From: Rhizobiaceae bacterium
Lineage (GTDB): Bacteria > Pseudomonadota > Alphaproteobacteria > Rhizobiales > Rhizobiaceae
Direction of reading: 5' to 3'
NCBI GenBank assembly: GCA_019635775.1
Contig: JAHBYU010000012.1
Span: forward strand, 1 to 64,000
DNA: 64,000 nt
Shown piece after piece: positions 1 through 64,000 of this stretch. The notes beneath the pieces were generated by a model that saw nothing but the letters and a program-made list of their open reading frames with translations, searched no databases and was not told the DNA's origin. Numbering within the stretch: the first letter of the stretch is position 1; every line of letters begins with the position of its first letter. A program made the translations under genes and the position numbers.

Positions 1-98
1 GAGCAAGTATGCGGGACGAAGAAACGGCGTGGATGAATTTCCACGAATTTTCTGCGATGGGCGATGATCGACCGTAAAAAGGCAGGCGCCAGAAGCGG

Positions 99-1373
99 CT
101 AACCCAGCTTCGTGATGACCGTCTTGAGCGCCTCCTCGAAGCGGCGCACCTCATCCAGCGTGTTGTAGTGGACCAGCGAAACGCGGATGGCGCCGGAATC
201 CATCGACAGGTTCAGCCGGTTCATCAGGCGCGGAGCATACATGTGCCCGTCGCGGATGCCGATGTCGCGCGCGGCCATCTCTTCCACTACGGCTTGCGGC
301 GACAGCTTTCCGATGGTGAAGCAGAAGGTGGGCACGCGCTCGGCCAACCGCGCTTCATCGGCCACGCCATAAATGGTTGCGCCGCAATCCTTCAGAACCT
401 TCATCATGGCGCCCGCAAGCACAAGTTCGTACTGGCGGATGGCATCCATCCCGGCAGCGAGGTTCTCGCGCCGGGTACGGTTGTTGGCCGGTGCGAAGTT
501 GCGCCCGATCGCTTCGAGATAGCGAACGGCGGCATCCATGCCGGCGACGTTCTCATAGATGAACGTGCCCGCCTCGACCTTGTAGGGCGGCTCGTCGGGA
601 ATGAAATCCTCGCGGAAGGTGGGCAGGCGCTTCAGGAGGTCGAAGCGGCCCCACAGGAAACCAATATGGGGCGAGAAATTCTTGTAGCCCGAGCAGACGA
701 GATAGTCGGCACCCCATGCCTGTACGTCGATCAGGCCGTGCGGTCCGTAGTGCACGCAATCCAGGAAAACCTCCGCGCCGGCCGCATGCGCCATCCGGGC
801 GACCGAGCCGACATCGACAATCGAGCCGATGGCATGGGCCGTCACAGTGCAGGCCACCAGCCTCGTTCGCGGGCCCAAGAGCGGCTTCAGGTCCTCGACA
901 TGCAGGTTGCCGTCCTCGCGCATCCGCCACCAGAGCAACTTAGCGCCCTGCGCCTCAAGGGCCAGCCATGTCGCAATGTTTGCGTCGTGGTCCATGTCGG
1001 TCACGATGATCTCGTCCCGCGTCCGGTCGCGGGAAATCATCTGGCCTATGCCGAGGCTGACGAGACGGATGAAGGAGGTGGCGTTCATGCCGAAGCAGAT
1101 TTCGGCCGGGCGGTATGCGTTGACGAGGAGCGCAACGCTCTCGCGGGCCTCGTCTATCACGCGATCGACGGCGACGCTGCGCGCGTAGCGGCCGCCACGT
1201 TGAACATTGTGCGAAACGAGGTGATCGGTGACCGCTTCCAGGACGCTGTCGGGAATTTGCGCACCTGCGGCGTTGTCCATGAATATGAAGTCGCCGGCCT
1301 TCCGCAAGGCCGGAAACATCGCCCTGATCTTCTCGACCGGGAAGGTTGCGGCGGCGGATTGATGGTGGTTCAT
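99..1373 (-). CDS. Cysteine desulfurase-like PLP protein (aminotransferase class V)
   Basis: This 424-residue protein has the fold-type I aminotransferase class V pattern seen in cysteine desulfurase-like proteins. The likely PLP lysine is near residue 231 in [10 protein letters not shown], with the cofactor Asp/His set in DCVHYGPH about 25 residues earlier and an N-terminal MDNAAGAQ motif. I see no convincing mobile-loop cysteine, so genuine desulfurase activity is not proven; a lyase or transaminase role on a sulfur- or amino-containing substrate is possible. It is the last gene of a minus-strand run (aminotransferase, binding protein, permease), 28 bases after the permease, so it probably acts on the imported compound. 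The family is clear but the substrate is unknown. Confidence 0.8.
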
Positions 1374-1401
1374 GGACAGTCCCCGGTTGATGTCGCGGCG
1401 A

Positions 1402-2076
1402 TCACCGCGCGTTGGCAGCCTTGCTGCGCTTTTCCACCCATCCTACGAGGCGCACCATCGGCCAGAGGAAGGCCAGATAGATGAGCGCCGCGCCGATGAG
1501 CGGCGTCGGATTGGCGTAGAGCGCCTGCGCGTCGTTGGCTTCCTTGAGCAGTTCGGGCAGCGCGACGGCCGACGCAAGCGAGGTATCCTTGAACATCGAT
1601 ACGCAGTTGCTGGTGGTAGGCGGAATGACGAGCTTTATCGCCTGCGGCAGGACGACCTTGCGAAGAGTCAGCAAGAACGGAAGGCCGAGCGCCTGCGCTG
1701 CCTCGAACTGGCCTTTCGGGATGGCCTCGATGCCGGATCGGAAGACCTCGGCCGAATAGGCCGACATCACGAAGGTGAAGGCGAGCGTGGCCGATACCCA
1801 GGCCGAGAAGCGGATGCCGACGAAGGGCAGCGCGTAGTAGATCAGGATCAGCACCACCAGAACAGGCATGGCGCGGAAGATGTCGATGTAGCCGATGGCG
1901 AGCCAGCGGAACGGTCGCGGTGCGTAGAGACGCACCACGCTGATGAGCAGTCCGAGCGGAATGCCGATGGCGATCGAAAGCAGACCGAGTTTCAGTGTGT
2001 TGATCAGCCCGCGCAGCAGCGCTGGAAACGCGGAGGCAAGCACGGTTGTGTTGAAAAACGTATCGACGAGGGTCAT
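1402..2076 (-). CDS. Polar amino acid ABC transporter permease (HisM/GlnP type)
   Basis: This 224-residue inner-membrane permease starts with hydrophobic helices and carries the family sequence [16 protein letters not shown] and the EAA-like loop [22 protein letters not shown] that docks on the ATPase. Its size is typical of HisQ/HisM/GlnP proteins. It follows the family 3 binding-protein gene by 98 bases that contain a hairpin. No cognate ATPase gene is visible in the window. It may lie beyond the left edge or be shared with another locus, and a second permease is also missing, so the permease probably works as a homodimer. Confidence 0.88.
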
Positions 2077-2119
2077 CGGCGCGCCCGGAGAACGGAGGTG
2101 TCGGATGCTCCAAGAACAA

Positions 2120-2145
2120 TGCCGGCCAGGAGTTCCGGGCCGGCA
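2120..2145 (-). other. Intra-operon hairpin between binding-protein and permease genes
   Basis: On the minus strand TGCCGGCC and GGCCGGCA form a perfect 8-bp stem around a 10-base loop, followed by a weakly T-rich stretch. It lies just after the binding-protein stop. Hairpins at this position in ABC operons often protect upstream mRNA or attenuate transcription so that binding protein exceeds permease. That role is inferred. Confidence 0.5.
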
Positions 2146-2174
2146 CCATTGCGAAGCGGTTCAGGATGCGTTCG

Positions 2175-2972
2175 TCAGGGCGTCGGGATCGGCGCTTCCT
2201 TGGCGGTCGACGATTCAGCCGGTGCGTCCGTGCCGAACCACTTCTTGTGGATGGCCTGCAGCGTGCCGTCCTTCTTCATCTCGGTCAGCGCGTCGTTGAT
2301 CTTGGCCAGATGCGGCGAATCCTTCGTCATCATCAGGCCGTACTGCTCGCCGGTCTTGATACGCTCGACGATGCCGAGACCCTGCATCTTGGTGAAGGCG
2401 TATTCCATGCCGGGAATGTCGCTCACCAGCCCGTCAACGCGGCCGGAGGCGAGGTCTAGAAGAACCGCCTGCTGGTTCGGGTAGCCGGTCACCTCGGCGA
2501 AGCCATACTTTTCCTGGTTTTCCTTCGACCACTTGTCGCCGGTCGAACCGGAAAGCACGCCAACAACCTTGCCCTTGAGGTCGGCCAGGCTTTTCACGGC
2601 GCCGTCGGTCTTTGCCGCGACACCCATGTCGGCGTCGTAATAGGGCTGCGTGAAGGACTGCGATCCAAGACGCTCCTGCGTGATGGTGATCGAGGAGATC
2701 GCGGCGTCGATGCGGCCGGAGCTGGTGGCAGCGAACAGCGGCTGGAAGTCGTAGCCTTCGATGTTGACGGTCATGCCGGCGCGCTTGGCGGCCTCCGTGA
2801 CGATGTCGACCTCGAAGCCCTCGAAGACGCCGCTCTCATTCTTGAACTCGAACGGCGGGTTGTTGGGGTAGGAGCCGACATTGAGCGTACCTTCCGCAAG
2901 GGCTGCGAAGGGCGCAGCCGCAATGCCGGCGGCGGCTGACAGGATGAGAAGGCTGCGTCGGGTGAAGTTCAT
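2175..2972 (-). CDS. Periplasmic polar amino acid-binding protein (SBP family 3)
   Basis: This 265-residue precursor has a basic N-terminus (MNFTRRSLLIL), a hydrophobic stretch and an AxA cleavage region before GTLNVGSYPNNPPFEF. The mature start and the segments FEGFEVDIVTEAAKRAG, DAAISSITITQER and a late GLMMTKDSP region match solute-binding protein family 3 (HisJ/FliY). The start is supported by an AGAGGGAAAG ribosome-binding region. It should capture a polar or sulfur-containing amino acid for the downstream permease; the exact ligand cannot be read. It sits between an aminotransferase gene upstream and the permease gene downstream. Confidence 0.9.
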   Translation of the reverse strand: MNFTRRSLLILSAAAGIAAAPFAALAEGTLNVGSYPNNPPFEFKNESGVFEGFEVDIVTEAAKRAGMTVNIEGYDFQPLFAATSSGRIDAAISSITITQERLGSQSFTQPYYDADMGVAAKTDGAVKSLADLKGKVVGVLSGSTGDKWSKENQEKYGFAEVTGYPNQQAVLLDLASGRVDGLVSDIPGMEYAFTKMQGLGIVERIKTGEQYGLMMTKDSPHLAKINDALTEMKKDGTLQAIHKKWFGTDAPAESSTAKEAPIPTP

Positions 2973-3047
2973 CTTTCTTTCCCTCTGGTTGTTCCGGACG
3001 AGTTCCTCCCGCCGGTATTGCTAGTCGCCGCGCCTTGGGGCGCAGCG

Positions 3048-4301
3048 TCAACTCTTCATGGCGAGCATGCGCTCCAGAGCCGTCTCGATCTGCGCGGTGT
3101 CGCGGAACACGCACATGCGCACGAAAGCCGAGGAGGACTCGCCGAACAGGTAGCCGGGCGCCAGGCCCACGCGCGACTTTTCCAGGATGTCGGCGCAGAG
3201 CTGGCGTGAGTCGCTCTGCCCTTCCATCGCGAAGAAGACATACATGCCGCCGCGCGGCTTCGTCGGCAGGATGATGCCGGGTATCTGCGCGAGCTTCTCA
3301 TAGGCGAGGTCGAGACCGGTCTTGATACGCTGCCTGATCTCGGCGACGAGCGGCTCGCCCTTTGTGATGGCGGCGGTCGCACCGGCCTGCAGGGGACCGG
3401 CAGTGCCGCTGTTGATGTACTGCGTCATCGCGCCGAGCTGGTCGGAAACGCCGGAAGGATGGGTGAGCCAGCCGACGCGCCAGCCCGTCATGGCCCACGC
3501 CTTCGAGAAGCTGTTGACCGACAGGACACGATCTCCATCGTCGGCGATCTGCAGAATGGAGGGCGCGGCCTCTCCGTCGAAATAGAGCCGGTTGTAGACC
3601 TCGTCGGAGATGATCCAGATGCCGGTCCTGCGGCTGAAGTCGAGCAGCGCCTGCATTTCGGCGCGGCTCGCGGTCCAGCCGGTCGGGTTGGATGGCGTCG
3701 ACAGGAAGATGGCGCGCGTGCGCGCGTCGCACCGGGCGAACAGGCCATCGAGGTCGAGCTTCCAGTCGCCGTCGAAATCCAGCGCGAAGGGACGCGGCTC
3801 GCCGCCGATGAGATGAATGGCGTTGTGGATGTTGGGCCATTGCGGCGCGACGTAGACGACATTGGTGCCGACATCGACCAGAAGCTCCAGCGCCATGTAG
3901 AGCGCCTGCATGCCGCTTGGCGCGATTGTGCTGCGCGAAACGGAGATGGGTTGGCCGTGAAGCCTCGTCTGGTAGTCCGACAGTGCCTCGTTCAGCGGTC
4001 CATAGCCGCGCATGTTGGGGATGTAGAAGGTCAGCCCATCGTCGAAAGCGGCCTTGGCGGCATCCCGGATGAACGCGGGCGTCACCATGTCGCCTTCGCC
4101 ATACCAGAGCGCGATCACGTCGCCCAGCTGCTGCGCGCGCACCGCAAGCTTGGCGATATTTTCGGTGTGCAGGTCGCGGATCTGGGCGCGAATGCCTTCG
4201 AACGCGTAACGGGACTTCGCTTCAGACGACGACTGGGGAGGCAGGACAGACAAGACAGAACCCTTTGCGCACTGCACTGGCGCAATTCCGGACGCGACCA
4301 C
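3048..4301 (-). CDS. PLP-dependent aminotransferase class I/II
   Basis: This 417-residue protein is a fold-type I aspartate-aminotransferase-family enzyme. It shows the cofactor asparagine in STPSNPTGWTAS, the ISDEVYNRLYFDG aspartate/tyrosine region, and the Schiff-base lysine in NSFSKAWAMTGWRVGW. It ends with the expected FVRMCVF substrate-arginine region. The longest frame begins at a GTG at 4301; in-frame GTG/TTG codons about 9-18 codons further in could be the real start because family members usually begin close to the SRYAFEG region. It is upstream of the amino acid binding protein and permease, so it probably deaminates the imported amino acid. Confidence 0.87.
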   Translation of the reverse strand: MVASGIAPVQCAKGSVLSVLPPQSSSEAKSRYAFEGIRAQIRDLHTENIAKLAVRAQQLGDVIALWYGEGDMVTPAFIRDAAKAAFDDGLTFYIPNMRGYGPLNEALSDYQTRLHGQPISVSRSTIAPSGMQALYMALELLVDVGTNVVYVAPQWPNIHNAIHLIGGEPRPFALDFDGDWKLDLDGLFARCDARTRAIFLSTPSNPTGWTASRAEMQALLDFSRRTGIWIISDEVYNRLYFDGEAAPSILQIADDGDRVLSVNSFSKAWAMTGWRVGWLTHPSGVSDQLGAMTQYINSGTAGPLQAGATAAITKGEPLVAEIRQRIKTGLDLAYEKLAQIPGIILPTKPRGGMYVFFAMEGQSDSRQLCADILEKSRVGLAPGYLFGESSSAFVRMCVFRDTAQIETALERMLAMKS

Positions 4302-4439
4302 CGATCACTTCTGCTGGAATTGCTTGACGTTCACGCCGCGTGAGTGCGCAACCGAGGCACGACGCCCCCACGTGGAATTCCATTCTCGATGCTATCCGAA
4401 CCGGGACAGTTTTCAAGAAGAAAGTTTAAGCATAAAAGA

Positions 4440-5249
4440 TTAGCGTTTCCGCTTTTTCGGGGCAGGACGTGCGGCCAGCCTGGTCGATTTGAGCCCTGAT
4501 CGCGCGTCCGAAAGTGCTGCTGCACTGGCGGCGGAAAGCAGGATCGTGTCGCTGGAAAGGATGAAGAAGCTCGCGCCGCTCGCGGCCCAGCGGGCTACGT
4601 CTTCCGGCCTGAAGCAGAAGATTCCAGCTGCCTTGCCGTGCTTCAGCGTGGAAGCGATGATCTTCTCGATCGCCTTTGCGAGCCTTGCCGCGTCTTCCGG
4701 TCGGTAGGCGTCGAGCGAAACGGAAAGGTCGCCGGGGCCGACGAACACGACGTCGACGCCTTCCGTCGCGGCAATCGCATCGACGTTCTCCAGCCCTTCG
4801 GCCGTCTCTACCTGTATCGCGACGACGTTTGCGGCGTTGGCTTCCGTAAGGTGATCGAAGATGCGGTAGCCGTAGCCGGTGGCGCGGCCCGGACCCACGC
4901 CGCGCTCGCCATCCGGCGGATAGCGCGACGCCTTGACGACCGCCGCTGCCTGTTCCGCCGTCGAGACACGCGGCACGAGGACGCCGCGCGCGCCGCTGTC
5001 GAGCGCCGCGGCGATCTCCTCCGGCGCATGGCCGGGTACCCGAACCATGGCGGGCACGCGATGGATGTCGCAGGCGCGGACGAGATTTTCGATCTGGTCG
5101 CGGGCGATCTGGCCATGTTCCCAGTCGATGCAGACGAAATCCGGTCCGGTCTGCGCCACCACCTCTACCGCGACCGGGTGAGGGATCTCCGCGAAGGCGC
5201 CCACAAGCGCGCTCTTGCCTATGGTCCTGTCCCGAAATGCTTTCATCAT
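4440..5249 (-). CDS. HpcH/HpaI family aldolase
   Basis: This 269-residue protein has the features of class II pyruvate-type HpcH/HpaI aldolases: an early DWEHGQ motif, the arginine-bearing RVPGHAPEEI segment, GARGVLVPRVSTAEQA, then metal-binding Glu in AIQVETAEG and Asp in VFVGPGDLS. Such enzymes cleave 2-keto-3-deoxy or 4-hydroxy-2-oxo acids with a divalent metal. The C-terminus is unusually basic (PAPKKRKR). Start: GGGAGG precedes ATGATG, so 5246 is an equally good start. It heads the minus-strand unit, 138 bases before the aminotransferase gene, and is divergent from a monooxygenase gene. Confidence 0.85.
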   Translation of the reverse strand: MMKAFRDRTIGKSALVGAFAEIPHPVAVEVVAQTGPDFVCIDWEHGQIARDQIENLVRACDIHRVPAMVRVPGHAPEEIAAALDSGARGVLVPRVSTAEQAAAVVKASRYPPDGERGVGPGRATGYGYRIFDHLTEANAANVVAIQVETAEGLENVDAIAATEGVDVVFVGPGDLSVSLDAYRPEDAARLAKAIEKIIASTLKHGKAAGIFCFRPEDVARWAASGASFFILSSDTILLSAASAAALSDARSGLKSTRLAARPAPKKRKR

Positions 5250-5304
5250 GCGCCTCCCTGGTTCTCCAAAGCCATAGCGCCAAATAGCGCCCGAGCGAAG
5301 ACGC

Positions 5305-5322
5305 TATTTCAGGCTTGAAATA
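5305..5322. promoter_or_regulatory. Palindrome in divergent promoter (aldolase / monooxygenase)
   Basis: TATTTCA-GGCT-TGAAATA is a perfect 7-bp inverted repeat with a 4-base centre in the 117-base gap between two divergently transcribed genes. The arm sequence with AGGCTTGAAATAAT resembles sequences near 29841 and 37872 in other divergent or leader regions. It is a good candidate operator; the regulator is not known. Confidence 0.45.
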
Positions 5323-5366
5323 ATCTGCGACGCTCGTAGCGTGAGGCTTCGGGGAGGACCATCGTG

Positions 5367-6455
5367 ATGAAGCAGCATCCGCTCAAGGGCGAAAACCGCC
5401 TGAAGCTCGGCGTTTTTTCGGCAAACGCCGATGGCGGGCTCGCCATCACCGACGTGCCGGAGCGCTGGCAGGCCGGCTGGGACGACAATCTGAGCGCCGC
5501 GCAGATCGCCGACCGTGCGGGGCTGGAGTTCTTCCTGCCGATCGCGCGCTGGAAGGGGTTCGGCGGCCGGAACCGCGTGCGCGAGCATTCCTTCGAGACT
5601 TTCACATGGGCAGCCGCTCTTGCAGCCGCGACCGAGCGGATCGGCCTTTTCATGACGGTGCATGTGCCGCTGGTGCATCCGCTCTATGCGGCCAAGGCGC
5701 TGGCGACGGTGGACCACGTCAGCCATGGCCGTGCCGGGCTCAACATCGTCTGCGGCTGGAACCCGAAGGAGTTCGGCATGTTCGGCACGCCGCTGGTCGA
5801 GAAGGGCTATGACCAGGCGGCCGAGTGGATCGATATCGTCGAAAGGCTCTATGGCGCGGACGAGCCGTTCGATTTCGAAGGTGAATACTATCATCTGAAG
5901 GACGCCGTGAGCCGACCGGCGAGTTTGCAGATGCCGCGACCGGTGACGATGAACGCGGCGTTTGGCGATCCGGGTCGCGATTTCGCGGCGGCGCATTGCG
6001 ACTACCTGTTCACGACCTTTTCCGAAATCGCGGAAGCGGGCAGGCATGTAGCCGACATAGCCGAGCGCGCCGACAGGATCGGCAGGACGGTAGGCTGCTA
6101 CACGGTCGCTCATGTCGTCTGCCGCGAAACGGATGCGGAAGCCGACGCCTATTACGAGCGCTATGCAGTGACGATGGCCGACCATGCCGCGGTGGACCAG
6201 CATATGGCCGGCAAGAAGGAGTTCTCGCAGTCGCATGACGCCCATGCCTATGACCGCTACCGCCAGCGCTTCGCCGGCGGGGCAGGCACCTATCCGCTGG
6301 TCGGCTCGCCGCAGAAGATCGCGGACGAGATGATCGCGATCTCAGCGCAGGGCTATGACGGGATAGCACTTTCCTTCGTCAATTATACGCAGGAGCTTCC
6401 ATTCTTCTGCGACCGCGTCCTGCCGCTGCTTAGGCAGGCGGGATACCGGACATAG
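5367..6455 (+). CDS. LLM-class FMN-dependent monooxygenase (RutA/SfnG-like)
   Basis: This 362-residue protein is a bacterial luciferase-like (LLM) flavoprotein. It has the TIM-barrel signature LATVDHVSHGRAGLNIVCGWNPKEF, typical of the RutA/SfnG/SsuD branch, and a late SPQKIADEMIAIS region. These enzymes use reduced FMN and oxygen to cleave C-S, C-N or amide bonds. The reductase partner is probably the flavin reductase at 8704. GGGGAGG precedes both GTG 5364 and ATG 5367; the ATG is preferred. It converges on a cupin gene with only 2 bases between stops. It is about the same length as, and clearly paralogous to, the monooxygenase at 7567. Confidence 0.85.
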   Translation: MKQHPLKGENRLKLGVFSANADGGLAITDVPERWQAGWDDNLSAAQIADRAGLEFFLPIARWKGFGGRNRVREHSFETFTWAAALAAATERIGLFMTVHVPLVHPLYAAKALATVDHVSHGRAGLNIVCGWNPKEFGMFGTPLVEKGYDQAAEWIDIVERLYGADEPFDFEGEYYHLKDAVSRPASLQMPRPVTMNAAFGDPGRDFAAAHCDYLFTTFSEIAEAGRHVADIAERADRIGRTVGCYTVAHVVCRETDAEADAYYERYAVTMADHAAVDQHMAGKKEFSQSHDAHAYDRYRQRFAGGAGTYPLVGSPQKIADEMIAISAQGYDGIALSFVNYTQELPFFCDRVLPLLRQAGYRT

Positions 6456-6457
6456 CG

Positions 6458-6850
6458 CTACTTCGCCGGGCTCGCGAGCGGCTTCGACTTGTCGACCACG
6501 AAGACGCTGAGCGCCTTGGCGGGAACGCTGCCGACGCTTTTCACGTCATGCGCCGCGCCGGGCGGGATGACGAAGGAGTCGCCTGGCTTCAGCGTGCGGT
6601 CGGGCTCTCCTTCCACCGACATGACGACCTCGCCCTCCAGCACGTAACCGGTCTCGATGCCCGGATGTGTATGCAGGCCGGAAGAGTGGCCCGGTGCGAC
6701 TTCAGCGAGGCCGGTGACGGTCTTGTAACCTTCGGGAAAATCTATCGACTGAAGCGGGGTACGCTTGATGCCCGACGGCGCGTCCTGCGCGAGCGCGGGC
6801 GCGGCGAACAGAACCAGCGCGACGACGGCAGTTCGTGCGAGTGCGGACAT
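6458..6850 (-). CDS. Exported small cupin-domain protein
   Basis: This 130-residue protein has a clear signal peptide (MSALARTAVVALVLFAAPALAQ) and one cupin barrel. The metal-ligand pattern is visible as HTHPGIETGYVLEGE (HxH plus Glu) with a later His in IPPGAAHDVKSVG. It should be a periplasmic mononuclear metal cupin. Such small exported cupins are poorly characterised; the function is unknown. GGGGAGGAAATAACC before ATG is a strong ribosome-binding site. It lies 2 bases after the MarR gene upstream on the same strand and is probably co-transcribed with it. Confidence 0.78.
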   Translation of the reverse strand: MSALARTAVVALVLFAAPALAQDAPSGIKRTPLQSIDFPEGYKTVTGLAEVAPGHSSGLHTHPGIETGYVLEGEVVMSVEGEPDRTLKPGDSFVIPPGAAHDVKSVGSVPAKALSVFVVDKSKPLASPAK

Positions 6851-6852
6851 GG

Positions 6853-7446
6853 TTATTTCCTCCCCGGAATTTTTGCTGGCGGTTGCCCGCCGAAACTGCC
6901 CAGAAGACTGCGGTGCGTGGCGGCCTCGCGCGCCGCCTGCTCGTAGATGCCCGTCATCAGGTCCAGTGCGTGGGTCGCTTCCGCAAGTCGCCTTGCGAGT
7001 TCAGGCAACCTGCTGACCGAGCCGATGAGAAGTTCGGCACGCACGTCTGCGTAGCGGTCGCAGACGTTGCGTCCGAGTTCCGTCGTCCCATAGGTGACGC
7101 CGGAACGCCCGCTGCCGCTTCTCACAACCAGCCCGCCCTTGATGAGCTTGCGCAGGCTGTACTGGATGTTGGGAATGTCCTGGCGGTTGGCCATGTGGCA
7201 AAGGTCGCGAATGCTTTTCGGCCGGTCGTTCATGCGGATCATGTGAAGCAGGGCGTTCTCCGGCCCGCTGGCGGCAAAGTCAGCAACGGACGCAAGGCAT
7301 TCGGCCTGCCAGTGGCCGAACGCCTCGAAGCAGCGGATCAGCGCATATTCGATGTCGGCGACCTCCATCTCCTGCGGCGTACGGGCCAGATGCCATGAGC
7401 GGTCCAGCTTCGGCTGGTCGGCAGTCGGCGGTGTGCGTCGCGGCAT
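6853..7446 (-). CDS. MarR-type winged-helix transcriptional regulator
   Basis: This 197-residue protein contains a winged-helix DNA-binding core: RPKSIRDLCHMANRQDIPNIQYSLRKLIKGGLV reads as the recognition region and is followed by a wing with GSGRSGVTYGTTELG. The start at 7446 is chosen because GGAGGGAGAACC sits directly in front of its ATG; a longer frame would begin 12 codons upstream without such a site. It is transcribed away from the second monooxygenase gene (7567) across an AT-rich region with an inverted repeat, so autoregulation and control of the monooxygenase/reductase pair is the simplest model. Confidence 0.8.
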   Translation of the reverse strand: MPRRTPPTADQPKLDRSWHLARTPQEMEVADIEYALIRCFEAFGHWQAECLASVADFAASGPENALLHMIRMNDRPKSIRDLCHMANRQDIPNIQYSLRKLIKGGLVVRSGSGRSGVTYGTTELGRNVCDRYADVRAELLIGSVSRLPELARRLAEATHALDLMTGIYEQAAREAATHRSLLGSFGGQPPAKIPGRK

Positions 7447-7506
7447 GGTTCTCCCTCCGTCGCCGAGGATGCAACAGGGCACGGCTTGCGTCCACTTCGA
7501 AAATCA

Positions 7507-7521
7507 AATAGACTTTCTATT
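7507..7521. promoter_or_regulatory. AT-rich divergent promoter with inverted repeat
   Basis: The gap between marR (7446) and the monooxygenase (7567) is strikingly AT-rich for this genome. It contains AATAG-ACTTT-CTATT, a 5-bp inverted repeat with a 5-base spacer, overlapping a TATTATAAAAT promoter-like stretch. It is a candidate operator for the adjacent MarR protein. Confidence 0.4.
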
Positions 7522-7566
7522 ATAAAATAAAACATAAATTGGGGTTCATCTTGAGAGGAGAATGCG

Positions 7567-8694
7567 ATGGTTTCGCCACGCAACCGCATGTTCAATCGTG
7601 ACCAGTTCCTTCTCGGCACATTCGCCTCCAACTGCTCGGGCGGCATGACCGTGACCAAGCTGCCTGAGCGCTGGAAGAGCAGCTGGGATAACAATCTGAA
7701 GCTCGCCAAGCTGCTCGACGACGCCGGAATCGACTTCATGCTGCCGATCGCGCGCTGGATCGGTTATGGCGGCGAGACGAACTTCCACGGCAGCGTGCTG
7801 GAAACGATCACCTGGGCGGCAGGCCTGCTGGCGCATACCAACGACATCACCGTGTTCGCGACGACCCATACGGCGGCCAACCATCCTGTGGTGGTGGCCA
7901 AGCAACTCGCTACGATCGACCAGATCAGCGGCGGGCGCATAGGCCTCAACATTGTCGCCGGCTGGAACAAGCCTGAATACGAGGCGCTTGGCCTGACGCT
8001 GCCCGACGACCATGAGACACGCTACGGCTACGCGCAGGAGTGGTTCGATATCGTCAAGGCTCTGTGGACACGGGACGAAGCTTTCGACTGGGACGGCAAG
8101 TTTTTCCAACTCAAGAACGTGTTGGGTGACCCGCGTCCTTCCACGCCGCTGCCGATCCTCAACGCGGCCGGCTCGGAACAGGGCCGCAAGTTCGCCGTGC
8201 GCAACGCCGACTTCCTGTTCACGCCGGCGATCGATCTCGCGCGCTCGAAGGACGAGATTGCCGCGCTGAAGGCGCAGGGAAGGGAAGCCGGTCGCGATGT
8301 CGATGTCCTGACCTTCTGCCATGTCGTCTGCCGTCCCACCGAGAAGGAGGCGAAGGACTATCTTCAGCATTTCGGCCAGGACAACGCCGATTGGGAGGCT
8401 GTCGACAATCTGGTGCGACTGCAGTTCGCGCATGCGCAGTCTTTCCCGCACGACCTGCTGGCGCTGATCCGCGACCGCATGGCGGCTGGCCATGGCGGCT
8501 TCCCGCTGACCGGCACTCCGGAACAGGTGGCCGACGGCATCGCTTCGCTCCATGCCGCCGGCTTCCGGGGAACGACCCTCTCCTTCGTGGACTACGCCGA
8601 GGAGTTCCCTTACTTCCGGGATAACGTGTTGCCCCTGCTCGAGGAGCGCGGCGTACGTATTCCATTGCCGGCCCCGGCCGTCGCGGCTGAATAG
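7567..8694 (+). CDS. LLM-class FMN-dependent monooxygenase (RutA/SfnG-like), second copy
   Basis: This 375-residue luciferase-like monooxygenase has IDQISGGRIGLNIVAGWNKPEYEALG, which closely matches the RutA family pattern (NLV-GW-KPEYE). It is followed by GYAQEWFDIVKALW and a C-terminal GTPEQVADGIASLHAAGFRG region. RutA and relatives perform flavin-peroxide cleavage of amide or C-S bonds. AGGAGAATGCG before ATG supports the start. The next gene, 9 bases on, is a flavin reductase, so this is a two-component monooxygenase operon. It shares length, motifs and context with the gene at 5367. The substrate is not readable; an N-heterocycle or organosulfur compound would fit. Confidence 0.87.
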   Translation: MVSPRNRMFNRDQFLLGTFASNCSGGMTVTKLPERWKSSWDNNLKLAKLLDDAGIDFMLPIARWIGYGGETNFHGSVLETITWAAGLLAHTNDITVFATTHTAANHPVVVAKQLATIDQISGGRIGLNIVAGWNKPEYEALGLTLPDDHETRYGYAQEWFDIVKALWTRDEAFDWDGKFFQLKNVLGDPRPSTPLPILNAAGSEQGRKFAVRNADFLFTPAIDLARSKDEIAALKAQGREAGRDVDVLTFCHVVCRPTEKEAKDYLQHFGQDNADWEAVDNLVRLQFAHAQSFPHDLLALIRDRMAAGHGGFPLTGTPEQVADGIASLHAAGFRGTTLSFVDYAEEFPYFRDNVLPLLEERGVRIPLPAPAVAAE

Positions 8695-8703
8695 GTGTCT
8701 GCG

Positions 8704-9210
8704 ATGAGCGAGCCAGCGACGGTCGACGTCGCGGACTTCCGCGCCGCAATGCGCATGATCGTCGGCAATGTCAGCGTCATCACGGCGGGCTCGGGCGAGG
8801 ACCGCACCGGGCTCGTCGTCATCTCGATGGTGTCGCTGTCGGCCGATCCGCCGAAGGTGATCGCCTGCGTCAATCGCTCGTCATCGACATGGCCGGTCAT
8901 CGAGCGCTACGGCTGCTTCGGCGTGAGCTCACTGGCGGCGGACCACCAGCCCGTGGCCGAGCGCTTTTCCGGCTTCGGCGGCATCAAGGGGCCGGATCGG
9001 TACGCGGGCGCCGAATGGTTCACGCTGGAGACCGGGGCGTCGCTGCTGAAGGGAGCGACCGCGGTTTTCGACTGCCGGCTGGACGAAATGATCGACCGCG
9101 GCTCGCATTCGATCATCGTTGGCTCGGTGGCGGCCGTGCGCACCAACGATGTCGGCGAGGCGTTGCTTTACTGGCGCGGAGCGTACCGGCCGACGCGGTT
9201 CGACGCCTGA
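8704..9210 (+). CDS. Flavin reductase (RutF/HpaC-like)
   Basis: This 168-residue protein belongs to the flavin reductase-like (FMN-binding split barrel) family: FRAAMRMIVGNVSVITAGSGEDRTGLVVISMVSLSADPPKV is the usual N-terminal pattern, with CVNRSSSTWPVIERYG and a terminal FDCRLDEMIDRGSHSIIVG-type segment. It should use NAD(P)H to supply reduced FMN to the preceding monooxygenase. AGGTG six bases before ATG 8704 favours this start over GTG 8695. It is followed at once by a strong hairpin terminator. Confidence 0.88.
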   Translation: MSEPATVDVADFRAAMRMIVGNVSVITAGSGEDRTGLVVISMVSLSADPPKVIACVNRSSSTWPVIERYGCFGVSSLAADHQPVAERFSGFGGIKGPDRYAGAEWFTLETGASLLKGATAVFDCRLDEMIDRGSHSIIVGSVAAVRTNDVGEALLYWRGAYRPTRFDA

Positions 9211-9215
9211 GAAAA

Positions 9216-9250
9216 AGCCGGCCGCCCTTTCGGACGGCCGGCTCGTTTTT
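9216..9250. terminator. Bidirectional rho-independent terminator
   Basis: AGCCGGCCG and CGGCCGGCT form a perfect 9-bp stem around a 10-base loop, followed by CGTTTTT on the plus strand and flanked by AAAAA on the other side. It can therefore stop both the flavin reductase transcript and the convergent binding-protein transcript. Confidence 0.88.
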
Positions 9251-9267
9251 CATCGGCTATGGGCAGC

Positions 9268-10530
9268 CTACTTCGACAGGTCCGCCTTTACCTTCTCGAC
9301 ATCGTCAGCGCTCATCTCGCCGACAGTGGTAACCGCGCCATCGGTGATCTTCCAGAGGCGGAACGGGCCCGTGATGTCGCCATACTGGTCGAAGCTGACC
9401 GGGCCGATGACACCCTCATACTTGATCGGCTTGCCTTCCTTGATGAGGGCCAAAGCCTTGGCGAACTCGTCCTTGCCGGCGAAGATCTTCTCGCCGTCAT
9501 GCGAGACGACTTCCGGAATGGCAGCCTTGATCGCGGCGGGATCGCCACTACCGGCTTTCGCGATGGCGAGCGCGACGATCGCACCGGCGTCATAGGAACG
9601 GTCGGCAGCAGGAGCGTCGGGCTTGATACCGCCCGAGAACGCCTCGTAGTTGTTGTAGAAATAGTCCGTGGAGGCGGTTTTGGCGGTGCCCGACGACGTG
9701 CCATAGGCCTCGTTGAGATACTGCGCCCCGACCGCATCGATGAACTCCTGGGCGTTCATGCCGTCATTGAGCAGGAACTTCGCAGGCCCGCCGCCGGAAA
9801 TCCATGCGCGCGCGATGGTTGCGCCGTCCACCGGATAGCTGACCAGGTAAAGCGCTTCGGGCTCGCCTGCCATCGCCGCGCGCGCCTCGGACGAATAGCT
9901 CGCCTGCTTCTCGTTGTAGGGCGTCGTCGAAGTGATCGTGCCGCCCAGCTTTTCAAAGGCCGAGGAGAACTCGCGCACCATGTTCACGCCGAAATCGTTG
10001 TTGACGTGAATGATCGCGAGTTTCTTCAGGCCCTGGTCGATGGCGTATTTCGCAGCCGCCGTGCCCTGAAGCGCGTCGGACGTGATGGTGCGGAAGAACA
10101 CGCCGTTGGTCTTGCCGTCACGGGCGAGTTGCGTGAGCGTCGGCGAGGAGGAGGCGGGCGACACCTGGACGACGCCGGCCGGGCCTGTCACCGAGGTAAG
10201 GATCGGGATTGACACCGAGGAGATGATGCCGCCGATGATGACCGGCACCTTCTGGATGTTGACGAGCTGCGTGGCCTGATCGACGGCGACCGTGCCCTGG
10301 CTCTGGCTGTCGCGCGTGTCTGTCGTCAGCTTGCAGCCGTCAGCGCCAGCCGCCTCGTTGAAATCGCGAAACGCCATTTCGACCGACTTGGCTCCCGCCT
10401 GCCCATAGGCGCCGGCGGGTCCGGTCAGTTCCATGACGACGCCGACCGTGACGTCGCAGTCTGCGGCAGCGGCAGGCAGCACAAAGGCTGCCGTGGCGAG
10501 CAGGGTTGAAGCGAGCAGAAGCTTTTTCAT
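9268..10530 (-). CDS. Branched-chain amino acid-type ABC substrate-binding protein (LivK-like)
   Basis: This 420-residue precursor has a signal peptide (MKKLLLASTLLATAAFVLPAAAADC) and a type I periplasmic-binding fold: VTVGVVMELTGPAGAYGQAG at the mature start, VPVIIGGIISSVSIPI, VQVSPASSSPTLT and ASTDYFYNNYEAF. It is the receptor expected for the livGFHM permease/ATPase genes at 12895-16335, although it lies in the opposite, divergent operon after the aldo/keto reductase. Liv-type receptors bind amino acids but also amides, urea and aromatic acids, so the ligand is open. Confidence 0.9.
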   Translation of the reverse strand: MKKLLLASTLLATAAFVLPAAAADCDVTVGVVMELTGPAGAYGQAGAKSVEMAFRDFNEAAGADGCKLTTDTRDSQSQGTVAVDQATQLVNIQKVPVIIGGIISSVSIPILTSVTGPAGVVQVSPASSSPTLTQLARDGKTNGVFFRTITSDALQGTAAAKYAIDQGLKKLAIIHVNNDFGVNMVREFSSAFEKLGGTITSTTPYNEKQASYSSEARAAMAGEPEALYLVSYPVDGATIARAWISGGGPAKFLLNDGMNAQEFIDAVGAQYLNEAYGTSSGTAKTASTDYFYNNYEAFSGGIKPDAPAADRSYDAGAIVALAIAKAGSGDPAAIKAAIPEVVSHDGEKIFAGKDEFAKALALIKEGKPIKYEGVIGPVSFDQYGDITGPFRLWKITDGAVTTVGEMSADDVEKVKADLSK

Positions 10531-10634
10531 CGTATTCCCCTTTGGTTTGGCGCTCTCCCGGAGCGATGTGGATCGTCTGTCAGTCGCAGGTCAGGTGCTT
10601 TGTCTTCGAGGAATGGTCCTGGTCCGGATCACGC

Positions 10635-11699
10635 TCAGGCCGCTCCCTTGTTGAGGTTGTATTTCATGATCGAGCCGTGGCGGCCGTGGCGGTCGCGTTC
10701 CAGCGTGTAGACATCGCCTTCAAGCTCGCTGGCGTGCGACAGGACGGCGGCGATGTCAGCCAGATCGCGCTCTGTCAGCTTCACGGACGAAATGGCGAGA
10801 TTTGAAGCCAGATGCGTACTGTTGCGCGCGCCGACGATCACCGCCGCGACAGCCTTCCGCGGCAGCATGGCGGCGCTGGCGATGGTCGCGATGTCGACAT
10901 GATGTCGGTCGGCGACCATGCGCAGGGTACGCAACAGGGACTGGAAGAAATCCCAGCCACCGAGATCGTCAATGATAAGCTTGTACTTGATGAGGGAACG
11001 GTTCTCGAAAGCTGCCGGCTCCGGCTTTCCGAGCCAGCCGTCCCCGAGGAAGCCGCCCGCGACCGTGCCGTAGCAGAACAGCGCCACGTCGTTGGCGGTG
11101 GCAGCCTCCACCATGCGCTTTTCGGGCCGGACATCGAGCAGGGAATACTGCACCTGCATGGAGGTGAGCGGCACGCCCGATCCGATGATGGCCAGCATGT
11201 GATCGGTGTCGAAATTGGTGGCGCTGACCTTGTGGATCTTGCCGGCAAGGCGAAGCTCGTTGAGCCAGCCCGCCGTCTCCAGCCAGAGCGGCGCGTCATA
11301 GTCCCACCAGTGGAACTGCACGAGGTCGAGGCGATCGAGCTTCAGGCGTCGCAGCGACTGGTCGATGACGGTCTCGACATTGGCCTTGGTGATGCGTGGC
11401 AGGATGTCGAGGTCGGGAACGAACTTCGTGTGTACCTTGATGCGGGCAAGCGCGTCCGCGCCTCGCAAGCGGCCATAATGCTCGCGGAAACTGCCGATCG
11501 TCTCCTCGACGCCGGTGTATATGTCGGCGCAGTCGAAGGTGGTGATGCCGGCGTCGGCGAAGGCAACCATGTCGGCGACGGGATCGTCGCTCCTTACCGC
11601 GCCGTGGCCCGCGGCAAGCTGCCAGCCGCCGCGTATGACGCGCGAAATCTCGTAGTCCGGCGCAAGCTTGATGCGTTGCACGGGAAGGGGGTCAGTCAT
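10635..11699 (-). CDS. Aldo/keto reductase
   Basis: This 354-residue TIM-barrel oxidoreductase keeps the AKR tetrad: Asp and Tyr in FDCADIYTG, Lys in IKVHTKFVPD and His in VQFHWWDYD. The NADP-binding end has AAVIVGARNSTHLASN. It resembles the AKR domain of the fusion protein at 16319, sharing the QFHWW and GGFLxDxWLGKxEP stretches, so the two are paralogues facing the same regulatory region. Its start overlaps the preceding gene by 8 bases (ATGACTGA), implying translational coupling. It likely reduces or oxidises an intermediate of whatever the Liv system imports. Confidence 0.85.
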   Translation of the reverse strand: MTDPLPVQRIKLAPDYEISRVIRGGWQLAAGHGAVRSDDPVADMVAFADAGITTFDCADIYTGVEETIGSFREHYGRLRGADALARIKVHTKFVPDLDILPRITKANVETVIDQSLRRLKLDRLDLVQFHWWDYDAPLWLETAGWLNELRLAGKIHKVSATNFDTDHMLAIIGSGVPLTSMQVQYSLLDVRPEKRMVEAATANDVALFCYGTVAGGFLGDGWLGKPEPAAFENRSLIKYKLIIDDLGGWDFFQSLLRTLRMVADRHHVDIATIASAAMLPRKAVAAVIVGARNSTHLASNLAISSVKLTERDLADIAAVLSHASELEGDVYTLERDRHGRHGSIMKYNLNKGAA

Positions 11700-12039
11700 C
11701 GAGCGGCACCGCTGTTGTTTCGGCGTGGCTGAATGTCCGCAGCCCGAGCCGGGTTATCCTGAGCCGCGAGCCGCAATGCGGATCGGGGCAGGCTATCTCG
11801 GCGTCGGTGGTCATCCAGTCGTTCTTGTGGGTCGGTCGTTGCTTGGCGGCCAGAAGCGGCAGCACGGAAGACAGCGAATAGATCGAGATGCCTTGTCCGG
11901 GCGGCAGATGCAGCATCTCGCCGCGCAGTTCGAAATGATCGCCGACCTTCGCGCCGCAGTAGATTTTCGCGCCCTCGTCGGCGACGACCTCGACCTTGAG
12001 GTCGAAAAGCTGGAAAGTGTCGTCCTTCTTGTCAGCCAT
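11692..12039 (-). CDS. TIGR04076-like small protein
   Basis: This 115-residue protein starts MADKKDDTFQLFDLKVEVV and has KVGDHFELRGEMLHLPPG, SLSSVLPLLAAKQRPTH and a C-terminal IACPDPHCGSRLRITRLG. That layout, with a CPDP motif near the end, agrees with the TIGR04076 family of uncharacterised small proteins found beside oxidoreductases. It overlaps the GntR stop by 8 bases and the aldo/keto reductase start by 8, so it is embedded in the operon. No catalytic role can be assigned. Confidence 0.65.
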   Translation of the reverse strand: MADKKDDTFQLFDLKVEVVADEGAKIYCGAKVGDHFELRGEMLHLPPGQGISIYSLSSVLPLLAAKQRPTHKNDWMTTDAEIACPDPHCGSRLRITRLGLRTFSHAETTAVPLDD

Positions 12040-12769
12040 AGGCCAGCGCCTCCTCACCGTTACCGGATTCCACAAGACGGCTGCGGACCAGATCGAAGGA
12101 GCGGGTTATGTCGTCCTTCAGGGCCTTGACCGACTGTGCCCGCTCGCCGCGCTCCATCGCCTCGATCAGCGCCCAATGATGGTGCGTGCCAGACATGTCG
12201 CGCAACTCGTCGTGGATCTGGGCCGCCGCGCGCACATAAGGACCGGACTGGAGCCAAAGGCTTTCGACCACAGGGATCAGCACGGCTGAACCGGCAGCGC
12301 GGTAGATATGGAAGTGGAAAGCGTGGTTGAGCTCCGACGTATGGTGCGGCTTGTCGGGATCGTCGGCGGCGAAGGCGGCGTCGCACCTTGAAGTCAACTC
12401 GCGCAGTTGCGCGAAGTCCTCGTCGGTCAGGCGGCGCAGTGCCAGCGCGACGAGTTCGCCCTCGATGAGACACCGGGCGCGGGCGAGATCGTCGAGCTTC
12501 TCGCGGGTGATGACGGGCACGCGCACGGTGCGGTTGGGAAGCGCTTCCAGCGCCTGCTCCGAAACCAGACGGCCCAGCGCCTCGCGCACGGGCATGGTGC
12601 TTGTCTGCAGGGTCTCGGCAAGATCGACGATACGCAGCGCCGCGCCGGCGTCGAGCATGCCGTGGATGAGTGAATTGCGGATTTCGGCGTAGACGCGGTC
12701 ATGCAGCGTTTCCCTGCCGACAGGGGACAGTGCGCCGCGCGAGGTCACCCTGCGATCCCCCGGAGACAT
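12032..12769 (-). CDS. GntR-family regulator with FCD domain
   Basis: This 245-residue regulator has an N-terminal winged helix (VYAEIRNSLIHGMLDAG then DLAETLQTSTMPVREALGRL) and an all-helical FCD effector domain with the metal-binding histidines expected around ELNHAFHFHIYRAAG and GTHHHWALIEAME. The ATG at 12769 is preferred to a TTG 26 codons upstream because family members begin shortly before the helix-turn-helix. It is divergent from livG and heads an operon with the TIGR04076-like protein, an aldo/keto reductase and the LivK-like receptor. It probably senses a carboxylic acid or amino acid and controls both operons. Confidence 0.87.
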   Translation of the reverse strand: MSPGDRRVTSRGALSPVGRETLHDRVYAEIRNSLIHGMLDAGAALRIVDLAETLQTSTMPVREALGRLVSEQALEALPNRTVRVPVITREKLDDLARARCLIEGELVALALRRLTDEDFAQLRELTSRCDAAFAADDPDKPHHTSELNHAFHFHIYRAAGSAVLIPVVESLWLQSGPYVRAAAQIHDELRDMSGTHHHWALIEAMERGERAQSVKALKDDITRSFDLVRSRLVESGNGEEALAYG

Positions 12770-12825
12770 GCTGAGCACCCTGACTTCGATACCGACATCC
12801 GAACGCCATTTCCTGCTGCTGGCAA

Positions 12826-12868
12826 ATTTTGTAGTTGCAAAATCCAATGTTGTAAAGTTTGATCAAAC
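12826..12868. promoter_or_regulatory. Two palindromes in the gntR/livG divergent promoter
   Basis: ATTTTG-TAGTTG-CAAAAT (12826-12843) and the perfect 12-bp palindrome GTTTGATCAAAC (12857-12868) lie in an AT-rich island between the gntR and livG starts. They are candidate binding sites for the FCD regulator; neither is an exact match to the classical GntR TNGTNNNACNA core. Confidence 0.45.
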
Positions 12869-12894
12869 ATCACGTATCAAGATTGTGGTTTGCA

Positions 12895-13692
12895 ATGCAG
12901 CCTGCCGCGGATATCGCCCACAACCTCGCCGCATCGCCGCTGGAAGCGCGCGGGGTGGTGAAGGTTTTCGGTGGGCTGAGGGCTGTGGATGGCATGTCGC
13001 TTGCCCTGAGGCCTGGCGAACTGCTCGGGCTGATCGGCCCCAACGGCGCGGGCAAGACGACCTTGTTCAACCTGCTCGCGGGCAGCCTGAAGCCCAGTTC
13101 CGGTGCGATCCTGATCGAGGGGCGCGACATGACCTCCGCAGGACCCGAGGCGCGTATCGCCAACGGTGTCGGGAGGACATTCCAGATACCTCGGCCCTTC
13201 GCGGAGATGACGGTGCTGGAAAATGTGCTGACAGGCGGACAGCATCAGTCCGGCGAGCGCGCGTGGCTCAACATCGTGAGGCCCGGACGTGTCGCGGCGG
13301 AAGAACGCGCCGCGGTGGAGAAGGCGAGGGCTCTTCTCGATTTCGTGACGCTTTCGAAGCTCGAGGACGAGCCGGCGCGCGTGCTTTCAGGCGGCCAGCG
13401 CAAGCTTCTCGAACTGGCGCGCATCCTGATGGCCGACCCGAAGACGATCCTGCTCGACGAGCCGGCGGCCGGCGTCAATCCAAGCCTACTGGAATTCATC
13501 ATCGAGCGGGTTCTGGAACTGAACGCGCGCGGCACGTCGATCCTGCTGATCGAGCACAATATGGAGATGGTTGCGCGGCTCTGTTCGCGCGTCGTGGTGA
13601 TGGCCGCCGGCAGCTACCTGACGGAGGGTGCGCCGGATGACATCGCGCGCGACCCAGCCGTGGTAGACGCCTATCTCGGCGGAGTTGCGTGA
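12895..13692 (+). CDS. livG: Branched-chain-type ABC transporter ATP-binding protein LivG
   Basis: This 265-residue ATPase has Walker A GPNGAGKTTLFNLLAG, the LivG-specific long insertion QHQSGERAWLNIVRPGR, signature LSGGQRKLLELARI and Walker B TILLDEPAAGVNP. ATG 12895 is chosen over a TTG 12 codons upstream. The stop codon overlaps the livF start (TGATG). It powers the LivH-LivM channel together with LivF; the receptor is probably the protein at 9268. It is named livG by family, and the true substrate is not proven. Confidence 0.9.
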   Translation: MQPAADIAHNLAASPLEARGVVKVFGGLRAVDGMSLALRPGELLGLIGPNGAGKTTLFNLLAGSLKPSSGAILIEGRDMTSAGPEARIANGVGRTFQIPRPFAEMTVLENVLTGGQHQSGERAWLNIVRPGRVAAEERAAVEKARALLDFVTLSKLEDEPARVLSGGQRKLLELARILMADPKTILLDEPAAGVNPSLLEFIIERVLELNARGTSILLIEHNMEMVARLCSRVVVMAAGSYLTEGAPDDIARDPAVVDAYLGGVA

Positions 13693-14429
13693 TGGCTCCG
13701 GTGCTTTCAACCGCCGCGCTGGTCGCCGGCTACGAGGCCGACCTGCCGATCGTGCGCGGCGTGGACTTTGCGGTGAATGCCGGCGAACTGGTCGTCCTTC
13801 TCGGGCCGAACGGCGCGGGAAAATCCACCTTCGTCAAGGCGATTGCCGGGCTCGTGCCGGTGCATTCGGGCTCGATGAGGCTCGGCGATCTCGACATAAC
13901 GGCCGTGCCCGCGCATGAGAAGATCAGGCATGGCCTGGCCTTCGTGCCGCAAACGGAGAACATCTTCGCGACGCTCTCCATCCACGACAACCTGCTGCTC
14001 GCCGCCGACATCCTGCCGAAGGAAAAGCGCGGCGAACGTGTCGCGGCGCTCTACGCGATGTTTCCGGATCTTGCGGAGCGGCCGTCGCGCCGCGCCGGGG
14101 CGTTGTCCGGTGGCCAGCGGCAGATGCTGGCTGTCGCGCGCGCGCTCGTCGTAGAGCCATCGGTATTGATCCTAGACGAGCCTTCGGCGGGCCTGTCGCC
14201 CAAGATCGTGGCGGAGGTGTTCGCGCGGCTGAAGGAGATCAATGCGAAAGGCGTCACCATCGTTCTGGTCGAGCAGAACGTGAAGGCCGCGCTCGCCATC
14301 GCGGACCGCGCCGTCATCCTGGTGGAAGGAAAACTCGCGCATGAGGGGACGGCAGCCGGGCTGATGGACGATCCGCTGGTGGCCGAACTCTATCTCGGCG
14401 CGCGCCACGACCGGAAGGCCGCCACATGA
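13692..14429 (+). CDS. livF: Branched-chain-type ABC transporter ATP-binding protein LivF
   Basis: This 245-residue partner ATPase has Walker A GPNGAGKSTFVKAIAG, Q-loop FVPQTENIFATLSI, signature LSGGQRQMLAVARAL and Walker B LILDEPSAGLSP, with an H-loop in a VLVEQNVK context. The start at ATG 13692 shares one base with the livG stop. The end overlaps livH by 4 bases (ATGA). Confidence 0.92.
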   Translation: MAPVLSTAALVAGYEADLPIVRGVDFAVNAGELVVLLGPNGAGKSTFVKAIAGLVPVHSGSMRLGDLDITAVPAHEKIRHGLAFVPQTENIFATLSIHDNLLLAADILPKEKRGERVAALYAMFPDLAERPSRRAGALSGGQRQMLAVARALVVEPSVLILDEPSAGLSPKIVAEVFARLKEINAKGVTIVLVEQNVKAALAIADRAVILVEGKLAHEGTAAGLMDDPLVAELYLGARHDRKAAT

Positions 14430-15340
14430 ACCCGCAGGCGCTCATGGACGGACTCATCGCGGGCTCCATGATCGGGCTGGGGGCAGTCGGCGTGACGCTG
14501 ACTTATTCGATCCTGCGCTTCGCCAACTTCGCGCATGGCGAATTCATTGCCTGGGGCGCCTATTTCGCCTTCGCGCTGGCAGGCGCGCTCGGCATGCTGA
14601 GCGGCAGTCTCGCCGCGCCGATCGGCCCGTTCTCCTTCGGCTGGGGGCTGGTGATCGCCACTCTGGTCGCGGTGGTGCTGAATGGCGGGCTGGCGCTGCT
14701 TGTCGATGCTCTTCTCTTCGGCCGGCTGCGCTCGCACAAGAGCACGATTATCATCATGGTGATGGCAAGTTTCGGGGCGGCGCTGACGCTGCGCAGCCTG
14801 CTTGAGTTCATCTTCACGGCGCAGCCGCGCTATTTCTCCAATGCGCTGCAGATCGCGATGCCGCTCGGCGGCGGCATAAGGGCCACGCCCGACCAGTTGT
14901 TGTCGCTCGCCGTGGCGGCAATGCTGGTGGTGGCCGTGCACCTTTTGCTTTCTCGAACCCCGATCGGGCGGGCGATGCGTGCGGTTTCGGAAAACCCGCA
15001 GCTTGCAGGCGTTGCGGGCATCGACACGCGCAAGGTGATCCGCATCGTCTGGCTGCTTGGCGCAGCACTTGCCTGCATCGCCGGTGTGAGCGCCGGACTG
15101 CTCGTGCAGATACGTCCGCAGATGGGCCTCGACCTGCTGCTGCCGCTCTTCGCCGCCGCCATTCTGGGAGGCATCGGTTCGGTGCCCGGAGCCATGCTGG
15201 CTGGCCTTGTCGTCGGCCTATCCGAAGCCTTCGCGGTGCAGTTGATCGGCGCGGAATGGCGGTCGGCCGTGGCGTTCGTCATACTCGTGCTGGTGTTGTT
15301 GCTGCGCCCACAGGGCCTGTTCGGGAGGGCGGCGCAATGA
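14426..15340 (+). CDS. livH: Branched-chain-type ABC transporter permease LivH
   Basis: This 304-residue multi-helix membrane protein starts with MDGLIAGSMIGLGAVGVTLTYSILRFANFAHGE, the standard LivH opening. It carries the RTPIGRAMRAVSENPQLAGVAG coupling loop and GGIGSVPGAMLAGLVVG near the end. ATGA overlaps on both sides (livF before, livM after) indicate tight coupling. Confidence 0.93.
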   Translation: MNPQALMDGLIAGSMIGLGAVGVTLTYSILRFANFAHGEFIAWGAYFAFALAGALGMLSGSLAAPIGPFSFGWGLVIATLVAVVLNGGLALLVDALLFGRLRSHKSTIIIMVMASFGAALTLRSLLEFIFTAQPRYFSNALQIAMPLGGGIRATPDQLLSLAVAAMLVVAVHLLLSRTPIGRAMRAVSENPQLAGVAGIDTRKVIRIVWLLGAALACIAGVSAGLLVQIRPQMGLDLLLPLFAAAILGGIGSVPGAMLAGLVVGLSEAFAVQLIGAEWRSAVAFVILVLVLLLRPQGLFGRAAQ

Positions 15341-16335
15341 GCGCTGACCTGCTGAGCTACGGCGCGTTCTTCCTGACGATGGCGCTGACCTATGCCGTCA
15401 TCTGCCTCGGCCTGAACGTGCAGTGGGGACAGACCGGCCTGTTCAATGTCGGCATAGCGGGTTTCGTCGCAATTGGCGCCTATGCCTCCGCGCTTTTGAC
15501 CACGCCGGACGACGCTGTCAGGTTTGGCGGTTTCGGCCTGCCGATCATCGTCGGCTGGATCGGCGGCGCTCTGGTGACAGGGCTCGTCTCCTTCCTGATC
15601 GGCGCGCTGACGATAAGGCTTCGCGCGGACTACCTCGCCATCGCAACCTTCGGCGTCGCGGTGGTGGTCCAACTGGCGGCGCTCAACCTGGAAGGGATAA
15701 CCGGCGGTCCCTTCGGCATCGGCTTCATCCCGCGCCCATTTGCCGATTATGCCGGCAATCCGCTTGTCTTCGGCCTGGCCAATCTCGGCGTTCTGGTCGT
15801 CATCGTCCTGCTTCTCTACCTGATGCTCGAGAGGCTCGCACGCAGCCCCTGGGGCAGGGTGTTGCGTGCGATCCGCGAGGACGAACAGGCTGCGCTCGCG
15901 CTCGGAAAGAGCGCCACGCGCTTCAGGCTCCAGGCATTTGCGATCGGCGGTGGTATCATGGGGCTGGCCGGCGCGGTGCAGGCGCATTTCATAGGCTTCA
16001 TTGCGCCCGACAACTACGTACCGATGCTGACCTTCCAGGTCTGGGCGATGCTGATCGTTGGCGGCTCCGGCAACAACAAGGGTGCGATCCTCGGCGCGGT
16101 GCTGGTCTGGGGGATATGGGCGATGTCGGCCGCGGCCGTCTCGGGGTTGTTCCCGCCTGGCCAGCAGGCGAGAGCGGCTGCGCTCCAGATCGTCATGATC
16201 GGGGTCGCGCTCTGCGCGATCCTGCTTCTGCGCCCGCGCGGCCTGCTCGGCGAGGAACGTGTGGTGTCACGGCACATCGGCGCGCGCGACGATGGCTCCA
16301 AGGATGGACAGACTTCCGATGCAAAGAACTCCTGA
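15337..16335 (+). CDS. livM: Branched-chain-type ABC transporter permease LivM
   Basis: This 332-residue permease begins MSADLLSYGAFFLTMALTYAVICLGLNVQWGQTGLFNVG, the LivM pattern, with RLRADYLAIATFGVAVV and a SPWGRVLRAIREDEQAALALGK coupling loop. A longer in-frame extension into livH is rejected because ATG 15337 overlaps the livH stop as ATGA. The C-terminal tail (ARDDGSKDGQTSDAKNS) is hydrophilic and overlaps the start of the next gene by 17 bases. Confidence 0.92.
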   Translation: MSADLLSYGAFFLTMALTYAVICLGLNVQWGQTGLFNVGIAGFVAIGAYASALLTTPDDAVRFGGFGLPIIVGWIGGALVTGLVSFLIGALTIRLRADYLAIATFGVAVVVQLAALNLEGITGGPFGIGFIPRPFADYAGNPLVFGLANLGVLVVIVLLLYLMLERLARSPWGRVLRAIREDEQAALALGKSATRFRLQAFAIGGGIMGLAGAVQAHFIGFIAPDNYVPMLTFQVWAMLIVGGSGNNKGAILGAVLVWGIWAMSAAAVSGLFPPGQQARAAALQIVMIGVALCAILLLRPRGLLGEERVVSRHIGARDDGSKDGQTSDAKNS

Positions 16336-17779
16336 GCGCACGAACATCGCGGGCATGTCGATCAGCCGCCTCGTTTGCGGCCTGTGGCAGGTCGCGGACA
16401 TCGAGAAGTCCGGCGAGACGATCGATCCGGAGCGAGGCGCGGATGCCTTGCAGGCTTACACGCAGGCCGGGTTCGACACGTTCGACATGGCCGATCACTA
16501 CGGCAGCGCCGAGATCATAACCGGACGTCTTCTATCGCGGTATCCGACGAATAAGGAACGGCCGCTCGCCTTCACCAAATGGTGCCCCGAGCCGGGGCCG
16601 ATGACAGCCGAGATCGTGCGCAAGGGCGTGCAGGAACGGCTGGACAGGCTCGGCGTCGAGAAGGTCGACTTGCTGCAATTCCACTGGTGGACCTTCGAGC
16701 ATCCGGCCTGGCTGGACGCTTTGCATGAAATGGCGCGGTTGAAGGAGGAAGGCCTCATCGGCGCGATCGGGGTCACCAATTTCGATGCGGCCCACCTTCG
16801 TGTTGCGCTTTCGGACGGCGTACCGCTGGCCACAAACCAGGTGTCCTTCTCGCTGGTGGACAGGCGCGCGGCCGGCGAACTTTCGGAATTGTGCAGGCAG
16901 AAGGGTGTGAGGCTGCTCGCCTATGGCACGCTTTGCGGCGGGTTTCTCTCCGACAAATGGCTGGGCAAGACGGAGCCGACCGAGATCGCCGACTGGAGCC
17001 GCTCGAAATACAAACGCTTCATCGACGTTGCCGGCGGCTGGGAGCCGTTCCAGCGCATTCTCGCAGCCGCATCGGAAATCGGACGCAAGCATGGCGTCTC
17101 GCTGTCCAATGTCGCGTCGCGCTGGGTTCTGGAGCACGAGGCCGTGGCGGCAACCATCATCGGCGCGCGACTGGGCGAGAACGAGCATCGCGACGACAAT
17201 CTGAAGGTCTTCGGCTTCACGCTCGACAGCGACGACCACGCCCGGCTCGAAGCCGCTTTCGCCGCGACAAAGCCTATCCCTGGCGACTGTGGCGACGAAT
17301 ACCGCAAGCCACCGTATCTCACGGCATCCGGCGACCTCAGCCATCATCTCGACGCGATACCATCCGTCTTCAAGGCGGTGCCGGTTCCGGGCAAGCCGGG
17401 CCGAAGCCGCGTTTCCTCCGGCAGCGTGTGGGAGCCGATCGCCGGTTTCAGCCGCGCCGTGCGCGTCAAGGACACGATCAGGGTATCGGGAACGACGGCG
17501 ACGCATGGCGGGGACCGCTGCGTCGCACCCGGCGACGTTGGTGCACAGGCGACATACATCCTCGACAAGATCGCCGCGTCGATCACGGCGCTGGGCGGGA
17601 AACTTGACGATGTCGTTCGCACGCGCGTCTACCTGAAGGACGCCGCGCAATGGGAGCCGGCATCGCGGGCGCATGGCCGTGTGTTCGGCGAGGTGCTGCC
17701 CGCCAATACGATGCTCCAGGCAGGCGACCTGATCGGCGACTACGAGGTTGAGATCGAGGCCGAAGCGGTGGTGGATTAA
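16319..17779 (+). CDS. Aldo/keto reductase-RidA domain fusion protein
   Basis: This 486-residue protein joins an aldo/keto reductase (about residues 1-330) to a C-terminal RidA/YjgF domain (about 365-486). The AKR tetrad is intact (FDMADHYG, FTKWCPEPG, QFHWWTFEHP). The RidA part shows DTIRVSGTTATHGG, ALGGKLDDVVRTRVYLKD and YEVEIEAEAVV. At the position of the deaminase arginine of E. coli RidA (PARSC) it reads PANTM, so canonical imine hydrolysis is unlikely. Start ATG 16319 is uncertain (16304 is in frame). It overlaps livM and converges on the fadJ-like gene with overlapping stop codons. It may process an imported amino compound. Confidence 0.83.
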   Translation: MQRTPERTNIAGMSISRLVCGLWQVADIEKSGETIDPERGADALQAYTQAGFDTFDMADHYGSAEIITGRLLSRYPTNKERPLAFTKWCPEPGPMTAEIVRKGVQERLDRLGVEKVDLLQFHWWTFEHPAWLDALHEMARLKEEGLIGAIGVTNFDAAHLRVALSDGVPLATNQVSFSLVDRRAAGELSELCRQKGVRLLAYGTLCGGFLSDKWLGKTEPTEIADWSRSKYKRFIDVAGGWEPFQRILAAASEIGRKHGVSLSNVASRWVLEHEAVAATIIGARLGENEHRDDNLKVFGFTLDSDDHARLEAAFAATKPIPGDCGDEYRKPPYLTASGDLSHHLDAIPSVFKAVPVPGKPGRSRVSSGSVWEPIAGFSRAVRVKDTIRVSGTTATHGGDRCVAPGDVGAQATYILDKIAASITALGGKLDDVVRTRVYLKDAAQWEPASRAHGRVFGEVLPANTMLQAGDLIGDYEVEIEAEAVVD

Positions 17780-19740
17780 ACCAGTCCCGCCGCAAACATC
17801 GGCCCGCCCCGATGGGCGGGAAAACCGTAGCCGTTGATCATGACGAGATCGATGTCGCTGGCGCGCTGCGCAACCTTCTGCGCGAGGAGCTTCTCTCCCT
17901 CGGCAGCCATCGCGCCGAGCAGCCGAGAGACGATTTCGCCGTCATCGATGGCGCGCGGCTTGATGTTCTTTCTGGTCCGCGCCTCTTCGATCAGGGCCGT
18001 GACCTCGGGGTCGACCGTGCGCCTGCCGTCCGGATAGGCGTACCACCCTCTGCCGGCCTTCTGGCCGAAACGGCCGGCCTCGCAAAGCCGGTCGGCGATC
18101 TCGACATAGCGCTCGGCGGGATCGCGCGTGGCCGCCTGCCGCTTGCGGCGCGCCCATGCGATTTCCAGCCCCGCGAAGTCGAATACGGCGAACGGCCCCA
18201 TCGCAAAACCATAGGCCTCCATCGCGGCGTCGATCTCTTCGGGCAGCGCGCCGTCCTCCAGCAGGAATTCGGCTTCGCGGCGATAGGCCGAGAAGATGCT
18301 GTTGCCGATGAAGCCTTCCGTCACGCCGGTGACGACGGGCAGCTTGCCGAGTTTGCGCGCAACCGCCAGCCCGGTCGCCAGAACGTCGGGTGCGGTCTTC
18401 GCGCAATTCACCACCTCGACCAGTCGCATGATGTTGGCCGGCGAAAAGAAGTGCAGCCCCACGACGCGCTCGGGATGGGTGGTCGCTGCGGCGAGTGTGT
18501 CCGGATCGAGGTATGACGTGTTGGTGGCAAGTATGGCGTCGGCGCGCACGATGCCGTCGAGCTTCGTGAAGAGATCGGCTTTCACCGCGAGATCGTCGAA
18601 GACCGCTTCGATGACGAGATCGGCATCGGCAAGCGCGGCCATGTCGTGCGATGTCGTCAGGCGCGAAAGCCTCTCGTCGCGGCCTTCGGCATCCAGCCTG
18701 CCGGAAGCGACATTGCGGTCAAGCAGAGCGGTGATGCGCTCACGGCCCTTCTGCGCGGCCGCTTCGCTCATGTCGACGCCCGTGACATGATAGCCACCGT
18801 CGAGCGCGGCAACTGCGATGCCGCAGCCCATGAGGCCGAGGCCGACAATGCCGACGCGCGTTACAGACCTGGGCGCGACGCCTTCCAGCGCATCGATCTT
18901 CGTGGCCGCGCGCTCGGCGAAGAACACATGACGCAGCGCCTTCGCCTGATCGGAGTCGCGCAGGCGCAGGAAGGTCTCGCGCTCGTCTGCCAGACCATCG
19001 GACAGGGACTTCTCGGCAGCGGAGCGCACGAGCCGCAATGCTTCTGCCGGAGCATGCTGGCCGCGTGCGCGCGACAGCACCTTTCTGGTCATCGCGCTGA
19101 AGGCTTCTGCCTCGAAAGGAGGAACGTCCAGCGCGCCCGTACGGCGCGGCGGTTTGCCCGCCAGATCCCGAGCCGCGCCGATGGCCTGCGCGACGAGATC
19201 GCCATTCGCAACGGCGTCCACGATGCCGAGGCCAAGTGCCTCTTGCGCTGCGACCATGCGGCCGGTGGCCGCCAATTCGGCAGCGGCGACAACGCCGGCA
19301 AGACGGGGCAGGCGCTGCGTGCCACCCGCGCCCGGCACGATGCCGAGCTTGACTTCGGGGAGGGCTATTTTCGCGGAAGGGGACGCGATGCGATGATGGC
19401 AGCCAAGAGCCACTTCCAGCCCACCGCCGAGCGCCGCGCCGTTGATCGCGGCAATAACGGGTTTCTCGCTTGATTCTATGCGCTCGATCACGGCCGGCAG
19501 AATCGGATCGGCCATCGGCTTTCCGAACTCGCGGATATCGGCGCCGCCAACGAACGTCTTGCCCGCTCCGGTGACCACAATGCCCAAGATGCCTGCGTCG
19601 GTCGAGGCGTGATCGATCGAGGCAAAAAGGCCCTGCCGCATATCCGCCGAAGCGGCGTTGACGGGAGGGTTGTCGATGGTGACGACAAGAACGCCTTCGA
19701 CGACGGCGCCAGTCACGGACTGCGAAAAGTTCAGGGTCAC
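17776..19740 (-). CDS. Bifunctional enoyl-CoA hydratase / 3-hydroxyacyl-CoA dehydrogenase (FadJ-like)
   Basis: This 654-residue protein has an N-terminal crotonase domain (about 1-190; GAGKTFVGGADIREFG, AAINGAALGGGLEVALGCHHRIA, VPGAGGTQRLPRL). It is followed by a 3-hydroxyacyl-CoA dehydrogenase NAD domain (VGIVGLGLMGCGIAVAALDGG, near residue 290) and C-terminal helical domains (GLHFFSPANIMRLVEVV). It is the last gene of the anthraniloyl-CoA operon and would carry out hydration and NAD-linked oxidation in ring or side-chain beta-oxidation. It starts with GTG, 4 bases after the RidA stop. Confidence 0.88.
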   Translation of the reverse strand: MTLNFSQSVTGAVVEGVLVVTIDNPPVNAASADMRQGLFASIDHASTDAGILGIVVTGAGKTFVGGADIREFGKPMADPILPAVIERIESSEKPVIAAINGAALGGGLEVALGCHHRIASPSAKIALPEVKLGIVPGAGGTQRLPRLAGVVAAAELAATGRMVAAQEALGLGIVDAVANGDLVAQAIGAARDLAGKPPRRTGALDVPPFEAEAFSAMTRKVLSRARGQHAPAEALRLVRSAAEKSLSDGLADERETFLRLRDSDQAKALRHVFFAERAATKIDALEGVAPRSVTRVGIVGLGLMGCGIAVAALDGGYHVTGVDMSEAAAQKGRERITALLDRNVASGRLDAEGRDERLSRLTTSHDMAALADADLVIEAVFDDLAVKADLFTKLDGIVRADAILATNTSYLDPDTLAAATTHPERVVGLHFFSPANIMRLVEVVNCAKTAPDVLATGLAVARKLGKLPVVTGVTEGFIGNSIFSAYRREAEFLLEDGALPEEIDAAMEAYGFAMGPFAVFDFAGLEIAWARRKRQAATRDPAERYVEIADRLCEAGRFGQKAGRGWYAYPDGRRTVDPEVTALIEEARTRKNIKPRAIDDGEIVSRLLGAMAAEGEKLLAQKVAQRASDIDLVMINGYGFPAHRGGPMFAAGLV

Positions 19741-19744
19741 GCTG

Positions 19745-20173
19745 TCAGGCCTCGCCCGTTTCTGGCAGGACGGCCATTGCCTGGATCTCGACCTTGGCGC
19801 GGTCTTCGACCAGCGCCGTGACCTCGACCGCAGCCATCGCAGGGAAATGCCTGCCGATCACTTCGCGATAGGCCTGCCCGACGCCCTTCAGATTGGCGAG
19901 ATATTCCTGCTTCGAGGTGAAGTACCAGGTCATGGTTGTGATGTGCTCGGGCCTGCCTCCCGCCTCGGCGAGGATTGCGACGACGTTCTCGAGCGTCTGC
20001 CGGACCTGTCCGGCGAAGTCGTCTGTCTCCCACTGCTGCTGGCCGTTCCAGCCAACCTGTCCTCCGATGAAGACAAGCCTCCCGCTCGCCGCCACGCCGT
20101 TCGCGTAGCCGACAGGTTTTGCCCAACCCTCTGGCTGCAGGACCTCGTGCATCAGTTGTTTCTTCAGATCCAT
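19745..20173 (-). CDS. RidA/YjgF family protein in the anthranilate operon
   Basis: This 142-residue single-domain Rid protein has ANGVAASGRLVFIGGQVGWN, VRQTLENVVAILAEAGGRPEHITTMTWYF and KVEIQAMAVL. The strand that carries the catalytic arginine in E. coli RidA (PARSC) reads PAMAA, so it belongs to an Arg-less Rid branch and may not be a classical imine deaminase. It is tightly packed between kynA (2 bases) and the fadJ-like gene (4 bases). The pathway creates an enamine (2-amino-5-oxocyclohex-1-enecarbonyl-CoA), so an enamine-handling role is attractive but unproven. Confidence 0.85.
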   Translation of the reverse strand: MDLKKQLMHEVLQPEGWAKPVGYANGVAASGRLVFIGGQVGWNGQQQWETDDFAGQVRQTLENVVAILAEAGGRPEHITTMTWYFTSKQEYLANLKGVGQAYREVIGRHFPAMAAVEVTALVEDRAKVEIQAMAVLPETGEA

Positions 20174-20175
20174 GC

Positions 20176-21015
20176 CTAAAGCTCCGTGCGTACTTTCCAG
20201 AGTTCGGGAAACAGTTCCACCTCAAGCATGCGCCTGAGGTAGGAGACACCGGCAGTCCCGCCGGTGCCGCGTTTCAGCCCGATGATGCGTTCCACCGTGG
20301 TGACGTGGTTGAAGCGCCAGCGCCGGAAATAGTCCTCGAAATCGACCAGCTTCTCGGCGAGTTCGTAGAGCATCCAGTGTGTTTCCGGATCGCGGTAGAC
20401 GATCTTCCAGGCTTCCAGCACCTTCGGGTTCTCTGCGCGCGTCTCGCGCCAGTCCGCACGGGTGGCTTCGTCGCCGATGTCGAACCCCTTGCGGGCAAGA
20501 AGGCGAAGCGCCTCGTCATAGAGGCTCGGCGCCGCGAGGATGTCTTCCAGCTTTGCGGAGACGTCGGGTACGTGCTCGTGCGGCTTCAGCATGGCAAGGT
20601 TGCGGTTGCCTGCCAGGAACTCGATGGCCCGGTACTGCCACGACTGGAAGCCGGACGACTGGCCGAGGGAAGAGCGGAACTCGGTATATTCGCTGGGCGT
20701 CATGGTGCGCAGCACGTCCCACGCGCCAGTCAGTTGTTCGAAGATGCGCGCCACGCGCGTCAGCATCTTGAAGGCGGGCTCCAGCCTGTCGGCACGGATC
20801 GCCTTCATCGCCGCGCGAATTTCGTGGATGGCGAGTTTCATCCACAGCTCCGATGTCTGGTGCTGGATGATGAACAGCATCTCGTCATGCGCGGACGAAA
20901 GCGGCTCCTGCGCATCCAGCACCCGCTCCAGATGCAGATAGTCGCCATAGGACATGCGCCCCTGGAACGACATCTGCGCGCCTTCGCTTGAAGGATCGTA
21001 GGGCTTGTTGCTCAT
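20176..21015 (-). CDS. kynA: Tryptophan 2,3-dioxygenase
   Basis: This 279-residue heme dioxygenase opens the indole ring of L-tryptophan to N-formylkynurenine. The family signatures are clear: [39 protein letters not shown] with substrate- and heme-pocket residues, [14 protein letters not shown], and the heme-ligand histidine in [20 protein letters not shown]. The start at 21015 is set by the 4-base ATGA overlap with kynU and by family length; a long upstream extension in this frame is spurious. It is co-transcribed with kynU, so the tryptophan to kynurenine to anthranilate route is expected. Confidence 0.97.
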
Positions 21016-22205
21016 GTGACGGCAGCCTTCCGATGATATTCGGGGCGGTCCCAAAGCCCATCCTTCATGATGCTTTCGAGGATTGCGACTGCGCCGAGCA
21101 CCTCCTTCTCGCCGATATAGAGCGGCGTGAAGCCGAAACGGATCGCATCGGGCGCGCGGAAGTCGCCGATGACGCCGCGCGCAATCAGGGCCTGCATGAT
21201 TGCGTAGCCCTGCGGATGTCGGAAGGACACCTGGCTGCCGCGCTGATGGCCGTGGCGCGTGGTTGCGAGCTCCAGGCCGGGGCACCGTCCCTCCACTTCG
21301 CGGATGAATAGGTCGCACAGTCCGATGGACGCGGCGCGCACATCGAGCATGGAGACGCCTTCCCATGCGTCGAGCGCGGCGTCGAGCACGGTCAGCGCGA
21401 TGACCGGTGGCGTGCCGACACGCATGCGGTCGATGCCCTGTCCGGCGCGATAGTCCAGATCGAAGGCGAAGGGCGCCTCATGGCCGAGCCAGCCCGAAAG
21501 GGCGGGGCGGGCCGTCTCGGCGTGCTTTGGCGCGACATAGATGAAGGCCGGCGCGCCAGGCCCGCCGTTGAGATATTTGTAGGTGCAGCCGACCGCGAAA
21601 TCCGCATCCGCGCCGTAGACATCGACCGGCAGCGCGCCAGCCGAGTGAGCAAGGTCCCAGACCGCGAGCGCGCCCGCCGCATGCGCCTTTTGCGTCAGCG
21701 CCTTCATGTCGTGCAGGCGACCCGTGCGATAGTCCACCTCGGTCACCATGAGCACGGCGACAGTCTCGTCGATGGCCGCCTCGACCTCTTCGGGCTCCAC
21801 GACCTTCAGTTCCAACCCGCGTCCCAGCGAACCGATCAGCCCCTGTGCCATGTAGAGATCCGACGGGAAGTTGCCGCTGTCGGAAAGCACGACCTTGCGG
21901 TCGGGGTTGAGGTCCAGCGCCGCGGCAAGCGCCTGATAGACCTTGATCGACAGCGTGTCGCCCATGACTACAGTGCCTTCCGGCGCGCCGATGAGTTTGC
22001 CGATACGGTCTCCGACACGACGCGGCTGAGCCATCCAGCCCGATACGTTCCAGCCCTTGATGAGGTGTTTGCCCCATTCCTCGGAGAGCATGTCGGCCAC
22101 GCGCTTCTTCGCTGCGACCGGCAACGGCCCGAGCGAATTGCCGTCGAGATAGATGACGCCTTCGGGGATTTCGAACAGCGCGCGCGTGCGGGCGAAATCG
22201 GTCAT
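21012..22205 (-). CDS. kynU: Kynureninase
   Basis: This 397-residue PLP enzyme cleaves kynurenine to anthranilate and alanine. It has the N-terminal [12 protein letters not shown] motif, [15 protein letters not shown], and the PLP-lysine motif [17 protein letters not shown], with [18 protein letters not shown] near the end of the large domain. It is coupled by 4-base overlaps to kynA downstream and the CoA-ligase upstream. Kynurenine formamidase is not in this operon. Confidence 0.97.
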
Positions 22206-23821
22206 TGCATGTCCCTTAGCCGGAAGCGCTGTATCTTGCCGGTCTGCGTCTTGGGCAGCGCGTCCACGAACTTTATCGAGCGCGGATACTTGTATGGGGC
22301 GATCGTCGCCTTGACGTGGTCCTGGAGGACCTTGCGCATCAGGTCGTCGCCCTCGACGCCTTCGACCAGAACGACATGCGCCTCAACGATCTGGCCGCGA
22401 TCCGTGTCCGGAGCGCCGATGACAGCGCATTCCCTCACATGCACGTGGGCGAGAAGTGCGGCCTCCACCTCGGGTCCGGCGATGTTGTAGCCTGACGAAA
22501 TGATCATGTCGTCGGAGCGTGCGGCAAAGTGGAAGAAGCCCTCGTCATCCTGCACGAAGGAATCGCCGGTCAGGTTCCAGCCGTTGCGCACATACTTGGT
22601 CTGCCGGTCATCCGACATGTAGCGGCAGCCAGTCGGACCACGCACGGCCAGACGCCCGATCGTGCCGCGTGGAACCTCGTTCATATCCTCGTCGACGATC
22701 TTGGCCTCGTAGCCGGTGACGGGTTTGCCGGTGCGGCCGGGGGCCATGTCGGTGAGCCGGTTCGAGATGAAGATGTGAAGCATCTCGGTTGCGCCGATGC
22801 CGTCGAGGATCGGCTTGCCAATCTTGGTGGTCCAGTCCTCGAACACCGGCGCCGGAAGCGTCTCGCCAGCCGACACCGCGATGCGCAACGACGAAAGGTC
22901 GGCACCCTTGTCCATTGCCGCCAGCATGGCGCGGTATGCGGTCGGCGCGGTGAAACTGATCGTCGCCTTGTACGTCTCGATGATCTCGATCATGTTCGGC
23001 GGCGTCGCGCTTTCGAGCAACGTGGCTGCTGCGCCGAAGCGCAGCGGGAAGATGGCGAGCCCGCCAAGCCCGAAGGTGAAGGCGAGCGGCGGCGAGCCGA
23101 CGAAAACGTCGTCGGGCGTGACGCCCAGCACTTCCTTTGCATAGCCGTCGGCGATGATGAGAAGGTCGCGATGGAAATGCATTGTCGCCTTTGGCACGCC
23201 GGTGGTGCCAGAGGTGAAGCCGAGCAGCGCGACGTCGTCGCGGCCGGTCTGGACGGCGTCGAAACGAACCGGCTTGCTGAGCGCTGCGCGGTCGAGTTCG
23301 GCGTCGTGGTTTGCGGTGCCGTCGAAGCCGATCACCTGCTTCAGGAAACCACTGGTCTTGGCGCAGGCGACCATCTCGTCCATCAGCCGCGTGTCGCAAA
23401 GCGCCAGCGTGATCTCGGCCTTGTCGACGATCTGCGTCAGTTCGCCCGCGCGCAGCATCGGCATGGTGTTGACCACGACCGCGCCGGCCTTGGTGGCGGC
23501 AAGCCAGCAGGCGACCATGGCAGGGTTGTTGGCGGACCGGATAAGCACCCGGTTGCCCGGCTTCACGCCGTAATTCTCCACCAGCGCATGCGCCAGCCGG
23601 TTGGTCCAGTCCGACAGTTCCTTGTAAGTGCGCCGCCGGCCATTGCCGATCAGCGCGGTGTTGTCGCCGAACCCTTGTTCGACCAAGCGGTCAGTCAGTT
23701 CGACCGCAGCGTTCAGCCGCTCCGGATAGTCGAAACCGTCGAGCAGGAAATCCGGCCACTGCTCCTTCGGCGGCAGGTTATCCCGCGTGAACGTATCCGT
23801 GTGAGCAGAAGGCCCCAGCAT
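22202..23821 (-). CDS. Probable 2-aminobenzoate (anthranilate)-CoA ligase
   Basis: This 539-residue ANL-superfamily enzyme has the P-loop-like LGFTSGTTGVPKATMHFHRD, a benzoate-CoA-ligase-like GIGATEMLHIFISNR stretch, the hinge RSDDMIISSGYNIAGPEVE and the C-terminal catalytic lysine in PKTQTGKIQRFRL. The GATEMLHIFISNR segment is characteristic of benzoate/aminobenzoate ligases. Position between kynureninase and the aminobenzoyl-CoA monooxygenase set points to anthranilate as the substrate. It forms anthraniloyl-CoA from anthranilate, ATP and CoA in the cytoplasm. It starts one base after the cupin gene. Confidence 0.88.
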   Translation of the reverse strand: MLGPSAHTDTFTRDNLPPKEQWPDFLLDGFDYPERLNAAVELTDRLVEQGFGDNTALIGNGRRRTYKELSDWTNRLAHALVENYGVKPGNRVLIRSANNPAMVACWLAATKAGAVVVNTMPMLRAGELTQIVDKAEITLALCDTRLMDEMVACAKTSGFLKQVIGFDGTANHDAELDRAALSKPVRFDAVQTGRDDVALLGFTSGTTGVPKATMHFHRDLLIIADGYAKEVLGVTPDDVFVGSPPLAFTFGLGGLAIFPLRFGAAATLLESATPPNMIEIIETYKATISFTAPTAYRAMLAAMDKGADLSSLRIAVSAGETLPAPVFEDWTTKIGKPILDGIGATEMLHIFISNRLTDMAPGRTGKPVTGYEAKIVDEDMNEVPRGTIGRLAVRGPTGCRYMSDDRQTKYVRNGWNLTGDSFVQDDEGFFHFAARSDDMIISSGYNIAGPEVEAALLAHVHVRECAVIGAPDTDRGQIVEAHVVLVEGVEGDDLMRKVLQDHVKATIAPYKYPRSIKFVDALPKTQTGKIQRFRLRDMQ

Positions 23822-23822
23822 C

Positions 23823-24275
23823 TCAGGCGTTCGCTTCTTCCGGAAGGAAGTCGACGGCGTGTTCGGCCGACAGCTTGATGATGGTCGGAATGTCGCTCTT
23901 GTCGTGCAACTGCTCGAAAAGTTCCTTCAGCTTGCCGGCCGGCGAAACCCAGAACAATGCGCGGCATGGCTTGTCCGACTTGTTGAAATATCCGTGCGGG
24001 ATACCCCTCGGCATGCGCACGAGGTCTCCCGCTTTCGCGGTCGTCCAGACGCCGTCCAGCTTCAGTTCGAGCTGGCCTTCCTGCACGAGGATGAACTCGT
24101 CCTGGTCGGGGTGGATGTGCACCGGGACGAACTGGCCCGGATCGCTGTTGGTCTCGAACGAGAATGTGCTCTCACACACCGCCTTGGGGTAGTAGACCTG
24201 ACCGAGGATGTTCCATTTGACATCCTCGAAACCGGTGCCGTTCCTGGTGATGCCTTTTTCGAGTTCGTTTGTCAT
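23823..24275 (-). CDS. Cupin-domain protein in the anthraniloyl-CoA operon
   Basis: This 150-residue cytoplasmic single-cupin protein has the metal motif VPVHIHPDQDEFILVQEGQLELKLDG and the second motif RMPRGIPHGYFNKSDKP (His). A helical tail (KLKELFEQLHDK, IPTIIKLSAEHAVDFL) follows the barrel. It lacks the length and second domain of 3-hydroxyanthranilate dioxygenase, so I do not call it that. It sits between acyl-CoA dehydrogenase and ligase genes in a compact operon. A decarboxylase, isomerase or accessory role is possible; unknown. Confidence 0.78.
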   Translation of the reverse strand: MTNELEKGITRNGTGFEDVKWNILGQVYYPKAVCESTFSFETNSDPGQFVPVHIHPDQDEFILVQEGQLELKLDGVWTTAKAGDLVRMPRGIPHGYFNKSDKPCRALFWVSPAGKLKELFEQLHDKSDIPTIIKLSAEHAVDFLPEEANA

Positions 24276-24298
24276 GCGCAGTTCCTTTCCCTCTGGAT

Positions 24299-25455
24299 TT
24301 ATGCTTTGCGGACGTCTGCGAGTACCTGTCTTGCGATAACCACCTTCTGCACGTCGGACGCACCTTCATAGATGCGAAGCGCGCGGATCTCCCGGTAAAG
24401 GCTCTCGACGATGTGTCCCTTGCGCACACCGTCGCCGCCGTGAAGCTGGACGGCCCTGTCGATCACGTCCTGCGCCTTGTCGGTCGCAAAGAGTTTTGCC
24501 ATCGCGGCCTCGCGGGTGACCCGCGGCGCGCCGGAATCCTTAGTCCATGCTGCGCGGTAGATGAGAAGCGCTGCCGCATCGATGTCGAGCGCCATATCGG
24601 CGAGATGTCCCTGAACCATCTGCAGTTCTGCGAGCGGCGCACCGAAAAGCTGGCGATCGGCCGCACGCTTAAGGCTTTCATCGAAGGCGCGCCGCGCAAA
24701 GCCGAGCGCAGCGGCGCCAACCGTCGAGCGGAACACGTCAAGCACAGACATTGCGATCTTGAAGCCCTCGCCGGGCTTGCCGATCATGGCGGCGGCTGGG
24801 ACGCGCACGCCCTCGAACGACAGGCGCGCCAGCGGATGCGGTGCGATGACCTCCAGCCTTTCCGCAACGGTCAGGCCCTTCGTGTCGGCCGCAACCAGGA
24901 AGGCCGAAAGGCCCTTTGCCCCGGGCGCTTCACCTGTACGGGCGAAAACGACATAGAGGTCGGCGATGCCGCCATTGGAGATCCATGTCTTCTCGCCGTC
25001 GAGGATGTAGCTGTCGCCGTCCTTCGTGGCTGCCATGTCCATGTTGGCGACATCGGAACCGGAGCGCGGCTCGGAAAGCGCGAAGGCGGAAATCGCCTTG
25101 CCGGCGCGCGTCTTCGACAGCCATTCCTTTTGGGCGTCTGTGCCGAACAGGCTGATCGCGCCGGTGCCCAGCCCCTGCATGGCGAAGACGAAATCGGCCA
25201 GCCCGTCGTGGCGCGCAAGCGTCTCGCGCGTGATGCACAGCGTGCGCACATCGAGCGGGGCCGGGTTGGTCGTGTCGATGGCCGTTGGTTTCAGCCAGCC
25301 GTCTCGTCCCAGCATGCCGACGAGCTTGCGGCAGGCGTCGTCCACGTCATGATGATCCACCGGCAGATTGGCGGCGCACCACGCGTCGAGCCTTTCGGCC
25401 CATTCACGATGGCGCGGCTCGAAGAAAGGCCAATCGAGGAAGGAGCGGTCGGGCA

Positions 25456-25456
<1 letters not shown>
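24299..25456 (-). CDS. Acyl-CoA dehydrogenase
   Basis: This 385-residue FAD-dependent enzyme has [20 protein letters not shown] (FAD-binding region), [44 protein letters not shown], and near the C-terminus [20 protein letters not shown], where the glutamate matches the family's catalytic base position. Start ATG 25456 overlaps the enoyl-CoA hydratase stop (TGATG); a longer upstream reading is rejected. It would introduce a double bond into a CoA-bound alicyclic or opened-ring intermediate of anthranilate breakdown. Confidence 0.92.
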
Positions 25457-26264
<808 letters not shown>

Positions 26265-26268
<4 letters not shown>

Positions 26269-26735
26269 TCGTGTCCCTCCCAACTGCTGCTGAACGACTT
26301 CAGCATGGCGGCGAGCCGTTTGGTATCGTCTTCGCCGACGCCGGCAAGAAGCTCGCCGATCCATGCCTCGTGCGCGGCAGCCATCGCCTTGAACTGCGCG
26401 CGCCCGGCCTCCGTCAGCTTCACCACCGACGTGCGCCGGTCGCCGTTGCGGCGCGCCCGCTCCACCAGGCCTTCAGACACGAGACGATCGACGATGCCGG
26501 TGACATTGCCATTGGACACCAAGAGAAAGCTTGAAAGGCCGCTCATCAGCATACCGTCCGAAGTGCGATAGAGCGCGGCCATGACGTCGAAGCGAGGCAG
26601 CGTGGTGTCGAACTCGCGGCGCAGCCGTTCGCGCAGTTCGGCCTCGATGGAACGCGCGGCGCGCAGCATCCTGATCCAGAGGCGCAGGCGCTCCTTGTAG
26701 TCCTTCGAGATGCCGGACAGCGGTGCGCTCACCAT
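26265..26735 (-). CDS. MarR-family regulator of the anthraniloyl-CoA operon
   Basis: This 156-residue MarR protein has the helix-turn-helix [41 protein letters not shown], including the recognition helix and wing (DRR motif). The ATG at 26735 overlaps the dehydrogenase stop by 7 bases. It is internal to the operon, so it is co-expressed with its presumed targets. MarR members in aromatic-CoA pathways generally respond to the aryl-CoA; anthraniloyl-CoA is the likely effector, by inference. A candidate operator is at 29833. Confidence 0.88.
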
Positions 26736-27481
26736 GTCTCGCCACCGGAGATCGATATGGTCTGGCCCGTTATCGACCGGGCATTGTCTCCGCAAAGCCA
26801 AAGCACGGCGTCGGCGATTTCCTCCGGCTGGATGAAGCGGTTCTGTGGATTGGTGGCGGCCAGGGTCGCGCGGGCTTCCTCGACGGTGCGGCCGGTCTTG
26901 CGCACGATGTTCTCGACCGAACGCTCCAGCATCTCCGTCTCGACGAAACCGGGACAGACTGCGTTCACGGTCACGCCGGTCCGTGCCAGTTCCGCCGCCA
27001 GAGCACGCATCAGGCCGACCACGCCGTGCTTGGCCGCAACATAGGGCGCGACATAACCATAGCCCTTCAATCCGGCGGTCGAGGCGACGAACACGATCCG
27101 CCCGGCCTTGCGCGTCGACATGCCTGAAAGCGCGGGTTTCACGGTCAGGAATGCGCCGGTGAGGTTGACGTCGAGCGTTGCCTTCCAGTCTTCCAGCGTG
27201 ACCTTGTGCGCTGGCGCGCTTTCGGCAGACCCGGCATTCGCCACGATGATGCCGAACGGCCCGCGCGCGGCCTCGGCGAATTCGTAGAGCGCCAGCATGG
27301 ATTGCTCGTCGGTGACATCGGCTGCAACCGGATGGATGCGCGGATTTTCAGCCGCGACCTTTTCGAGAGCGTCGAGACGCCGGCCGCAGATCGTGACATC
27401 GATGCCGGTGGCGGCCAGCGCCAGCGCGATCGATCGTCCGACACCGGAGCCACCACCCGTTACCAGCGCGTGGTGGCTCAT
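26729..27481 (-). CDS. Short-chain dehydrogenase (3-hydroxyacyl-CoA dehydrogenase type)
   Basis: This 250-residue classical SDR has the NAD(P)-binding motif [21 protein letters not shown] in [11 protein letters not shown], and the catalytic Ser and YxxxK in [23 protein letters not shown]. The C-terminal [12 protein letters not shown] and [11 protein letters not shown] agree with FabG/PaaH-like dehydrogenases. It is coupled by ATGA overlap to the monooxygenase/reductase upstream and by 7 bases to marR downstream. It probably oxidises a hydroxyl of the reduced ring. Confidence 0.9.
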
Positions 27482-29775
27482 ACCTTGAACTCCGGCACGG
27501 CGTTGCGCTGCGCGGCGAGGCGATAGGCCTGGTCGCGACCGGGCAGGTAGGGGTCTGGCCATCTGACGCCACGGTCGCCGAGCGAAACGGCTGCGTGCAA
27601 CGTCCAGTAGGGGTCGGCCAGATGCGGACGCGCCAGGCAGACGAGGTCGGCACGACCAGCCATCAGGATCGAGTTCACATGGTCCGGCTCGTAGATGTTG
27701 CCGACCGCCATCGTCGCCATGCCGGTCTCGTTGCGGATGCGATCGGAAAACGGCGTCTGGAACATGCGGCCATAGACAGGCTTGGCGCGCGTCGACGTCT
27801 GGCCGGCCGAGACATCGCATATGTCGACGCCGGCGGCGGAAAGCATCCTGGCGATCTCCACCGCATCGGCCGGCGTCACGCCTTCGATACCAACCCAGTC
27901 ATTGGCGGAGATGCGCACAGAGATCGGCTTGTGCAGCGGCCAGGCCTCGCGCACCGCATTGAAGACTTCAAGCGGATAGCGCATGCGGTTTTCGAGCGAG
28001 CCGCCATATTCGTCCGTGCGCTTGTTGGTCAGCGGCGTAATGAACGAGGACAGCAGGTATCCATGCGCGGCGTGAATCTCCAGCATGTCGAAGCCACAGC
28101 GGTCGGCCATCTCGGCGGACGCCACGAACTGGTCGCGCACCAAGTCCATGTCCGCGCGGGTCATGGCCTTCGGCGTCTGGTGTTTGTCGGACCACGCGAC
28201 CGGCGAAGCGCCGAGAATCTGCCAGTTGTCCTCCCTCAGCGGCATGCCGTCGTCTTCCCACGGCACCTGCACCGAAGCCTTTGCACCCGCATGACCGATC
28301 TGCGCACAGATTTTCGCAGGCGTCTCGCGATGCACGAAGTCGACCAGCCTTTTCCACGCGGTCTCATGCTCGGGCTTGTAGAAGCCGGGACAACCCGGCG
28401 TTATGCGTCCCTCGGGACTGACGCAGGTCATCTCGATATAGACGAGGCCAGCACCGCCCTTCGCCCGTTCGGCGTAGTGCGTGAAATGCCAGTCGGTCGG
28501 GCAGCCATCGACGGCCTTGTACTGCGCCATCGGCGAGACGACGACGCGGTTGACGAGTTTCATGTCGCGCAACTGGTAGGGCGCGAACATCGGCGCGCGC
28601 TTCCAGCTTTCCTCCGGCGCACCGGCCTCCCGCTGGAACCACTCTTCCGCCCCACCCAGCCACTTCGGATCGCGCAGCCGCAGATTCTCGTGGCTGATGC
28701 GCTGCGAACGGGTCAGCAGCGAATAGTTGAACTGAACGGGATCGAGGTCGAGATAGCGCTCCACCTCCTCGAACCATTCCAGCGAATTGCGCGCGGCCGA
28801 TTGAAGCTTGAGCACTTCGGTGCGCCGCGTGTCCTCATATTTCTGGAAGGCGGATTCAAGGTCGGGTTCGGAATGCACGTAGTCCGCAAGTGCGATCGCG
28901 CTTTCCAGCGCCAGCTTGCTGCCCGAGCCGATCGAAAAATGGGCGGAAGCGGCGGCGTCGCCCATCAGCGCGAGGTTCTTGTATGACCAGCGCTCGCACA
29001 GAATGCGCGGGAAGTTGATCCATGCCGAACCACGGATGTGGTTGGCGTTGGACATCAGCGGATGGCCGCCGAGATGCTTCTCGAAAATCTTCTCGCAAGT
29101 AGCGATGGACTCTTCCTTCGTCATCTCGCCGAAGCCGAAGCCGTCCCATGTTTCCTGCGAGCATTCTATGATGAACGTCGCGGTCTCCGGATCGAACTGG
29201 TAGGCGTGCGCCCAGATCCAGCCATGCTCGGTCTTCTCGAAGATGAAGGTGAAGGCATCGTCGAATTTCTGGTGTGTGCCGAGCCAGACGAACTTGCATT
29301 TGCGCGTGTCGATATCGGGCTTGAAAACGTCCTCGAAAGTCGAGCGCGAGCGCGAGTTAAGACCGTCCGCCGCGACAACCAGATCGTGCGTTTCCATGTA
29401 GGGGCGCGGGTCAGGCGCTTCGGTCTCGAACTGCACGTTGATGCCGAGTTCGCGCGCTCGGCGCTGCAGCAGCAGCAGGAGACGCTTGCGGCCGATGCCG
29501 CAAAAGCCGTGGCCGGTGGAAACCGTGCGCGTGTCCTTGTAGATGACGGCGATGTCGTCCCAATAGGCGAAGTAGCGCTTGATCCAGACGGCGCTGACGG
29601 GGTCGTTGCGATTGAGGTTTTCGAGCGTTTCGGCCGACAGCACCACGCCCCAGCCAAACGTGTCATCCGGCTTGTTGCGTTCGATGACGGTGATGTCGTG
29701 CGCGGAATTGCGCAGCTTCATCGAGATCGCGAAGTAGAGACCGGCAGGCCCGCCACCAAGAATCGCGACCTTCAT
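27478..29775 (-). CDS. 2-aminobenzoyl-CoA monooxygenase/reductase (ACMR-type)
   Basis: This 765-residue protein has two domains. Residues about 1-390 are a flavoprotein monooxygenase (FAD site [16 protein letters not shown], second FAD motif [22 protein letters not shown]). Residues about 395-765 are an Old Yellow Enzyme/NADH:flavin oxidoreductase domain ([46 protein letters not shown]). This architecture is that of Azoarcus evansii aminobenzoyl-CoA monooxygenase/reductase, which hydroxylates and then reduces the ring; salicylyl-CoA 5-hydroxylase is also related in its N-terminal part. Neighbouring kyn genes and an aminobenzoate ligase favour anthraniloyl-CoA. AGGAGG precedes the start. It is the first gene of the operon. 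Confidence 0.93.
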
Positions 29776-29832
29776 CGTGTAGCCTCCTGAATTCTTCGAA
29801 GGGTACTATCGCGCCGGATGCAAATTACTTCA

Positions 29833-29850
29833 AGCTTAAAATTTCAAGCT
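29833..29850. promoter_or_regulatory. Leader region of the anthraniloyl-CoA operon with imperfect palindrome
   Basis: AGCTTAAAATTTCAAGCT is an 18-base palindrome with a single mismatched pair, in the only sizeable gap (149 bases) upstream of the 11-gene operon. On the minus strand AGCTTGAA occurs twice, 14 bases apart. Size and symmetry suit a MarR dimer, so it is the best candidate site for the regulator at 26265. Confidence 0.5.
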
Positions 29851-29924
29851 GTCGGAAATTTGCCTGAAGGCGAGCCAGAGCCGCTGCATCCGGCCCGCCT
29901 GACCACGTCAGATACGCGGCGGTG

Positions 29925-30524
29925 CTATTTGGTGGGGTCCTTCGGGCTCCACAGGATGGTTCCGCCGTCCTTCTCGTAGGCCATGCCGTCGGGATAGCTG
30001 ATCGCCTCGAACTGGAGCCCCCAGGGTGCCTGGAAATACATGACGGTCTGTCCCGCCGCAGGGCCTTCGCCGACCGGCAGCACGATGCGGGTCGCCACGC
30101 CCTTTTCCTTGAGATATTTCTCCGCCGCCGCTACGTCATCGACATAGAAGGCGATGTGGAACGCGCCGATGTCGCTGTTTTTCTGCGCCAGGTCCTTCTG
30201 GTCGGGCGCGGTATATTCGAACAGTTCGATGTTCGAGCCGAAGCCGCAGCGCAACAGTGTGATCTCCTTGATGACCGCCTTGGGATCAACGCCCAGAAGA
30301 TCCTGCATGAAGGTGCCCTTGTCATCGGCGAAGGGACCGAAAGACATGGCCTTCTGGCAGCCGACGACATTTGTGAAGAAATCCACTGCCTGCGCCATGT
30401 CCGGCACGGTGATGCCGGTGTGGTCGTGGCCACGCATGCCTGGAATGGCGTCGGCCGAGGCACCGCCGATGAGCGTGCCGAGAAACGCGGCCGACAGGAA
30501 TGCGCTGCGTAAAGAACGGTTCAT
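29925..30524 (-). CDS. Exported VOC-family (glyoxalase/dioxygenase fold) protein
   Basis: This 199-residue precursor starts MNRSLRSAFLSAAFLGTLIGGASADA, a signal peptide, then a vicinal-oxygen-chelate domain with metal-type His in HDHTGITVPDMAQAVDFFTNVVG and a second module from FHIAFYVDDVAAAEKYL to APWGLQFEAISYPDG. The second-module Glu (QFEAIS) fits a metal ligand. GGGAGACTAGC precedes the ATG at 30524. A periplasmic VOC protein at the end of a peptide-type transporter operon is unusual; it might modify or bind an aromatic ligand before import. Function unknown. Confidence 0.75.
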   Translation of the reverse strand: MNRSLRSAFLSAAFLGTLIGGASADAIPGMRGHDHTGITVPDMAQAVDFFTNVVGCQKAMSFGPFADDKGTFMQDLLGVDPKAVIKEITLLRCGFGSNIELFEYTAPDQKDLAQKNSDIGAFHIAFYVDDVAAAEKYLKEKGVATRIVLPVGEGPAAGQTVMYFQAPWGLQFEAISYPDGMAYEKDGGTILWSPKDPTK

Positions 30525-30604
30525 GCTAGTCTCCCAATGGCGGGCAATCCCCTGAGTTTCCGGATCGGCCGCCCGCTTGGCCGAGCAGGTTTCGAAGTGA
30601 ACGG

Positions 30605-31420
30605 CTATCCGGCCTTCAGCCAGTTTGCGTCGATCTCGGGCAGCGGGATCGCTGCGATGAGATCGCGCGTGTAGGCATGTTGCGGGTCGGCGAAGAGTGC
30701 GTCGGTCGGTCCTTGCTCCACGATCTCTCCGTGACGCATGACGATAGTCTGCCTGCACAGGCGACGAATGACCGAAAGGTCGTGGCTTATGAAGGCGACG
30801 GTCAGCCCCATCTCGTCTGCGAGGCGTTCCAGAAGCGTCAGGATCTGCGCCTGCGTGGAAACGTCGAGGCCGGAGACGATCTCGTCTGCCAGCACGAAAT
30901 TTGGCGAGAGCGCGAGAGCACGCGCGATGCCGACACGCTGGCGCTGCCCGCCCGACAGTTCGTGGCGATAGCGCTTCGCGAAGTTTTCCGGCAGGCCGAC
31001 GCGCTTCAGCGCTTCGGCTACACGTTGACTGATGTTGTCGCCGAGCCCGTTGAGTTTCAGCGGTGCGGCAATGATCGCGCCGATGGTGCGACGCGGATTG
31101 AGCGACGACATCGGGTCCTGGAAGATCATCTGGAGATTGCGTCGCAGCGGCCGCAATTCGGTCTCCGGAAGGTGCGTGATGTCGCGACCGTCGAACAGGA
31201 CCTTGCCGGCGCTGGGCTCAATCAACCGCACCAGAGCGCGCCCGAGTGTGGATTTTCCGGAGCCGGACTCGCCAACGATGCCCGTGACCGAGTGGCGCGG
31301 CAGTTCGAAGTCGAGCCCCTTCAGGATTTCGACCATCGGTGCGCTGCCGATGACCGGCTTCTTCGTCATGTCTGGTAGCGCGACCTTCAGCCCGCTCACC
31401 TTGAACAGGTTTTCAGCCAC
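30605..31420 (-). CDS. Dipeptide/oligopeptide-type ABC transporter ATPase (DppF/OppF-like)
   Basis: This 271-residue ATPase has Walker A GESGSGKSTLGRALVRL, the OppF hallmark MIFQDPMSSLNPRRTIG, signature LSGGQRQRVGIARAL, and a Walker B region FVLADEIVSGLD. The usual DEP is replaced by DEI, a mild oddity. It starts with GTG overlapping the preceding ATPase by 8 bases. It forms the ATPase heterodimer with the protein at 31413. Confidence 0.9.
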   Translation of the reverse strand: MAENLFKVSGLKVALPDMTKKPVIGSAPMVEILKGLDFELPRHSVTGIVGESGSGKSTLGRALVRLIEPSAGKVLFDGRDITHLPETELRPLRRNLQMIFQDPMSSLNPRRTIGAIIAAPLKLNGLGDNISQRVAEALKRVGLPENFAKRYRHELSGGQRQRVGIARALALSPNFVLADEIVSGLDVSTQAQILTLLERLADEMGLTVAFISHDLSVIRRLCRQTIVMRHGEIVEQGPTDALFADPQHAYTRDLIAAIPLPEIDANWLKAG

Positions 31421-32303
31421 GGCCAGTTCCCCCGCCGGGTTTCCAGTCGTGATCCGCGACAGCGATTTCTGCAGCGAGTCCCGCGAGAACGGTGTCGTCC
31501 ACGGGCATCAGCGATGCCATCGGGTCGGTGTATTTCGGCGTGGCGGCCATCAGCGCGCGCGTATAGGCGTGCTGCGGGTCGGCAAACAGGGCGGGCGTAT
31601 CCGCCTCCTCGACCACCTTGCCGGCATAGAGAACTGTGACCCTCTGGCTGATCTTGGCGACGACGCCGAGGTCGTGTGTGACGAACAGGATCGCCGTGCC
31701 GTGCTCCTGTTGCAGCTGGGCGATGAGGCGCAGGATCTGCTTTTGTACGGTGACGTCGAGCGCCGTGGTTGGCTCGTCGGCGACGATCAGGCGCGGCTCC
31801 GACGCAAAGGCTGCTGCGATGAGAACACGCTGGCGCATGCCGCCGGAAAGTTCGTGCGGATAGGAGCGCATCACGCGGTCCGGTTCACGGATATGGACCT
31901 CGTCAAGCAGTTGCCGGACGCGCCTGTCTGCCTTGTCGGCGGCCCAGCCGAGGATATGAATCAGCCGGTCGGTCATCTGCGGACCGACGCGCCGCGAGGG
32001 GTTCAGCGCAGTCAGCGGGTCTTGCGGGATGAGCGCGGCCTTTGCGCCGATGACGCGGCGGCGTTCTTTGGCCGAGAGCTGTCCAAGGTCCGCGCCTTCC
32101 AGATGGATCGATCCTTCCACGATGCGCACGCTCGGTGGCAGCACGCCAAGCACGGCCTTGCCGATCATGCTTTTGCCGGCACCGCTTTCGCCGACCAGCG
32201 CGCGCACCTCGCCCGGCTGGACGGTAAGAGAGACCGAACGTAGCACGCGCTGGCCAGACGGCAGCCTGGCGCTGAGGTTCGATATGTCCAAGCAGGCGCT
32301 CAT
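31413..32303 (-). CDS. Dipeptide/oligopeptide-type ABC transporter ATPase (DppD/OppD-like)
   Basis: This 296-residue ATPase has Walker A GESGAGKSMIGKAVLG, IPQDPLTALNPSRRVG, signature LSGGMRQRVLIAAAF and Walker B LIVADEPTTALD. Start ATG 32303 overlaps the permease stop as ATGA; a long upstream in-frame extension is spurious. The C-terminus has the YTRALMAATPK pattern of peptide-transporter ATPases. Confidence 0.9.
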   Translation of the reverse strand: MSACLDISNLSARLPSGQRVLRSVSLTVQPGEVRALVGESGAGKSMIGKAVLGVLPPSVRIVEGSIHLEGADLGQLSAKERRRVIGAKAALIPQDPLTALNPSRRVGPQMTDRLIHILGWAADKADRRVRQLLDEVHIREPDRVMRSYPHELSGGMRQRVLIAAAFASEPRLIVADEPTTALDVTVQKQILRLIAQLQQEHGTAILFVTHDLGVVAKISQRVTVLYAGKVVEEADTPALFADPQHAYTRALMAATPKYTDPMASLMPVDDTVLAGLAAEIAVADHDWKPGGGTGRG

Positions 32304-33151
32304 CGCAGCACCGGGTCGAAGCGCGACTTCAGCCCCTCGCCAAACTGGCTGAAGGAAAGCACGGTCAGGAAAAGCGCGATCAGCGGAAAGACAAGCACCC
32401 ACCATGCCTGATGGATGGACAGCCGGCCCTCGGCGATGATGCCACCCCATGTCGGGTCGTCGCTGGAAATGGACAGGTTGACGAAGGACAGGATCGCCTC
32501 GACGATGACGGCGATGCCCATCTCCAGCGACAGCAGCGCAACGATGGAGGGCAGCACGTTCGACAGGACTTCCGAAATCATGATCCTGAAGCGGCCGAAG
32601 CCGGCGATCCGGGCGTTCTCGACATAGTCCATGCGCGACTGGCTCATGGCCTCGGCGCGGATGACGCGGCAGAAGCGCGTCCAGTCGATGACGGCGATGG
32701 CGATGATGACCGACATGAGGCCCGTGCCGAAAACCGCAACGAGAAGAATGGCGAACAGGACCGGCGGGAACGCCATCCAGATGTCGACGATGCGCGAGAT
32801 GATGCGGTCGGGCCAGCCGCCGAAATAACCAGCGATCAGGCCAAGCGTCGACCCCACGACGCAGGCGGCGATCGCCGCGGCGAAGGCCACGATTAGCGCG
32901 ATGCGCGCCCCGAAGATCAGCCGCGAGAGCAGGTCGCGTCCAAGGCTGTCGGTGCCAAGCCAGAATCCTGGCTCCGAGCCCGGCATCCAGAAGGGCGGCA
33001 GGCGCTCCAGCATGAGGTCCTGCATCAACGGGTCGTGCGGAGCGACCAGCGGCGCGAAGATCGCCGCGATCAGCACGATCGCCAGCCATGCACCTGCAAG
33101 AATGAGCCTTGCGTCGAGGCGGCGGCCGGGTAGGGCGCGGGCGTCAGCCAT
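32300..33151 (-). CDS. Dipeptide-type ABC transporter permease (DppC-like)
   Basis: This 283-residue inner-membrane permease has the DppC features WLGTDSLGRDLLSRLIFGARIALIV, a GYFGGWPDRIISRIVDIWMAFP segment and an EAMSQSRMDYVENARIAGFGRFRI coupling loop. ATG 33151 overlaps the dppB-like stop by 8 bases (ATGGCTGA), favouring it over an ATG nine codons upstream. Confidence 0.92.
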   Translation of the reverse strand: MADARALPGRRLDARLILAGAWLAIVLIAAIFAPLVAPHDPLMQDLMLERLPPFWMPGSEPGFWLGTDSLGRDLLSRLIFGARIALIVAFAAAIAACVVGSTLGLIAGYFGGWPDRIISRIVDIWMAFPPVLFAILLVAVFGTGLMSVIIAIAVIDWTRFCRVIRAEAMSQSRMDYVENARIAGFGRFRIMISEVLSNVLPSIVALLSLEMGIAVIVEAILSFVNLSISSDDPTWGGIIAEGRLSIHQAWWVLVFPLIALFLTVLSFSQFGEGLKSRFDPVLR

Positions 33152-34151
33152 GACGAAGCCTCGGATTGAGGAGCGCATACATCATGTCGACAGCGAGGTT
33201 GATCAGCACGAAGATGAGCGCGAAGACCAGCACGATGCCCTGGATCAGCGGCAGGTCGCGATTGATCACGGCGTCGATCGCCATGTTGCCGAGCCCCTCA
33301 TAGGAGAACAGCCGTTCGATGATGACGGTGCCGCCGATCAGGAAAGTGAACTGGACGCCGATCAGCGTGAGCGTCGGCAACGCGGCATTCTTCAACGCTT
33401 CGCGCAGGATCACGCTGGTCTCGGAAAACCCCTTCACGCGCGCCAGCGTGACATAGTCCAGCGTCATCACCTCCTTCAGCGATATTTTCAGAAGCTGTGA
33501 GATGATCGCCGCGAGCGGCAGGGCAAGCGCCAACGCCGGCATGAACATATGCCCGATCAGGTCCTTCGTCAGATCGAACCGGAAACGGAGAATGCTTTCG
33601 AACAGGTAGAACTGGGTGACAAAGGGCAGGTCGAGGCGTGGCGAGACGCGACCCGAAATGTGGAACACCGGCCACAGCACGCCGAACAGCAGGATGAGCG
33701 CAAGTCCCCACAGGAAATCGGGAATCGAAAGCGCCGCGCCGTTGGCGACGTCGATGCCTGCCTCAACCGCGGTGCCCTGCTCGCGTGCGCCCAGAATGGC
33801 CAGCGGCCCGCCGATCAGAAGCGCGATGAAAAGCGCGAAAATGGAAAGCTCAAGCGTGGCGGGCAGGCGACTCAGCACAAGCGACATGACGTCCTGCCTG
33901 AGCGATATGGAAGTTCCGAAGTTGCCCTGGAGAACGCCGGAGAACCAGATGAAATATTGTTCCACGATCGAGCGGTCGAGCCCGTAAAGCGCGCGCAGCC
34001 GGGCGATGTCGTCATCGCTCGCGCCTGGCGGCAGCATCATGGCGATCGGGTCGCCCGGCGCGACGCGGATGATCACGAAGACCACCACGGACACGCCGAG
34101 AAGCGTGATCGCCATGGTGAGAAGCCGGATCAGGAACCGTTGAAAAATCAT
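33144..34151 (-). CDS. Dipeptide-type ABC transporter permease (DppB-like)
   Basis: This 335-residue permease begins with the DppB-type first helix and RVAPGDPIAMMLPP, and has IISQLLKISLKEVMTLDYVTLARVKGFSE as the coupling helix and TVIIERLFSYEGLGNMAIDAV near the C-terminus. It forms the channel with the DppC-like protein. It is separated from the binding-protein gene by 95 bases that contain two hairpins. Confidence 0.92.
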   Translation of the reverse strand: MIFQRFLIRLLTMAITLLGVSVVVFVIIRVAPGDPIAMMLPPGASDDDIARLRALYGLDRSIVEQYFIWFSGVLQGNFGTSISLRQDVMSLVLSRLPATLELSIFALFIALLIGGPLAILGAREQGTAVEAGIDVANGAALSIPDFLWGLALILLFGVLWPVFHISGRVSPRLDLPFVTQFYLFESILRFRFDLTKDLIGHMFMPALALALPLAAIISQLLKISLKEVMTLDYVTLARVKGFSETSVILREALKNAALPTLTLIGVQFTFLIGGTVIIERLFSYEGLGNMAIDAVINRDLPLIQGIVLVFALIFVLINLAVDMMYALLNPRLRHG

Positions 34152-34161
34152 GATCTATCAA

Positions 34162-34229
34162 GCCGCCCGCGAGGCGGCATGGCAAGGAAACTGGAAGGAA
34201 TGCGCGCCGCCCCGAAGGCGGGACGGCGC
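34162..34229 (-). other. Two hairpins between binding-protein and permease genes
   Basis: GCCGCC-CGCGA-GGCGGC (34162-34178) and a 10-bp near-perfect stem GCGCCGCCCC/GGGACGGCGC (34204-34229) follow the binding-protein stop. They lack a run of T, so mRNA stabilisation or partial attenuation is more likely than full termination. Confidence 0.45.
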
Positions 34230-34246
34230 TGTTCCGGGTGCAGCGA

Positions 34247-35788
34247 TCAGGCCGGCGACATCAGATGCGGCAGTAACGCGCCCGACTTGTGCGGCACGAC
34301 CTTGACCGTATCGGAATAGACGATCGGCTGGGCATACTGCAGAAGCGGCAGCGCGTAGGCGTTGTCGGCGATCAGCTTGCTGACGCCCTTCCAGCCGGCG
34401 ATGCGCTTGGCCTCGTCGGCCTCGCCCCAGAGCGGGTTGATCGCGTCGATGACGTCCTGGCTGTCCCAGACCGAGTGAGGGCTCGGACCATAGATGGCGA
34501 ATCCCGTCGAGGTTGTCGGGTCGCCGATCGAGTTGCCCCAGTTGTAGAAAGCTGCCGGGGCGAGCTGGTCGGCAGCGCGCAACTCGTAGTGCTTGGCGAT
34601 CTCGTAGACCTCGATATTGGCCTCGATGCCGACCTTGCGCCACATGCCGACGATCGCCTGGATCATCTCGTAGTCCTTCGGCTTGAAGCCGCGCGTCGTC
34701 TGGATGGTGAACTTGACCGGATTTTCGGGCGAATAGCCGGACGCCTTCAGCAGTTCCATCGCCTTTTCCGGATTGTACTCGACCTTGATCGTTTCGTCGT
34801 AGGCCTCGTATTCCGGCGTTTCCAGCGTGTCGATCGGCAGGCCGTAGCCGCGCAACAGGCGGTCGACCAGCAGCTTCTTGTCGACCGACATGACGGCGGC
34901 CTTGCGGACGTTCGGATCGAGCATGACGTCTATATCGTTGAAGAAGATCATGCCGATGTCGGACACGGTGTCGGCGGAGCCGCCCAGGCCATCCTTGGCG
35001 ATCAGGCGGTCATATTCCTCGTAGGGAATTTCGAGCGTGACGTGCGATGCGCCCGACTCGATCTCGGCGACGCGGCTGGCGGCGTCGGTGACGAACTTGA
35101 TCGTCACGTTCTCGAATGCAGGCTTGTCGCCCCAGTAGTTCGGATTTGCCTTCAACTGGACGAAGGCGTTGCGCTCGTATTTCTCGACCATGTATGGGCC
35201 GGTGCCGATCGGCTTGGCCTCGAAGCCTTCCGCGCCGACCTTCTCAAAATAGGCCTTGGGCAGCACGTAGCCGGTGAGGAACGACATCCACTTGAAGTAT
35301 GTGGGGTCGAACTGCACGACATCGCCGGTGATCTTGTTGCCGTCGATCTTGAAGTTATTGACGTTTTTCCAGACGAACTGGATCGGGTTGCCGGTTTCTT
35401 CCTTCGCGGCGCGCTCCAGCGACCAGACAATGTCCTCGGCGGTGAAGGGCGAGCCGTCGTGCCATGTGACGCCCTCGCGAACGGTCATGTGGACCTGCTT
35501 GAGATCGTCGGAGAAGCCCCATTCGGTGAGCAGGCCGGGGGCAAGCGAAAGATCCGGCTTCTGCAGGATGAACTGGTCGAACACCGACTGATAGATGCCC
35601 TGGATTGTCGGGTTGACCGCGGAAGGCCCGGTCGTCGGATCCCACGAAGGAAGGTTGACGTTGTAGGCGATGACGAGTTCGTCAGCCTGCGCAAGCGCCA
35701 TGCGTGGCATCGAGATGCCCGCCATGGCTGCGGTTGCGCCCGCCAGTTTCAATATAGTTCGTCTGTTGATCCCATTTTTCATGTTCAT
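34247..35788 (-). CDS. Peptide/opine-type ABC substrate-binding protein (SBP family 5)
   Basis: This 513-residue precursor has a Tat-like or Sec signal (NGINRRTILKLAGATAAMAG ending ALAQA) and the family 5 features TEWGFSDDLKQVHMTVREGVTWHDGSPFTAEDIVWSLER, PIGTGPYMVEKYERN and a long C-terminal lobe. The twin arginine before a hydrophobic stretch hints at Tat export. GGGGA precedes ATG 35788 (35782 is also possible). Family 5 receptors bind peptides, opines, nickel or aromatic-amine conjugates. With a complete permease/ATPase set downstream and aromatic genes around it, an indolic or aromatic amino compound is plausible. Confidence 0.9.
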   Translation of the reverse strand: MNMKNGINRRTILKLAGATAAMAGISMPRMALAQADELVIAYNVNLPSWDPTTGPSAVNPTIQGIYQSVFDQFILQKPDLSLAPGLLTEWGFSDDLKQVHMTVREGVTWHDGSPFTAEDIVWSLERAAKEETGNPIQFVWKNVNNFKIDGNKITGDVVQFDPTYFKWMSFLTGYVLPKAYFEKVGAEGFEAKPIGTGPYMVEKYERNAFVQLKANPNYWGDKPAFENVTIKFVTDAASRVAEIESGASHVTLEIPYEEYDRLIAKDGLGGSADTVSDIGMIFFNDIDVMLDPNVRKAAVMSVDKKLLVDRLLRGYGLPIDTLETPEYEAYDETIKVEYNPEKAMELLKASGYSPENPVKFTIQTTRGFKPKDYEMIQAIVGMWRKVGIEANIEVYEIAKHYELRAADQLAPAAFYNWGNSIGDPTTSTGFAIYGPSPHSVWDSQDVIDAINPLWGEADEAKRIAGWKGVSKLIADNAYALPLLQYAQPIVYSDTVKVVPHKSGALLPHLMSPA

Positions 35789-35840
35789 ATTCCCCAGTTG
35801 ATTGTTGATTGGTTTTTGAACGCCCTCGGGCGCGGTTGCT

Positions 35841-36242
35841 CTAGAGTGCTGCCGTGGCTTCGATCTCCACCAGAAAATCCGGAAGCGCCAGGGCCTGGAC
35901 GCCGATGAAGGTGTTGGCCGCCGGCACGACGCCGTCATAAAAGGCCATGATCTCGCCGATCACGGGCCCTAGCTTTTCCGGCGAATGATCGACGACATAG
36001 GTCCGCAGGCGCACGATGTCGGCAGGCGTTGCGCCGACCTCGGCAAGAACGGCCTTGAGGTTGGCGAGCGCCTGACGCGTCTGGGCAGCAAGATCGCCGG
36101 GACCAACAACCTCGCCTTCCTTGTTCCATGCGACCTGCCCGGACAGGTGAAGCGTGCGGCCGCCATTCTGCTCGACGGCGTGGGAGAAGCCGAACTGCGT
36201 GGATTCGTACAATGATGCCGGGTTTATCGCCTTGCGCTTCAC
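35841..36242 (-). CDS. RidA/YjgF family protein in the transporter operon
   Basis: This 133-residue Rid protein has FGFSHAVEQNGGRTLHLSGQVAWN, TRQALANLKAVLAEVGATPADIVRLRTYVVD and FLVEIEATAAL. The start is a GTG at 36242 because GAGGATACA precedes it and a longer frame overlaps the upstream flavoprotein gene. The catalytic arginine strand reads PAANTF rather than PARS, so it is an Arg-less Rid type. It lies between a flavin oxidoreductase gene (34 bases upstream) and the binding protein, suggesting it handles a reactive product of that flavoprotein. Confidence 0.85.
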   Translation of the reverse strand: MKRKAINPASLYESTQFGFSHAVEQNGGRTLHLSGQVAWNKEGEVVGPGDLAAQTRQALANLKAVLAEVGATPADIVRLRTYVVDHSPEKLGPVIGEIMAFYDGVVPAANTFIGVQALALPDFLVEIEATAAL

Positions 36243-36276
36243 TGTATCCTCGCTCCCTCGATTTGTGTGATCATCG

Positions 36277-37851
36277 TCATGCGCCTGCCAGTTGCTGTGC
36301 AAGCATGAAACCGGAGCCTGCACCCGTTCCGGCTCCGGGCCAAGTGGCAGCGCCGATCAGATGCAGATTTGTGATCGGCGTGTTCCAGCGCGCATAGCCC
36401 GGCGCGGGGCGGAACAGGAAGTTCTGCGAAATGTGGTGGCTGCCGCAGACCTGGTCGCCGCCGACGAGATTGGGGTTTTCACGCTCCAGGTCGGCCGGCG
36501 AGAAAACAGAGCGCCCGAGCACCTTGCCCGACAGGCCGGGGGCATGTCTTTCGATCAGCGCGAGAGCCCGGTCGGCATAACGTTCCTTGATTTCGTCCCA
36601 ATGCGCCGGCTCGATCTCGCCTGCGGCATCGCCTTGCACCTGTGCGGGCAATGCACGAACCTGCACCCAAAGCACGTGCTGGCCGTCTGGTGCGCGCGAC
36701 TGATCGACGGTCGTTGGCTGGCCAACGACAAGCACGGGCTCGTCGGGCAGCAATCCCGCGATGGCCTGCTGGTAGGTCCTTGCCATCTGGTCAAGCGACG
36801 GGGCGATGTGAACATAGGCGAAATTCTTGAGTTCCGCGCCGGCCTTCCAGTCCGGCAGTCCATCCAGCGCAAGATGGATCATCATCGTGCCGGGAGCATG
36901 GCGGAATTTTTTCATCGCGCCGTCGAAGCCTGTATCGCCCGAGCCGCGAGGCAGCAGCTTGCCGGCAAGCGCGCCGGGCGCAACGCCTGCGATCACCGCC
37001 TTTGTTGCGGTATGGGTCTCGCCATTGGCGAGCCTGACGCCCGTTGCCTTGCCGCCCGACGTCATGATCTCGACGATTTCCGCGTCGTGGAACACCTTGC
37101 CACCGGCCTTCGCCAGCATGTTTTCCAGTGCGCGTATGACCGTGTCGGCCCCGCCCTTGCCGATGACCATGCCGAAACTCTGATTGGCCATCGATTCGAG
37201 GTAGGGGAAGACCGCTCCGGCGGCGATGTCCGGAGCGAAGTCGAGATGCATTCCCCAGGCCGCAAGCGTCGCCTTGACGTGCGGCGAGACGAAGGTCTCG
37301 TCCAGCCATGCGCGGGGGGAGGATAGAAGAAGCTTGGCGGTATCGAGCGAGCCCTTCACGCCCTTCTTGCGCCACAGGTTCCAGCCCGTGCCGGCGAGCG
37401 ACCTTGCGCTCATGGGCGAGCCGAGCAGACGGAACAGGTGCTCGGCTTCTCCCATGAAGCCACCGGCAAGCCTTCGCCATGCATCTGCATCTTCCTGCGA
37501 GAAGTGCGAGAGCCGTCCAGCCGTCTTTTCGATATCCGTGCTGACGCCGAACCAGCGTCCGTCGGGGAACACAGATGCGAAGCAATCGGCAGCAGGGACG
37601 AATTCCAGCCCTGCCGACTTCAATTCATTTGCATATTTCTTGTGGAATCCCGAACCGGCAAAGAGGCTCAGATTCATTGCGCCAAGGTCATGACGGAAGC
37701 CTGGCAGCGTCACTTCACGCGTCTGGACCGCGCCGCCGCTGACGGGATTTTTCTCAAAAACCGCTGTTTTCCAGCCCTTCAAGGCCAAATGCGCAGCGCA
37801 GGCCAAGCTGTTGTGGCCGGCACCGACAAAGATGGCGTCGAATTCGCTCAC
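36277..37851 (-). CDS. Phytoene-dehydrogenase-like FAD oxidoreductase (first copy)
   Basis: This 524-residue protein has the dinucleotide motif FVGAGHNSLACAAHLALKGW followed by the GG motif in KNPVSGGAVQTREVTLPGF, and the C-terminal NLHLIGAATWPGAGTGAGSGF that closes the FAD site. It belongs to the COG1233 phytoene desaturase/amine oxidase-like group; carotenoid genes are absent nearby, so a carotenoid role is unlikely. It starts with GTG and leads a minus-strand operon with RidA and a peptide-type transporter. It is paralogous to the protein at 38779 and divergent from a cyclase-family hydrolase. It may dehydrogenate an indolic or aromatic-amine substrate. Confidence 0.83.
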   Translation of the reverse strand: MSEFDAIFVGAGHNSLACAAHLALKGWKTAVFEKNPVSGGAVQTREVTLPGFRHDLGAMNLSLFAGSGFHKKYANELKSAGLEFVPAADCFASVFPDGRWFGVSTDIEKTAGRLSHFSQEDADAWRRLAGGFMGEAEHLFRLLGSPMSARSLAGTGWNLWRKKGVKGSLDTAKLLLSSPRAWLDETFVSPHVKATLAAWGMHLDFAPDIAAGAVFPYLESMANQSFGMVIGKGGADTVIRALENMLAKAGGKVFHDAEIVEIMTSGGKATGVRLANGETHTATKAVIAGVAPGALAGKLLPRGSGDTGFDGAMKKFRHAPGTMMIHLALDGLPDWKAGAELKNFAYVHIAPSLDQMARTYQQAIAGLLPDEPVLVVGQPTTVDQSRAPDGQHVLWVQVRALPAQVQGDAAGEIEPAHWDEIKERYADRALALIERHAPGLSGKVLGRSVFSPADLERENPNLVGGDQVCGSHHISQNFLFRPAPGYARWNTPITNLHLIGAATWPGAGTGAGSGFMLAQQLAGA

Positions 37852-37871
37852 GCCCCAGTCCCATTTCCTTT

Positions 37872-37919
37872 AGGCTTAAAGATAATTGCAGATGCATATG
37901 TTTTCGTCTAGTAGCATAT
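37872..37919. promoter_or_regulatory. Divergent promoter region with inverted repeat
   Basis: The 110-base AT-rich gap between the flavoprotein (37851) and the cyclase-family gene (37962) contains AGGCTTAAAGATAAT, similar to AGGCTTGAAATAAT at 5311. It also contains the inverted pair ATATG (37896-37900) and CATAT (37915-37919). It is probably controlled by the MarR protein at 40338. Confidence 0.35.
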
Positions 37920-37961
37920 TGAAGGCCAACAAGAGCTGACGCCATCGACAAGGGGAACCAC

Positions 37962-38753
37962 ATGGACTCTGGAAAACTTCTCGGCGAACTCGCCACCCAG
38001 CTTCTCTCGGGCTCGATCGAGGTCGTCGACCTCACGGCTGTTCTGGGGCCTGATACCCCGCTGATCAAGCTGCCGCCGGAACTCGCGGTCGATACGCCGA
38101 AGGTCGAAATTCACAAGATCTGCGCCTATGACAACAATGGTCCGTGGTGGGCCTGGAACTGGCTGAAGCTTGGCGAGCACTCGGGCACGCATTTCGATGC
38201 GCCGATCCACTGGATTTCAGGCAAGGACTACGCCGACGGTTCTACCGACACGCTGCCGGTGCAGAAGCTCGTTGGCCCCGTCAACGTGCTCGACTTCTCG
38301 AAGGAGGCCGCAGCGGACGCGGATTTCCTGCTGACCGTGGATCACATCAAGGCATGGGAAGCCGAGCATGGCGCGATCAATCCCGGCGAATGGGTTGTCA
38401 TGCGCACCGACTGGTACAAGAAGAACGGCTCGGAAGCGGAATTCCTCAACGCAAACGAGACTGGGCCGCATACGCCCGGTCCGACGGCCGAAGCGATCCT
38501 GTATCTGATCGACAAGGACGTTGCCGGCTGGGGTTCGGAGACCATCGGGACCGACGCGGGTGCTGCCGGCGGCATGGAGCCGCCGTTCCCGGCGCACACA
38601 TTGATGCATAAGGCCAACAAATACGGCCTCGCCAGCCTCTGCCATCTCGACCGGCTGCCGCCCAAGGGCGCGATCCTGATTGCGGCTCCGCTCAAGATCG
38701 AGAAGGGCACGGGCAGCCCGATCCGCGCCATAGCGCTGGTGCCGAAGTCCTGA
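37962..38753 (+). CDS. Cyclase-family metal hydrolase (isatin hydrolase / KynB-like)
   Basis: This 263-residue protein shows the cyclase-superfamily signature KLGEHSGTHFDAPIHW, whose His and Asp residues bind a divalent metal in kynurenine formamidase and isatin hydrolase. Other features are IEVVDLTAVLGPDTPL near the start and GVDT-like GTDAGAAGGMEPPFPAHTLMHKANKYGLASLC. At 263 residues it is nearer isatin hydrolases than bacterial KynB (about 210). It could hydrolyse N-formylkynurenine for the kynA-kynU operon or isatin to isatinate. AAGGGGAACCAC precedes the start. It heads an operon with a flavoprotein, MarR and IorA/IorB-like genes. Confidence 0.85.
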   Translation: MDSGKLLGELATQLLSGSIEVVDLTAVLGPDTPLIKLPPELAVDTPKVEIHKICAYDNNGPWWAWNWLKLGEHSGTHFDAPIHWISGKDYADGSTDTLPVQKLVGPVNVLDFSKEAAADADFLLTVDHIKAWEAEHGAINPGEWVVMRTDWYKKNGSEAEFLNANETGPHTPGPTAEAILYLIDKDVAGWGSETIGTDAGAAGGMEPPFPAHTLMHKANKYGLASLCHLDRLPPKGAILIAAPLKIEKGTGSPIRAIALVPKS

Positions 38754-38778
38754 GGACAAGACCGGAGGCGATGTTCAC

Positions 38779-40338
38779 ATGACCGCCCCCGATCATATCA
38801 TCGTCGGCAGCGGCATCAACGCGCTGGTCTGCGCCGCCATTCTTGGCGGCAAGGGGCGCAAGGTCCTCGTGCTCGAGCGCAACGATCGCATCGGCGGCTG
38901 CATCCGCACCGAGGAGGTCACCGTGCCGGGTTTCGTGCACGACGTGATGGCCACCACCTTCGTGCTGTTCATCACGTCGCCGGCCTATGCGGTGCTCGCC
39001 GCCGATCTTGGCCGGCACGGGCTGGATTTTTGCCATGCCAATGCGCCCACCGGTGTGTTGCGGCCGGACGGAAGCCATCTCATTCAGCACATGGACCGGC
39101 AGGCCAACGTGGCGGCCTTCGGCGAGGACGGCGCGCAGTACGCCGCTGACGTCGATGAGATCGGCAGCAATGCCGGCCTGTTGTTCGGCCTGCTCGGCGG
39201 TAGCCTATGGTCGTGGCCGACCTTCAAGCTGTTGTTTGCCGAGGCACGAAAGCGCGGGCCGCGCGGACTGGCCGCCTTCATGGGCGAGGCGCTGACATCC
39301 TCGCGAAGCTGGCTGGAAAGCTCCTACAAGTCCGATCTGACGCGCGCCCTGTGGGCGCCGTGGTCGCTGCATGCCGGCATCGGCCCGGAAGATGCGTTTT
39401 CGGGTCAGATCGCCAAGGTGATCGCCTTTGCCCTTGAGGCTGCGGGCGCACCGATCGTCAAGGGCGGGGCGAAGAACATCCTCGCCGCCTTCGAAGCTCT
39501 CATCACGGAAAAGGGCGGGGAGATCCGCACCGGTGCGGATGTCGAAGCCGTCGTCGTCGAAGGCGGCAAGGCAACCGGCGTTCGACTTGCCTCCGGAGAG
39601 ACGATCAAGGCCGGCAGAGGTGTGATCTGCTCGGTCACGCCGACGCAGCTTTACGAGCGCCTTCTCGGCAAGGACGCGCCTGCGGGCGATGTCGCCGCAA
39701 CAAAAGCCTATCGCTACGGCAAGGGAAATTTCCAGATACACTATGCCCTGGATCGCCCGCCGGCGTGGCGCAAGAAGGAGCTTGGCGAGGTCGCATTGCT
39801 GCATCTGACGCCGGGCCTCGACGGCGTGTCCAAGGCGTCGAACGAAGCGGTGCGCGGCATGCTGCCGGAAGTGCCGACAATCTGCATTGGCCAGCCGCAT
39901 GCGCTCGATCCATCACGGTGTCCGCCCGGCAAGGCGATCCTCTGGCTGCAGCTTCCCGAAGCGCCGCGCCACATAAAGGGCGATGCAGCAGGCAAGCTGA
40001 AGGCACCCGCCGACGGCAGGTGGACCGAAGATTTGCGCGAAGCCTATGCAGACCGCGTGGAGGACATCCTCGCATCCCATGTCGACGCTTTCTCCGCGAC
40101 GGTGCTTGGCCGGCGCGCCTACTCGCCCGCCGATCTGGAGGCGATGAACATCAACCTCGTCGGCGGCGATCCGTATGGCGGATCCTCGACGATAGACCAG
40201 TCTTTCCTGTGGCGTCCTTTCAAGTCCAGCCGCAACCACGAGACGGGGATCAGGGATCTCTATCATATCGGTGCGTCGACCCATCCGGGCGCGGGCCTGG
40301 GCGGCGGGTCCGGCTTCCTGTTGGGGAGCAGGCTCTGA
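38779..40338 (+). CDS. Phytoene-dehydrogenase-like FAD oxidoreductase (second copy)
   Basis: This 519-residue COG1233-type flavoprotein has IVGSGINALVCAAILGGKGRKVLVLERNDRIGGCIRTEEVTVPGF and the closing motif LYHIGASTHPGAGLGGGSGFLLG. It resembles the flavoprotein at 36277 along its length, including a C-terminal PADLEAMNINLVGGDPYGGSS segment. It lies 25 bases after the cyclase-family gene and overlaps the marR start by one base. Two paralogues on either side of one promoter suggest successive or alternative oxidations in the same route. Confidence 0.85.
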   Translation: MTAPDHIIVGSGINALVCAAILGGKGRKVLVLERNDRIGGCIRTEEVTVPGFVHDVMATTFVLFITSPAYAVLAADLGRHGLDFCHANAPTGVLRPDGSHLIQHMDRQANVAAFGEDGAQYAADVDEIGSNAGLLFGLLGGSLWSWPTFKLLFAEARKRGPRGLAAFMGEALTSSRSWLESSYKSDLTRALWAPWSLHAGIGPEDAFSGQIAKVIAFALEAAGAPIVKGGAKNILAAFEALITEKGGEIRTGADVEAVVVEGGKATGVRLASGETIKAGRGVICSVTPTQLYERLLGKDAPAGDVAATKAYRYGKGNFQIHYALDRPPAWRKKELGEVALLHLTPGLDGVSKASNEAVRGMLPEVPTICIGQPHALDPSRCPPGKAILWLQLPEAPRHIKGDAAGKLKAPADGRWTEDLREAYADRVEDILASHVDAFSATVLGRRAYSPADLEAMNINLVGGDPYGGSSTIDQSFLWRPFKSSRNHETGIRDLYHIGASTHPGAGLGGGSGFLLGSRL

Positions 40339-40820
40339 TGGATCAGAAGGTCACCGAGAAGCGCGAGCGGATTTCGACGCTTGGCCAGATCGGACTGCAG
40401 CAGTTCGCGCCCTATCTTATGAACCGGATCATGGGACGCTACAACGCGACGCTTCGCGAGGCCTATGGACGGGAGGGGCGTGCTGTCGCGCAGGTGCGCA
40501 TGCTGGCGGTTCTGGCGGTAAGCGACGGCGTGACCGTCGGCGACCTGGCTGTCTACGCCGTCATCGAGCAGTCGACGCTGTCGCGCACGCTCGACGCGAT
40601 GGAACATGACGGGCTGGTGCGCCGTGAACTGGCCGAGAGCGACAGCCGCGTGCGCAAGGTATTTCTGACCGATGAGGGACGCGCCGAGTTCAATCGCGTC
40701 TGGCCGGCGATGCATGACGCGTTCGAGAGGATGTTCGACGAGATAGACGACGCTGAATATTCGGCCTTTGTGGTGACGCTGCAGAAGATGCTGAGGAACA
40801 TCCGAAAGCACGACATCTAA
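40338..40820 (+). CDS. MarR-family transcriptional regulator
   Basis: This 160-residue protein has the winged helix DGVTVGDLAVYAVIEQSTLSRTLDAMEHDGLVRRELAESDSRVRKVFLTDEGRAEF, a textbook MarR pattern. The ATG at 40338 overlaps the flavoprotein stop (TGATG); a larger in-frame reading is the shadow of the flavoprotein gene. It probably represses the divergent promoter near 37900 in response to an aromatic or indolic ligand. Confidence 0.9.
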   Translation: MDQKVTEKRERISTLGQIGLQQFAPYLMNRIMGRYNATLREAYGREGRAVAQVRMLAVLAVSDGVTVGDLAVYAVIEQSTLSRTLDAMEHDGLVRRELAESDSRVRKVFLTDEGRAEFNRVWPAMHDAFERMFDEIDDAEYSAFVVTLQKMLRNIRKHDI

Positions 40821-40881
40821 GAAATCGATACGCAGCGCCGCGCTGGAGGGCAGCGGCGGCAACGGAAACAGGACAAAGAAG

Positions 40882-43035
40882 ATGGCCGAGCGGTCATTCG
40901 CCAAGGAAGTGGAGAAGCTGAGGCTGGGTGACGGCGAGGAATTCGCCGGCGAAGGCATCCTCGCCATCACCAAGGCCTTGCTGCAATGCGGCGTGGGCTA
41001 TGTCGGCGGCTATCAGGGCGCGCCGATCAGCCACCTGATGGACGTGCTGGCCGACGCGCAGGACATTCTGGGCGAACTCGGCGTGCATTTCGAAGCGTCT
41101 GCATCCGAAGCGACCGCCACCGCGATGCTGGCGGCATCGGTGCATTACCCGATCCGCGGCGCGGCGACGTTCAAGTCCACCGTCGGCACCAACGTGGCCT
41201 CCGACGCGCTCGCCAACCTTGCGTCCGGTGGTGTGACCGGCGGGGCACTCATCATCGTGGGCGAGGACTATGGGGAAGGCTCCTCGATCATGCAGGAGCG
41301 CAGCCACGCCTTCGCGATGAAGAGCCAGGTCTGGCTGCTCGATCCGCGCCCGAACCTGCCTTCCATCGTGAAGGCCGTCGAAGACGGTTTCGAGCTTTCG
41401 GAAGTCTCCAACACGCCCGTCATGCTGCAGGTGCGCATCCGCTGCTGCCACGTGCACGGCAAGTTCATCGCCAAGGACAACAAACGCCCTGCGATGACGG
41501 TGGCCGACGCGCTGGACAATCCCCGCCGCGATACCGGCCGTATCGTTCTGCCGCCAGCGTCCTTCCTGCATGAGAAGGAGAAGGTGGCGAAACGCTGGCC
41601 GGCCGCGGTCGACTTTATCCGCAACAACAACATCAACGAGTTCTTCGGGCCCGGCGCCGGTTCGGTAGGCATCGTCATGCAAGGCGGTATGTACAATGCC
41701 GTGATCCGGGCGTTGCAGCGCCTTGGGCTTGCCGACGCCTATGGCGAGACGGACGTGCCGCTTTATGTGCTGAACGCGGTCTACCCCCTCATCGACGACG
41801 AATTCCTGGAGTTCTGCGAGGGCAAGGATTCGGTTCTCGTGGTTGAGGAAGGCCAGCCCAACTATATCGAGCAGGCTTTTGCCGCCATGCTGCACAAGGC
41901 CGGGCGTGGAACGCGGCTGGTCGGCAAGGAGTATCTCCCGGTCGCCGGCGAATACACCGGGCAGGTGATGCTGGACGGGCTTGGGGCTTTCCTGCGTACC
42001 GAAGCGCCACAGCTTCTTTCGGCCGAAATTCGCGCTCCGAACAAGTCCGGCGAAGGCGAGGAAATACCCGACCTGAGCAAGGTCGTACCGGGCCGCCCGC
42101 CGGGCTTCTGTATCGGCTGTCCGGAACGGCCGATCTTCGCCGCGACCAAGCTTGTCGAGCAGGAACTCGGCAAGCACCACATCGCGTCCGACATCGGCTG
42201 CCACCTGTTCTCGATCATGCCGCCCTTCGAGCTTGGCGCGACAACGATGGGTTACGGCCTCGGGCCTGCCTCCGCTTCCGCCTTCAATTCGCCCGAAGCG
42301 AAACGGCGCTCCATCTCGTTCGTTGGCGACGGCGGTTTCTGGCACAACGGCCTGACGTCTTCCGTCGGCAACGCCGTCTTCAACAGGAATGACGGCGTGA
42401 TCGTGATCGTCGACAATTTCTATTCGGCGGCGACCGGCGGGCAGGACATCCTGTCGTCACGTGCGAACAACCGGACGAAATCGACGCAGCACCCGATTAC
42501 CAAGGCGGTCGAGGGGATGGGCGTGAAATGGCTGCGCCATATCGACCGGACCTATGATGTCGGAAAGGTGCAGGCGACGCTGAAGGAGGCGCTGACGACC
42601 GAGGAGGGCGGACCGAAGGTCATCGTCGCCTCTTCGGAATGCATGCTCAACCGTCAGCGCCGCGAACGTCCGCTGGTCAACCAGGCAATCAAGGACGGCG
42701 CGCGCGTCGTGAAGCCCAAATTCGGCGTGGACGAAGACATCTGCACGGGCGACCACGCCTGCATGCGGCTGTCCGGTTGCCCGTCGCTGTCGGTAAAGTC
42801 CCTGGACGATCCGCTGCGAGACGATCCGGTGGCGAGCATCGACCAGAATTGCGTCGGCTGCGGCAACTGCGGCGAGGTGGCGGATGCTGCCGTGCTCTGC
42901 CCATCCTTCTATCGTGCCGACGTCGTCCACAATCCGAGCGGTTGGGATCGCTTCATGGACAGGATGCGCAGCGGCGTGATCGGTTTCCTCCAGCGCCGAC
43001 GCGAAGGCCGCCGGCTGGTCTTCGCCGATGCTTGA
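40882..43035 (+). CDS. Indolepyruvate:ferredoxin oxidoreductase alpha-like subunit
   Basis: This 717-residue ThDP/Fe-S protein is of the IorA type. The N-terminal pyrimidine-binding domain (GVGYVGGYQGAPISHLMDVL) is followed by VNTAVYPL-like and ACIGCPERP-like segments (FCIGCPERPIFAATKLVE) and the ThDP motif VGDGGFWHNGLTSSVGNAVFNRNDGVIVIVDN. A C-terminal ferredoxin domain has a second cluster CVGCGNCGEVADAAVLCP and an irregular first cysteine set (CTGDHACMRLSGCPS). Such enzymes oxidatively decarboxylate aryl 2-oxoacids to acyl-CoA. With the preceding hydrolase, indolepyruvate or isatinate are candidate substrates. It overlaps the next gene by 8 bases. Confidence 0.88.
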   Translation: MAERSFAKEVEKLRLGDGEEFAGEGILAITKALLQCGVGYVGGYQGAPISHLMDVLADAQDILGELGVHFEASASEATATAMLAASVHYPIRGAATFKSTVGTNVASDALANLASGGVTGGALIIVGEDYGEGSSIMQERSHAFAMKSQVWLLDPRPNLPSIVKAVEDGFELSEVSNTPVMLQVRIRCCHVHGKFIAKDNKRPAMTVADALDNPRRDTGRIVLPPASFLHEKEKVAKRWPAAVDFIRNNNINEFFGPGAGSVGIVMQGGMYNAVIRALQRLGLADAYGETDVPLYVLNAVYPLIDDEFLEFCEGKDSVLVVEEGQPNYIEQAFAAMLHKAGRGTRLVGKEYLPVAGEYTGQVMLDGLGAFLRTEAPQLLSAEIRAPNKSGEGEEIPDLSKVVPGRPPGFCIGCPERPIFAATKLVEQELGKHHIASDIGCHLFSIMPPFELGATTMGYGLGPASASAFNSPEAKRRSISFVGDGGFWHNGLTSSVGNAVFNRNDGVIVIVDNFYSAATGGQDILSSRANNRTKSTQHPITKAVEGMGVKWLRHIDRTYDVGKVQATLKEALTTEEGGPKVIVASSECMLNRQRRERPLVNQAIKDGARVVKPKFGVDEDICTGDHACMRLSGCPSLSVKSLDDPLRDDPVASIDQNCVGCGNCGEVADAAVLCPSFYRADVVHNPSGWDRFMDRMRSGVIGFLQRRREGRRLVFADA

Positions 43036-44653
43036 TGCAGTCTCGAGGTCCGGCACGCGGCAGAACGCCGGCGACGGCGGCATGATCAAGATCGCCGTCC
43101 TTGCCGTTGGCGGGCAGGGCGGTGGCGTGCTTTCCGACTGGATTGTCGATGTCGCCGAACGCAACGGCTATCTTGCGCAGTCCACTTCGGTTGCTGGCGT
43201 GGCCCAGCGGACCGGCGCTACGATCTATTATATCGAGATGTGCCCCGACAAAGGCAGGCTGCCGGTCTTTGCCCTTTCGCCATCGCAGGGCGATGTAGAC
43301 GTGCTGGTCGCAGCGGAACTGATGGAGGCAGGCCGCGCCATCATGCGCGGCTTCGTGACGCCGGAGAAGACGACACTCATCGCCTCGTCGCACCGCATCG
43401 CCGCCGTATCCGAGAAGATCGAGCCGGGCGATGGACGGGCATCATCCGCAAAGGTGCGGGAGACGGCCGAACTTGCCTCGAAGCGTTTCATAGCCTTCGA
43501 CATGGAGAAGATTGCTGTGCAGGCCGGCTCGGTGGTTTCGGCCAGCCTGTTCGGCGCATTGGCCGGCTCCGGGGTGCTTCCCTTCCCGCGCGAAAGCTAT
43601 GAAGCGACAATCAATGCGTCCGGTCGCGGCGTCAAGGCGAGCCTTGCGGCTTTCACTGGCGGTTATGAGGGTGCTCGCGGCCACAAGGTCCACATTGCAC
43701 GCGCCGTCGAGCCGGGTGGACCCGATGATCAGGCTGCGGTGCATAGCACGGTCACTTCCGCGACGGCCGCCGAGAATGCGGCTCCGGTCGAAGACAAGAC
43801 TGCCGAGGTAGAAGGCCCGCGTCGGCTTGTCGCCGGCTGGCAGGAACTTGTGTCGCGCATCGAGGAACTGCCCGTGCTGGTCCGCGACATGACGATGCGC
43901 GGGCTGCGCAAGGTCGTGGACTATCAGGACACGCGCTACGGCGCCGAATATCTCGATCGCCTGGACCGGGTGGTTGCGCTGGATACGGAGGGGCAGGACT
44001 ACGCGCTGTCCATCGCGGCGGCCAAGCATCTCGCCAACGCGCTTTGCTATGACGACATGATTCGCGTCGCCGACCTCAAGACACGCTCGACGCGCGCTGC
44101 GCGCGTTCGCCGGGAGGTTGGCGTGAAGGGTGACACGATCCTGCAGACCACCGAATATTTCCATCCGCGAGTCGAGGAATTCTGCGGTGCGATGCCGGCG
44201 GCCATCGGCGCTTACATCGAGAACCGCCCGAAGCTTGCCGCTTTCATCGACCGCCGCATCAACAAGGGTCGCCGCATCCGCACCGACAGCTTTTCGGGCT
44301 TTGCCATGCTCTGGCTGATTGGCGGCATGCGCCGCTTCCGGCGCGGGCTGCTGCGACACCGGGTCGAGCAGAAGCATCTCGACCGCTGGTACGATCTGGC
44401 GCTGGAAACCGTGCCGCGGGACTATGCGCTGGCAGTGGAAATTGTAAACACGCGCCGCCTGATCAAGGGCTACAGCGACACCCACGTCCGCGCGCAGTCC
44501 AAGTTCGACCGCGTACTGTCTGCCCTGCCGATGCTGAAGGGCCGGCCAGATGCCGCCGACTGGCTCCGTCGCTTGCGCGAGGCAGCGCTCAAGGACGAAA
44601 AAGGCGACATGCTCGACGGCGCGCTGAAGACAGTGGCAACGCTGGGCGAGTAG
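43028..44653 (+). CDS. Indolepyruvate oxidoreductase beta-like subunit with C-terminal extension
   Basis: This 541-residue protein starts with a gamma-type 2-oxoacid oxidoreductase domain (MIKIAVLAVGGQGGGVLSDWIVDVAE and TSVAGVAQRTGATIYYIEM; about residues 19-205), as in IorB. It continues with a roughly 300-residue helical extension (RIEELPVLVRDMTMRGLRKVVDYQD through LRRLREAALKDEKGD) found in the long beta-family proteins that pair with IorA-like partners. The start is either ATG 43028 (8-base overlap) or 43082, where the conserved part begins. The extension's role is unknown. Confidence 0.85.
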   Translation: MLDAVSRSGTRQNAGDGGMIKIAVLAVGGQGGGVLSDWIVDVAERNGYLAQSTSVAGVAQRTGATIYYIEMCPDKGRLPVFALSPSQGDVDVLVAAELMEAGRAIMRGFVTPEKTTLIASSHRIAAVSEKIEPGDGRASSAKVRETAELASKRFIAFDMEKIAVQAGSVVSASLFGALAGSGVLPFPRESYEATINASGRGVKASLAAFTGGYEGARGHKVHIARAVEPGGPDDQAAVHSTVTSATAAENAAPVEDKTAEVEGPRRLVAGWQELVSRIEELPVLVRDMTMRGLRKVVDYQDTRYGAEYLDRLDRVVALDTEGQDYALSIAAAKHLANALCYDDMIRVADLKTRSTRAARVRREVGVKGDTILQTTEYFHPRVEEFCGAMPAAIGAYIENRPKLAAFIDRRINKGRRIRTDSFSGFAMLWLIGGMRRFRRGLLRHRVEQKHLDRWYDLALETVPRDYALAVEIVNTRRLIKGYSDTHVRAQSKFDRVLSALPMLKGRPDAADWLRRLREAALKDEKGDMLDGALKTVATLGE

Positions 44654-44668
44654 CCTGGAGGTGCCGAA

Positions 44669-44700
44669 ATTGACTTTTGTCAGCAGTCGTGACTATTGTC
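44669..44700. promoter_or_regulatory. Two operator-like half-sites before the SorC regulator gene
   Basis: ATTGACTTTTGTC (44669-44681) and CGTGACTATTGTC (44688-44700) match the arm ATTGACAATTGCC of the palindrome at 51522-51550 in 10 and 9 of 13 positions. They are 19 bases apart, in the same orientation, directly upstream of the regulator start, suggesting autoregulation. Confidence 0.5.
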
Positions 44701-44704
44701 GATC

Positions 44705-45670
44705 ATGGCAATCCGACCGGCAGACCAGATCATCCACAAGGCTGCGTGGCTCTATTATGCGCACGGCCTGAGGCAGGATCAGGTCGCGCAGCAGCTTAAC
44801 ATTTCGCGTGCGTCCGTCGCCATGTATCTCCGCAAGGCGCGGGATACCGGCATCGTCAACATTTCGACCTCAACCCAGCTTTTCACCGACGACGTGACGG
44901 CGCGCGAGATCGAGGATGCCTACGGGCTCGATGCTGTCTGGATCGCGCCACATGGAGAGCATGTCGATCCGGCGGCGGAAGTGCCAGTGCTGGCGGCCGG
45001 CGTATTCCTCGAACTGGTGAAGAAGGGCGACAGGATCGGCGTCGCCTGGGGCCAGACGGTCTATGCTATCGCCGATGTCATGGCCTACGCCGATTTGCAG
45101 GACGTCACCGTCGTTCAGCTTTGCGGCAATCTCGGTGCGCCGTTCGCCTACCGCCCCGACCAGTGCACGATGGAGATCGCGCGGCGGCTGAACGCCAAGG
45201 GTCTCAATTTCTATGCGCCCCTGGTGTTGTCTACCGAAGAACTGGCCAAGCAGCTTCGCGACGAGCCAGTCATCCGAGAACAGCTTGCAGGCATCTCGGA
45301 TTGCGACCTCGCCCTCTATTCGGTAGGCACAGTTGATTCCGAAAGCCACGTCGTCAAATGCGGCGCGCTGACGCCAGCTGAGATGGATGCTTTGCGCAGG
45401 GAAGGCGCCGCTGGCGTCATCGCCGGCCAGATCATCGACGCCAAGGGCGACTTGCTCGACTGCAGCTACAATCGCCGCGCCATCTCGGCCGATCTGGATT
45501 CGCTGCGCGCCATCCCAAAGCGCCTTGTCGTTGTGCAGGAGCCCAACAAGTTCGAGCCGCTGCTGGCCGGCCTGGCTGGCGGCCTCTGCACGCATCTGGT
45601 CATCAACTCGGCAATGGCCACGCGCCTGCTCGCCCATGCCAAGCTGGATGAACGGCGCAAGGCATCCTGA
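44705..45670 (+). CDS. SorC/DeoR-type sugar-responsive transcriptional regulator
   Basis: This 321-residue protein has an N-terminal helix-turn-helix (AAWLYYAHGLRQDQVAQQLNISRASVAMYLRKARDTGIV) and a C-terminal phosphosugar-binding domain (GDRIGVAWGQTVYAI, VTVVQLCGNLG, ALYSVGTVD, AAGVIAGQIIDAKGD). ATG 44705 is preferred to TTG 44696. It precedes the aldolase-dehydrogenase fusion and is near the transporter and mtnKA genes. SorC proteins bind sugar phosphates; methylthioribulose-1-phosphate or deoxyribulose-1-phosphate would be natural effectors here. Confidence 0.88.
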   Translation: MAIRPADQIIHKAAWLYYAHGLRQDQVAQQLNISRASVAMYLRKARDTGIVNISTSTQLFTDDVTAREIEDAYGLDAVWIAPHGEHVDPAAEVPVLAAGVFLELVKKGDRIGVAWGQTVYAIADVMAYADLQDVTVVQLCGNLGAPFAYRPDQCTMEIARRLNAKGLNFYAPLVLSTEELAKQLRDEPVIREQLAGISDCDLALYSVGTVDSESHVVKCGALTPAEMDALRREGAAGVIAGQIIDAKGDLLDCSYNRRAISADLDSLRAIPKRLVVVQEPNKFEPLLAGLAGGLCTHLVINSAMATRLLAHAKLDERRKAS

Positions 45671-45741
45671 TACCTGCGACCTGTCATCCGCCTGTCGCCA
45701 AAACCAATCAAACGCAAACTTCGAAAACCTGGGAATAAACG

Positions 45742-47796
45742 ATGAAGAACCTCTGGAACGACGCCGAAGCGGAAAAGCTGGTGGAGCACTACGCCGCGAA
45801 AGGCATCGGCCGTGAGCTGGCGCTTCGCGTCTACACGACGCGCCTGCTGGGCGGCGATCCGCGCCTCGTGCTGCATGGCGGTGGCAACACGTCGGTCAAG
45901 TCGAAGGCTGTTGATCTTGTCGGCGACGAATGGGACGTGCTGTGCGTCAAGGGCAGCGGCTGGGACATGGGCGTGATCGAGCCGCAGGGCCTGCCGGCGG
46001 TGAAGCTCGGCGCGTTGCTGAAGGCACGCAAGCTGGACAGGCTGTCGGATGAGGACATGGTGGCACTGCAGCGTGCCAACCTCATCGATCCGTCCTCGCC
46101 CAACCCGTCGGTCGAAACGCTGCTCCATGCCTTCCTGCCGCATAAGTTTGTTGACCACACCCATTCGACCGCGATTCTCGGCCTTGTCGACCAGGAAAAC
46201 AGCGAGGAGATCTGCCGCGAGGTCTATGGCAAGACCTTCGGCTTCGTGCCCTACATCATGCCAGGCTTCGACCTCGCCAAGGCGGCGGCTGAAGTGTTCG
46301 AGCAGGATACGTCGGTCATAGGCCTGATCCTCGACAAGCACGGCATATTCACCTTTGGCGAGACCGCCGAGGAAGCCTACACGCGCATGATCGACGCAGT
46401 GACCAAGGCTGAAGACTACATCGCCAAGGGCAAGAAGCCTGCCGCGCCGAAAGCCGCGCTCCCTGCCAATCTCGCAAAGCCAGCCGAGATCGCACCGATG
46501 CTGCGAGGCGCGGTGGCCGTCGACAAGGGCGAAGGGCACTTCGATCGCATGATCAGCGACTTCCGGGTTTCCGACGCGATCCTCGATTTCCTCTCGTCTT
46601 CGAAACTGGGTGAGCTTGCGGCAAGCGGCGTATCCACGCCCGATCTCTCGATCCGCATCAAGACCGGCCCGATGGCGCTGCCCGCGCCGGAAGCCGGCAA
46701 GCTAGGCGACTACAGCAAGGTCGTGAAGGAGCATGTCGCGCAGTTCGCCATGGACTATCGCGCCTATTTCGAGACGAACGACGCTGCCGACGACGTCAAG
46801 CGCACCATGCTCGACCAGATGCCGCGCCTCAGCCTCGTGCCGGGAGTCGGCATGTTCGGTCATGGCCGTACGCTGAAGGATGCGAAGATCGCCTCCGATG
46901 TTGGCGAGATGTGGATCGAGGCGGTGAAGGGTGCAGAAGCGATCGGCACTTTCAAGCCGCTTTCAAAAGCGGATCTCTTCCCGCTCGAATACTGGTCGCT
47001 CGAGCAGGCCAAGCTCGCCTCCAACAAGCCCAAGCCACTGACTGGTCAGGTCATGCTGGTGACAGGCGGTGCAGGCGCGATCGGCGCCGCGACAGCAAAA
47101 CTCTTCGCCGACTACGGTGCGCATGTCGTGGTGGTCGATCTCGACGCCGACAAGGCGGCTGAGTCCGCGAAGAAGGCCGGCAACGCCTCCATCGGCGTCG
47201 GCGCGGACGTGACCGATCCCGCGTCGGTTCGCGCGGCTTTCGACAAGGCCGTGGCGGTTTTTGGTGGCGTGGACATCCTCGTCTCCAACGCTGGTGCTGC
47301 CTGGGAAGGCAAGATCGGCGAGATCGACGACGCACTTCTGCGCAAGAGCTTCGAACTGAATTTCTTCGCCCACCAGACGGCGGCGCAGAACGCGGTGCGC
47401 ATCATGCGCGAGCAGGGCACGGGCGGCGCGCTCCTGTTCAACGCCTCGAAGCAGGCTGTGAACCCCGGAGCGAAATTCGGCGCCTACGGCCTGCCCAAGG
47501 CGGCGACGCTGTTCCTTTCGCGCCAGTACGCGCTCGAATACGGCCCGGATGGCATCCGCTCCAATGCGGTCAACGCCGACCGCATCCGTTCCGGCCTGCT
47601 CACCGACAGCATGATCGCCAACCGCTCGGGCGCGCGCGGCGTGTCCGAAAAGGAATACATGTCCGGAAACCTGCTCGGGCAGGAGGTCACCGCCTTCGAC
47701 GTGGCTCAGGCCTTCCTGCACCACGCGCTGGCCGAGCGCACCACGGCCGATGTCACCACGGTAGACGGCGGCAACATCGCGGCAGCGCTACGGTAG
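45742..47796 (+). CDS. Class II aldolase / short-chain dehydrogenase fusion
   Basis: This 684-residue protein has an N-terminal class II aldolase domain (about 1-420; GGGNTSVKSKAVDLVG, zinc histidines in HTHSTAILGLVDQENSEE and LDKHGIFTFG). Its C-terminal SDR domain (about 430-684) has VMLVTGGAGAIGAATAKLF, ILVSNAGAAWEG and catalytic YGLPKA. The family is usually labelled rhamnulose-1-phosphate aldolase/dehydrogenase. The neighbours mtnK and mtnA instead suggest cleavage of 5-methylthioribulose-1-phosphate or 5-deoxyribulose-1-phosphate to DHAP and an aldehyde, which the SDR domain could oxidise or reduce. A terminator follows the stop. Confidence 0.88.
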   Translation: MKNLWNDAEAEKLVEHYAAKGIGRELALRVYTTRLLGGDPRLVLHGGGNTSVKSKAVDLVGDEWDVLCVKGSGWDMGVIEPQGLPAVKLGALLKARKLDRLSDEDMVALQRANLIDPSSPNPSVETLLHAFLPHKFVDHTHSTAILGLVDQENSEEICREVYGKTFGFVPYIMPGFDLAKAAAEVFEQDTSVIGLILDKHGIFTFGETAEEAYTRMIDAVTKAEDYIAKGKKPAAPKAALPANLAKPAEIAPMLRGAVAVDKGEGHFDRMISDFRVSDAILDFLSSSKLGELAASGVSTPDLSIRIKTGPMALPAPEAGKLGDYSKVVKEHVAQFAMDYRAYFETNDAADDVKRTMLDQMPRLSLVPGVGMFGHGRTLKDAKIASDVGEMWIEAVKGAEAIGTFKPLSKADLFPLEYWSLEQAKLASNKPKPLTGQVMLVTGGAGAIGAATAKLFADYGAHVVVVDLDADKAAESAKKAGNASIGVGADVTDPASVRAAFDKAVAVFGGVDILVSNAGAAWEGKIGEIDDALLRKSFELNFFAHQTAAQNAVRIMREQGTGGALLFNASKQAVNPGAKFGAYGLPKAATLFLSRQYALEYGPDGIRSNAVNADRIRSGLLTDSMIANRSGARGVSEKEYMSGNLLGQEVTAFDVAQAFLHHALAERTTADVTTVDGGNIAAALR

Positions 47797-47824
47797 TCGC
47801 AGGGTCAAGGCAACTAACAAAAAA

Positions 47825-47846
47825 GGGCGCCGTGAGGCGCCCTTTT
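47825..47846. terminator. Bidirectional rho-independent terminator
   Basis: GGGCGCC-GTGA-GGCGCCC is a perfect 7-bp stem with a 4-base loop, followed by TTTT on the plus strand and preceded by a run of A, so it also works on the minus strand. It separates the convergent aldolase-fusion and binding-protein genes. Confidence 0.92.
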
Positions 47847-47868
47847 CTTCAAGCAGAAAAAGCCGAAG

Positions 47869-48921
47869 TCACTTGCCTGGCAGTGCGATCCACGGCGAGA
47901 TGGCGACATCGGCATGGGCGAACTGCGGCAGCTTGGCCGAAAGCTCTTCCATGTTCTTGATGTCGTTGTCGTTGAGGTCCTTCTGCGTGATCAGCGTCGG
48001 CGGGATGATGACCGACTTGCCGACTTCTTCGCCGGCGAGAAGCTGAGCGAGCGCGCGGACGGAAACCTGCCCGACGACGGCCGGGTTGGTGGCGGCAGTG
48101 GCAACCCACGCGGAGCCGGGCTCGCGCATTGCTGCGATGTCCGAGGTCGAGATGTCGGCGGAATAGATCTTGATGTCCGACGACAGGCCGGCCTCGTCGA
48201 CCGCGATCTTCACGCCCTTGGCGAACTCGTCATACGGAGCGAACATGACCTGGATGCCGGGGTTGGCTGTCAGCACGGACCGCGCCTGGTTGGCGACCGA
48301 GTTGGCGATGGGATTGTCGAGCGTGCCGAACATGGCGACTTCCTCGATGCCCGGATACTTGGCCTTGAACTCCCTCCAGGTCTCGTCGCGACGGTCGAGC
48401 GGCGCAATACCGGCGACGTAAACGTAGCCGGCCTTCCAATCTTCTCCGTTGTCCTTGACCGCCTGCTCGAGAGCCAGCCTTGCGAGGTCTCGGTCGGACT
48501 GTTCGATCTGCGGGATCTTGTCGTTTTCGACATTCACGTCGAAGGCGACAACCTTGATGCCGGCGTCAACGGCGCGCTGTGCCGCTTCCTTCATCGATTC
48601 GGTCAGGCCGTGCTGGATGATGATGCCGTCGACACCGAGCGCGATCGCCTGGTCGACCATGTCAGCCTGGAGGGCTGCATCCTGACGGCTGTCCAGGACG
48701 CGAAGATCGACGCCAAGCGCCTTGGCCTGGGCTTCCACGCCGGACAGATAGGCCTGGAAGAAGTCGCCGGTCGACAGATAGCGTACCAGCGCGATCTTCA
48801 CGTCGCCCGGATTGTCGAAGGGGGCCGGCTTGTCCTGCGCCATTGCGGACGCCTGCATGAGGCAGGTCGCGGCAGCCAGGCCTACTGCCAGCTTGCCCAG
48901 AGTTCTACGCGTAAAGTTCAT
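47869..48921 (-). CDS. Ribose-type ABC sugar-binding protein (RbsB-like)
   Basis: This 350-residue precursor has a signal peptide (MNFTRRTLGKLAVGLAAATCLMQASAMA) and a periplasmic-binding type I fold: VKIALVRYLSTGDFFQAYLSGVEAQAKALGV, IALGVDGIIIQHG, GIKVVAFDVNVEN and SADISTSDIAAM. GTGGAGGAAAAC precedes ATG 48921. It is the last gene of a minus-strand ATPase-permease order seen in reverse (ATPase first at 51488). Ligand expected to be a pentose such as methylthioribose or deoxyribose given mtnK and mtnA on the divergent strand. Confidence 0.9.
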   Translation of the reverse strand: MNFTRRTLGKLAVGLAAATCLMQASAMAQDKPAPFDNPGDVKIALVRYLSTGDFFQAYLSGVEAQAKALGVDLRVLDSRQDAALQADMVDQAIALGVDGIIIQHGLTESMKEAAQRAVDAGIKVVAFDVNVENDKIPQIEQSDRDLARLALEQAVKDNGEDWKAGYVYVAGIAPLDRRDETWREFKAKYPGIEEVAMFGTLDNPIANSVANQARSVLTANPGIQVMFAPYDEFAKGVKIAVDEAGLSSDIKIYSADISTSDIAAMREPGSAWVATAATNPAVVGQVSVRALAQLLAGEEVGKSVIIPPTLITQKDLNDNDIKNMEELSAKLPQFAHADVAISPWIALPGK

Positions 48922-48955
48922 GTTTTCCTCCACTCGATGTTGGTCGGTTGCGTTG

Positions 48956-49951
48956 TTACGTTCTGCCCTTGTTGGAAAGGGCAAAGGTGAAGACGAGGGC
49001 CACGACCAGGACCGCCCCCTTCACGAAATCCTGCGTATAGTAGGGTGCGTTCATCATGGTCAGGCCCTGCAGAAGGATGCCGACGAACAGCGCCCCTACC
49101 GCTGTGCCGAACGCGTTGGGCTTGGCCGCGCCAAGGACCGCAAAGCCGATGAGCGCCGCCGCAACGGAATCCAGCAACAGATTGTTACCCGATGCGATGT
49201 CGCCCCGTCCAAGCCGGGCGGCCAGCAAAATGCCGCCGATTGAGGCAAAAACTCCAGAAATCACATAGGCCCAGATTTTATATGCCTTGACGGGCGCGCC
49301 GGCGAGTTCGGCCGCCTTCGGATTGCTTCCGACGGCGTACATCATTCGTCCGAAGCGCGTATATTCGAGGAAGAACCAGATCAGCACCGCGAGAACGAGA
49401 AGCACGACCACCGAAACCGGGATCAGGTTCGGCAGGAAGAAGTCGAAGCGATGGCGGCCCAGCGCAAGGAAGCCAGCGGAAAATGTGCCGTTCGCCGTTG
49501 AGCCATCCGGCAGCGTCATGCCCGTCGCGATCGAGCGGCCCTCGGTAGGAATTCGCTGAAGGCCCACGAGCAGGAACATCATGCCAAGCGTCGCCAGCAG
49601 GTCCGGCACGCGCATGTAGACTATCAGATAGCCATTGATCAGGCCGACCACGACGCCGATGACAAGGCAGGTAACCACGGCAACGAAGGCATTCTGCTCC
49701 ATGATGACCATAACGTAGGCGGCGGCCATCATCGCCGTCGTGGCGACCGAGCCGATGGAAAGATCGAAGCCGCCGACGACCAGCGTCGCTGTAACGCCCA
49801 GCGCCAGAACTCCGGTAATTGCCACGGACTGGAAAATGAAAACCGCTGCCTGCGGCGATGCGAAGCCATCCGTCGCAAGCGAGAAGAAGATGACCAGCCC
49901 AACAAGCAGGGCGAGGAAGCCGTAGCGGATGGCGAAGTCGCGAAGGGTCAT
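48956..49951 (-). CDS. Ribose-type ABC transporter permease (RbsC-like)
   Basis: This 331-residue membrane protein carries the RbsC patterns VAITGVLALGVTATLVVGGFDLSIGSVA, INGYLIVYMRVPDLLATLGMMFLLVG and FGRMMYAVGSNPKAAELAGAPVKAYK, and ends with VGALFVGILLQGLTMMN. It lies 28 bases after the ATPase gene and 34 before the binding-protein gene. It should form a homodimeric channel. Confidence 0.92.
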   Translation of the reverse strand: MTLRDFAIRYGFLALLVGLVIFFSLATDGFASPQAAVFIFQSVAITGVLALGVTATLVVGGFDLSIGSVATTAMMAAAYVMVIMEQNAFVAVVTCLVIGVVVGLINGYLIVYMRVPDLLATLGMMFLLVGLQRIPTEGRSIATGMTLPDGSTANGTFSAGFLALGRHRFDFFLPNLIPVSVVVLLVLAVLIWFFLEYTRFGRMMYAVGSNPKAAELAGAPVKAYKIWAYVISGVFASIGGILLAARLGRGDIASGNNLLLDSVAAALIGFAVLGAAKPNAFGTAVGALFVGILLQGLTMMNAPYYTQDFVKGAVLVVALVFTFALSNKGRT

Positions 49952-49979
49952 GAGGATGCCTGGGTTTTCTTATTGTCGG

Positions 49980-51488
49980 TCACGCCGCACCCTTCAGATT
50001 CTGCCCGGCTATTTCGGCCAGAAGCCGGTCGATGTCCACGTCGGCATTGCGATGTTCGCCCACGATGGTGTGCTCAGACATGACGAGGATTCGGTCGGCG
50101 GTTTCCAGAGCCTCGTCAAGCTCTGTGACGAAGATGAGCGTGGCGCGGCCCCTAGCGCTTTCGCGCAGCTTGTTGGCGATGTCGCGCCGTGCCGCGATGT
50201 CCACGCCCTGGAAGGGTTCGTCGAGGATGAACAGGCTCGCCGGCTGCGACATCCAGCGCGCGACCATGACCTTCTGCTGGTTGCCGCCTGAAAGCGTGGC
50301 CATGTCGTCGCGCTCGGTTCTGCAGACGATGCCGAGTTCGGAGATGGCCTCGCGCGCAACAGCCCGCTCGGTACGACGGGGCACGACTGAAAGGCGCGAG
50401 ATGCGGTCGAGGAACGGCAGGCTCAGGTTCTCGTAGAGATTGAAGTCCTTGATGATCCCGCTTTCGGCGCGGTCCTTGGCAACAAGGAACACGCCTGCCT
50501 TGATTGCTTCGGCGGTCGATTGCGGCGCATAGGCATTGCCGTTCAAGTTCATCATGCCGCCAAGCGGGGCGCGCACGCCAAACAGGGTTTCGGCAAGCGC
50601 GGTCTTGCCGACGCCCACAAGGCCGGTGATGGCAACGATTTCGCCATCGCCAAGCCCCAGCGAGAAAGGTCTTGCGTGGTCTGCGATGCGAAGGTGCTCG
50701 GCCGAGAAGATCGTATGTGCGCCGTCGCGCGCGGCGATCTCTGCGCGATGTATGGTCTGGCCGAGCATGGCGTTGACCGCACCCTCATAGTCGAGCGGCT
50801 TGCTGTTGAATGTGCCGGTGATGCGCCCGTCTCGCAGGGTGACGATGCGATCGGCAAGCCGCCTGATGTCGGACATGCGGTGCGATATGTAAAGAATGGC
50901 GACACCGCGCTCCCGCAGCCGGTCGACTACCTCGAACAGACGGTTCGCCTCGGCGCTTGAAAGCGATGAGGTCGGCTCGTCCAGGATGAGGACCTTTGGC
51001 TCATGCGCCATGGCGCGTGCGATCGCCACCATCTGCCGGTCGGCCAGCGACAGGGCGCTGATCTCGGCGTTGAGGTCGACTTCGAGGCCCATGCGCGCGG
51101 CGACTTCCCTGGCCTGCCTGCGAACGCTGCGCGGATTGAAGAAAAGCCTTGCGCCGGAGCCGTTGAGGCGGTCGAGCGTCAGGTTGGTCGCCACATCGAG
51201 CGCCACAACCACGCCGTCATTGATGTTCTGGTGGACAGTCACCACTCCAGCGCGGATCGCGTCCGCCGGCGAGGCGGGAGAAAAGTTCTTTCCGTCGAGG
51301 GTTATGGTGCCGCCGTCGCGATCATAGACGCCCGAGACGATACGTACGAGCGTGGACTTGCCGGCGCCGTTGGCACCCATGAGCACGGTGACCTCGCCGG
51401 CGTTAAGCTCAAGGCTTACACCGTCAAGCACCTGTGTCGGCCCAAAGGATTTCCTCAGGTCCGCTATGCGGAACACGGGGTCTGCCAT
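49980..51488 (-). CDS. Ribose-type ABC transporter ATPase (RbsA-like, tandem domains)
   Basis: This 502-residue protein has two ATPase halves. The first has Walker A GANGAGKSTLVRIVSG, signature LSLADRQMVAIARAM and Walker B LILDEPTSSL. The second has the degenerate GLVGVGKTALAETLFG, signature LSGGNQQKVMVARW and LFILDEPFQGVD. Start: GGGAGGA directly precedes ATGATG; ATG 51488 has the better spacing, and the longer reading is rejected because it runs into the palindromic operator at 51522. Confidence 0.92.
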   Translation of the reverse strand: MADPVFRIADLRKSFGPTQVLDGVSLELNAGEVTVLMGANGAGKSTLVRIVSGVYDRDGGTITLDGKNFSPASPADAIRAGVVTVHQNINDGVVVALDVATNLTLDRLNGSGARLFFNPRSVRRQAREVAARMGLEVDLNAEISALSLADRQMVAIARAMAHEPKVLILDEPTSSLSSAEANRLFEVVDRLRERGVAILYISHRMSDIRRLADRIVTLRDGRITGTFNSKPLDYEGAVNAMLGQTIHRAEIAARDGAHTIFSAEHLRIADHARPFSLGLGDGEIVAITGLVGVGKTALAETLFGVRAPLGGMMNLNGNAYAPQSTAEAIKAGVFLVAKDRAESGIIKDFNLYENLSLPFLDRISRLSVVPRRTERAVAREAISELGIVCRTERDDMATLSGGNQQKVMVARWMSQPASLFILDEPFQGVDIAARRDIANKLRESARGRATLIFVTELDEALETADRILVMSEHTIVGEHRNADVDIDRLLAEIAGQNLKGAA

Positions 51489-51521
51489 CATTCCTCCCAG
51501 AGCCACGCTATGAAGTTGCTC

Positions 51522-51550
51522 GGCAATTGTCAATACGATTGACAATTGCC
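51522..51550. promoter_or_regulatory. Perfect 29-bp palindromic operator between transporter and mtnK
   Basis: A 13-bp inverted repeat, GGCAATTGTCAAT at 51522-51534 and ATTGACAATTGCC at 51538-51550, is separated by ACG. It lies midway in the 112-base gap between the divergent ATPase (51488) and mtnK (51601) genes. Similar half-sites lie upstream of the SorC-type regulator gene, so this is most likely its operator, controlling both directions. Confidence 0.8.
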
Positions 51551-51600
51551 AGAACGCTACCTAGTTTCGCCCGAAAAGGAAGACCAAAGGGAGGACTGGG

Positions 51601-52890
51601 ATGAGCGGAGCCGAGGCTTTTCAGGCCCTGACCATCGAGACGCTTCCAGCGCGGCTGGGCGGCATCGACGCCCTGACATCACGCATCGGAACCAATGCCG
51701 CGCAGTGGACGGTGAAGGAAGTCGGCGACGGCAACCTCAATCTCGTCTTCATCGTGACAGGCGACAAGGGCGCCGTCATCGTCAAGCAGGCGCTGCCTTA
51801 TGTGCGTCTGGTCGGCGAAAGCTGGCCCCTGCCGCTTAAGCGTTCGTTCTTCGAATATCACGCGCTGACGCGGCAGGAAGCGCGCGCGGGCGTCGGGACC
51901 GTGCCGGCCATTTTCCATTTCGACGAGGCACAGGCGCTTATCGTCATGGAGTACCTGACGCCGCACGTCATCCTTCGGCATGCGCTGATCGAAGGCCGGC
52001 AGTTGCCGAAGATTGCCAACGATCTCGGCCTGTTCATGGCGCGCACGCTTTTTCGCGGTTCCGACCTTTCGATGAAGGCGAAGGATCGCAAGGCCGACGT
52101 TGGGATATTCGCGGACAATGTCGAACTGTGCGACATCACCGAAAATCTCGTCTTCACGGATCCTTATTACGAGACAGAGCTCAATCGACACACCTCGCCG
52201 CAGCTCGATTCGCTTGTTGCCGAGTTGCGCGCCGACCGGGACCTGAAGGTCGAGGCGCAGAAGCTGAAGCACATGTTCGCCGCGAATGCCGAGACGCTGG
52301 TGCATGGCGACCTGCATTCCGGCTCCATCATGGTGACCCATGACGATACGCGGGTCATCGATCCCGAGTTCGCCTTTTACGGCCCTATCGCCTTCGACGT
52401 GGGCATGCTGATGGCCAATTTCTGGATGTCCTATTTCTCCCAATCTGGTCATGAAGGGGCCGGCCACGAAAAGGGCGGCGACCGGGAGTCTATGCGCCAG
52501 TATCTGCTTGGAGTGATTGTCGAGACGTGGTCGATCTTCCGCAGCGAGTTCAGCCGCCTGTGGCATACGGAACGCAACGGCATGCTCTACGATCGCCGCC
52601 TCTTCGAGGATCGCGGCGATCCTCTCGGGTCGGAGCAGGCGCTGGACCGCTTCATCCATGACATCTGGGTCGACATGCTGGGCTTTGCCGGCGTCGAGAT
52701 CCATCGCCGCATCCTCGGGCTCGCGCACAATGCCGACTTCGAGACCATTGCCGACCAGGATCTGCGCGCCACATGCGAGGCGAAGGCGTTGAAATTCGGG
52801 CGCCATATCTGCGTGAACCGCGAGCGCATCCACAGCTTCGACGAAATCCATGCGCTGGCGGCGCGTATCGAGAAGGGAATTGTCGCGTGA
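51601..52890 (+). CDS. mtnK: S-methyl-5-thioribose kinase
   Basis: This 429-residue kinase has the MtnK hallmarks: [30 protein letters not shown] in the N-lobe, ESWPLPLKR, the catalytic-loop [17 protein letters not shown] and metal-binding [21 protein letters not shown]. It phosphorylates methylthioribose (or a close 5-deoxypentose) at C1 with ATP. GGGAGGACTGGG precedes ATG. The stop overlaps the mtnA GTG start (GTGA). It is divergent from the ribose-type importer, implying import of free methylthioribose rather than only intracellular salvage. Confidence 0.95.
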
Positions 52891-53993
52891 AGGTCGAAGA
52901 TCGCCACTATCGCACCATCTGGCTGAACGAGGACGGCCGCTCCGTCGACATCATCGACCAACGCTGGCTTCCGCACGAGTTTCGCATCGAGACCGTGGGC
53001 ACGGTCGATGGCATAGCCACTGCGATACGCGACATGTGGGTGCGCGGTGCGCCGCTGATTGGCGTCACGGCCGCCTATGGCGTTGCCTTGCAGATGCGCG
53101 AGGATGCGTCGGATGCTGCGCTTGAAAAGGTCTGGCACGAGCTTAACGAGACGCGGCCGACGGCTATCAATTTGCGCTGGGCGCTGAACGAAATGAAGCG
53201 CGTATTGTCGCCGCTACCGGTTTCGGAACGCGCCACCGCTGCCTATCGCCGTGCTGCGGAAATCGCAGACGAGGACGTCGAACTCAACCGCTCGATCGGC
53301 GGTCATGGCCTCGAGGTCATCAAGGCGATTGCAGCGAAAAAGAAGCCCGGCGAGCCGGTCAACATCCTGACCCATTGCAACGCCGGCTGGCTGGCGACCG
53401 TGGACTACGGCACGGCCACCGCCCCAATCTATCTGGCCGTCGAGGCAGGCATTCCGGTTCATGTCTATGTCGACGAGACGCGACCGCGTAATCAGGGGGC
53501 GCAGCTGACGGCGTGGGAGATGGCGGGGCACGGCGTGCCGCACACGTTGGTGGTGGACAACGCGGGCGGGCATCTGATGCAGCACGGCATGGTGGACATG
53601 GTGATCGTCGGGACTGATCGCACCACCGCGAACGGCGATGTCTGCAACAAGATCGGTACCTACCTCAAGGCTCTGGCCGCACATGACAACGGCGTTCCGT
53701 TTTATGTCGGCCTGCCGTCGCCGACCATCGACTGGACAGTGCATGACGGTGTGAAGGAAATACCGATCGAAGAGCGTTCCGCCGACGAGGTGTCATACGT
53801 GCAGGGCAAGACGGCGTCGGGTGAAATCGCGCAGGTTCGCATCTCTCCCGAAAAGACCCCGGGAGCCAACCCTGCCTTCGACGTGACGCCCGCTCGCCTC
53901 GTAACCGGTCTCATCACAGAACGGGGTATCGCGAAAGCATCTCCTGAAGGCCTGAGAGCGCTGTTTCCCGAGAGGGCGAAGAGCGCGGCCTGA
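52887..53993 (+). CDS. mtnA: S-methyl-5-thioribose-1-phosphate isomerase
   Basis: This 368-residue isomerase converts methylthioribose-1-phosphate to methylthioribulose-1-phosphate. Family signatures are [36 protein letters not shown] with the catalytic cysteine, [17 protein letters not shown], and [22 protein letters not shown] with the catalytic aspartate. The start is GTG 52887, overlapping mtnK by four bases; a longer reading is the mtnK shadow. No mtnB, mtnC or mtnD is seen, so the product probably goes to the aldolase at 45742 rather than methionine. Confidence 0.95.
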
Positions 53994-54043
53994 GCTTTTA
54001 TCAATCGCCCTGTCGGCTTAAATGGCCGGAAGGGAGATTCGGC

Positions 54044-54391
54044 ATGACGGTTACCATCTACGGCATCAAGACCTGCGACACTGTCCGCAAGGCGCGAAAC
54101 TGGCTTGACGCGAAGGGCGTGGAGCATCGCTTCGTGGACTATCGCGTCGAAGGGCTGGACCCGAAGAAGCTTGCCGGCTGGGAAAAGGCCGTCGGCTGGG
54201 AAAAGCTGCTCAATAAGACGAGCGCGACCTTCAAGGGCCTGCCGGATGCCGACAAGCGGAGCATCGACGGAAAGAAGGCGTTTGCCCTGATGCAGACGCA
54301 TCCGACGCTCATCAAGCGCCCTGTTCTCGACGTGGACGGCGCCATAACGGTCGGCTTCAAGCCGGAAATCTACGAGCAGGCTGTCGGCTGA
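54044..54391 (+). CDS. ArsC/YffB-family reductase-like protein
   Basis: This 115-residue thioredoxin-fold protein starts VTIYGIKTCDTVRKARNWLDAKGVEH, with one cysteine at the ArsC active-site position, and has FVDYRVEGLD, WEKLLNKTSATFKGL and TLIKRPVLDVDG (cis-proline region). It matches the YffB/Spx-like branch of the arsenate reductase family, not a true arsenate reductase. GGAAGGGAGATTCGGC precedes ATG. It follows mtnA by 50 bases but is probably an independent gene; the physiological substrate is unknown. Confidence 0.85.
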   Translation: MTVTIYGIKTCDTVRKARNWLDAKGVEHRFVDYRVEGLDPKKLAGWEKAVGWEKLLNKTSATFKGLPDADKRSIDGKKAFALMQTHPTLIKRPVLDVDGAITVGFKPEIYEQAVG

Positions 54392-54551
54392 GAGGCGCTT
54401 GCTACGGACGAGCGGGAATTTCTGCCATTATTTCGACATGGGGAGCGCGCCAACGCTTGCATAATCAGGCAGCATTCCTTCCTTTTCCCGGTGAAGTGTG
54501 GATGATGCCGCACGACAACTGAATTCCCGCGCCTCACTCAGGAGCCGCCGC

Positions 54552-55829
54552 TTGTTCGTATCTTTTTTCCCGCAACCGAAGCTCTTCTTCACGTCCGCGG
54601 CCGCCTGGAGTCTGGTGCTTGTCCTCGTCTGGTTTTTCGGCGCGGAGCAATGGGGCGCTCTTATCGGACTGCCGCCGGCTGCGCCGGATGCCGCGCCCAT
54701 CATCGGGGTGTCGGTGTTCTGGTCGCCCCCCTTTCTTTGGTTCTACATCTACTTCTTCGCCGGGGTGCTGATCTTCTACGCCTTCTGGAACTGGTACTCG
54801 CCGCACCCTTGGCAGCGCTGGTCGATCCTCGGCTCGGCCCTTATCCTGTTCATCGTCTACTTCCAGGTGCAGGTCTCTGTTGCCGTCAACAACTGGTACG
54901 GTCCCTTCTGGGATTACATTCAGGCGATCCTTTCGAAGACCACCACCAGCACTACCGGAGAATATTACAGTCAGGTTGGCAGCTTTGCCGGTCTGGCGCT
55001 GGTCGGCATGAACGTTGCCGTGCTGAACGCCTTCTTCGTCAGTCACTGGATCTTCCGCTGGCGCAACGCCATGAACGACTACTACATGATGAACTGGAGC
55101 AAACTGCGCCACATCGAGGGAGCCTCGCAGCGTGTCCAGGAAGACACGATGCGCTTCTCGCAGATCATGGAGGGGCTCGGCGTTTCCTTCATCGATTCGA
55201 TCATGACGCTGATAGCCTTCATGCCGGTTCTGATCCGCCTTTCCGCCAACATCACGGAACTGCCCATTGTTGGGGCGATCGCGCATCCGCTTGTCGTGGC
55301 GGCAATTGTCTGGTCGGTGTTCGGGACCATCAGCCTGATCGTCGCCGGATACAAGCTGCCGGGACTTCAGTTCCGCAACCAGCGCGTGGAGGCGGCCTAC
55401 CGCAAGGAACTGGTCTACGGAGAGGATGACGAAACCCGCGCGCAGCCACCGACAGTGAAGGAACTGTTCAGCAATGTGCGCCGCAACTATTTCAGGCTCT
55501 ATTTCCACTACGTGTATTTCAACGTGGTTCGCTACACCTACCTGCAGGCCAACAACATCTTCTCGCTTCTGATCCTTGGACCGTCCATCATCGCCGGCAC
55601 CATCACCCTGGGGCTGATGAACCAGATCAGCTACGCTTTCTCGCAGGTGACGAGCTCCTTCCAGTTTCTCGTAAATTCGTGGTCGACCATCGTCGAGCTG
55701 CTATCCGTCCACAAGCGTCTGCGCGCGTTCGAGGCAACGCTTAGGGGTGAGGAACTGCCCGAAATCGATCGCCGGTATCTCGAACGGGAGAGAGCCGGCG
55801 TGCCTCCGGCGGATCAGCCAGCGTCCTGA
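54552..55829 (+). CDS. bacA: BacA/SbmA-type peptide transporter
   Basis: This 425-residue inner-membrane protein imports proline-rich and other antimicrobial peptides and, in rhizobia, is needed for symbiosis and very-long-chain fatty acid modification. The features fit SbmA/BacA: several membrane segments, [42 protein letters not shown] and [10 protein letters not shown]. The start is assigned to TTG 54552: AGGAG lies seven bases before it and the resulting N-terminus ([13 protein letters not shown]) aligns with SbmA (MFKSFFPKPGTFF). A GTG 18 codons upstream would add an untypical basic leader. Confidence 0.93.
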
Positions 55830-55834
55830 ACCGG

Positions 55835-56215
55835 ATGAGCAGGAAACGCTTCGAAGACCTTCTCGGCGCCGAAACGGCCGGTCTGGGCCCTTACGGGCGG
55901 CCAAGCGACAGCGCGCTTCGAAATGTCGCCCGGCAACTCGCGCCCGAAGACGTCGCGGATATCGTCGCGAAGCTGGAGGAGCTGACGCGCGAGCGTCATG
56001 CGTTGCCGGCGTGGGACGGCGATTCAAGCGATGATATCGCGGAATATCAGGAGCGACTCACCGGCCTGCTCGCCCGGACGAGCGGCTCGGCCCGCGCCGC
56101 TCTCATGGCCTGGGATGGATCGGCCGACGACCTGACCCGCTCCTACGTCGAAATAGCCCGCTCCCGGAATCGTCGTCCTTTCCTTTGGTGGAGGGTTGCC
56201 GACAGCTTTCGCTGA
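55835..56215 (+). CDS. Conserved-looking small protein, unknown function
   Basis: This 126-residue soluble protein is acidic and helical in character (DSALRNVARQLAPEDVADIVAKLEELTRERHALPAWD), ends with a basic RSRNRRPFLWWRVADSFR tail and has no signal peptide or membrane helix. It starts five bases after the bacA stop, so it is probably co-transcribed and co-translated. I do not recognise the family. Confidence 0.65.
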   Translation: MSRKRFEDLLGAETAGLGPYGRPSDSALRNVARQLAPEDVADIVAKLEELTRERHALPAWDGDSSDDIAEYQERLTGLLARTSGSARAALMAWDGSADDLTRSYVEIARSRNRRPFLWWRVADSFR

Positions 56216-56224
56216 AGGCAACAG

Positions 56225-57268
56225 TCAGCCGCCAGCCGGGTTTTCCTGGCCGCCGGCCGGTTGCGTGCGCTCCAGATAGTCCTCGTAGCTGGTGCAGACG
56301 ACGTCGGCCTTGACGCAGACCTCTTCGGCGAACTGCTCCAGCGCGCGCCAATAGGCGCCGTCGTTCATGAGCGTGAAATGGAAGCCGAGTTGCAGCGGAA
56401 TGCGATGCCCCGAATATTCGTGGTCGAATGCCGCCTTGAACGCTTCGTAGCTGCGTTCCTGGAAGGCGGCCGCCTCGTCCGGGCGCTCGAAACCGCCTGA
56501 ATGACGGACATAGAGATTGTAGTCCATCGCGATAACGCGTCGCGCCTTCGGCCCTTCCGGAATGCGGGGCAGGGCGAAGCGGACGGTTCCACCTTCCGTC
56601 TGTGGCGCAGTTGGTCCGCTGGAGACCGCGCTGGCGTCGTAGCGGAAGCCTGCTTCCTTCAGCGCCTGATAGAGTGCCGGGCCTACGCTCAGATAAGGCG
56701 CGCGAAAACCCGAGACCGAATCTTTGGCGAAGTCCCGCCAGCCGGGCGGCTCTCCTTCGATACCGTTGATTGCATAGGCATCCGTCATGATGCGCTTGAA
56801 GGCGGAGAACTCCTCCAGCCATTGCGCCTTCTTCCATTTGCCGCCGTCGAAATGGCCGCAGCCGTGGCTGGCGATCTCGTGTCCCTCCGAAGCCGCAGCC
56901 CGTATCTGGTCGAGACGCTGTGCGACCTCGTCTTTCGTCTGCGCGAAGCCGACCTCCGAGCGTCCTTCACCCTTGCCTGGCGCGTTATATTCCTGACGGA
57001 GATCTTTGGAGAGAAGGAAAACGCAGGACAGGAAATAGGTGAAACGGGTGCCTGTGCGTTCTCCAAGCGCGCGGCTGCGTCTCCACTGGGCGAGATCGTG
57101 CGCGCCGTCGAAGGAGATGATTACGTACTGCGGTTTGTCTGGGCTAACTGCGTCCGAGGATCGTGCATCCGCCGGCTCGACCTTGACCGGGCTTGCCTGT
57201 GCCGGACCTGCAAGCAAGAGGGATACGGAAAGGCTCATGGCAAACGCGGCGCGGAAGGCAAACGACAT
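56225..57268 (-). CDS. Polysaccharide deacetylase-like exported protein
   Basis: This 347-residue precursor has a signal peptide (MSFAFRAAFAMSLSVSLLLAGPAQA). Its NodB-type TIM barrel shows VIISFDGAHD with the first Asp, then EIASHGCGHFDGGKW carrying the metal HxxxH-type histidines, and SGFRAPYLSVGPAL with the RxPY motif. It probably removes acetyl groups from a periplasmic or cell-surface polysaccharide. ATG 57268 is preferred to GTG 57292. It converges on the small protein gene and is divergent from the YfgM-like gene across a striking inverted repeat. Confidence 0.82.
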   Translation of the reverse strand: MSFAFRAAFAMSLSVSLLLAGPAQASPVKVEPADARSSDAVSPDKPQYVIISFDGAHDLAQWRRSRALGERTGTRFTYFLSCVFLLSKDLRQEYNAPGKGEGRSEVGFAQTKDEVAQRLDQIRAAASEGHEIASHGCGHFDGGKWKKAQWLEEFSAFKRIMTDAYAINGIEGEPPGWRDFAKDSVSGFRAPYLSVGPALYQALKEAGFRYDASAVSSGPTAPQTEGGTVRFALPRIPEGPKARRVIAMDYNLYVRHSGGFERPDEAAAFQERSYEAFKAAFDHEYSGHRIPLQLGFHFTLMNDGAYWRALEQFAEEVCVKADVVCTSYEDYLERTQPAGGQENPAGG

Positions 57269-57357
57269 GGAAACCCGGACTTTGTGATACACGAGCTGAC
57301 CGGGCTAGCCCGCAAATGTGGCATGCATGGGTTGGCGCGACGGGCGCGAAAGCCGCA

Positions 57358-57391
57358 AAATTTGTCGGCCCCCTTCCATGCCGACAAATTT
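57358..57391. promoter_or_regulatory. Perfect 12-bp inverted repeat in divergent promoter
   Basis: AAATTTGTCGGC (57358-57369) and GCCGACAAATTT (57380-57391) are exact inverted copies separated by 10 bases in the 181-base gap between the deacetylase and YfgM-like genes. No T-run follows on either strand, so an operator is more likely than a terminator. The regulator is unknown. Confidence 0.55.
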
Positions 57392-57449
57392 CCGCTACAA
57401 CGCACGCTCACAACGGGGCTGGCCATAGGTTTGGCGGTGCAGAGAAAAA

Positions 57450-58115
57450 ATGTCGGACGATAGCTTCTTCCGCGAGGTCAATGAGGAAATCCGCCAGGAG
57501 CAGGCGAAGAAGCTCTGGGACACATATGGTCCCTGGGCGCTGGCGCTTGCCGTGCTGGTTGTCCTCGGCACCGCGGCTTTCGTTGGATGGGAATACTGGA
57601 CGACCCAACGCGCCAACCGCTCTGGCGACGCGTTTTCGCAGGCGCTGACCCTTGCCAATGAAGGCAAGAACGACGAGGCGCTTGGCGCATTGCAGCAACT
57701 GGAGACGGATGGCTACGGCGCCTATCCGCTGCTTGCCCGCATGCGGGCGGCCACTGTCCTCGAGGCCAAGGGCGATACGGCTGGCGCCGTGGCAAGCTTC
57801 GACCAGGTGGCAGCCGACTCTTCGATTCCCGCTGCCATACGCGACATGGCGCGGTTGCGCGCCGCGCTCATTCTTGTCGACAGCGGCTCTTATGCGGACG
57901 TTTCCGCGCGCGCCGAAACGCTGACCGGTGACACCAATCCGCTTCGCCATTCCGCCCGTGAGGCTCTCGGCCTTTCCGCGTGGAAGGAGGGACGTGCATC
58001 CGACGCGCTGGTGCTGTTCGAGCAGATTGCAGCCGACAACGAAGCTCCGCGCAACAATCGCGAGCGCGCCACCCTGCTTGCGGAACTGATCCGCGGCCAG
58101 GGCACGGCGTCGTGA
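57450..58115 (+). CDS. YfgM-like membrane-anchored tetratricopeptide protein
   Basis: This 221-residue protein has a short cytoplasmic N-terminus ([21 protein letters not shown]), one transmembrane helix ([21 protein letters not shown]) and a periplasmic helical repeat domain with TPR-like sequences. It matches the DUF2133/YfgM family, an ancillary partner of the SecYEG translocon and periplasmic chaperones. It sits four bases upstream of der, an arrangement conserved in many proteobacteria, and is probably co-transcribed with it. Confidence 0.85.
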
Positions 58116-58119
58116 ACGG

Positions 58120-59547
58120 ATGGGCTTCAAGGTCGCCATCATAGGTCGGCCGAACGTCGGCAAGTCCACGCTTTTCAATCGTCTTGCCGGCCGCCGGCTG
58201 GCGCTTGTCGACGATACGCCGGGCGTGACCCGCGACCGCCGCGTTCATCGGGCACGGCTCTACGATCTTCATTTCGACGTCATAGATACCGCCGGTTTCG
58301 AGGTCGCGGCAGCCGGAACGCTGCAGGCGCGCATGCGCGAGCAGACCGAGATCGCCATCCGTGAAGCCGACCTCGTCTTCTTCATGGTCGATGCGAAGGC
58401 AGGCGTGACGCCGGATGACAGCACCTTCGCCGAAGTGGTCAGAAAGTCCGGCAAGCCGGTGGTACTCGTCGCCAACAAGTCGGAAGCGCGCGGCGCGCAG
58501 ACTGGCATGCTCGAAGCATACGAGCTCGGGCTCGGGGAGCCGGTCGGCATTTCCGCCGAACATGGACAAGGCATGCCGGAACTGCGCGATGCGGTTGTGG
58601 AGGTGCTGGGCGAGGAGCAGGCGCTGGGCGAGGACGACGAGGACGATCTGCCCGCCGTCAGCGACACGCTGGTCGGAGAGGATATCATCGATCCGGATGC
58701 CGAGCCTGCTTATGACGACACCAAGCCGATGCGGATCGCCGTCATCGGTCGACCGAACGCTGGCAAATCCACCCTCATCAACGCACTGATCGGCGAGGAG
58801 CGCCTTCTCACAGGTCCGGAAGCGGGCATCACGCGCGATTCGATTTCCGTCGAGTGGGAATGGCGCGGTCGCGCCATGAAGCTTTTCGACACAGCCGGGA
58901 TGCGCCGCAAGGCCAGAGTGCAGGAGAAGCTCGAGAAGCTGTCGATTGCGGACGGCCTGCGCGCCATCCGGTTTGCCGAGGTGGTCATTGTCGTGCTCGA
59001 CGCCACCATTCCCTTCGAGAAGCAGGACCTGCAGCTTGCCGACCTGATCATCCGCGAGGGCCGGGCGCCAGTGATCGTCTTCAACAAATGGGATCTGATC
59101 GAACACCCGCAGGAGACGCTGGCCGAACTGCGTGAAAAGACGACCCGGCTGCTGCCGCAGGTGCGCGGCATACAGGCCGTGCCGGTGTCAGCCGAGACGG
59201 GGCGGGGACTGGACCGTCTGATGGACGCGGTGCTGAAAACGCATCGGATATGGAACACGCGCATCTCGACCGCGCGCCTCAACCGCTGGCTGGAGCAGAC
59301 GGTCGGCAACCACCCTCCGCCAGCGGTGTCCGGGCGCAGGCTCAAGATCAAATATATGACGCAGGTGAAGACGCGGCCGCCGGGCTTCATGTTGTCCTGC
59401 ACGCGGCCGGATGAAGTGCCCGCGTCCTACGTCCGGTATCTGGTTAACGGATTGCGTGAAACTTTCGACATTCCGGGCGTACCGATCCGCATGTCTATCC
59501 ACGCGTCCGACAATCCTTACGCATCGCGGGCGAAAAAGAAGCGGTAA
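58120..59547 (+). CDS. der: Ribosome biogenesis GTPase Der (EngA)
   Basis: This 475-residue protein has two tandem GTPase domains. The first has [29 protein letters not shown] and VANKSEA; the second has [33 protein letters not shown] and [14 protein letters not shown]-like C-terminal domain follows ([22 protein letters not shown] and [20 protein letters not shown]). It assists 50S ribosomal subunit maturation and is essential in most bacteria. Length and order are standard for alphaproteobacteria. Confidence 0.98.
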
Positions 59548-59597
59548 TGCGGCGTCCTGACGCAACCCGCGCCATATTACGGACCAGCATGCACCTG

Positions 59598-59618
59598 TTA
59601 ACCGTACATCAAGGTTAA
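59598..59618. promoter_or_regulatory. Inverted repeat upstream of cell-wall hydrolase gene
   Basis: TTAACC (59598-59603) and GGTTAA (59613-59618) are inverted with a 9-base spacer, about 50 bases before the hydrolase start. TTAA pairs recall CtrA-type cell-cycle boxes of alphaproteobacteria, but the spacing does not match the TTAA-N7-TTAA consensus, so this is only a candidate. Confidence 0.3.
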
Positions 59619-59668
59619 TATCGCAGTCTGCCCTCCAGAGGGTTAGTCGCGTTCTGGAGTATGGGTCT

Positions 59669-60844
59669 GTGCATCGACGACTGATGATGCGGCGTGTAGC
59701 CGCCACCAGCCGAGACAAGCGTTCCTTTCTGTCTCCCTTTATCGTGGGTCTTGGAATCTGGCTCGGCTTCCCGACGGTTGCCGCCTACCAAGACATGGCC
59801 AGTCTTGTTTCGGGCATAGAAGCGAAGAACACGCGCTGGAACGCCGTGGTGGAAAAGTCGGCAGCGGGCTCGATTCATGCCGCCGAGATGAAGTTCGTCG
59901 ATGCCGACATCAAGACGGCGTCAATCGCCGGCTCTGGGTTCGCGGCACCAGGCATCGGCAAGGTTTCGCTTAACGCCAAGATTGCCAATCCGATTCCCGA
60001 CGAACTTCGCGTCAGCCGTTCCGACAAGCGTGGGCGTCTTGTCCAGGTCGTTAAGGTCCGTCCGCCAAAGACGTTCGACGCCGGTTCCATCTTCAAGCGG
60101 ACCAGCCTGCTCGTCGGCCCCAAGGCAGGCGAAATCAAGATGGCCTTCGCCGTGCCGGACATCCGCGGCAAGGAAGTGGAGATCGCCGCCGCCTTCTACA
60201 TGAAGAAGGACAAGAAGATTTCGGCAGGTGTGCCCGCCGTCATCGCCAGCCTCGTCAACAACGACAAGCCTGACATCCTCGCCACCGCCTATGCGCCGTC
60301 GAAACCCGATTATGCGAGCGCCTCTCCATTCGAAAGCCTCTTGAAGGATCCCAATGACACCGGCCGCTTCATCCCGCCGGTGGCGGATGGCGACCACGCC
60401 TGGATGAGTAAGCCGCTGCCGCCGGAGGTGTTTTCCGCGAAGGAACAGAAATGCCTGGCCACGGCGATATATTTCGAGGCGCGCGGTGAAAGCCTGCGCG
60501 GGCAGGCTGCTGTCGCTCAGGTTGTCCTCAACCGCGTGCGCAATCCAACCTATCCCGGCACGATCTGCGGCGTCGTCTACCAGAACCAGCACCTGAAGAA
60601 TCGCTGCCAGTTCTCCTTCGCCTGTGACGGCAAGAAGGACGTGGTCAACAACCGGAAGAGTTACAAGACCGCCGAGGATATCGCGATGGCTGTCACGGCC
60701 GGCAAGATCTTCCTGCCGGAGGTCGCATCCTCGACCCACTATTATGCGCAATATGTGAGCCCGGGCTGGGCGCGCTCCATGCAGAAGATGAAGAAGATCG
60801 GCCTGCACATCTTCTACCGTACCTATGGTGGTGGCTGGAGTTGA
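59669..60844 (+). CDS. SleB-type cell wall hydrolase
   Basis: This 391-residue protein has an N-terminal hydrophobic stretch (FIVGLGIWLGFPTVAAY) that acts as signal or anchor, a middle region without known motifs, and a C-terminal Hydrolase_2/SleB domain: CLATAIYFEARGESLRGQAAVAQVVLNRVRNPTYPGTICGVVYQNQ with the catalytic glutamate in YFEARGE, then CQFSFACDG and SSTHYYAQYVSPGWARSM. It probably cleaves peptidoglycan in the periplasm during growth or division. It starts with GTG 59669; in-frame ATGs follow five and six codons later. Confidence 0.88.
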   Translation: MHRRLMMRRVAATSRDKRSFLSPFIVGLGIWLGFPTVAAYQDMASLVSGIEAKNTRWNAVVEKSAAGSIHAAEMKFVDADIKTASIAGSGFAAPGIGKVSLNAKIANPIPDELRVSRSDKRGRLVQVVKVRPPKTFDAGSIFKRTSLLVGPKAGEIKMAFAVPDIRGKEVEIAAAFYMKKDKKISAGVPAVIASLVNNDKPDILATAYAPSKPDYASASPFESLLKDPNDTGRFIPPVADGDHAWMSKPLPPEVFSAKEQKCLATAIYFEARGESLRGQAAVAQVVLNRVRNPTYPGTICGVVYQNQHLKNRCQFSFACDGKKDVVNNRKSYKTAEDIAMAVTAGKIFLPEVASSTHYYAQYVSPGWARSMQKMKKIGLHIFYRTYGGGWS

Positions 60845-61074
60845 GGTTTGTTTCGGCGGACTCCAGCGGTCATGCGCGGCGGGATTCGCCGGTCGGCGGA
60901 ACGGGAAACTGGCGCGCACTATGTCGCACTTCAACAAGTGATTGATTTCTAAGTAAATTTTAGCCTGAATATATGCCCTTTGCCCGGCTTGACGGGGCGG
61001 AGGCCCCTAACTATGTTGCGCGCGACTTGGAGCGGACGGGAAAGCAGCCCGCTGGCCGGGGCATGGAGGTTGAG

Positions 61075-61470
61075 ATGGCCGTCAATGGCGAGCCAGACGA
61101 AACCGGAAAAACCGGGCCACACGGACAGCCGAATGCGGACCCACGCGACGACGACCTCGACCGCCGCCGTCGACATCTCGAAGCATCGCTTGCCGCGAGA
61201 AAGCCGGCCCGGCAGGAGAGGGAGGAAGGCGCCTCTGGCGTTACCGGCTACGGCCAGGCAATGAAGCTTTCCAGCGAGTTCATCGCTGGTGTAGGCGTCG
61301 GAGCGGCTCTTGGCTGGGTGATCGATAGATTCGCGGGTTCATCGCCCTGGGGTCTGATCGTCTTCCTTTTGCTCGGCTTTGCCGCAGGCGTACTCAACGT
61401 CATGCGCTCGGTCGGGAAAGTTGCCGAGTTCGGCCAGGGGGCAAACCGCGGGCCGGATTCGAAACGCTGA
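61075..61470 (+). CDS. atpI: F0F1 ATP synthase assembly protein AtpI
   Basis: This 131-residue protein has a hydrophilic N-terminus and two membrane helices (FIAGVGVGAALGWVIDRFAG and GLIVFLLLGFAAGVLNVM). Alphaproteobacterial AtpI begins such F0 operons and helps c-ring assembly. The start is ATG 61075 because GGAGG lies five bases before it; a longer frame begins 34 codons upstream and is not supported. The 230-base gap before it carries an AT-rich stretch (60940-60975) that probably holds the atp promoter. Confidence 0.9.
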   Translation: MAVNGEPDETGKTGPHGQPNADPRDDDLDRRRRHLEASLAARKPARQEREEGASGVTGYGQAMKLSSEFIAGVGVGAALGWVIDRFAGSSPWGLIVFLLLGFAAGVLNVMRSVGKVAEFGQGANRGPDSKR

Positions 61471-61540
61471 ACGTGAATTCCTGGCTTGGCCGGGGTCTGA
61501 TTTCGAACGGAGGCCGGTTGGCGGCCTCAGGGGATGACAA

Positions 61541-62302
61541 GTGGCTTCACCGGACAAGGTCGATCCGATCCACCAGTTTGCGATCAACAAGATCGTCGAT
61601 CTCCACATCGGCGGCCTGGACGTTTCCTTTACGAATTCGTCGCTCTACATGGTGGTAACAGTCGTTCTGACCGGAGCCTTCCTCTATCTCGCGACGTCGA
61701 GCCGCGCCGTGGTTCCGTCCCGCATGCAGTCCGTTGCGGAAATGTCCTACGAGTTCATCGCCAACATGCTGCGCGATGCAGCCGGCGAGCAGGGCATGAA
61801 GTTCTTCCCGCTGGTCTTCTCGCTCTTCATGTTCGTGCTGGTCGCCAACCTGATCGGCATGTTCCCGTATTTCTTCACCGTCACCAGCCACATCATCGTC
61901 ACCTTCGCACTGGCGATGCTGGTTATCCTGACTGTCATCTTCTATGGCCTGTATAAGCACGGCCTTCACTTCTTCAATCTCTTCGTGCCGAGTGGCGTTC
62001 CAGGCATCCTGCTGCCGCTCGTCGTGGCGATCGAGGTTATCTCCTTCCTTTCGCGCCCGATCAGCCTGTCGGTCCGTCTTTTCGCCAACATGCTGGCTGG
62101 GCACATCACGCTGAAGGTGTTCTCGGGCTTCGTGGTGTCGCTGAGCGCACTCGGCGTTGGCGGAATCGTGGGCTCCGTCCTGCCGCTGGGCATGGCTGTC
62201 GCCCTGACTGGCCTCGAATTCCTGGTCTCGTTCCTCCAGGCCTATGTCTTCGCAGTGCTGACCTGCATGTATCTCAACGACGCGATCCATCCGGGTCACT
62301 GA
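61541..62302 (+). CDS. atpB: ATP synthase F0 subunit a
   Basis: This 253-residue membrane protein forms the stator half-channels. The essential arginine lies in [23 protein letters not shown], and further conserved segments are [19 protein letters not shown]-like ([12 protein letters not shown]) and [22 protein letters not shown]. The start codon is GTG 61541, with AGGGGATGACA before it. It is followed by a small hairpin (62318-62332) before atpE. Confidence 0.98.
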
Positions 62303-62371
62303 GGAAACACAAGAACGCCGGCATGAAGCCGGTTCAACGAAACTATCCAGATCCACCTAAGGAGTAGAAAA

Positions 62372-62596
62372 ATGGAAGCTGAAGCAGCACGGTACATCGG
62401 CGCTGGAATTGCATGCCTTGGCATGGGCGGAGCCGGTATCGGCCTGGGCACCATCTTCGGAAACTATCTGGCTGGCGCACTGCGCAACCCGTCGGCTGCC
62501 GACGGTCAGTTCGGCCGTCTGATCTTCGGCTTCGCCGTGACGGAAGCCCTGGGCATCTTCTCGCTGCTCATCGCGCTGCTGGCTCTGTTCGGCTGA
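62372..62596 (+). CDS. atpE: ATP synthase F0 subunit c
   Basis: This 74-residue proteolipid is two helices joined by a polar loop: [32 protein letters not shown] and [24 protein letters not shown]. The proton-carrying carboxylate is the Glu in VTEALG. It forms the rotor ring. CTAAGGAGTAGAAA gives a strong ribosome-binding site, fitting its high stoichiometry. Confidence 0.98.
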
Positions 62597-62613
62597 TACG
62601 TGTTGTCCGCTTT

Positions 62614-62641
62614 GAGCCAGCCGCCTGAGGGCGGCGGGCTC
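62614..62641 (+). other. Hairpin downstream of atpE
   Basis: GAGCC-AG-CCGCC, loop TGAG, GGCGG-CG-GGCTC makes a 5+5-bp stem with one internal mismatch bubble, right after the atpE stop and before the next start. There is no T-run. It probably stabilises the atpE end of the mRNA or slows the polymerase, raising c-subunit output. Confidence 0.5.
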
Positions 62642-62658
62642 CGGTTCGGGGACCTGAG

Positions 62659-63267
62659 ATGTTCGTGACGGAAGCCTACGGGCAAGAAACCGCGCCTGCC
62701 GTTGAAGGTGGGCATGGCGCCGAAGCGCCTGCTGACGCTGCTCATGCCGGTACGGAAGTGCCGCACGAGGGTGGGCATGGGGCGGCTTTTCCGCCCTTTG
62801 ATTCTTCGACCTTTCCGTCGCAGCTCCTCTGGCTCGCCATCACCTTCGGTCTCTTCTACGTTTTCCTGAAGAAGGTCATCGTGCCGCGCCTGAGCGCCAT
62901 CCTGGATGCGCGTGATGCGCGCATCGCGCAGGACATCGAACAGGCGACAAAGATGAAGGCCGATGCCGACGCTGCCGTTGCTGCTTATGAGCAGGAATTG
63001 GCGGAGGCTCGCGCCAATGCCAACACGATTGGCCAGAAGGCACGAGACGACGCCAAAGCAGAGGCCGAGGCCAAGCGCAAGTCGATCGAGGCAACCCTCG
63101 AGCAGAAGCTTGCCGATGCCGAGGCGCGTGTCGCCAAGATCAAGGATGCGGCCATGCAGGACGTAGGCTCGATCGCTGAAGAAACCGCGTCGGCCATCGT
63201 CTCGGCGCTTGGCGGAAAGTCCGCCAAGGCAGACGTTTCCGCCGCCGTGAAGTCGGTCAGGAGCTAA
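62659..63267 (+). CDS. atpG: ATP synthase F0 subunit b' (second b-type)
   Basis: This 202-residue protein has an acidic/His-containing N-terminus, one transmembrane segment (FPSQLLWLAITFGLFYVFLKK) and a long charged coiled-coil-like helix (ILDARDARIAQDIEQATKMKADADAAVAAYEQEL). Alphaproteobacteria have this divergent b' copy beside atpF; the symbol atpG/atpF2 varies. It makes the peripheral stalk as a heterodimer with subunit b. Confidence 0.93.
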   Translation: MFVTEAYGQETAPAVEGGHGAEAPADAAHAGTEVPHEGGHGAAFPPFDSSTFPSQLLWLAITFGLFYVFLKKVIVPRLSAILDARDARIAQDIEQATKMKADADAAVAAYEQELAEARANANTIGQKARDDAKAEAEAKRKSIEATLEQKLADAEARVAKIKDAAMQDVGSIAEETASAIVSALGGKSAKADVSAAVKSVRS

Positions 63268-63273
63268 ACGCCA

Positions 63274-63765
63274 ATGGACGCGACATCACTCGCTTCGCTG
63301 TGGACGACCGTAGCGCTTTTCATTTTCCTGGGCCTGCTCGTCTACCTGAAGGTACCGGGCATGATCTCCAAGGCGCTCGATGCGCGCGCGGTCAAGATCA
63401 GGCACGATCTGGACGAGGCACGTCGCCTTCGTGAAGAGGCGCAGGGCCTGCTGGCCGAATTCCAGCAGAAGCGCAAGGAAGCCGAGAAGGAGGCTGCCGA
63501 CATCGTGCAGGCAGCCAAGCGCGAAGCTGAACTTCTGGTGGAGGAAGCGCACAAGAAGACCGAGGACTATGTCACGCGCCGTACCGCGATGGCCGAGCAG
63601 AAGATTGCGCAGGCTGAGCGTGAAGCCGTGAACGAGGTACGTTCAAGCGCCGTGGACATCGCCGTGGAGGCAGCGCGCAAGCTGCTTGCCGACAATCCCG
63701 AGATCAAGGCCGGCGAGGAGCTTTTCAAATCTTCGCTCAAGGAACTGAAGTCCAAGCTGAACTAG
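63274..63765 (+). CDS. atpF: ATP synthase F0 subunit b
   Basis: This 163-residue stalk subunit has a membrane helix (LWTTVALFIFLGLLVYLKV) and a coiled-coil-like domain (AVKIRHDLDEARRLREEAQGLLAEFQQKRKEAEKEAADIV). It is six bases after b' and followed by a terminator. As in other rhizobia, the F1 genes are not in this operon. Confidence 0.96.
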   Translation: MDATSLASLWTTVALFIFLGLLVYLKVPGMISKALDARAVKIRHDLDEARRLREEAQGLLAEFQQKRKEAEKEAADIVQAAKREAELLVEEAHKKTEDYVTRRTAMAEQKIAQAEREAVNEVRSSAVDIAVEAARKLLADNPEIKAGEELFKSSLKELKSKLN

Positions 63766-63792
63766 ATCCTGATGACAGGAACGCGAAGAAAC

Positions 63793-63816
63793 AGCCGCCG
63801 GTCAGGCGGCTTTTTC
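63793..63816. terminator. Rho-independent terminator of the atp operon
   Basis: AGCCGCC-GGTCA-GGCGGCT is a perfect 7-bp stem followed by TTTT on the plus strand, 27 bases after the atpF stop. The rnhB stop codon lies in the loop, so convergent genes share this hairpin. Confidence 0.9.
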
Positions 63817-64000
63817 ATTTCCGGCAACGCGCACTGTCTCCATCTCGACCTCAAGCAGGTCGAACTCGATTTCCTCCGTCCCCTCGACAAGGCGGAAGGG
63901 GGCAAACGACATCCGGTGCAGTCTGGATACGGGCCCATGCACCTCAATAGCGGCACGATGGCGTGCGGTCGCGTATCCCATATGGATCTCCAGCCCGTAT
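63802..64000 (-). CDS. rnhB: Ribonuclease HII, C-terminal part (runs off the window)
   Basis: The last 65 codons of a minus-strand gene are present: [29 protein letters not shown] is the characteristic RNase HII C-terminal region, followed by an extra acidic tail ([20 protein letters not shown]) and the stop at 63802-63804. The N-terminal two-thirds lie beyond the right edge. RNase HII removes RNA from RNA/DNA hybrids and single ribonucleotides. The tail beyond the usual end is longer than in many homologues. Confidence 0.85.

What the first reader, a model, noticed from the sequence alone, without database searches (positions are those of the whole stretch)
44705..53993. Self-contained uptake and aldol-cleavage module for methylthioribose or 5-deoxyribose
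Importer, mtnK, mtnA, class II aldolase-SDR fusion and SorC regulator lie together with no mtnB, mtnC, mtnD. This fits the DHAP-shunt type route (kinase, isomerase, aldolase) known for 5-deoxyribose and methylthioribose. Here it is joined to a ribose-type ABC importer, which implies scavenging of free external sugar, and to an aldolase fused to a dehydrogenase that could deal with the aldehyde product.
Basis: partly seen in the sequence, partly recalled or inferred. Interest (0 to 1): 0.75.

Follow-up and report, generated by a model that had tools for sequence, protein, structure and literature searches.

The report
Methylthioribose/deoxyribose import and cleavage module
A soil bacterium carries a compact, self-regulated gene set that most likely imports two discarded five-carbon sugars (methylthioribose and 5-deoxyribose) and cuts them into usable pieces with an unusual two-in-one enzyme; it is a new version of a known route rather than a new kind of system.

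Summary
Seven genes at 44705-53993 encode a SorC regulator, a class II aldolase-SDR fusion, a ribose-type ABC importer, MtnK and MtnA. Genome searches found no MtnC or MtnD, and none of the five class II aldolase matches is an MtnB.

- The binding protein's closest solved relative is a 5-methylthioribose-binding protein (4ry8, 38-39% identity; ribose-binding proteins about 24%).
- The fusion is separate from rhamnose RhaEW. It is linked to mtnK-mtnA in the family and to mtnA and/or mtnP in 15 of 20 loci elsewhere in the class.
- In four sister loci with the same importer, a stand-alone Ald2-type aldolase takes its place; none of 55 fetched loci has both.
- A palindrome upstream of sorC and between importer and mtnK occurs nowhere else in the genome (at most 1 mismatch), so this is probably one SorC regulon.

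The best model is import, phosphorylation, isomerisation and aldol cleavage to DHAP plus (methylthio)acetaldehyde, which the SDR oxidises. It is a variant of the DHAP shunt. Methylthioribose versus 5-deoxyribose, and oxidation versus reduction, are untested. "External scavenging only" is too strong: the genome also has an MTA/SAH nucleosidase.

The parts
44677..44698 (.). operator-like palindrome TTGTCA-N7-TGACTATTG just upstream of sorC, overlapping a promoter-like pair TTGACT-18-TATTGT
44705..45670 (+). sorC-type (LsrR/DeoR sugar-binding) transcriptional regulator; 31% identical over 315 aa to the regulator ORF beside the E. coli mtnK-mtnA-aldolase genes
45742..47796 (+). class II aldolase fused to a short-chain dehydrogenase (AldSDR); aldolase residues E125, H139, H141, H200 and SDR residues S569, Y582, K586 present
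47825..47842 (.). GC hairpin with flanking A and T runs between the convergent units, probably a two-way terminator
   Evidence: sequence printed; not listed by the scan
47869..48921 (-). periplasmic binding protein, related to methylthioribose-binding TLET_1677 (4ry8)
48956..49951 (-). ribose-type ABC permease
49980..51491 (-). ribose-type ABC ATPase (start moved from the listed 51545 to the ATG at 51491)
51524..51548 (.). operator-like palindrome CAATTGTCAA-N5-TTGACAATTG between the importer and mtnK
51601..52890 (+). mtnK, S-methyl-5-thioribose kinase
52887..53993 (+). mtnA, S-methyl-5-thioribose-1-phosphate isomerase (GTG start, 4-base overlap with mtnK)

Best explanation
This is a variant DHAP shunt with its own importer. 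The ABC importer brings in 5-methylthioribose and/or 5-deoxyribose. MtnK phosphorylates it at C1. MtnA turns the 1-phosphate into the ribulose-1-phosphate. The aldolase half of the fusion cleaves that to DHAP and (methylthio)acetaldehyde or acetaldehyde. The SDR half, by homology to RhaEW, oxidises the aldehyde with NAD+ to the acid. The SorC protein controls both transcription units from two matching operators and is probably relieved by a phosphorylated intermediate. Free sugar made inside the cell by the MTA/SAH nucleosidase can enter the same route. Shown here: gene content, catalytic residues, conserved linkage, exchange with Ald2, a shared palindrome confined to this locus, and relationship to a methylthioribose-binding protein. 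Inferred: substrates, direction of the redox step, that SorC binds the palindromes, and its effector.
For: (1) The binding-protein model's top Foldseek matches are three 4ry8 chains, entitled '5-methylthioribose transporter solute binding protein TLET_1677' (38-39% identity, E about 1e-28 to 1e-27). The next is 5ulb at 32%; ribose-binding entries are about 23-25% (sequence search, 4ry8 at E 9e-68). (2) The fusion forms a group apart from rha-locus RhaEW (support 100/100). (3) Outside the family, mtnA lies in the same stretch as the fusion in 14 of 20 fetched loci, an MTA phosphorylase in 10 of 20, one or the other in 15 of 20. (4) Among 55 MtnK loci, 36 have the fusion, 6 have an Ald2-type aldolase, none has both and 13 have neither within the fetched stretch. 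Four of the Ald2 loci keep the orthologous importer. (5) In one search, the palindrome pattern with up to 1 mismatch was found at only two places in 4.95 Mb (three rows, two of them the same palindrome on both strands), with 0 in the reversed control. (6) The SorC protein and the regulator ORF beside the E. coli genes align over 315 aa (31%). (7) RhaEW oxidises lactaldehyde with NAD+ and showed no activity with NADH (PMC3870299, passages).
Against: (1) No assay of any enzyme or binding protein of this clade was found or run. (2) The aldolase half is not in the Ald2 clade (no or only marginal BLAST match). (3) Seven of 42 loci with a complete importer have no fusion and no Ald2 within the fetched stretch. 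Their genomes hold a relative elsewhere, but in three of them only class II aldolases of 50-55% identity, which could be true fuculose aldolases. Sinorhizobium meliloti keeps importer, mtnK and mtnA with no fusion beside them. (4) Exclusion of fusion and Ald2 holds per locus, not per genome: G048, with Ald2 in its locus (L087), has a 50-51% fusion elsewhere. (5) L140 and L159 have SorC and the fusion without mtnK, mtnA or importer in the held stretch. (6) The palindrome contains TTGACA hexamers that could be back-to-back -35 boxes; one search used a pattern built from these very sites; of 21 loci with more divergent MtnK (under 62% identity) only 4 have it with at most 2 mismatches. (7) R. palustris makes the alcohol rather than the acid in its Ald2 route (PMC5893883, passages).
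Confidence: 0.82

Rival explanations
1. The fusion is a rhamnose RhaEW enzyme (rhamnulose-1-phosphate aldolase/lactaldehyde dehydrogenase) and its place beside mtnK-mtnA is incidental.
For: Same two-domain architecture; TIGR02632 matches nearly the whole protein with 487 bits.
Against: Below the TIGR02632 cut-off of 567.75. Separate group from the R. leguminosarum rha-locus enzyme. No rhizobial-type rhamnose isomerase found in the genome. Linkage to mtnA or mtnP in 15 of 20 loci outside the family. The Glu at position 125 is Asp in the two rha-type rows shown.
Confidence: 0.04
2. The importer carries ribose or another pentose, and MtnK-MtnA-fusion serve only internal detoxification of 5-deoxyribose and methylthioribose.
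For: The importer family is ribose-type. The genome has an MTA/SAH nucleosidase (330 bits, cut-off 152), so free sugars arise inside.
Against: The binding protein is closer to the methylthioribose-binding protein than to any ribose-binding protein in the PDB. Importer and mtnK share a divergent promoter region with a palindrome found nowhere else in the genome but upstream of sorC. None of the seven genes is a ribokinase.
Confidence: 0.08
3. The SDR half reduces the aldehyde to the alcohol (ethanol or 2-(methylthio)ethanol), as a putative alcohol dehydrogenase does in the R. palustris and R. rubrum shunts.
For: 2-(Methylthio)ethanol is the in vivo product of the Ald2 route in R. palustris (PMC5893883, passages).
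Against: The nearest assayed fusion that I found, RhaEW, uses NAD+ for oxidation and gave no activity with NADH (PMC3870299, passages). An acidic residue (D466) ends the second strand of the SDR, which by recalled SDR rules favours NAD.
Confidence: 0.25
4. Part of a methionine salvage route that recovers sulfur from methylthioribose, with mtnBCD elsewhere.
For: mtnK and mtnA are also the first steps of methionine salvage.
Against: No MtnD, no MtnC, no MtnB among the class II aldolases; the only RuBisCO-like protein found is closest to OiaX (442 bits, below that model's cut-off of 700).
Confidence: 0.05

Closest known systems
DHAP shunt of extraintestinal E. coli (mtnK, mtnA, ald2, putative permease; regulator MtnR/YjhU; PMC12632272, passages)
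   Same: Same kinase (44%) and isomerase (62%), a class II aldolase for the third step, and a related regulator (31% over 315 aa) beside the operon (against the E. coli record L186, whose ORFs lie in the order the paper gives).
   Different: Here the aldolase is a class II aldolase of another clade fused to an SDR, the transporter is an ABC importer with a binding protein, and the regulator gene lies directly upstream of the aldolase gene on the same strand.
5-deoxyribose salvage cluster (drd; Beaudoin et al. 2018, PMC6079011)
   Same: Kinase, isomerase and aldolase in one cluster; four of the clusters drawn there include putative sugar transporters and exogenous use is suggested (passages).
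   Different: Their aldolase is fuculose-aldolase-like; 'short-chain' does not occur in that text and the one 'fusion' is a plant aldolase-phosphatase.
RhaEW of rhamnose catabolism (Rodionova et al. 2013, PMC3870299)
   Same: Class II aldolase fused to an SDR that oxidises the aldehyde product (passages).
   Different: About 33-35% identical, separate group; said there to be always encoded in rha loci, whereas this clade is mostly encoded with mtnK-mtnA or mtnA/mtnP.
5-methylthioribose transporter binding protein TLET_1677 (PDB 4ry8)
   Same: Best sequence and structure match of the binding protein, 38-39% identity.
   Different: From Thermotoga lettingae; its gene neighbourhood was not examined.
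DHAP-ethylene and DHAP-methanethiol shunts of R. rubrum and R. palustris
   Same: MtnA and aldol cleavage of methylthioribulose-1-phosphate.
   Different: Start with MtnP, use Ald2 and a putative separate alcohol dehydrogenase (PMC5893883, passages).

Membership tests
DHAP shunt | MtnK-type kinase (or MtnP) for the 1-phosphate | tested here: met
   TIGR01767 497 bits, cut-off 275
DHAP shunt | MtnA isomerase | tested here: met
   TIGR00512 435 bits, cut-off 279
DHAP shunt | class II aldolase with metal-binding His and catalytic Glu | tested here: met
   PF00596 78 bits, cut-off 22.2; E125, H139, H141, H200 present (roles recalled from fuculose aldolase)
DHAP shunt | aldolase of the Ald2/DrdA clade | tested here: not met
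   E. coli Ald2 gives no BLAST match to the fusion at E 1e-3, L087 Ald2 only 26% over 152 aa
DHAP shunt | downstream methionine salvage genes absent | tested here: met
DHAP shunt | source of free sugar: MTA/SAH nucleosidase in the genome | tested here: met
   TIGR01705 330 bits, cut-off 152.2, contig C15
DHAP shunt | aldol cleavage of 5-deoxyribulose- or 5-methylthioribulose-1-phosphate to DHAP | not testable with these tools
   needs purified enzyme
RhaEW (rhamnose) | aldolase-SDR fusion | tested here: met
RhaEW (rhamnose) | TIGR02632 score over cut-off | tested here: not met
   487.1 bits, cut-off 567.75
RhaEW (rhamnose) | encoded in a rha locus with rhamnose isomerase and kinase | tested here: not met
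   none among the seven genes; no TIGR02629 match in the genome
Methylthioribose ABC importer (TLET_1677 type) | binding protein closest to 4ry8 | tested here: met
Methylthioribose ABC importer (TLET_1677 type) | binds methylthioribose | not testable with these tools
   needs a ligand assay
Universal methionine salvage | MtnB, MtnC and MtnD | tested here: not met
AI-2 (Lsr) uptake | LsrB/LsrR equivalog scores over cut-off, LsrK present | tested here: not met
   LsrB 30 bits against 384, LsrR 105 against 486; kinase is MtnK

The most novel reading that the evidence does not exclude
The fusion defines an oxidative DHAP shunt that is widespread in Alphaproteobacteria in two formats (mtnP-mtnA-fusion for internal nucleosides; importer-mtnK-mtnA-fusion for outside sugars). 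A single polypeptide cleaves the ribulose-1-phosphate and at once oxidises the toxic aldehyde to (methylthio)acetate or acetate, making the route irreversible and giving plant-associated bacteria a food source from sugars that neighbours and hosts discard.
Probability: 0.55. Interest if true: 0.62.

Novelty: new variant of a known kind. Interest (0 to 1): 0.5.

Why it matters
It gives a concrete, testable answer to what aerobic Rhizobiales can do with methylthioribose and 5-deoxyribose, products that E. coli without the shunt excretes (PMC10986504, passages). It suggests a role for a large annotated-but-unassigned family (PRK08324 'bifunctional aldolase/short-chain dehydrogenase'), and it predicts a product (acid rather than alcohol) that differs from the shunts of R. 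rubrum and R. palustris. The ABC importer would be a dedicated uptake system for these sugars in root-associated bacteria.

Tried and rejected
Rhamnose catabolism was rejected. Methionine salvage was rejected. AI-2 uptake was considered because a related aldolase without the SDR lies in the S. meliloti lsr locus, and rejected on family scores. A palindrome directly upstream of the fusion or of the binding protein was looked for and not found much above shuffles (at most 2 mismatches in 0 of 106 and 1 of 113), which fits a sorC-fusion operon and an ATPase-permease-binding protein operon. The terminator scan did not list the hairpin at 47825-47842, and the region has no more promoter-like sites than its shuffles (2 against a mean of 1.9). 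The own-genome RuBisCO-like protein was considered as an alternative lower branch and set aside, since it is closest to OiaX, though under that model's cut-off. Ligand pocket: F75, F76, D149, R199, D252 and D277 are shared with 4ry8 in the alignment; that these correspond to RbsB contacts is recalled, not tested.

Literature: eight library searches listed no paper whose title or abstract start describes an aldolase-SDR fusion in a methylthioribose/5-deoxyribose cluster. Beyond listings I saw only passages, from PMC6079011, PMC12632272, PMC6302742, PMC5743806, PMC10986504, PMC5893883 and PMC3870299. North et al. 2020 (10.1111/mmi.14459, recalled) is not held and was not seen, so prior description there cannot be excluded.
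Full report
Observation. Order: sorC> aldSDR> | <SBP <permease <ATPase | mtnK> mtnA>. The fusion matches NF006192 over its full length (1124.6 bits, cut-off 639) and MtnK and MtnA pass their equivalog cut-offs. mtnK and mtnA overlap by four bases (GTGA). The nearest named record is a Mesorhizobium MAG, 97% identical in the fusion.

Conservation. MtnK over its cut-off occurs in 55 of 151 genomes of the family, the window's own included. I fetched 55 stretches around these genes, the window's own left out, one genome twice; some are cut by contig ends. A complete importer was found in 42 of 55, the fusion in 36 of 55, an Ald2-type aldolase in 6 of 55, both in 0, neither in 13. Of the 13 with neither, 7 have the importer. 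Whole-genome searches found for these seven the fusion elsewhere at 67% or more in four (G019, G121, G068, G086; identities) and, in the other three, no close fusion but a class II aldolase of 50-55% to the Ald2 query (G027, about 12 kb from mtnK; G028; G023). In the best 80 of 524 loci gathered by the fusion itself, 70 carry all seven genes at 50% identity or more. Of the other ten, three lack the importer (L109, L127, L143), five are short (L153, L158, L168, L169, L177) and two full-length ones (L140, L159) show only SorC and the fusion. The two sets overlap in part and their members are related, so these counts are not independent events.

Exchange with Ald2. In loci L081, L082, L085 and L087 the orthologous importer and mtnK-mtnA are kept, but a fuculose-type class II aldolase of about 220 aa lies in the mtnK-mtnA run with the regulator: mtnK-mtnA-aldolase-sorC in the first three, mtnK-mtnA-sorC-aldolase in L087. 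The aldolases of L081 and L085 are 72-79% identical to that of L082, which is 50% identical to the aldolase of the E. coli genes; that of L087 is 42%. This is the strongest argument that the fusion does the same third step. The exclusion is per locus: the genome of L087 (G048) has a 50-51% fusion elsewhere. In L052, L055 and L068, and in L086 at a contig start, where no importer was found, the fusion sits directly upstream of mtnK.

Outside the family. The fusion (E at most 1e-130) occurs in 69 of 385 genomes drawn from the class, the own genome included (three first-look candidates per genome were scored). I fetched 20 of the 68 other places, mostly from the top of the list. mtnA lies in the stretch in 14 of 20, MTA phosphorylase in 10 of 20, one or the other in 15 of 20; none has the binding protein, permease or MtnK. 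Five phosphorylases scanned pass the TIGR01694 cut-off. Five stretches (L264, L265, L269, L279, L282) have neither. The MTA phosphorylase was not found in the 55 family stretches or the 80 fusion loci.

Tree. 64 rows, IQ-TREE: ten rha-type fusions, among them the one in the R. leguminosarum rha locus (the context of the other nine was not examined), are split from the window's group by very long branches with support 100/100. The window's own group of 40 rows, and another of 7 rows, come from mtnK-mtnA stretches, or were found elsewhere in genomes with MtnK, except L159, where no mtnK was seen. A small group with one mtnK locus (L041), one locus with a PfkB kinase and other ABC genes (L187) and the G048 copy (L195), and the lsr-locus aldolase (L188) with L201, branch nearby; the order of these groups is unresolved, and L188 and L201 have long branches. 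So the fusion family has more than one context and the mtn linkage is a property of the main groups.

Chemistry. The aldolase motif residues (GGGNTS, E125, H139, H141, H200) and SDR residues (S569, Y582, K586) are present (their roles are recalled). The Glu is Asp in the two rha-type rows shown there. RhaEW oxidises lactaldehyde with NAD+ and gave no activity with NADH in vitro (PMC3870299, passages), which is why I favour oxidation. In R. palustris the Ald2 route yields the alcohol (PMC5893883, passages).

Importer. The binding protein's AlphaFold2 model (20 sequences, mean pLDDT 83.7) matches 4ry8, a 5-methylthioribose transporter binding protein, ahead of the ribose-binding proteins; phmmer agrees. 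Uptake of methylthioribose by another transporter is known in B. subtilis (MtrA/YfnA, PMC5743806, passages), so import as such is not new.

Regulation. A palindrome CAATTGTCAA-N5-TTGACAATTG lies between ATPase and mtnK and a relative with TGACTATTG lies upstream of sorC. Up to two mismatches to TTGTCA-N7-TGACAA are found upstream of mtnK in 100 of 126 loci, but in only 4 of the 21 with MtnK under 62% identity. Upstream of sorC they are found in 70 of 104 loci (regulators under 60% identity dropped; shuffles 0.3%). Upstream of the fusion and of the binding protein the counts look like the shuffles. In the whole genome the longer pattern with up to one mismatch hits only these two places, and the reversed control none; the pattern was built from these sites, so the point is its absence elsewhere. 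TTGACA can also be read as a -35 box. The sorC promoter-like pair ends five bases before the ATG, so a leaderless message is possible. The E. coli regulator MtnR represses its shunt operon (PMC12632272, passages); L186 has a related regulator ORF at that flank.

Source of substrate. The genome has an MTA/SAH nucleosidase, no MTA phosphorylase over its cut-off among three PNP-family matches, no MtnC or MtnD found and no rhizobial rhamnose isomerase found. Internal supply is therefore possible alongside import; the nucleosidase locus does not show the palindrome at up to one mismatch.

Verdict. An established route (DHAP shunt) in a variant not found in the papers I could search: aldolase-SDR fusion, methylthioribose-type ABC importer and SorC gene as one probable regulon. 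Confidence 0.82 for the route, lower for which of the two sugars matters and for the redox direction.

Noticed in passing
L006:16328-19385, also L183, L184, L185 and ten of 55 family loci: In Shinella and some other relatives the importer-mtnK-mtnA stretch also carries a split transketolase/DXS-like pair and a RuBisCO-like protein whose best solved relative is 3qfw. This suggests a second lower branch from methylthioribulose-1-phosphate (1,3-isomerisation, then a thiamine-dependent cleavage); one library search listed no paper on it.
   Followed up: partly
L188:8001-9251 (S. meliloti pSymB lsr locus): A class II aldolase 44-45% identical to the aldolase half of the fusion, without the SDR, sits directly after lsrB in the AI-2 uptake locus. 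It may act on phospho-AI-2.
   Followed up: no
L181:6389-13580 (S. meliloti 1021 pSymB): S. meliloti keeps SorC, importer, mtnK and mtnA in the same order, but the fusion is missing between SorC and the binding protein.
   Followed up: partly
L187:809-10049 (Ensifer adhaerens plasmid): A related fusion (52%) lies with a SorC regulator, a PfkB-type kinase and another ribose-type ABC importer, which looks like a different sugar route.
   Followed up: partly
L140 and L159: SorC and the fusion stand without mtnK, mtnA or importer in a full 22 kb stretch; the rest may lie elsewhere in those genomes.
   Followed up: no
window 40882-44653: Adjacent pair of indolepyruvate-oxidoreductase-like genes (alpha and beta with DUF6537) directly upstream of sorC, apparently a separate unit.
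   Followed up: no
window 54498-55829: SbmA/BacA peptide transporter gene (672 bits, cut-off 492) just downstream of the module.
   Followed up: no
window 44670-44705: The sorC promoter-like pair ends five bases before the ATG, so the message may be leaderless and the palindrome covers the promoter.
   Followed up: no
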